Positions 1 through 23,238 of a stretch of 23,238 nucleotides of DNA are shown piece by piece. This stretch comes from a virus. The stretch is taken from positions 1 to 23,238 of the IMG/VR virus record IMGVR_UViG_3300030110_003311. One strand, written 5' to 3'. The notes beneath the pieces are model-generated. The model had not been told where the DNA came from and ran no database searches. It was given only the letters and a program-made list of their open reading frames with translations. Position numbers and translations under genes: made by a program. Numbering within the stretch: the stretch's first letter is position 1; the number at the start of each line of letters is the position of its first letter.

Positions 1-12
1 GCAGACGCGTAA
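1..12 (+). CDS. 3' end of an upstream gene (partial)
   Basis: The window opens with three codons (Ala-Asp-Ala) followed by TAA in frame 1. This could be the tail of a gene that begins outside the window. By position, just before small virion proteins and a hairpin, a major capsid or other head gene is possible, but nothing in four codons can show it. Confidence 0.3.
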   Translation, partial: ADA

Positions 13-23
13 TAAATAAACTC

Positions 24-49
24 GGGGCGCCTGGTAATGCAGGCGCTCT
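24..49 (+). terminator. GC-rich stem-loop, possible partial terminator
   Basis: GCGCCTG at 27-33 pairs perfectly with CAGGCGC at 40-46 across a 6-base loop. Wobble and GC pairs extend the stem outward to 24-49, and a short TCTTT follows. It stands out in this AT-rich sequence. It lies between the end of the upstream gene and the strong AGGAGG ribosome site of the next gene. It could be a leaky terminator that lowers expression downstream of a capsid gene, or an mRNA-processing or stabilising structure. The U tract is short, so termination would be incomplete. Confidence 0.45.
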
Positions 50-64
50 TTAACAGGAGGAAAC

Positions 65-478
65 ATGGCAGACACAGTATTAAATACAACTGTATTTGAC
101 GGATCAAAAAAACTTATCACTCACTACAACGTGGTTTCTGATAACTCTGGAAGCACAACTAAAATAGTTGATGTTTCTGAATTAGCAAAAAGCCCAGCTA
201 ACAAATCTTGCGTTAAAGTAAGATTAAATAAAGTTAGTTGTAACGTTTCAGTAACTGCACCAGTAGATGCTTTACGTATGGAATGGGATAATTCTGGAAC
301 CAATATTGTTTTTCAAACATTAAATGGAGAAATGGAATATGACTATTCTTTTTTTGGTGGATTAAAAAATGATGAAGCTAGTGGTTATTCTGGAGACGTT
401 AATATAACACTACCAGCCTGTACAGCAGGAGATAGTGGGACAGTTGTTTGTGAATGGATTAAAGTCTACGAATCGTAG
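65..478 (+). CDS. small virion-associated protein, hypothetical
   Basis: The 137-residue product is not assigned to a named family. It is rich in beta-forming residues (Val, Thr, Ser, Gly), with short alternating hydrophobic strands, and has no signal peptide or membrane segment. It starts after a strong Shine-Dalgarno, AGGAGG at 55-60, only four bases before the ATG. It is first in a run of plus-strand head-tail genes and is followed after eight bases by the adaptor gene. A head decoration or other minor structural role is likely from position and composition only. Four cysteines are scattered and form no metal-binding pattern that I can see. Confidence 0.7.
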   Translation: MADTVLNTTVFDGSKKLITHYNVVSDNSGSTTKIVDVSELAKSPANKSCVKVRLNKVSCNVSVTAPVDALRMEWDNSGTNIVFQTLNGEMEYDYSFFGGLKNDEASGYSGDVNITLPACTAGDSGTVVCEWIKVYES

Positions 479-486
479 GAGTTTAA

Positions 487-1236
487 ATGGCTAATACTAC
501 TTCGGGAACAGCAACGTTCGATAAAACTTTTTCTATTGATGAAATTATAGAAGAATCTTTTGAACGTATTGGATTAAATTCTGTGGCTGGCTATCAAATG
601 AAGTCAGCCCGAAGATCTCTTAATATCTTATTTCAAGAATGGGGTAATAGAGGTATTCACTATTGGGAAATAGCAGAAACCAATATTGACATGATTCAAG
701 GTCAAGCTGAATATAAATTTTTTAGATCAAGTGGTGATGGCACAAGTGCTGTTTCTACACCAGCAGATATTTATGGAATGTCCGATGTCCTTGAAGCACA
801 ATTAAGATCTAATAGAACTCAAACAACACAATCAGATAGTCCTATGACTAAAGTTGATAGATCAACTTATGGTGGTTTTTCAAATAAACTTTCTCAAGGA
901 ACACCTAATCAATACTTTGTGCAAAGATTTATAGATCACGTTAGTATTCAAGTGTATCCAACACCAGATTCAACTAATGCATCTAAAGATATGCATATTT
1001 ATTATATTAAAAAAATTCAAGATATTGGTGACTATACAAATGCAACTGATGTGCCATTTAGATTTGTACCTTGTATGACTTCAGGTTTAGCTTTTTATTT
1101 AGCACAAAAATATCAACCACAATTAGTACAACAAATGAAACTATATTATGAAGATGAATTAGCAAGAGCATTAGCAGAGGATGGTTCTGCTTCTAGCACA
1201 CATATAACACCTAAAACTTATTATCCAGGAGCATAA
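487..1236 (+). CDS. head-to-tail adaptor, P22 gp4-like
   Basis: The 249-residue protein is probably the connector that sits under the portal in short-tailed phages. The N-terminal part (about residues 16-60) forms two helices with the pattern of gp4/gp11-type adaptors: an Ile/Leu-rich helix with a G-L-N turn, then LNILFQEWGNRGIHYW, a motif typical of this group. A beta-rich middle and a C-terminal helix ending near E-L-A-R-A-L follow. Shine-Dalgarno TAGGAG overlaps the stop of the preceding gene. Its own stop overlaps the next start (TAATG). A second adaptor-like gene lies at 1981, as expected for a two-ring connector. The call rests on pattern similarity, and tail completion protein is an alternative name for the same role. 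Confidence 0.65.
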   Translation: MANTTSGTATFDKTFSIDEIIEESFERIGLNSVAGYQMKSARRSLNILFQEWGNRGIHYWEIAETNIDMIQGQAEYKFFRSSGDGTSAVSTPADIYGMSDVLEAQLRSNRTQTTQSDSPMTKVDRSTYGGFSNKLSQGTPNQYFVQRFIDHVSIQVYPTPDSTNASKDMHIYYIKKIQDIGDYTNATDVPFRFVPCMTSGLAFYLAQKYQPQLVQQMKLYYEDELARALAEDGSASSTHITPKTYYPGA

Positions 1237-1826
1237 TGTCAAAATACGCAACAGGTAAATATGCAAAAGCAATATCAGATAGATCTGGTTTAGAGTTTCC
1301 ATATAGAGAAATGGTTAGAGAATGGAATGGATCTTTTGTTCATGTATCAGAGTTTGAACCAAAACAACCACAGTTAGAACCAAAACCAACTAACGCTGAT
1401 GGTATTGCATTAAGACATGTTAGAACTGCGAGAACAGAAAGCGATGTTCCTTATTCTATACCAGAAAATGGATTTGAAACTTATGAAGCAGGATCAGGAG
1501 TTATTAATGTAACTGCACCTGGACATGGTTTAACAAATGGAACAACATACAGATTTAGAGGTTCGCCTTTAGCAATTACGGCTAGTGGTGGAACATTTCA
1601 ATTTACAAATCCATCAGACTTTGATGGAATTACAGGAACAAATGTTGCAAAGTCAGCAGGGTATGCAATAACAACTGGAATATTTAGAAGTGGTGCAAGA
1701 GTGAGCACAGATTATGCTGTTGCTAATTTCTTCTTCTTTACAGTTGATACAGATACTGCTACAGTTGGTGAAGTTAAAGGAGGAGGAGTTGGCTGCTCAG
1801 TTGGGCCAGTTACATTAAGCGCATGA
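1236..1826 (+). CDS. phage structural protein with degenerate zinc-ribbon-like N terminus
   Basis: The 196-residue protein has two parts. Residues about 10-50 read S-D-R-S-G, then REWNGSFVHVSEFEPKQPQLEP. This matches the outline of a widespread phage protein in which the equivalent positions are cysteines of a zinc ribbon (C-D-R-C-G ... V-C-P-E-C). Here those ligands are Ser, Val and Phe-type residues, so zinc binding is probably lost. Residues about 88-145 form a beta module beginning with APGHGLTNG, a kind repeated in phage tail proteins. It is translationally coupled on both sides: TAATG with the adaptor upstream and ATGA with the small gene downstream. A structural role is inferred from context. 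Confidence 0.6.
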   Translation: MSKYATGKYAKAISDRSGLEFPYREMVREWNGSFVHVSEFEPKQPQLEPKPTNADGIALRHVRTARTESDVPYSIPENGFETYEAGSGVINVTAPGHGLTNGTTYRFRGSPLAITASGGTFQFTNPSDFDGITGTNVAKSAGYAITTGIFRSGARVSTDYAVANFFFFTVDTDTATVGEVKGGGVGCSVGPVTLSA

Positions 1827-1981
1827 TTAAAAAAATTATAAATAAAATTAAATCTTGGTTTATACCAAAAGAACAAATAGATGCTCATGAAGTAACACTT
1901 CATCCTAAAGGTTTTTGTAATGATCACAATAAATATAAACATCGTTGTCCTAAATGTAAAGAATTAGCGAGGATTGGATAA
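1823..1981 (+). CDS. small zinc-knuckle-like protein, 52 residues
   Basis: This 52-codon gene fills what would otherwise be a gap between two virion genes. Its ATG overlaps the upstream stop (ATGA) and its TAA overlaps the downstream ATG (TAATG), so it sits in an unbroken coupled chain, which supports its being real. The N terminus is a lysine/isoleucine-rich helix. The C-terminal half carries candidate metal ligands Cys32, His35, His40, Cys42 and Cys45, with the segment FCNDHNKYKHRCPKC. That spacing looks like a small zinc finger or knuckle. The protein is basic and could bind nucleic acid or act as a minor assembly factor. I do not recognise a named family. Confidence 0.65.
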   Translation: MIKKIINKIKSWFIPKEQIDAHEVTLHPKGFCNDHNKYKHRCPKCKELARIG

Positions 1982-2685
1982 TGGCTGGATTAAGTGCATC
2001 AGGATTAATAACACAAATAAGAAGTTATACAGAAACAGATTCAAATGTTTTAACAGATGCTGTTGTAGAAAATATAATACTAAATGCACAATATAGAATT
2101 TTTAGAGATTTACCAATTGATGCTGACAGAAAACAACAAACAGGTAATTTAGTTACAGGTCAAGAAACAATAAATGCTCCAGCAGGTGCTGTTTTTATAA
2201 GAGGTATACAAGTATATGATTCAACATCAGCTACAACCGGTGCTAATATTTGGTTAGAAAAAAAAGATATTACATATTTACAAGAATATGTTTCGTCAAC
2301 AGAATCAGCAAAAAGAGGACAGCCAAAGTATTACGCTATGTTTGGTGGCGGCACAGGAGAGTCAGATACCACATCTGGAAGAATGATGTTTGCTCCAGTT
2401 CCTGATACTACATATAAATTTAGAGTGCATTTTAATGCGGCTCCAGCTTTATTAGAGAATAATGATACTAATTATATTAGTCTTAACTTTCCAAATGGAC
2501 TGTTATACTGCTGTCTATCAGAAGCATATGGATTTTTAAAAGGTCCGATAGATATGTTGACATTATATGAAAATAAATATAAACAAGAGGTACAAAAGTT
2601 TGCTAATGAGCAAGTTGGTAGAAGACGAAGAGATGACTATACTGATGGCGCTGTTCGTATACCGGTAACCTCAGCAAACCCGTAG
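1981..2685 (+). CDS. second head-tail adaptor / tail tubular protein A-like
   Basis: The 234-residue protein has the plan of gp11-like tail tubular or adaptor proteins. An N-terminal helix pair (residues about 5-45) is followed by a beta domain with APAGAVFIRGIQVYD and by PKYYAMFGGG ahead of MMFAPVPD. A helical C-terminal segment with a long lysine/glutamate helix ends in GRRRRDDYTDG. Such proteins form the ring linking the connector to the tail nozzle. Its start overlaps the stop of the zinc-knuckle gene. A TAGGAG ribosome site for the next gene overlaps its own stop. With the gene at 487 it makes a plausible two-component connector. The assignment is from architecture and order, without a search. 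Confidence 0.6.
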   Translation: MAGLSASGLITQIRSYTETDSNVLTDAVVENIILNAQYRIFRDLPIDADRKQQTGNLVTGQETINAPAGAVFIRGIQVYDSTSATTGANIWLEKKDITYLQEYVSSTESAKRGQPKYYAMFGGGTGESDTTSGRMMFAPVPDTTYKFRVHFNAAPALLENNDTNYISLNFPNGLLYCCLSEAYGFLKGPIDMLTLYENKYKQEVQKFANEQVGRRRRDDYTDGAVRIPVTSANP

Positions 2686-2695
2686 GAGAAAAATT

Positions 2696-3136
2696 ATGGC
2701 AATAACATCGGCAATTTGTACAAGTTTTAAAGTAGAAATTTTAAAAGGAGTTCACAATTTTACAGCTACAACAGGAAACACATTTAAAATAGCTTTATAC
2801 ACAAGTGATGCTACTTTAGGTGCTGGAACTACAGCTTATTCGGCTACTAACGAAATTACAAACTCATCTGGAACTGCATATACTGCAGCTGGTGCAACAT
2901 TAACAAGTGTGACTCCAACTTCATCAAGCACAACCGCTCTTTGTGATTTTGCAGATGTAAGTTATACTTCTGCTTCGTTTACAGCAAACGGTGCTTTAAT
3001 TTATAACGATTCAGCATCAGGTGATCCTGCTGTTTGTGCTATTGCATTTGGATCTGATAAAACAGTAACAAGTGGAACTTTCACAATTCAATTTCCAACA
3101 GCAGACGCAACCGACGCTATTATAAGAATAGCATAA
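2696..3136 (+). CDS. small virion structural protein of marine phages
   Basis: The 146-residue product belongs to a type I recall as common in marine phage metagenomes. It begins with AITSAICTSFK and EILKGVHNF, has FKIALYTSDATLGAGTTAY, and ends with FTIQFPTADATDAIIRIA. It is almost entirely Thr/Ser/Ala/Gly-rich beta sequence without membrane or enzymatic motifs. Proteins of this type are usually annotated as structural. The exact place in the particle (tail tip, neck or decoration) is not known to me. Its stop codon lies inside the hairpin that covers the next gene's ribosome site, so translation through this gene may govern expression of the repeat protein downstream. Confidence 0.6.
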   Translation: MAITSAICTSFKVEILKGVHNFTATTGNTFKIALYTSDATLGAGTTAYSATNEITNSSGTAYTAAGATLTSVTPTSSSTTALCDFADVSYTSASFTANGALIYNDSASGDPAVCAIAFGSDKTVTSGTFTIQFPTADATDAIIRIA

Positions 3137-3150
3137 GGAGGCACTCCTTA
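3134..3150 (+). promoter_or_regulatory. hairpin sequestering the ribosome binding site of the repeat-protein gene
   Basis: TAAGGAG at 3134-3140 is perfectly complementary to CTCCTTA at 3144-3150, with loop GCA. The left arm contains both the stop codon of the upstream gene and the Shine-Dalgarno AAGGAG. The right arm ends with the A of the downstream ATG. In RNA this would hide the ribosome site unless a ribosome terminating upstream opens it. Translational coupling or dosage control of the downstream gene is the simplest reading. The sequence pairing is seen directly and the function is inferred. Confidence 0.6.
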
Positions 3151-4058
3151 TGGCTACTTCAATCTGGGGCGGAGACGATCCACTCGTAGCATGGAATCAA
3201 AACTCATGGCAATCTAACGTAGCAACCGTTGTATTAACAGGTGTATCTGCAACATCATCAGTTGGAACTGTAAAATCTTTTCCTGAAGCAGGTTGGGGAT
3301 CTGATGGTTGGGGTGAAGATGGTTGGAGTGGAACTTTTATAGTAAACTTAACAAGTGCAGGTGTTGCAACAACATCTGTTGGTTCTGTATCAGTAGATGC
3401 AGAAATAGGTTCTGGTTGGGGTAGAGGTGAATGGAATAACAACGAAGGTTGGGGTATCCAAGGAACAGTTTTACTTGACGGACAATCTGCAACAGCAAAT
3501 GTTGGATCACTTTCTCCTGCAGATGTAATGGGATTAACAGGAGTTTCTGCAACAGTAAGTATTGGTGATCCTACAATAATTGGTAACGTAGTTGTTGCAC
3601 CAACAGGAGTTTCTGCAACAGCATCAGTTGGAACATTAACACCTGCCGATGTTATGGGACTAACAGGAGTTTCCGCAACAGTAAGTGTAGGAGCATTAAC
3701 ACCTGCCGATGTTATGGGAGTTACAGGAGTTTCTGCAACAGTAAGTATTGGTGATCCATCTATTACATCTAATCCTACAATTATACCAACAGGTTTAGAA
3801 ATGACTTCTTCTGTAGGATCAATAACACCTGCAGATGTAATGGGATTAACAGGAGTTTCCGCAACAGTAAATGTAGGATCTTTGAGTCCTCCTGTTGTAA
3901 TGGGATTAACAGGAGTTTCTGTAACAGCTTCTGTTGCTACATTTGGAACATCTTCAGGTTTTGGAATTCAAGCTTATTCAAGCGTTGACACAGGTTCAAA
4001 TTCATCATATACAGATGTTGCAACTGGATCAAATACAAGTTATAGTGACGCTGCATAG
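3150..4058 (+). CDS. repeat-containing tail/fibre-like structural protein
   Basis: The 302-residue protein has a tryptophan/glycine-rich N terminus (residues about 4-110) with repeated GWG-type steps such as GWGSDGWGEDGW and WGRGEWNNNEGWG. Next comes an array of about 20-residue units of the form TGVSATVSVG, then LTPADVMGL (about residues 105-265). The C-terminal tail is Ser/Thr/Asn-rich. Similar TGVSAT/SVG arrays occur in tail or fibre proteins of marine phages. Each unit probably forms paired beta strands in an elongated fibre. The copies vary at DNA level and two interruptions (near residues 145 and 205) break the array, as expected of recombining repeats. The start is fixed by AAGGAG nine bases upstream, inside the hairpin at 3134-3150. 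Confidence 0.65.
   Translation: MATSIWGGDDPLVAWNQNSWQSNVATVVLTGVSATSSVGTVKSFPEAGWGSDGWGEDGWSGTFIVNLTSAGVATTSVGSVSVDAEIGSGWGRGEWNNNEGWGIQGTVLLDGQSATANVGSLSPADVMGLTGVSATVSIGDPTIIGNVVVAPTGVSATASVGTLTPADVMGLTGVSATVSVGALTPADVMGVTGVSATVSIGDPSITSNPTIIPTGLEMTSSVGSITPADVMGLTGVSATVNVGSLSPPVVMGLTGVSVTASVATFGTSSGFGIQAYSSVDTGSNSSYTDVATGSNTSYSDAA
3520..3935 (+). repeat. 60-bp direct repeats within the fibre-like gene
   Basis: Imperfect 60-base units keep the reading frame. The blocks starting at 3601, 3661 and 3721 align directly, sharing ACAGGAGTTTCTGCAACAG with TTTCC variants, and ACACCTGCCGATGTTATGGG. A second pair with the same core begins at 3841 and 3901, and another partial copy lies at about 3519-3571. 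Differences are mostly at third codon positions, so selection acts on the protein. The copies could recombine and change the number of units. Confidence 0.8.
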
Positions 4059-4068
4059 GAGATAAATT

Positions 4069-5010
4069 ATGGCATCAACATACACACCTTTAGGGGTAGA
4101 ACTTCAAGCAACTGGTGAAAACGCCGGTACGTGGGGGACAAAAACTAATACCAATTTACAAATTATAGAACAAATTTCTGGTGGCTATATTGCTAAATCT
4201 ATAGCAGGTGGAGCTCAAACAACTGCATTATCTGTTTCTGATGGTTCTACAGGTGCAGAACTTTCTCATAGAATGATAGAATTTACAGGGACCATCACAG
4301 GAAATCAAATTGTAACAATACCTTTAGATGTTCAAACTTTTTATTTTTTAAGAAATTCAACATCGGGTGCATACACAGTACAATTTAAATATGTATCTGG
4401 ATCAGGAGATTCTTTTACTTTTTCAGCTACAGATAAAGGCGATAAAATTGTTTTTGCAACAGCAAACGATGGTACAAACCCTGACATAGACACATTAGCT
4501 ATTGGAACTGGTATAGCAAGTGTTGTTGAAGATACAACACCTCAACTAGGTGGTAATTTAGATACTAACTCACACAATATTTTAATAGATGATGCTCATT
4601 TTATTGGAGATGAAAATGGTCTTGAACAAATTATATTTCAAACAACTGCTTCAGCAGTTAATGAATTAGAAGTTACAAATGCAGCAACAGGTAATCCTCC
4701 TATCCTTGGAGCAAGTGGAGAAACAAATGTTGATCTTCATTTAAAACCAAAAGGAACTGGAGAGCTTAGAATTGGAACAGGTGCGGCTGCAGCTACATTA
4801 ACAACAAGTGGTGCACATGACCTTGTTTTAGACACTAATTCTGGGACAAACTCAGGAACTATTACTATCACAGATGCCGCAAATGGAGATATAACAGTAG
4901 CTCCAAACGGAACAGGTAGAACAAAAGTAACTAACGCAACATCAAGCTCAACACAAGTTGTAACAACAGATGGAAAAGCTATTGCATTGTCTTTAGTTTT
5001 CGGATATTAA
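4069..5010 (+). CDS. tail fibre / baseplate-like structural protein
   Basis: The 313-residue protein carries two signatures of marine phage fibre proteins. Near the N terminus (residues about 14-32) is ATGENAGTWGTKTNTNLQII. Near residue 155 is VVEDTTPQLGGNLDTN, a linker that recurs in many phage structural proteins. The later part has beta-helix-like repeats with LHLKPKGTGELRIGTG and GDITVAPNGTGRTKV, where short turns alternate with TIT-type strands. It likely forms a trimeric fibre or spike element. Shine-Dalgarno TAGGAG precedes the ATG. It is followed by a small protein and then by the glycine-rich adhesin, so this run probably encodes the distal tail. Confidence 0.65.
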   Translation: MASTYTPLGVELQATGENAGTWGTKTNTNLQIIEQISGGYIAKSIAGGAQTTALSVSDGSTGAELSHRMIEFTGTITGNQIVTIPLDVQTFYFLRNSTSGAYTVQFKYVSGSGDSFTFSATDKGDKIVFATANDGTNPDIDTLAIGTGIASVVEDTTPQLGGNLDTNSHNILIDDAHFIGDENGLEQIIFQTTASAVNELEVTNAATGNPPILGASGETNVDLHLKPKGTGELRIGTGAAAATLTTSGAHDLVLDTNSGTNSGTITITDAANGDITVAPNGTGRTKVTNATSSSTQVVTTDGKAIALSLVFGY

Positions 5011-5029
5011 TATCAAAGGAGAATAAAAA

Positions 5030-5389
5030 ATGGCAACACCAAATCTTGTAAATATAGCAACAATCACACCCAAAAATGCTATGGGTACTTTAGGTGATAC
5101 TAACAGAACTACTATGATTGATGTACCTGCAGAAACTGCAGTAAGAATTGATACAATATTATTAGCAAACATTGATGGTACTAACGCTGCTGACGTAACA
5201 GTAGAAATTAGTAATGACAATGGTTCAACTTATTATAAAATTGCAAGTACAATTTCTGTACCTGCAGATTCAACTTTAGATTTAATTGCAAGACCTATCT
5301 ACTTAGACGAAACAGATTTAATCGCTGTAACAGCTGGCGCTGCTAGTGATATAGCTTTCCATGTTTCTTATGTAGAAATGGTAGACTAG
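5030..5389 (+). CDS. small virion protein, hypothetical
   Basis: The 119-residue product is Thr/Ala/Ile/Asp-rich and predicted all-beta, with VTVEISNDNGSTYYKIAS in the middle, a pattern of beta-sandwich virion proteins. It has no cysteine, signal peptide or membrane segment. A good AAGGAG site lies upstream in a 19-base gap, the largest spacing in this run. The protein at 10907 has a similar size and plan (strand-rich, with EISN- or ISYL-type strands), so the two may be distant relatives. A role in the distal tail or as a fibre base is inferred from neighbours only. Confidence 0.6.
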   Translation: MATPNLVNIATITPKNAMGTLGDTNRTTMIDVPAETAVRIDTILLANIDGTNAADVTVEISNDNGSTYYKIASTISVPADSTLDLIARPIYLDETDLIAVTAGAASDIAFHVSYVEMVD

Positions 5390-5397
5390 GAGAATAA

Positions 5398-6012
5398 ATG
5401 CCGAAAATAATTAAACCCGCAAAAGGTACTTTTACAACAGCAGATATTACAGTCGACTCATCTGGAAGAATTGTAGCTGCGGCTACAGGTTCAGCTGGAG
5501 GTGGAGTTAATGTAGCAAAAAACTTTTTTGACTCTGGTTCTGGAAACTGGACGGCTAATTCAAATGCTACAAGTGCTTCAGCTTTTATTAAAGGTGGTGG
5601 CGGTGGTGGTGGAGGATATCAAAATAACGTTCCTTCTCCAAAACCTGGTAAAACTGGTGGTACAGGAGGATACGGATTTTATTTTGCACCTGTAACAGGT
5701 GGTGATTCTTATGCTTATGCAATTGGAAGTGGTGGTAACGGCGGACCTAACCAAAACCAAGGACAAGCAGGTCAAGCTAGTCAAGTAACTAATGTAGGAA
5801 CAGCAAACGGCGGAAATGGTGGGGGACGTGGTCCACAACCGCCAGGTAACGCAGGAACTGCTCCGGGTTCAACAGGTGACTTTTCGGGAAATAATACCCT
5901 ATTAGTTAATGATCAAGGCGGTGGCGGTAGCGGTGGAAGTACCAACGGTTCAGGTGGACAAGCTGGACAATCTGGGTTTATTTTAATTTACGATAATTCA
6001 GGATCAGTATAA
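5398..6012 (+). CDS. glycine-rich putative receptor-binding protein
   Basis: The 204-residue protein begins with KPAKGTFTTADITVDSSGR, a head found on phage fibre proteins, and becomes very glycine-rich from about residue 66 to 195. This region includes runs of seven and four glycines and many G-G-N/G-G-S steps, mixed with Pro, Gln and aromatic residues. It ends in a short hydrophobic strand (GFILIYD). Glycine-rich beta/polyglycine-sandwich tips are known in phage adhesins such as the T-even gp38 group. By analogy this may be the host-recognition tip. The preceding TAGGAG site overlaps the upstream stop. The gene is followed directly by the auxiliary cluster with two oxygenases, one of them prolyl-hydroxylase-like, which raises the idea that this protein is modified. 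Confidence 0.55.
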   Translation: MPKIIKPAKGTFTTADITVDSSGRIVAAATGSAGGGVNVAKNFFDSGSGNWTANSNATSASAFIKGGGGGGGGYQNNVPSPKPGKTGGTGGYGFYFAPVTGGDSYAYAIGSGGNGGPNQNQGQAGQASQVTNVGTANGGNGGGRGPQPPGNAGTAPGSTGDFSGNNTLLVNDQGGGGSGGSTNGSGGQAGQSGFILIYDNSGSV

Positions 6013-6013
6013 T

Positions 6014-6457
6014 ATGGCAAAGTATGTTATTAAAGATAGTGATAATAATTACCAATTCATCTGTGAAGATACAGAGTCTAGAGATTATTGGATAAATACA
6101 TATGCAAATTGTAGTTCTTATGAAGAAATATCTGATGCCGATTTTACAGAATTACAAAAAAATAATAAACAATTTACATCAACACATCCACTAAATACAA
6201 CTTTAATTGATGGTCCTTCTGATATAGATGAAGTTGAATATACTCAAGAACAACTTCAAAAAAGATTAGAAGAATTAATAAATCGTTTGGAAAAACAAAA
6301 TAGTAACACATTAAACCCTCCATCTATTTGGGCTACAAATTTAACTGCTTTAAAAGCAATTGATATAAGTTCTTTATCTTACCCAATCACAGGCAAGTCT
6401 TGGCTTGACTGTTTATTAAAAAATAGTATAAATATTCCATCTTCGATGGAATTTTAA
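6014..6457 (+). CDS. unknown acidic protein with coiled-coil
   Basis: The 147-residue protein is not recognised. It is Asp/Glu/Asn-rich with a predicted helix and coiled coil at about residues 77-98 (TQEQLQKRLEELINRLEKQN). The C-terminal part ends with YPITGKSWLDCLLKNSINIP. No catalytic or metal-binding motif is seen. The ATG follows the adhesin's stop by one base, with no clear Shine-Dalgarno, so it may depend on coupling. Its stop overlaps the next start. Position directly after an adhesin gene fits a fibre-assembly chaperone, but the sequence does not show that. It could equally be the first gene of the auxiliary cluster. Confidence 0.65.
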   Translation: MAKYVIKDSDNNYQFICEDTESRDYWINTYANCSSYEEISDADFTELQKNNKQFTSTHPLNTTLIDGPSDIDEVEYTQEQLQKRLEELINRLEKQNSNTLNPPSIWATNLTALKAIDISSLSYPITGKSWLDCLLKNSINIPSSMEF

Positions 6458-7194
6458 TGAATGAAAGAATAATTACTTTTTCTGCTAGTAAGATGTTAGC
6501 AGATGACAAAGAACTACAGCCTGAACCGGCTAAATTAAATATACCTGATTGGTATAAAAAAGTTCCAAATCCACCAAATGAACGTACTATAAAAATGTGC
6601 AAACCTTTTTTAGATAGTTTAACTGCAGGGTATATTTTAAAAAATCCAATTGATCAAAGAGTTCATTTTAATACACCTGATCCAAATGGAAAAAATAATA
6701 CTTGGGTAGAAGTGCATCCTAACTTAGAAATTTTTGGAGAAGTTTTTAGACAATCAATGAACTTTAATTCAGGAGAGGAAACACATGATATAAAACAAGT
6801 AGGCGGAATGACATGTCCATATGCTAAAAAAAATAAAGCATTTAATATTTACAAAATTTTAAATCCTTGGACTGTAAATGTACCCCCTGGTTATTCTATA
6901 CTTTATATGCCGCCTATAAATAGACCTGACGATAGATTTGAAATTATATCTGGTATTGTAGATGGTGATCATTCTTTACCTGCAAATTTTCCTTGTGTGT
7001 TTAAAAAAGAAGGTAGTTGGATATTAGAAAAAGGAACACCTATAGCATCTGTTTTTCCGTTTAAAAGAGAGGCTTGGAAAATGAAAATGGAACAATACGA
7101 CGAAAAAGATTTTTTAAAGAAAGCATTTAACTATGCTTCTAAATTGAGAAAATGGTATGCAGAAAAATATTGGAAGAGAAATAAATGGAACTAA
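6457..7194 (+). CDS. DUF6065-like protein of unknown function
   Basis: The 245-residue protein resembles, from memory, a family seen in marine phages and bacteria and named DUF6065. Recognisable elements are IPDWYKKVPNPP near residue 29, KMCKPFLDSLTAGYILKNP near 46, and NPWTVNVPPGYSILYMPPINR near 136. Later come SGIVDGD and NFPCVFKKE, then GTPIASVFPFKREAWKM near 200. The ordered strands and P-x-G turns suggest a compact beta fold, possibly cupin-like, but no metal triad is obvious. The C terminus is Lys/Trp/Tyr-rich. It overlaps the next gene, a 2OG oxygenase, by 10 bases, so the two are probably translated together and may act in one pathway. No function is established. Confidence 0.55.
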   Translation: MNERIITFSASKMLADDKELQPEPAKLNIPDWYKKVPNPPNERTIKMCKPFLDSLTAGYILKNPIDQRVHFNTPDPNGKNNTWVEVHPNLEIFGEVFRQSMNFNSGEETHDIKQVGGMTCPYAKKNKAFNIYKILNPWTVNVPPGYSILYMPPINRPDDRFEIISGIVDGDHSLPANFPCVFKKEGSWILEKGTPIASVFPFKREAWKMKMEQYDEKDFLKKAFNYASKLRKWYAEKYWKRNKWN

Positions 7195-7754
7195 AAAATT
7201 TAATTGGTGAGTACAATTTTTTAACACCTAAACAAGTATCTATATTTTTAAGAACTTTTAAAGACGTAAATAATTTTACAGATTCGACTGTAGTATCTGA
7301 AAAAGGAGATGGAGTAGTTGATAAAAGTGTAAGATATGTAAAAGATTATGGTTTAAATAGAAACAGAACTTTAACAGAAACGCATTGGTTTAATCTTCTT
7401 TGTTTTCTTTTAGGAAAAATTTCAAATCTTTATTTTCAAGATAGAGAAATTAATAATAGAATTCAAAAGATTTCAGACTTAGTGCTTTTAAAATATACTA
7501 AAGGAGGTTTTTATAAAACTCACTGCGATAGTGGCACACATAATCACAGAGAACTTTCTGCAGTAATATTTTTAAATAATGATTATGAAGGAGGTCACTT
7601 ACAATTTTTTGAACCTAATTCAAAAGATTTAATTTTAGATGTAAAACCTGATGTAGGTAAAGTAGTTTTGTGGCCAAGCAATTATTTGTTTCCACATCAA
7701 GCTACACCAGTAACAAAAGGAACAAGGTATACAATAGTATCATGGATGGTTTAA
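7185..7754 (+). CDS. 2-oxoglutarate/Fe(II) oxygenase, prolyl 4-hydroxylase-like
   Basis: The 189-residue protein has the catalytic set of the prolyl-4-hydroxylase-type 2OG-Fe(II) dioxygenases. His113-x-Asp115 bind iron in YKTHCDSG, the distal iron His171 lies in LFPHQATPV, and Arg181 in KGTRYTIVSW fits the 2-oxoglutarate carboxylate ligand. ELSAVIFLN and EGGHLQFFEP between them are the expected core strands. Such enzymes use O2 and 2OG to hydroxylate a protein side chain or small molecule. The target here is unknown. The length fits a stand-alone catalytic domain. It overlaps the DUF6065-like gene by 10 bases and the next oxygenase by 13, and it lies just after the Gly/Pro-containing adhesin. 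Confidence 0.85.
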   Translation: MELKNLIGEYNFLTPKQVSIFLRTFKDVNNFTDSTVVSEKGDGVVDKSVRYVKDYGLNRNRTLTETHWFNLLCFLLGKISNLYFQDREINNRIQKISDLVLLKYTKGGFYKTHCDSGTHNHRELSAVIFLNNDYEGGHLQFFEPNSKDLILDVKPDVGKVVLWPSNYLFPHQATPVTKGTRYTIVSWMV

Positions 7755-8290
7755 AAAAATATGTTTATATAAAAAACATTCTTTCAAAAGATGAAAGAGA
7801 TATGTTGTTTAATTATGCTAAAATGTATAATGCTCAAAATAAATGTAATTTTGAAACTCAAACAGATTTATTAGAAACTTATGAATATGGCGGTAGTTTA
7901 ACAGATTCTCTATTAGTATCAAAAAAGAAACAAATAGAACAAGCAAGTAATTTAAAATTAATGGAGACTTATAGTTATTGGAGATTATATAAAAAATTTT
8001 CTGATTTAAGCAAACATACAGACAGAGATTCTTGTGAAGTTACGGTAAGTGTAACTGTCAAATCAGATTTAGACGATTGGCCTTTATTTATAGATGGTGA
8101 AAGAATAATTATAGAACCAGGTGATGGCGTATTATATTTTGGTAATAAACTAAAACACTGGAGAGAAGAATATGAAGGGGATTATTCTTTTCAAATTTTT
8201 TTTCACTATGTTCTTGAGAATGGAAAATTTAAAGATTATAAATGGGACAAAAGAGAATTATTAGGAATAGGTATTAGCGGTGCAGTTTAA
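7742..8290 (+). CDS. 2-oxoglutarate/Fe(II) oxygenase, second subfamily
   Basis: The 182-residue protein differs from the preceding oxygenase and is not a tandem duplicate. It contains YSYWRLYKKFSDLSKHTDR, with His92-x-Asp94 as iron ligands, then CEVTVSVTV and EPGDGVLYFGNKLKHW with the distal His139. Arg141 or a later polar residue may bind 2-oxoglutarate. This matches a prokaryotic and phage 2OG oxygenase family of unknown substrate. The ATG at 7742 is preferred. A longer frame runs upstream to 7670, but that would overlap the first oxygenase by 85 bases, and its extra residues are out-of-frame translation of conserved sequence. The chosen start leaves a 13-base overlap typical of coupling. 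Confidence 0.8.
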   Translation: MDGLKKYVYIKNILSKDERDMLFNYAKMYNAQNKCNFETQTDLLETYEYGGSLTDSLLVSKKKQIEQASNLKLMETYSYWRLYKKFSDLSKHTDRDSCEVTVSVTVKSDLDDWPLFIDGERIIIEPGDGVLYFGNKLKHWREEYEGDYSFQIFFHYVLENGKFKDYKWDKRELLGIGISGAV

Positions 8291-8504
8291 ATGGAACAAA
8301 AATAGTTGTGAAATAATTTTTTCTAAAAAAGAAAGAAAATTAATCAACGACAAAGGATTAGTAACCGTTGATTATAAAGATGGAAGAAATTTTGTTAATC
8401 AATTAGCTAGAATAGTAACTGAAATACATATCAACTATAAAGAAAATAATCCTAATTTTGAAAAAGACTTAAGTTTTGATGACTCAGAAGTTAAATTAAA
8501 ATGA
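8280..8504 (+). CDS. small unknown protein, GTG start
   Basis: The 74-residue, charged product is not recognised. It is Lys/Asn/Glu/Asp-rich with an N-terminal beta-strand pattern (CEIIFSKKERKLI), a central helix (NFVNQLARIVTEIHINYKE) and an acidic tail. The start is GTG at 8280, with an AGGA-type site about 15 bases upstream, overlapping the oxygenase stop by 11 bases. An ATG at 8291 is in another frame and stops after four codons. It is the last gene of the AT-rich auxiliary cluster. The 58 bases after it hold a promoter-like element and no other gene. Confidence 0.55.
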   Translation: MQFKWNKNSCEIIFSKKERKLINDKGLVTVDYKDGRNFVNQLARIVTEIHINYKENNPNFEKDLSFDDSEVKLK

Positions 8505-8533
8505 GCTTTTAAACACTAGAAATCTGTGATATT

Positions 8534-8542
8534 TGGTATAGT
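8534..8542 (+). promoter_or_regulatory. possible extended -10 promoter before the tail nozzle gene
   Basis: TGGTATAGT reads as an extended -10 element (TGN plus TATAGT at 8537-8542). No good -35 box is present at 16-18 bases upstream. It lies in the 58-base gap before 8563, 20 bases from the ATG, with AAGGA between. A promoter here would let the second structural block be transcribed separately from the auxiliary cluster. The evidence is weak in such AT-rich DNA. Confidence 0.35.
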
Positions 8543-8562
8543 ATTAGAAAAAAAGGATCCTT

Positions 8563-10743
8563 ATGTTACAAAAAATAGGTTTTCAACCAGGTATAAATAA
8601 ACAAATCTCAGAAACCACAGCAGAAGGCCAGTGGGTAGACTGCGATAATGTTAGATTTAGATATGGCACACCTGAAAAAATAGGTGGTTGGAAACAATTA
8701 GGAACGGATGATTTGACAGGAGCTGTAAGAGGACTTCATCATTACGTTAATAGTCTAGGTAGAAAATATGCAATTATAGGAAGTAATAGAATTCTATATG
8801 CATATTCAGGAGGTATATTTTATGACATACATCCTATTAAATCTACTACTACACTTACGAGTGCTTTTAGCACTACTAATGGATCACCAACAGTTACAAT
8901 AACTTTTTCTGGTGCTCACAATATTGCTGCAGGTGAAATATTGTTATTAGATAATTTTACTACAATAACAGGATCTAATTTTGGTGCCTCTGACTTTGAT
9001 GATAAAAAATTTATGGTAACATCCGTGCCATCAACAACAACACTTACAATTACAATGCCTTCTAATGAAACAGGGTCTGGTGCAACAACATCAGGTGGTA
9101 TTAGAGTTCAACATTATTACCCCGTAGGGCCAGCTGTACAAGCAGAAGGATTTGGATATGGTTTAGGGTCTTGGGGTGGTGAAGCTGCAGGAGCAGTTAC
9201 AACAACTTTAAATGGTGCAATCAATGATTCTACAACCACAATAGTATTATCAGACGCATCACAGTTTCCTGATTCTGGAACAAACTTTATTTTAATTGGT
9301 ACAGAAGAAATATCTTATACGGGTGTTTCATCAAACACTTTAACAGGTGTTACAAGAGGAGTTCGAAACACAACAGCAGCATCTCATAGTGATGGAGCTA
9401 CAATTACAAATACTTCCGATTATGTTGCATGGGGTGAAGCGGCCTCAGGTGATTTAGTTATTGAACCTGGTATGTGGTCATTAGATAACTTTGGTGACAA
9501 AGCAATTTGTTTAATTGTTAATGGTGCTGTATTCGAATGGGATTCATCTTTATCAAATGCTACTGCAACAAGAGCAACAATTATTTCTGGTGCGCCAACT
9601 GCATCAAGACATATGTTAGTATCTACACCGGATCGTCACTTAGTATTCTTTGGAACAGAAACAACTATTGGAGATACATCTACACAAGATGACATGTTTA
9701 TAAGATTCTCGGATCAAGAAGATATAAACACATATATACCAACAGCAACCAATACAGCTGGTACACAAAGACTGGCCGACGGATCACAGATCAGAGGAGC
9801 AATAAGAGGTAGAGATGCAATCTATGTTTGGACTGATACAGCATTATTTACACAACGTTTTGTTGGTCAACCATTTACGTTTGCGTTTACACAAGTTGGA
9901 ACACACTGTGGACTTGTTGGAAAGAATGCATGTGTGGAAGTTGATGGTGCTGCATATTGGATGTCAGAGAACGGTTTCTTTAGATATGCTGGTAAACTAG
10001 AATCATTACCATGTTTAGTAGAAGATTTTGTTTATGATGATATAAATTTAACTTCTGGTAATCAAATGATATCAGCCGGACTAAATAATTTGTTTGGTGA
10101 AGTAATGTGGTTTTATCCAACGTCTTCATCATCAGTTGTAAATAGAATGGTTTCATATAATTATTTTGACTCTTCTCCACAAAGACCAGTTTGGACAAAT
10201 GGCACATTATCTAGAACTATGTGGAGAGATTCTGCGGTGTTTGGAACTCCACATGCAACAGAATATGATGCAAATACTGATACATCTTTTGATGTTGTAG
10301 GAAATACAGAAGGTATTACAACTTACTATGAACATGAAATAGGAACCGATCAAAATAAAAATGGAACTATAACTGCAATTACTTCAAACATATCCTCTGG
10401 AGATTTTGACATTACACAAGCAAGAGCACAAGGCACAGGACAAGCTACGGGTGTTGCAACATTTAGAGGAGATGGTGAGTTTATAATGAAGATAAGAAGA
10501 TTTGTACCTGATTTTATAAGTCAGGTAGGAGCAACTAGAATTACATTACAATTAAAAAATTATCCTAATAGTTCACAAGCTAGTTCACCACTTGGACCAT
10601 TTGATATAACATCTTCAACTACAAAAATAGATACTCGTGCAAGAGCTAGAGCTATTGCATTAAAAATACAAAATATAGCAGCTAGTCAAAGTTGGAAACT
10701 AGGAACTTTTAGATTAGATACACAACCAGATGGTAGAAGATAA
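8563..10743 (+). CDS. tail nozzle / tail tubular protein B-like
   Basis: The 726-residue protein opens with GFQPGINKQ, CDNVRFRYGTPEKIGGW and a stretch of strands (VRGLHHYV, KYAIIGSNRILYAY) typical of the gp10/gp12-type nozzle proteins of podoviruses. Two beta modules appear inserted at about residues 92-180 and 212-283. The second ends with LTGVTRGVRNTTAASHSDGA, a segment recurring in phage tail proteins. The middle (residues about 350-470) has propeller-like strands (RHLVFFGTE, DAIYVWTDTALFTQRF). Size and position after two adaptors fit a hexameric tail nozzle. Start is ATG with AAGGA upstream, and its stop overlaps the next start. The family identity is by pattern only. Confidence 0.65.
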   Translation: MLQKIGFQPGINKQISETTAEGQWVDCDNVRFRYGTPEKIGGWKQLGTDDLTGAVRGLHHYVNSLGRKYAIIGSNRILYAYSGGIFYDIHPIKSTTTLTSAFSTTNGSPTVTITFSGAHNIAAGEILLLDNFTTITGSNFGASDFDDKKFMVTSVPSTTTLTITMPSNETGSGATTSGGIRVQHYYPVGPAVQAEGFGYGLGSWGGEAAGAVTTTLNGAINDSTTTIVLSDASQFPDSGTNFILIGTEEISYTGVSSNTLTGVTRGVRNTTAASHSDGATITNTSDYVAWGEAASGDLVIEPGMWSLDNFGDKAICLIVNGAVFEWDSSLSNATATRATIISGAPTASRHMLVSTPDRHLVFFGTETTIGDTSTQDDMFIRFSDQEDINTYIPTATNTAGTQRLADGSQIRGAIRGRDAIYVWTDTALFTQRFVGQPFTFAFTQVGTHCGLVGKNACVEVDGAAYWMSENGFFRYAGKLESLPCLVEDFVYDDINLTSGNQMISAGLNNLFGEVMWFYPTSSSSVVNRMVSYNYFDSSPQRPVWTNGTLSRTMWRDSAVFGTPHATEYDANTDTSFDVVGNTEGITTYYEHEIGTDQNKNGTITAITSNISSGDFDITQARAQGTGQATGVATFRGDGEFIMKIRRFVPDFISQVGATRITLQLKNYPNSSQASSPLGPFDITSSTTKIDTRARARAIALKIQNIAASQSWKLGTFRLDTQPDGRR

Positions 10744-10907
10744 TGGCAAAGATAGCACAAGTAATAACTAGACCGTCAAAAGAATATGATTTACAAACAG
10801 CGGAAGCGCAAGTCAGAGATCTTGATGCAATCGTTGAAAAATTAAATTCAACATATCAAGAAGATTTAAAAGAGGAGATAGAAGCGTTTAACTTCTTTAT
10901 AAATTAA
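10743..10907 (+). CDS. small helical protein, 54 residues
   Basis: This 54-codon gene begins in TAATG with the nozzle gene and ends in TAATG with the next. The product has a short beta-like N terminus (AKIAQVITRPSKEY) and then one long amphipathic helix or coiled coil from about residue 17 to 50, rich in Gln, Glu, Asp and Leu. No membrane segment or catalytic motif is present. Its place between virion genes, with coupling on both sides, makes it a probable minor structural or assembly protein. I do not recognise a family. Confidence 0.65.
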   Translation: MAKIAQVITRPSKEYDLQTAEAQVRDLDAIVEKLNSTYQEDLKEEIEAFNFFIN

Positions 10908-11236
10908 TGGCAAATCAATTTAAATTCGCAGGTATAGATGATAGCACAAGCGGAAGTGCTTTGAGTCCTTTGGGATCTAGTAATCCTTTAGTAAGTGAGA
11001 CCTATGTTATTAAATCTATATTAGTTACATCAGCCGGAACGCCTACGGTAACTGTTGCTAATAATAGTATTACAGCTATAAAGTCAGCTGCTTTGACAGC
11101 TAATGTTACAACAGAATTACTAACCAATCCATTAGTAGTAGAAGGTGGAAAAACCTTTACAATTCAAGCTAGCACTACAGACTCATTTGATGTAGCTATT
11201 AGCTACTTAAACATTAAGAAAGAGGTAACAACATAA
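10907..11236 (+). CDS. small virion protein, hypothetical
   Basis: The 109-residue, Thr/Ser/Ala/Val-rich product is predicted all-beta, with strands such as YVIKSILVTS, VTELLTNPLVV and FDVAISYLNI. It has no cysteine, membrane span or known motif. Both ends are TAATG-coupled. Composition and size resemble the protein at 5030, and both may be beta-sandwich virion components. A minor tail or head protein is the most reasonable reading. Confidence 0.6.
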   Translation: MANQFKFAGIDDSTSGSALSPLGSSNPLVSETYVIKSILVTSAGTPTVTVANNSITAIKSAALTANVTTELLTNPLVVEGGKTFTIQASTTDSFDVAISYLNIKKEVTT

Positions 11237-11406
11237 TGATTGAAATACAACCAGATAAAATAATAGAAAAAATAACAAATAAAAAAACAGGAGAAACATA
11301 TAAGACTGATAAAGAGTGGAAAGATAAAGGTATATCATCAGAAGACATACGAAAAGATGTAACTGTAATCATGCCTAGCCTTGATTTATTAGGAGAAACA
11401 AAATAG
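11236..11406 (+). CDS. small charged protein, 56 residues
   Basis: This 56-codon gene starts in the TAATG of the preceding gene and ends nine bases before the next ATG. The product is Lys/Glu/Asp-rich (ITNKKTGETYKTDKEWKDKG), with an internal segment suggesting a beta hairpin, then DVTVIMPSLDLLGETK. The pattern E-K-I-T-N-K-K-T-G-E-x-Y recalls short tail proteins of other marine phages. No function can be given. Gene order and coupling support that it is translated. Confidence 0.6.
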   Translation: MIEIQPDKIIEKITNKKTGETYKTDKEWKDKGISSEDIRKDVTVIMPSLDLLGETK

Positions 11407-11415
11407 AATAGTACG

Positions 11416-12636
11416 ATGGCCATAACAAACTTACAACAAGCTAGACAACTTTATCGATTTGGTGGAGATACCATGGGCGGTCCAAATGATAAATCTATAG
11501 ATGGACCAGGTCCTGAGGATAAAAGCACTATGGAACAAACTATGAATACAAGAGCAGCTATTATAGATGCTCAAAAAACTAAACCATCAAATGTAAATAA
11601 CATTACTAATACAGTTGGTGATGCTATGCTTCTTAAAAATTTAATAAATTTAAATCCTTTAGGCATTGTAAAAAATATTGGGTCTAAAATACTTTTAGAT
11701 AAAGTAATAAATCAAGTTAATCAAGAAGATGAGGATACGATGTTAGCTGATGGTGGTAGAGCAGGTTTAGCTGAAGGCGGCATGCCTTACGAAGGTGGGA
11801 TCATGGACCTTGAATCAGCAAGACAGATGTATGGTTTAGGTAAACTTGTTAAAAAAGTTACACGATCAGTTAAGAAAATAGCTAAGTCACCGATAGGTAA
11901 AGCTGCTTTATTATATGCCGGCGGGGCTGGATTAGGAGCCTTGGGAACAGGAACAGGATTTGCAGGATTTAAAGCTGGATTAATGAGTCCAACAACATTG
12001 TTTGGTAATTTAAAAACTACATTTGGTAAAGGAAGTTTTAATCCGTTTTTAAGAAAAGTTGGTACAGATGCTGATCCATTTTTTAGTCCTTTTGGAAAAT
12101 TTGCAAGTAAATTAGGAATTGTTAATAAATCAGGTATTCCATCAATTGGAACTGCAATTACAGCAGCATCAGCAATAGCAGGTGCTTTAACACCGGAACA
12201 AGAAGAAGAAGCACAAAAAATTTCAGATGAGACAGGAATAGATATAGAGACTATAAGAGCTAATCCTAATGAATATCTAGCAAGAAGATTTAGAGCAGAG
12301 GGTGGTTCTATGGATGAACCGGTTGCTAAAAAGACTATGCCATTATTAGATATGGATGGTCAAGAAATGGATTTAAGAGCTGAAGGTGGATTCGTTCCAA
12401 TAGGACGTATGGAAAAAGCAGATGATGTCCCTGCAAGATTATCAAAGAATGAATTTGTATTTACAGCTGATGCTGTAAGAAATGCAGGTGAAGGAGATGT
12501 GGACAAAGGCGCAGAAGTTATGTATAACATGATGAAGAACCTCGAATCCGGAGGTGACGTATCGGAAGAATCGCAAGGATTAGATGGCGCAAGAAAAATG
12601 TTTCAAACATCACAAAGACTAGAGGAAGTAATATAA
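11416..12636 (+). CDS. internal virion protein
   Basis: The 406-residue protein has features of internal or ejection proteins in marine podovirus-like phages. A LADGGRAGLAEGG-type segment lies near residue 110. A hydrophobic Gly/Ala stretch at about 161-186 could insert in a membrane. Near residue 330 is GGFVPIGRMEKADDVPARLS, followed by EFVFTADAVRNAGEGD and a helix, a block that recurs in these phages. A motif L-x-x-A-R-[Q/K]-[L/M]-[Y/F] occurs three times, at residues 6-13, 132-139 and 389-396, which divides the protein into two halves plus a terminus. No strong Shine-Dalgarno is evident nine bases after the previous stop. Its TAA overlaps the next ATG. Confidence 0.55.
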   Translation: MAITNLQQARQLYRFGGDTMGGPNDKSIDGPGPEDKSTMEQTMNTRAAIIDAQKTKPSNVNNITNTVGDAMLLKNLINLNPLGIVKNIGSKILLDKVINQVNQEDEDTMLADGGRAGLAEGGMPYEGGIMDLESARQMYGLGKLVKKVTRSVKKIAKSPIGKAALLYAGGAGLGALGTGTGFAGFKAGLMSPTTLFGNLKTTFGKGSFNPFLRKVGTDADPFFSPFGKFASKLGIVNKSGIPSIGTAITAASAIAGALTPEQEEEAQKISDETGIDIETIRANPNEYLARRFRAEGGSMDEPVAKKTMPLLDMDGQEMDLRAEGGFVPIGRMEKADDVPARLSKNEFVFTADAVRNAGEGDVDKGAEVMYNMMKNLESGGDVSEESQGLDGARKMFQTSQRLEEVI

Positions 12637-12848
12637 TGACTTTATTAACAAAAGGTTTAGGCGCTGTTCACAAAAATTTTGTAAAAAGAATTACTAAAAC
12701 TCCAAATAAAACTTTTAAAGATCCTATATATGGTTCTTCAGGGAAAGACGTTAAAAAAAATATTATAAAAGAGCAAACTAGTAAAGCACAAAAATTTAAA
12801 CAAAAAGGTGATACTTATCAGGCACCTATACATTTTGGAGAAAAATAA
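12636..12848 (+). CDS. small basic protein, hypothetical
   Basis: The 70-residue product is strongly basic (many Lys, few acidic residues), with GLGAVHKNFVKRITKTPNK at the N terminus and a polar C terminus ending in HFGEK. There is no membrane segment or cysteine. Its start and stop both lie in TAATG overlaps between internal virion protein genes. Binding to packaged DNA or to the acidic internal proteins is possible from charge, but nothing specific is visible. Confidence 0.6.
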   Translation: MTLLTKGLGAVHKNFVKRITKTPNKTFKDPIYGSSGKDVKKNIIKEQTSKAQKFKQKGDTYQAPIHFGEK

Positions 12849-13963
12849 TGGCTATTCAACAATCACAAGTTTTACCTGCACAATTTGTTCAAGACCTAGG
12901 ACAAGATTTAGCAAAACAAGTAACAGCACAATCAGGTGTACCTGTTGTATCAACTGGTATTGCTGGTATCTCACAACAAGCAGGTGAGTCGGCTGCGGAT
13001 TTTGCAGCAAGACAAAGTGCAGCTCAAGACTTTACAACAAGACAACAAAATTTAGCTGGACTTGCACCACAAGTTGCAAGTCAAGATGCATTACAAACAC
13101 AAGCACAAACTTTAGCTCAACAAGGTGTAGGATCTTTTGCACCAGCTTTACAAAGAGCACAAACAGAAGCAGGACTTGCCTCTGGTTTAGGAACCTTGTC
13201 TCTTGGACAATTAGGAACAGCAGGAACAACATTAGGCGGCACTTCATTAGGAGCAACAGCATTTCAACAAGACGTACAAGACTTTATGTCCCCATATCAA
13301 TCACAAGTAATTGACGCTACATTAGCAGAGTTTGATCGTAATAAACAAATACAAGAACAAGGTATACGAGATCAACAAGCAGCTTTGGGTGCGCTCGGCA
13401 GTGGTCGAGCGGGAGTGCAACTCGCAGAGTTTGGCACAGGGGCTGCGAGAGAACGAGCTTTATTACAGGCCGGTCTCTTGCAACAGGGATTTGGTCAGGC
13501 GGCACAAGCCAGACAACAAGATATACAAAATAGATTTGGTTTAGGCCAAGCACAACAAGGTATAGCAGGAGCTACACAAAATTTAGGTGCATTTAGATCA
13601 GGACTTGCAGGTCAACAAGCAGCTCTTGGAGCACAAGAACAACAATTACAAGGAACAGATATTTCACGTTTAGGTCAGTTGGGCGCACTGAACCAGGCGC
13701 AAGCACAAGCTCAACTTGATGCACAAAGAGAAGCAGCAAGACAAGCTACATTCTTACCACAAGAACAGTTAGATAGATTTGCTGGTCAAGTAACAGGAAT
13801 CATGGGTGGATATCCTGGTCAAACACAAACAACAAATATACCTAACCCGACACCATTACAAACTGCACTAGGTGTTGGTACAACACTTGCTGGTATTTAT
13901 GGTGCAATAAAAAGTCCTGAAAGTTTAAGTTTAAGTTTAGGAAACCCATTTAGTAGAAATTAA
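12848..13963 (+). CDS. glutamine/alanine-rich internal virion (ejection) protein
   Basis: The 371-residue protein is extremely rich in Gln, Ala, Gly and Leu and predicted helical over most of residues 10-310. Residues about 178-226 contain ALGALGSGRAGVQLAEFG and ARERALLQAGLLQQGFGQAA, which I recall as the conserved core of this internal protein type in marine phages. The C terminus ends in a Gly/Ala-rich hydrophobic stretch (GVGTTLAGIYGAIKS) that may contact membrane. Helical, Q/A-rich internal proteins are ejected with DNA in short-tailed phages to extend the tail. The codons at about 13381-13520 are much richer in G and C than elsewhere (38 of 60 bases in 13381-13440). The next gene follows after one base. 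Confidence 0.55.
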   Translation: MAIQQSQVLPAQFVQDLGQDLAKQVTAQSGVPVVSTGIAGISQQAGESAADFAARQSAAQDFTTRQQNLAGLAPQVASQDALQTQAQTLAQQGVGSFAPALQRAQTEAGLASGLGTLSLGQLGTAGTTLGGTSLGATAFQQDVQDFMSPYQSQVIDATLAEFDRNKQIQEQGIRDQQAALGALGSGRAGVQLAEFGTGAARERALLQAGLLQQGFGQAAQARQQDIQNRFGLGQAQQGIAGATQNLGAFRSGLAGQQAALGAQEQQLQGTDISRLGQLGALNQAQAQAQLDAQREAARQATFLPQEQLDRFAGQVTGIMGGYPGQTQTTNIPNPTPLQTALGVGTTLAGIYGAIKSPESLSLSLGNPFSRN

Positions 13964-13964
13964 T

Positions 13965-14813
13965 ATGAATAGAACTTTAAAAAGACCAATGTTTAGAATA
14001 GGTGGATCAGCAGGAACTGGTATTACATCAGGATTAGATCAACCAAGAAAACAATATGCAAATGGCACACAAATGCCATCGTTTCAAGCAACAGGTCTAC
14101 CAGGTTTTTTAACTGGTTTTGGTTTAAATCTTTTAGCAACACCACCACAAGGTAATATATTTCAAACAGCAGGTATGGCTGCAAAGGATCCATTTAATCA
14201 ATTACAAGCAGGTCAAGCAAGACGAAGAGCATTAGAATCTGAAAAAGAATTTTTAAGAAGTGAAAGATTAGCTGGTCAAGAGTTTGAAGAAGGACAATTA
14301 GAAAAAAGATTAAAATCAGCAGAAGATATAGCTGCTATGAAAACTAACGAGAGTTTAACTGTTAATCAACTAGCGTCAACTTATCTTGATGACTATGATG
14401 GTGACTTAAACAAAGCAACAAACAAAGCTAAATTCTTTTTAGAAGTTAGACCAGAACTTGCAGGAACAGTTGGTGAAACACAGATAGGTGGTATTATCGA
14501 AGCTGATTTATCAAGTGAAAAACAAGCTAAAACATTTGCACGAGCAAATAGAAATAAAGTTGGTAAAGTATTTTGGGATATAAATACAGGCACACTTAAA
14601 AAATTAGTTAAGGACCCTGAAACAAATGCATTAGGATTTGTAGATTTTTCTATAACAGGAGACATGAAACCTGATGATGAAGGAGATAGTATACCAACTC
14701 CTGAAATAAAAAATCCAGGATTATTTGGTCAAGAGTCAAAACCAAAAAAAGATTTAAAAGAAGTTTTACCAGATTTAAGAGATTCGGAGTTTGACGAGGA
14801 CTTCTATCAATAG
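13965..14813 (+). CDS. internal virion protein, hypothetical
   Basis: The 282-residue protein starts with LKRPMFRIGGSAGTGITSGL, a head shared by internal proteins of marine phages. A hydrophobic patch (GFLTGFGLNLLA, about 47-58) follows, then a long charged helix or coiled coil at about 78-125. The second half is mixed alpha/beta with RPELAGTVGETQIGGIIEAD, and the C-terminal tail is acidic (DLRDSEFDEDFYQ). No enzymatic motif is seen. The gene follows the Q-rich protein by one base and precedes the 1310-residue protein, where a TAGGAG site overlaps its stop. This order supports a core or ejection component. Confidence 0.5.
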   Translation: MNRTLKRPMFRIGGSAGTGITSGLDQPRKQYANGTQMPSFQATGLPGFLTGFGLNLLATPPQGNIFQTAGMAAKDPFNQLQAGQARRRALESEKEFLRSERLAGQEFEEGQLEKRLKSAEDIAAMKTNESLTVNQLASTYLDDYDGDLNKATNKAKFFLEVRPELAGTVGETQIGGIIEADLSSEKQAKTFARANRNKVGKVFWDINTGTLKKLVKDPETNALGFVDFSITGDMKPDDEGDSIPTPEIKNPGLFGQESKPKKDLKEVLPDLRDSEFDEDFYQ

Positions 14814-14822
14814 GAGTTTTAA

Positions 14823-17800
14823 ATGGCAAAATTTGTCCCACTTATACCAGCAGAAGAAAACAGCTCAGCATCATGGTACACATCAGTAGGTGCTGGTTTA
14901 GTATCTGGATTAATTAAAACTGTAGAAGGTGTCGTATCTCTTGGTGCAGAGCTCGTGGATCTTGGAGCAGATTCAAATACTGTAGCAGGTGTAGAACAAT
15001 TTTTTGATGACATAAATATATTTGAAGATACAGCACAAGACAGAGTAGCTGGTAGACTTGTAGAAGTATTTACACAAATAGGTATACCGGGTGGAGCAGG
15101 TTTTAAACTTGCAACTAAACTAGCAGACAAAGCAATCAAAGCAAAAAAAACTGGTACATATGCTAATTTAAAATCTAAAGCTGTTCAAGAGGGTATGAAG
15201 AAAGCAAAATCATTGAATGACAGAATACCTGATGGCACGAAAAGATTTGCAGCAGGTGTATTTGGTGGTGCAACAGGAGAAACACTTGTTGCTGACGTAG
15301 AAGAAATAGGAACGTTTGGAGATTTTTTTGAAGGGCCCACTGCATTAGATACTGTTGAAGGAGAAGGTAGAGAAGAAGCAGGTAGAAGAATATTAAATAG
15401 ATTAAAGTTTGGGACTGAATCTGTATTTATTACACCGTTTGTTTATGGTGTAGGTAAAGCTGGTAAAGCTCTTGCAACAAGAGGAAAAGAACTTGCATAT
15501 AGTGATAGTGCATTTGAAAGATGGGTAGATAAATATGTTGGCTCATATTTTAGACCAAGAGGTGATTTACCTACAGAGGTGTTTGATTCTGAAATGGCAA
15601 AAGCTGGATTAAAAGCAAGAGATACATTTAGAGCAAGAGAGATTGTAGAAAATATTACAAGAGAAGTAGACAGACTATACCCACGTTCAAGTAAATTTTT
15701 TGATACATCAACAGACACACAACAAAAAGATTTTTATAAAAAATTAAATGATGTATTGTTTGAAGGTGATTTAACAAAAGAAATAAATCCAAAGGCTGTA
15801 GATGATTTAGTTAAGTTTTTACAGAAATCAGATATAGGTGAAGAATCAATACAAAACATTGTATCTAATCTTAATAATGCTAGAGGTGAGTTTACTAATT
15901 TAATTAATATATTAAACAGAAACGCAGGCACTAAAAAAGCTGCAGGCGCAAAAGATTTACAAGCTATTATGAAAGAAAGAATAGAAGGATGGTTAGGTGG
16001 TACGTATAAAATATTTCAAAAACCTAGAGGTTTATTTAAGTTGTTTCAAAAATATAAACCAACAGATCAATCATATGAAAGAGCAATAAATTTATTTAGA
16101 AGATATCTTGCACGAACAGATAAAACTAGAACTAAAGCCTATGACCCTAACAGCAGTGATTATTTTGAAAGAGCAAAATTTTTAGTTGATGACATTGTAA
16201 ACCAAGTACAAGTTAAAAAGAAACCAGCAGGTTTACCTGATGTAACATATACAGATGGTACAGCTATGGGTAAAACAAAAAGTTTTGAAAAAGCAGTTGG
16301 TAGAGGTAGTAAAGTGTTTAGAGAATTGTTTGGTGAAATACAAGACCCACGTTATTCTATATTCAATGCGATGACAAACTTATCAGCGGTTGCAAGAACA
16401 GCTACATATTTTGATGATATGGCTGCACAAAATAGAAAAGTACAAGAAGGAGGTGGTCGAGGATTTTTTTGGGAAACAGAAGACCTTGCAAAACAAGCTG
16501 TTAATTCACCTACTACAGGAATAGAAATAGTACCACTAGATAATATTTTACAAAAACTACCAGGTGGTAACACACTAGTTAGTCCTTTGTCTGGTAAATT
16601 TACAACAAAAGAAATAGCTGATGGTATTGCAAACATAAATGATGTAGGTGCAAGTTTAACTAGTATGGTTAGAGGTAGAGAAGGTGCTAAGGGTGCAGAA
16701 AAAGCAGCAATGTGGTTTTACAGAAATTTGTTATTATTTCCAAAAGGGGTATCACAACTTGCAAAAACAGTTTTATCTATACCTACACACTTACGTAATT
16801 TTTTTAGTGCAGGTGCTTTTGCTAGTGCAAACGGAATATTATTTGAAGGTATAACTAATCCTAATTTATTAAGAAAAGCTTTTGCTGAAGGTATTGATAC
16901 ATCAGGACTCTTGAAACTTGGACCAAGTTCTGCAGAAGCACAAGCAGCTTATAGAGAATTATTAGAGCTAGGAGTTGTAAACTCACAAGTACAAATAGGA
17001 GATCTTGTAAATCTATTAAAAGATGCAACAGGTAATCCAGGCACAATATCAACTGACGCAATATTACGGCCAATGTTAACTAAATTAAAAAAACTTGGTA
17101 GTTTTTTTCAAGGTAAATATATTGCAGAGGATGACACTTGGAAGATTACAAACTATGTAGTTGAATTAGATAGATTAAAAAAAGCTGCGATAAAAAAAGG
17201 TTTAGATGTAAATGATGCTACGGCATTAAAAGGATTAAAACAAGAAGCAGCTAATATAGTTAAAAACACAGTGCCTAATTATGCATACGTTGGATCTGCT
17301 GTTAAGACTGCAAGAATATTACCTATTGGTAATTTTATGTCATTTCCATCAGAAATAATTAGAACAACAACTAACATTGCAGAACAAGGTTTAAAAGAAA
17401 TGAGACACAGACCAGCTGCAGGAGAAAAAATTATAGGAAGCACAGTTACACCATACGTTAATATAGAAGGTAAAGGTCTTGTTAAAAATAATAATGAATC
17501 GTATTCAACTGGATTTAAAAGATTATCAGGCATGGCGTTTACACTAGGGGCTGTGCCAACCATAGCGGTTGAGGGTGCAAAAGCAATCTATGATGTAACA
17601 GAAGACGAGATACAAGCATTACGTCAATTCGTGCCAGAATGGTCTAAGAACTCTACATTAATACCAATTAAAACAGATGATGGTGAATTACGTTATATAG
17701 ATTTTAGTCACAGTAATGCGTACGATGTAATAGCTAGACCATATAGAACTTTGGTTAATAATATTATTACAGGTGAAGCAAATGATCAAACATTGTTGTC

Positions 17801-18755
17801 TGGTTTTGTAGATGGTGTAACAGAAGCAAGTGCTGAAATTATGAATCCATTTATATCAGAATCTATTTGGACAGAAGCAACAGCAGATATTATTGTTAGA
17901 GGTGGTAGAACCAAAGAAGGTAGACAGCTATACACGGATCAAACACCAGCGGGTAATAAAGCTGCAATTAGATTCCTACATTTAGGTCAAGCGTTAGCAC
18001 CGTCATACAGACAATTTCAAAGATTAGGACAAGCTGCATTTGGTACACCTGATAAAAGAGGAGAACTATTAAATATAGGACCAGAGTTAGCAGGATTTAT
18101 GGGACTACGTCCTATTAAAGTAGATCCACTAGCATCTATGGGATTTAAAATTGCTGAGTATCAAACAGGTATAAGAAATGCCAGAAGAGAATTTACTGGT
18201 GGTTACTTTGGAATATTAAGAGGTGGTAGAATAAAACCGAACGATGTTATTAATGCATATTACAATTCAAACAGAGCAAGATTTTTAGTGCAACAAGAAA
18301 TGAATAAAAATATTACTTCTGCAAATATATTAGGTGTTAATACTAGTGCATTAAGAAGAGAGTTTAGTGACAGACAAATAAGTTCAAGCGCTTTTAATAA
18401 ATTAGCAACTGGATCTTTTGAACCATACTTTCCATCAGCAGATATTAGAAAAAGATTTGCAGAGATTGCAAGTAATCTAGGTGATCCAAATGTATATTTA
18501 GAAGTAGCGCCTACATTAAGAGCAATGAAAAGTTTATTTAGAACGTTACCATTAGACGGAGCATTTGATGTTGAATTAAATGATTTTTTATTTGAAGAAG
18601 CACCATTAATACCTTTACCAAATTTACCACAACCAACTGTAAATACACAGCCAAATATACAGCCAGTTGATCAAAATACTAACTTGACAACAACAGAGCA
18701 AGCTTTACTATCGCCATCAGAACAAATTATTCGAGAGAGGTTAAGGAGAACATAA
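14823..18755 (+). CDS. large internal virion / DNA ejection protein
   Basis: At 1310 residues this is the largest gene and takes the place of the gp16-like internal proteins of podoviruses. It is mainly helical. Residues about 20-50 form an amphipathic, Gly-rich hydrophobic segment (VGAGLVSGLIKTVEGVVSLG). Many Lys/Ala helices follow, and a Pro-rich linker near 1250 leads to the C-terminal signature TEQALLSPSEQIIRERLRR, which I recall at the ends of such proteins in marine phages. No transglycosylase or nuclease motif is obvious in the N-terminal part, unlike T7 gp16. Such a protein would leave the particle with DNA and form part of the trans-envelope channel. It starts with TAGGAG eight bases upstream, and its stop overlaps the holin-like gene's start. 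Confidence 0.6.
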   Translation: MAKFVPLIPAEENSSASWYTSVGAGLVSGLIKTVEGVVSLGAELVDLGADSNTVAGVEQFFDDINIFEDTAQDRVAGRLVEVFTQIGIPGGAGFKLATKLADKAIKAKKTGTYANLKSKAVQEGMKKAKSLNDRIPDGTKRFAAGVFGGATGETLVADVEEIGTFGDFFEGPTALDTVEGEGREEAGRRILNRLKFGTESVFITPFVYGVGKAGKALATRGKELAYSDSAFERWVDKYVGSYFRPRGDLPTEVFDSEMAKAGLKARDTFRAREIVENITREVDRLYPRSSKFFDTSTDTQQKDFYKKLNDVLFEGDLTKEINPKAVDDLVKFLQKSDIGEESIQNIVSNLNNARGEFTNLINILNRNAGTKKAAGAKDLQAIMKERIEGWLGGTYKIFQKPRGLFKLFQKYKPTDQSYERAINLFRRYLARTDKTRTKAYDPNSSDYFERAKFLVDDIVNQVQVKKKPAGLPDVTYTDGTAMGKTKSFEKAVGRGSKVFRELFGEIQDPRYSIFNAMTNLSAVARTATYFDDMAAQNRKVQEGGGRGFFWETEDLAKQAVNSPTTGIEIVPLDNILQKLPGGNTLVSPLSGKFTTKEIADGIANINDVGASLTSMVRGREGAKGAEKAAMWFYRNLLLFPKGVSQLAKTVLSIPTHLRNFFSAGAFASANGILFEGITNPNLLRKAFAEGIDTSGLLKLGPSSAEAQAAYRELLELGVVNSQVQIGDLVNLLKDATGNPGTISTDAILRPMLTKLKKLGSFFQGKYIAEDDTWKITNYVVELDRLKKAAIKKGLDVNDATALKGLKQEAANIVKNTVPNYAYVGSAVKTARILPIGNFMSFPSEIIRTTTNIAEQGLKEMRHRPAAGEKIIGSTVTPYVNIEGKGLVKNNNESYSTGFKRLSGMAFTLGAVPTIAVEGAKAIYDVTEDEIQALRQFVPEWSKNSTLIPIKTDDGELRYIDFSHSNAYDVIARPYRTLVNNIITGEANDQTLLSGFVDGVTEASAEIMNPFISESIWTEATADIIVRGGRTKEGRQLYTDQTPAGNKAAIRFLHLGQALAPSYRQFQRLGQAAFGTPDKRGELLNIGPELAGFMGLRPIKVDPLASMGFKIAEYQTGIRNARREFTGGYFGILRGGRIKPNDVINAYYNSNRARFLVQQEMNKNITSANILGVNTSALRREFSDRQISSSAFNKLATGSFEPYFPSADIRKRFAEIASNLGDPNVYLEVAPTLRAMKSLFRTLPLDGAFDVELNDFLFEEAPLIPLPNLPQPTVNTQPNIQPVDQNTNLTTTEQALLSPSEQIIRERLRRT

Positions 18756-18934
18756 TGACGAAAAAATCGGCATTACAAAAAATTGAAGATCACGAAAAGC
18801 TTTGCAGAATAATGCAAAAGCAAACCTTTGAACAAATAAAAGAAATCAAAGAACGTGTAACAAGGATGGAGAAGATGATCATGGGTGGAGGCGGAGCTAT
18901 AGTACTTGCTTTAATCATGAACATGATTAATTAA
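18755..18934 (+). CDS. small holin-like membrane protein
   Basis: The 59-residue protein has a charged N-terminal coiled-coil helix (about 5-42, ending VTRMEKMI) and one C-terminal hydrophobic segment of about 14-16 residues (GGGGAIVLALIMNMIN, from residue 44). This is the plan of XhlA-type holins or holin accessory proteins. Its ATG overlaps the stop of the 1310-residue gene, and an endolysin gene lies about 500 bases downstream, with a single oxygenase gene between. The membrane segment is short for a full span and nothing follows it, so pore formation may need oligomerisation or a partner. An Rz-like spanin is less likely because the hydrophobic part is C-terminal. Confidence 0.6.
   Translation: MTKKSALQKIEDHEKLCRIMQKQTFEQIKEIKERVTRMEKMIMGGGGAIVLALIMNMIN
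18911..18930 (+). repeat. 20-base inverted repeat at the end of the holin-like gene
   Basis: TTAATCATG at 18911-18919 and CATGATTAA at 18922-18930 are perfect complements with a two-base centre. The repeat encodes the last codons of the holin-like gene and ends next to the TTG start of the next gene. As RNA it can form an 8-bp AT-rich stem with a four-base loop, followed by TTAAAATT. As DNA it is a near-perfect dyad that could bind a dimeric regulator. No function is demonstrated. Confidence 0.5.
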
Positions 18935-18936
18935 AA

Positions 18937-19437
18937 TTGACCAACTATATTGTTCAGAAAAAATTTTTAGAAAAAAATTTTTTTAAAAAAATTCAAAATT
19001 TAATAATAAACATAGATGATTTTCCTACTATAGAAAATGATTTTTCATGGTTTTATAGAGATAAAACTGAAATTAATAAAGGTTATTTTACACATGCATT
19101 TTTTAATAAAAATAAAGTAAGTAGTCCTTATTTTTGGAAATATATTGAACCTATTTTAATTCAATTAAAAGCTATTGCAGTTGTTCAAATAAGAGCTAAT
19201 ATGCTTATATTTAAAAATAAAAAATCTAAATGGCATACAGATTATTTATTTAAATGCAAAACAGGTATTTTATATTTAAATAATAGTGATGGAGGAACTG
19301 AATTAAAAATTAATAATAAAAAAATTTTTATAAAATCAGAAGCTAACAAAATGTTAATATTTGATAGTAAAATAAAACATAGAGCGATTTCTGGAAAAAA
19401 TTTTAGATATATATTGAACTTTAACTATTTTAATTAA
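18937..19437 (+). CDS. 2-oxoglutarate/Fe(II) oxygenase, third subfamily
   Basis: The 166-residue, Lys/Asn/Ile/Phe-rich protein ends with a clear 2OG-Fe(II) core. His100-x-Asp102 lies in KWHTDYLFKCKTGILYLN, followed by DGGTELKI and ANKMLIFDSKIKHRA with distal His148. Arg157 in NFRYILNFNY fits the 2-oxoglutarate ligand. The H-T-D-Y and NNSDGGTEL pattern matches a phage and marine-bacterial oxygenase group unlike the two at 7185 and 7742. The start is TTG, two bases after the holin-like stop, and no Shine-Dalgarno is visible. The next in-frame Met is at residue 89, too late to keep the fold. Coding DNA is extremely AT-rich (5 G+C of 60 bases in 18961-19020). It is oddly placed between holin-like and endolysin genes. 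Confidence 0.75.
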   Translation: MTNYIVQKKFLEKNFFKKIQNLIINIDDFPTIENDFSWFYRDKTEINKGYFTHAFFNKNKVSSPYFWKYIEPILIQLKAIAVVQIRANMLIFKNKKSKWHTDYLFKCKTGILYLNNSDGGTELKINNKKIFIKSEANKMLIFDSKIKHRAISGKNFRYILNFNYFN

Positions 19438-19440
19438 ACT

Positions 19441-19920
19441 ATGAATCTTTCACGTAATTTTACTTTAGAAGAATTAACTAAATCGGACACAGCGATCCGT
19501 AAGGGTATAAACAACAATCCTAATCCAGAACAAATAGAAAAATTAAAAACACTGTGTGAAAAAATTTTACAACCGGTGCGTGATCACTTTGGCAGAGTAA
19601 AAGTGACTAGCGGGTTCCGTAGCCCTATCTTGTGCCAGGCCATCGGCAGCTCAGCGAACAGCCAACATGCCCGTGCAGAAGCGGCAGATTTCGAATGTGT
19701 TGGAGTAGACAACGCTGAACTTGCAGACTGGATACATAGAGAATTAGAATGGGATCAATTGATCCTCGAGTACTACACTCCCGGAGAACCTAATTCGGGA
19801 TGGATACACTGCAGTGTAACAGAAGGCATGCCAAGAAAACAATTTTTACACGCGTATAGAGAAGAAGGTAAAACAAAATACAAACCTATAATGGGAAAAG
19901 CGAAAGACTTGTTTGTTTAG
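19441..19920 (+). CDS. peptidase M15 family endolysin
   Basis: The 159-residue protein is a zinc D-Ala-D-Ala-type peptidase of the M15 family, acting on cell-wall cross-links at lysis. SGFRSP at residues 57-62 precedes SQHARAEAADFE, where His76 and Asp83 fit zinc ligands of the S-x-H-x-x-G-x-A-x-D motif. The usual Gly is Ala79 here. WDQLILEYY carries a likely catalytic or supporting Glu110, and GWIHCSV supplies the third zinc ligand His123. There is no signal peptide, so it depends on the holin-like protein. The stop overlaps the minus-strand stop by four bases. Part of the gene (36 G+C of 60 bases in 19621-19680) is much richer in G and C than its neighbours. Confidence 0.85.
   Translation: MNLSRNFTLEELTKSDTAIRKGINNNPNPEQIEKLKTLCEKILQPVRDHFGRVKVTSGFRSPILCQAIGSSANSQHARAEAADFECVGVDNAELADWIHRELEWDQLILEYYTPGEPNSGWIHCSVTEGMPRKQFLHAYREEGKTKYKPIMGKAKDLFV
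19752..19818. repeat. two 14-bp perfect palindromes in the endolysin gene
   Basis: GGATCAATTGATCC at 19752-19765 and TACACTGCAGTGTA at 19805-19818 are each exact palindromes, 39 bases apart. They overlap codons for the conserved WDQLI and WIHCSV motifs, so coding constraint may explain them. They have no loop and would not form good RNA hairpins. As DNA they look like dimeric protein-binding or restriction-type sites. Confidence 0.6.
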
Positions 19921-20444
19921 GGAATATATATATTTTTTAATTCACTGTTTTTTATAGTCCACACAGCATCTTCCATAGACTCTACTAAAGGATATCTAGC
20001 TAAATTAAATGATGTATTTAATAGTAAAGGCACTTTAGTCTCTTCGTAAAACAATTTTATTAAATCATAATATTTAGGATTTTGTTCTCTTTTTAATGTT
20101 TGAAACCTACATGTATTATCTGCATGCACACATGCAGGCACTTCATCTATGGCTTTTTGTTTTGCATCGATAGCAAAACTCATACTCGGCGATTCATCTA
20201 GACCATGCATGTTTAAGTAATCATGTCTATGTTCATACAATATAGTTGCAGCAGTTGGTCTCCACCATTGTCTTTTTTTAATTTTATTTACTATTTCTTT
20301 TGCATTTGGATTTCTTGGATCAAAAAGCATAGACCTATTACCAAGAGCTCTTGCACCCCACTCTGAGTGTCCTGTAAATATTACAACTATTTCTTGATCT
20401 AAAATTTTTTTTACAGCTTTTAATTTATTTTTTATAATGTTCAT
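19917..20444 (-). CDS. O-carbamoyltransferase, C-terminal domain (split gene)
   Basis: The 175-residue product matches the C-terminal half of NodU/CmcH/TobZ-type carbamoyltransferases. Landmarks are GHSEWGARALGNRSMLFDPR (residues 25-44), KKRQWWRPTAATIL, SPSM at 85-88, VHADNTCRFQTL and VPLLLNTSFN. This domain binds carbamoyl-adenylate and positions the acceptor. It is encoded separately from the N-terminal domain: the ATG at 20444 lies inside the end of the upstream frame, overlapping by 20 bases. An AGGAG site nine bases upstream of that ATG could allow independent or reinitiated translation. The gene ends only four bases inside the converging endolysin. It may be a true two-subunit enzyme or a frameshifted single gene. 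Confidence 0.8.
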   Translation of the reverse strand: MNIIKNKLKAVKKILDQEIVVIFTGHSEWGARALGNRSMLFDPRNPNAKEIVNKIKKRQWWRPTAATILYEHRHDYLNMHGLDESPSMSFAIDAKQKAIDEVPACVHADNTCRFQTLKREQNPKYYDLIKLFYEETKVPLLLNTSFNLARYPLVESMEDAVWTIKNSELKNIYIP

Positions 20445-21378
20445 AAAGAGCTACTCCTACTGCTGTTCCACCATCGTATGGTATTGGATCTACAAAAAAA
20501 TTTAATTCAGGAAACTGTTTTACTAATTTAAAATTATTTGAACAATTTAAATGATAACCTCCGGTTAATATAATATTTTTACAATCACTGTATTTTTTTG
20601 CTTTTTTTATTAAATTAATTTTTTCTTCTAAAGTTTCTTCTTGTGCTTTGTTTGCTATGTTTAGAAGAGATTTAGATATACTAGTGTTTTTATTTTTATA
20701 AGCTGCAAGACCCATTAGTTGACCTTCTTGATTATTTTCAAATCCTGCTTCATGTGTATAATTAAGATATTTTAATCCTGCAATAGCTTTACTAGTTAAT
20801 AATATGTCTGTTTCATTGATTTTAAATTTATAATCATTTTTTTTATCTTCTATACCTCCTCTATAATTAGAAGCTGCTTTATAAAAAACTTTAAGTTTAT
20901 TATCAATAAAGCAAATAGATTCCATGGTTTGATAAGGTTGTTTTGTTTTATTAGATGATGGTATAATCTCTCCACCTCCATCGCTTACTAATATTAAAGC
21001 TTCATTAAATTTACTAAAATAAAAACCACATACAGCATGATGTTCATGATGCATTTTATTAAATACCCATTTTTTACAAGTTACTTGTTCTAATATATCA
21101 TTAATAATTTTTTGTTCCCACTGATCATTATTTCTGTCATAAGTAGATATAAAAACACAATCAAAATTTATATTTTTAAATTTTTTTAAAATAAAATAAT
21201 AATATGCACACTGTTTAACAAAACTTATAGATGGAATAGGAGAACTATCAGGATTAAAATGTTTAATTTTATTAAATCGATCTTCTTCATAATATTCTTT
21301 TAAAATGTCATTTTCGAAATAAGCAAAAGAACAATTATGAGAAATATTTATACCTAATGTTTTTTTAGTTATATCCAT
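20425..21378 (-). CDS. O-carbamoyltransferase, N-terminal domain (split gene)
   Basis: The 317-residue product is the N-terminal Kae1/ASKHA-like domain of the carbamoyltransferase family, which makes carbamoyl-adenylate from carbamoyl phosphate and ATP. It shows the metal motif HHEHHA (His110-x3-His114), VSDGGGE at 131-137, EGQLMGLAAY at 218-227, TGGYHLNCSNN at 272-282 and DGGTAVGVAL at 302-311. It stops shortly after the last motif, just where single-chain enzymes continue into the C-terminal domain. A run of six A bases (plus-strand T at 20428-20433) lies just before the TAA. With five A bases the frame would join the C-terminal domain to give about 486 residues. It overlaps the helicase gene by 10 bases, so they form an operon. 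Confidence 0.85.
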   Translation of the reverse strand: MDITKKTLGINISHNCSFAYFENDILKEYYEEDRFNKIKHFNPDSSPIPSISFVKQCAYYYFILKKFKNINFDCVFISTYDRNNDQWEQKIINDILEQVTCKKWVFNKMHHEHHAVCGFYFSKFNEALILVSDGGGEIIPSSNKTKQPYQTMESICFIDNKLKVFYKAASNYRGGIEDKKNDYKFKINETDILLTSKAIAGLKYLNYTHEAGFENNQEGQLMGLAAYKNKNTSISKSLLNIANKAQEETLEEKINLIKKAKKYSDCKNIILTGGYHLNCSNNFKLVKQFPELNFFVDPIPYDGGTAVGVALYEHYKK

Positions 21379-22799
21379 TCTTTTAATTCTTCACCCATAA
21401 CTTCAGATGCAATATTAATTTTATTACGTAGTGCCTTTACAATCTTTTCATCAACAGTATCTTCTGCTATAATATCAACATATGTCACCGTTTTATTTTG
21501 GCCTATCCTGTGCGCTCTGTCTTCAGATTGTAATCTTTTTTCTAAGTCATACCCATTAGAATAATAAATAACAGTATTAGCTTGTGTAAGTGTAATACCA
21601 TATCCTCCTGTTTGTGGCGTGCCTATTAAAAATCTACACTTTGGATCGTTTTGAAATTTACGAATAAAATCTTGTCTATCTTCTTGTGAAGTCAAACCAT
21701 AATAATGAACATAAGAATCTTTACCATATTCTTTTATTATTCTTTGTATGATTTCACTTACACTTAATTGATAGTTGGCCCATATAATAGCTTTACCCTC
21801 TGTTTCTTCTAACACAGACATAAGTTCATTAAGTCTATTACTTTCAACAGATTGTGTAGACCCATCGTCAGCAGTAAAGTGACCACATGTAATTTGATGC
21901 AGACGCATTAATTGTGTAAGCACAGTTATAGTAGAAGTAACTTTGCCATTTAATGTAGCGATAGCTTCTTTCTTCATTTGTTGATAAACTTTCTTTTGAT
22001 CTGGTGTTAATGTTACATGACGTTTAATAAAATTTTTAGGTGGTAGATCTAAACAGTCTTCTTTTAAAACTCTATAAGAAAAACCTTTTACTTTTTCTGA
22101 CAGTTCTGAAAGATTTTGAAAAGCATGTACAACCTGTATTGATCTACCACGTATGTGCATTGTTTTCATTTCTGCGTATCTATTACGAAAAGAATAATAC
22201 GAAGCATGATTCAATAAATACGGATCAAGGAACTCACATTGTGTATATAAATCTAATGGATTTTTAGTAATAGGAGAACCAGTCATTATTCTTCTATATT
22301 TTGCATACTTACCAAGACCTATAATATTTTTAGTTCTTTTAGCTGTGGGTGTTTTAATAGTTGTAGACTCATCAATAGCCATTAATACTTTGTGAGAGTT
22401 TAAAAATTTTGCAGCAAACTTTATACCTTTATCTGTGCTAAATGCTTCAACATTCATAACCAAAATATGTAATGCTGTTTCTATTTCAAACAAAGATTCT
22501 AATTTTTCTTGTTGTGTTTTTGTAATATTTGGTTGCCACAATACGGTCACATTTTCTATGTGGTTTGGTAAATGTGTAGGAAGCTCTTGCTCGTACCAAG
22601 TTTTTACAACACCTTTGGGAGCTACAATTAATGCACCATCAATCTTACCTTTGTCATACAACATAGCCATATTGTCTATTAATACTTTTGTTTTACCGGT
22701 ACCCATCTCCATAAAGTATGCGTACGTTTCTTTGTTCCATGACTTTTCTAAAGCAGTTAGTTGATGCTTATATGGTTTAGTCTTAAATTTATAATTCAT
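21369..22799 (-). CDS. SNF2-type superfamily 2 helicase
   Basis: The 476-residue protein shows SF2/SNF2 motifs in order: Q-like KPYKHQLTALEKSW near residue 8; Walker A EMGTGKTK at 31-38; motif Ia LIVAPKGVVKTWYEQE; Walker B AIDEST at 141-146; motif III MTGSP at 172-176. The second lobe has AIIWANY near 337, LIGTPQTGGYGITLTQA near 391 and motif VI QSEDRAHRIGQ at 424-434. These ATPases translocate on duplex DNA. Phage versions are associated with replication or recombination, but the role here is unproven. The Met at 22799 is chosen because it begins next to the Q-motif. A frame extension to 22847 adds residues overlapping a promoter-like sequence. It is first in a minus-strand operon with the carbamoyltransferase. 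Confidence 0.85.
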   Translation of the reverse strand: MNYKFKTKPYKHQLTALEKSWNKETYAYFMEMGTGKTKVLIDNMAMLYDKGKIDGALIVAPKGVVKTWYEQELPTHLPNHIENVTVLWQPNITKTQQEKLESLFEIETALHILVMNVEAFSTDKGIKFAAKFLNSHKVLMAIDESTTIKTPTAKRTKNIIGLGKYAKYRRIMTGSPITKNPLDLYTQCEFLDPYLLNHASYYSFRNRYAEMKTMHIRGRSIQVVHAFQNLSELSEKVKGFSYRVLKEDCLDLPPKNFIKRHVTLTPDQKKVYQQMKKEAIATLNGKVTSTITVLTQLMRLHQITCGHFTADDGSTQSVESNRLNELMSVLEETEGKAIIWANYQLSVSEIIQRIIKEYGKDSYVHYYGLTSQEDRQDFIRKFQNDPKCRFLIGTPQTGGYGITLTQANTVIYYSNGYDLEKRLQSEDRAHRIGQNKTVTYVDIIAEDTVDEKIVKALRNKINIASEVMGEELKEWI

Positions 22800-22810
22800 G
22801 TTTTTCTTTC

Positions 22811-22838
22811 TTGACTTATATATACACATGATTATATT
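22811..22838 (+). promoter_or_regulatory. promoter-like sequence for the divergent plus-strand gene
   Basis: TTGACT (22811-22816), a 16-base spacer and TATATT (22833-22838) form a sigma-70-like promoter. The usual start point, about seven bases downstream, falls within a base or two of the ATG at 22847. No Shine-Dalgarno precedes that ATG. If used, this promoter would give a leaderless or nearly leaderless mRNA. It overlaps the opposing minus-strand promoter over nearly its whole length. Confidence 0.4.
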
Positions 22839-22847
22839 GTTTGTCAA
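22819..22847 (-). promoter_or_regulatory. promoter-like sequence for the helicase-carbamoyltransferase operon
   Basis: On the minus strand, TTGACA (22847-22842, an exact sigma-70 -35 box) is followed after 17 bases by TATATA (22824-22819). A short leader with a weak AAGAAAG site leads to the ATG at 22799. The -35 box overlaps the first base of the divergent gene's ATG at 22847. The -35 match and spacing are good and the -10 match is moderate. AT-richness raises the chance of coincidence. Confidence 0.5.
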
Positions 22848-23215
22848 TGTCAGAAAGAAAAGTTTATGTAATACAAGAAATACCAGGGAGCAAAGCAGGT
22901 ACTCCTAAAATAAATATTATGGGTGCAGCTGCTTATTCTACAACCAATGATTTTATTTTTTTATTACCAGAATTTTCTCAAATGATTTTTTCTCCTGGTC
23001 CATTAATTTTTAAATTAAGAAAAGGTTTAAAAAATTTTACAAAAGAAGATTATTTACTTCTTACAGGAGATCCTGCAATCATTGGTGTTGCATGTTCTAT
23101 TGTATCTGATATTACAAACGGTAAATACAATGTATTGAAGTGGGATAAACAAGAAAGAAAATATTATCCTATTGAGATTAATCTATACGAGAAAGGAGAA
23201 ATAGATGACAATTGA
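22847..23215 (+). CDS. conserved hypothetical phage protein
   Basis: The 122-residue protein is of a type I recall from marine phages: KVYVIQEIPG at the start, DFIFLLPEFSQMIFSPGPLI, LKNFTKEDYLLLTGDPAIIG, then YNVLKWDKQERKYYPIEINL. No function is known to me. It has no membrane span or catalytic motif. The ATG at 22847 is chosen over an in-frame TTG at 22841 because family members begin next to the VYV strand. No ribosome site precedes it, and the promoter-like -10 box ends eight bases upstream. It diverges from the helicase operon and overlaps the following gene by 11 bases, with AAGGAG for that gene inside its end. It probably starts an early plus-strand operon. Confidence 0.7.
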   Translation: MSERKVYVIQEIPGSKAGTPKINIMGAAAYSTTNDFIFLLPEFSQMIFSPGPLIFKLRKGLKNFTKEDYLLLTGDPAIIGVACSIVSDITNGKYNVLKWDKQERKYYPIEINLYEKGEIDDN

Positions 23216-23238
23216 TTTTGAAAAAGACCAACAAGATG
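23205..23238 (+). CDS. 5' end of a further gene (partial)
   Basis: An ATG at 23205 with AAGGAG seven bases upstream opens a frame reading Met-Thr-Ile-Asp-Phe-Glu-Lys-Asp-Gln-Gln-Asp and runs off the window. It overlaps the preceding gene by 11 bases, as is usual here. Too little is present to identify a product. Confidence 0.55.
   Translation, partial: MTIDFEKDQQD

Follow-up and report, generated by a model that had tools for sequence, protein, structure and literature searches.

Two unlike oxygenase genes and a DUF6065 relative are exchanged as a block with a glycine-rich adhesin in a pelagiphage-related virus

In a marine phage record from IMG/VR, five overlapping genes, among them those of two unlike iron oxygenases (OGa and OGb) and a DUF6065 relative, form a block that is exchanged together with the gene of the glycine-rich adhesin beside it. 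On the basis of this co-exchange and of its position, the block most likely tailors the adhesin. To our knowledge, marine phages often carry 2OG oxygenases as auxiliary genes, and there is no agreement on the substrate of these enzymes, with nitrogen control, DNA repair and iron or heme having been proposed. Linkage to an adhesin haplotype provides these enzymes with one specific, testable candidate substrate, and cultured pelagiphages are at hand. That 2OG genes cluster in marine phages, also beside OGb homologues, is already known; in the parts of the open-access full-text literature covered by a limited search, we found no account of a reclassification of OGb, of the exchange of the block with the adhesin or of the fold and context of DUF6065.

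The window, that is, the whole stretch of DNA analysed, comprises 23,238 bases of a single IMG/VR virus record, and the block occupies positions 6014–8504, flanked by the Gly-rich adhesin on one side and by a virion gene of phrog_3287 on the other (Table 1). A preliminary description had singled out an AT-rich cluster of five genes with two 2OG-type oxygenases and a DUF6065 relative, joined by overlaps of 10, 13 and 11 bases. The open reading frames are present, their coordinates reproduce these overlaps (preceded by one of 1 base), and GC content is 0.26–0.29 across the cassette as against 0.33–0.41 in most of the virion region. The 13-base overlap follows from the ATG of OGb at 7742; an alternative in-frame GTG lies at 7670. 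The flanking labels survive in part. The adhesin matches phrog_863 and, below the cut-off of 24.3 bits, Gly_rich_2 (PF21722, E = 1.1e-4, 22.7 bits), its glycine content peaking at 38% in 80 residues, whereas for the supposed tail nozzle gene the match to phrog_3287 warrants the name 'virion structural protein' and no narrower one. By this protein, the window comes closest among cultured phages to the 023P-type pelagiphages, with 46% identity to both 023Pt_psg01 and HTVC027P. A search of phage records for near DNA matches to the window returned none, as did a tblastn search of phage isolates with the adhesin. Another gene of the window (487–1236, plus strand; phrog_12985) weakly resembles the phrog_3287 gene at the profile level (6e-27 in an iterated search).

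Table 1. Genes of the block and its two neighbours in the window
Gene	Length (aa)	Coordinates	Strand	Remarks
Gly-rich adhesin	204	5398..6012	+	proposed substrate; exchanged with the cassette
vP1	147	6014..6457	+	fast-evolving; confined to the window haplotype
DUF6065 / phrog_7084 protein	245	6457..7194	+	predicted dUTPase-like β-clip fold
OGa	189	7185..7754	+	prolyl-hydroxylase-like 2OG-Fe(II) oxygenase, PF13640
OGb	182	7742..8290	+	second iron oxygenase; PHROG label 'ferrochelatase'
Small ORF	74	8280..8504	+	GTG start; travels with the cassette
Virion structural protein		8563..10743	+	phrog_3287, 6.8e-97; borders the hypervariable slot

Used as a query against IMG/VR, the DUF6065 protein retrieved 80 loci. 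Among 85 loci that carry DUF6065, vP1 is found in 81, OGa in 84, OGb in 80 and the small ORF in 76, in the same order; gene set and order are kept in about 80 of the 85, down to about 40% identity. Because this set had been selected by DUF6065, we repeated the test on a second set of 80 loci picked by the downstream phrog_3287 protein. When both sets are combined and limited to loci with at least 3.5 kb of upstream sequence, vP1, DUF6065 and the OGa and OGb subtypes of the window are either all present (69 loci) or all absent (53 loci) across the resulting 122, with subtype cut-offs set after inspection of clearly separated score groups. vP1 is found in 69/69 block-positive and 0/53 block-negative loci, and the small ORF in 68/69 and 0/53, respectively. 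The short overlaps are conserved as well, DUF6065 and OGa overlapping by 10 or 25 bases in 80 of 82 loci and OGa and OGb most often by 13. This all-or-none content, together with the overlaps, bears out the earlier proposal that the genes form one unit. Two exceptions lie outside the 122-locus table: L144 has lost DUF6065 but kept vP1, OGa and OGb, and L127 carries a distant DUF6065 and another OGa.

When 75 loci selected through the phrog_3287 protein are placed on its tree, haplotype A, that of the window, has to change five times, at least three of these changes being forced by starred branches; the haplotype therefore moves as a block. A recombination hot spot could by itself account for the synteny with the adhesin, and the block might then consist of passenger genes without a shared role, gathered beside the tail fibre. 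The hypervariable content of the slot would be expected of such a hot spot, but order, overlaps and all-or-none content kept down to the identity given above would not, nor would iron motifs that are invariant in both oxygenases, or their dN/dS below 0.5 (0.25–0.29 for OGa and 0.37–0.46 for OGb against two close relatives, with 0.10–0.14 for the virion protein); we regard a mere gathering of passengers as highly improbable. For DUF6065, the two comparisons give no consistent dN/dS: one yields 0.20 and the other, between very little diverged sequences, 0.89.

Relatives whose phrog_3287 protein is 79–93% identical hold other gene sets in the same slot. One alternative combines Gly-rich adhesins of another type (c13) with a 156-aa gene (c11) and other subtypes of OGa and OGb. 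Sister slots carry further 2OG families (PF13759, a weaker match to PF13640, and DUF6445-matching proteins, which may be related), as well as a tryptophan halogenase (PF04820, 4e-110), a NodU-type carbamoyltransferase and sulfotransferases, and many slots hold six or more 2OG-type genes. As alternative haplotypes thus pair other adhesins with other tailoring-type enzymes, the locus is a hypervariable adhesin-plus-tailoring locus. The cassette had been described as lying outside the standard make-up of a tail module; in these relatives, however, 2OG genes are usual at this position, with none detected in only 3 of the 122 slots, and the cassette is one haplotype among several. OGb accompanies 98/102 Gly-rich adhesins and 7/13 others (Fisher 1e-4, a value that ignores kinship and draws on haplotype A loci mostly selected by DUF6065). 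OGa-like genes also accompany c16- and c26-type fibres, which are not high in glycine, and some c26-type slots hold OGb-like genes too, so the Gly-rich association is not exclusive. In three sampled slots with LamG/SPRY-type fibres, the profiles used detected no 2OG gene.

The cultured phages HTVC023P and HTVC033P have the order Gly-rich protein, c11-like gene, 2OG gene, OGb. Clusters of HTVC023P-type pelagiphages are placed likewise, with a homologous gene of phrog_3287 type downstream, and their 2OG genes adjoin an OGb homologue, but DUF6065 finds no match in any pelagiphage isolate. In three other slots (L102, L121 and L157), the oxygenase cluster is inverted onto the minus strand and the fibre type differs.

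OGa has the HxD...H iron triad and downstream arginine of a 2OG-Fe(II) oxygenase: H113, D115 and H171 are invariant in 40/40 aligned relatives, and R181 is nearly so. It matches PF13640 (E = 2.6e-19, 70.4 bits against a cut-off of 27), and its closest profiles in the PDB are those of P3H1, PHD2 and PKHD hydroxylases. Resemblance to bacterial and animal prolyl hydroxylases (P4H, PHD2/EGLN1, P3H1, PKHD) lies in the profile for OGa and in the predicted fold for OGb, but the two proteins are a phage subfamily. Of the PADLOC anti-phage defence models, OGa matches just the generic '2OG' accessory model associated with CRISPR, and no known defence system was recognized. The two oxygenases are unlike each other (pairwise hhalign P = 0.015), which agrees with the preliminary description in rejecting a recent duplication as their origin.

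Enzymes of this kind might hydroxylate a host protein, such as EF-Tu or a ribosomal protein, and redirect translation during infection. The best structural match of OGb is a Pseudomonas P4H in complex with EF-Tu (4iw3), and OGa is protein-hydroxylase-like, but placement in the tail module and exchange with the adhesin would be unexpected for a conserved host target, and the large number of 2OG-type genes in many slots also argues against one; we consider this reading unlikely. Turnover of 2OG could itself be the function, with the phage lowering 2OG or making succinate and so retuning host nitrogen control, as has been proposed for cyanophages (PMC3037559). That published proposal and the presence of several 2OG-type genes per phage speak for this, but it leaves the linkage of subtypes to adhesin haplotypes and the retention of two unlike enzymes unexplained, and is the least probable reading that we considered.

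OGb matches phrog_2954 (4.4e-42) and phrog_3531, both labelled ferrochelatase. It has no Pfam or NCBIfam match; even at E ≤ 1, no Pfam family, ferrochelatase included, was returned for OGb, three isolate homologues and two IMG/VR homologues, and a profile search of the PDB gave nothing significant. Its AlphaFold2 model (pLDDT 93) has the double-stranded β-helix fold and 461 PDB matches at E ≤ 0.001, of which the best 50 are almost all 2OG/Fe(II)-type oxygenases, with P4H and PHD structures ranking first. H92, D94, H139 and R141 are invariant in 38/38 aligned relatives, the HxD...HWR motif being nearly or fully invariant, and the 'ferrochelatases' of HTVC008M, HTVC033P, HTVC023P, S-RIM44 and S-SM1 keep these H/D/H/R residues. 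Given the conserved iron residues, the P4H/PHD-like predicted fold and the lack of a Pfam ferrochelatase match, the ferrochelatase label is probably wrong for OGb and its homologues. The PHROG names ferrochelatase and DNA endonuclease V were not adopted for cassette proteins, since motifs or fold speak against them.

In 2OG enzymes, the co-substrate is usually bound by a basic residue 9–12 positions after the distal histidine. OGb of the window has no R or K there, so its 2OG dependence is only putative; the invariant R141, two positions past the distal histidine, may substitute for that residue. The evidence on OGb calls into question the label on which the heme and iron reading is built: the paper on HTVC023P-type phages places 2OG genes beside 'ferrochelatases', discusses iron and heme, takes OGb for a heme/iron ferrochelatase and names no substrate (PMC9599517).

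T4-like cyanophage 2OG clusters (S-RIM44, S-SM1; T4-GC 412, 611 and 615) likewise comprise several 2OG genes together with a homologue of OGb in which HxD...HWR is present, but belong to myoviruses with another gene order; in S-RIM44, these are joined, upstream of the neck genes, by a DUF6065 homologue and two Trp halogenases. For such clusters, a role in DNA repair or 2OG metabolism has been proposed elsewhere. The S-RIM44 genes (L170, 879–8567) form one run upstream of the neck gene gp13, with the halogenases, DUF6065, two 2OG genes, a DUF6445-like gene, a JmjC_2 protein and OGb.

The DUF6065 protein of the window matches PF19541 below the Pfam cut-off (E = 1e-3, 19.0 bits against 26.6) and phrog_7084 at 1.4e-39, and its family aligns with 22 cellular members across 186 columns (hhalign P = 1.4e-7). 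For its AlphaFold2 model (pLDDT 88.8), all PDB matches among those listed are dUTPases, with partial overlap and query TM-scores of 0.23–0.41, and in BFVD unnamed phage proteins come first, followed by dUTPases. An hhalign comparison with 18 dUTPases scores 33, whereas none of 21 further slot gene families exceeds 23, and the aligned segment, GIVDxD...GTPxxQ, resembles motifs 3–4, GIVDxD recalling motif 3. dUTPases have five conserved motifs; DUF6065 lacks motif 2 (RSG) and motif 5 and has an extra domain. With the profile of cellular DUF6065, the dUTPase match is lost (P = 0.26), and a PDB profile search gave nothing significant. The model points to a probable β-clip fold in a protein that is probably no dUTPase. 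DUF6065, for which a literature search found no paper, thereby gains a first predicted fold, along with a common location at viral tail-fibre loci.

Were DUF6065 a dUTPase-like nucleotide enzyme, the cassette might modify DNA bases. The predicted fold and the GIVDxD motif would suit such a role, as would the ribonucleotide reductase (RNR) gene beside DUF6065 in haloviruses and freshwater phages, but the two missing motifs, the failure of the cellular profile to align, the location among virion genes and the resemblance of OGa to protein hydroxylases all tell against it, and we hold base modification to be very unlikely. An RNR-linked nucleotide role was considered because of these two RNR neighbours, and is retained only as a rival.

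Six viral contexts were sampled, and in each DUF6065 sits at the tail-fibre locus: window-type podoviruses, c13-type podoviruses, S-RIM44 and relatives, the contigs L234 and L235, haloviruses and freshwater phages. In two of these contexts, no 2OG neighbours were detected. The Hafunaviridae halovirus locus resembles that of the window in that its tail module ends with a DUF6065 homologue near a Gly-rich adhesin, but belongs to an archaeal myovirus with no 2OG oxygenase annotated in the stretch; the adhesin is reported to control host range (PMC8651126). The annotated stretch around DUF6065 in HF1 likewise names no 2OG gene. Freshwater phages have an fn3 fibre, then DUF6065, then RNR; marine-slot profiles detected no 2OG neighbour in the contigs L242–L246, and a Pfam scan of unassigned ORFs beside DUF6065 in L243 left those of 198 and 749 aa without a match. 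The pairing of DUF6065 with 2OG genes emphasized earlier is thus probably not obligatory, as HF1, the freshwater contigs and the DUF6065-free cassette of L144 illustrate, whereas the position is not arbitrary, all sampled viral contexts being tail-fibre loci. In L234 and L235, tail-collar fibre genes are followed by three DUF6065 genes, which in L234 stand in tandem (4255–6495) right behind the fibre genes.

Cellular DUF6065 genes come from one order in 29/41 genomes. Twelve cellular regions searched for OGa and OGb relatives had none adjacent, so that nothing pointed to a pathway shared with the cellular gene; Caulobacterales regions carry DUF6065 without detected 2OG genes. A genome scan with the DUF6065 profile returned only two contigs, both phage-like.

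Modification of the adhesin is our preferred reading because the block is exchanged with the adhesin, its enzymes are protein-hydroxylase-like and sister slots hold other tailoring enzymes. We give about an even chance to an adhesin-plus-enzyme haplotype whose oxygenases hydroxylate the adhesin, with DUF6065 acting at the same step. The cassette would be the enzyme half of this exchangeable haplotype, carried by a podovirus that has HTVC023P-type pelagiphages among its relatives. The Gly-rich adhesin, vP1, DUF6065, OGa and OGb would be co-produced from the operon; OGa and the diverged iron oxygenase OGb, of the same fold, would hydroxylate adhesin side chains before or during tail assembly, and DUF6065 would serve as a binding or presenting partner or as a further enzyme. 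Such modification would change the stability or the receptor chemistry of the fibre tip. We infer here that the enzymes are active and that the adhesin is their substrate, as we do the residues modified and the part of DUF6065.

The leading candidate target of OGa is the proline before glycine in PG[N/S/T] turns of the adhesin. In Gly-rich regions of haplotype A adhesins, whose sequences are related to one another, PG is enriched 1.56-fold (z = 8.2) and PGN, PGS and PGT 2.1–2.9-fold; haplotype B adhesins show no PG enrichment (0.93-fold). Such enrichment would suit a prolyl hydroxylase and fits structural turns as well. vP1 of the window has no family match in Pfam or PHROG and nothing significant in a PDB profile search; one of 43 vP1 relatives matches a tail-fibre PHROG, and vP1 is a possible adhesin chaperone.

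The cassette might instead alter a cell-surface or small-molecule target, such as a receptor sugar or lipid, so that the lysing host and its debris stop binding progeny. Linkage to adhesin type would be equally expected in that case, and the neighbouring sulfotransferase and carbamoyltransferase are enzymes that often act on sugars, but OGa is nearest to protein prolyl hydroxylases, and we judge a surface target distinctly unlikely. Extending adhesin tailoring to marine phages at large, we put forward more tentatively that they encode interchangeable sets of 2OG oxygenases, halogenases, carbamoyl- and sulfotransferases and DUF6065 that tailor Gly-rich adhesins post-translationally, in which case receptor chemistry would depend on enzymes in addition to sequence.

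Elsewhere in the window, a third 2OG-like gene (18937–19437, plus strand) matches PF13640 at 25.4 bits, just below the cut-off of 27. A NodU-type carbamoyltransferase (19917–21378, minus strand) is split into two overlapping ORFs, C-terminal (19917–20444) and N-terminal (20425–21378), and two-ORF splits of a similar kind are found in L099 and L164. The window further encodes a SNF2-type helicase (21369–22847, minus strand; PF00176 and Helicase_C) and a Pam3 gp32-like protein (22841–23215, plus strand; PF23992, E = 2.1e-28).
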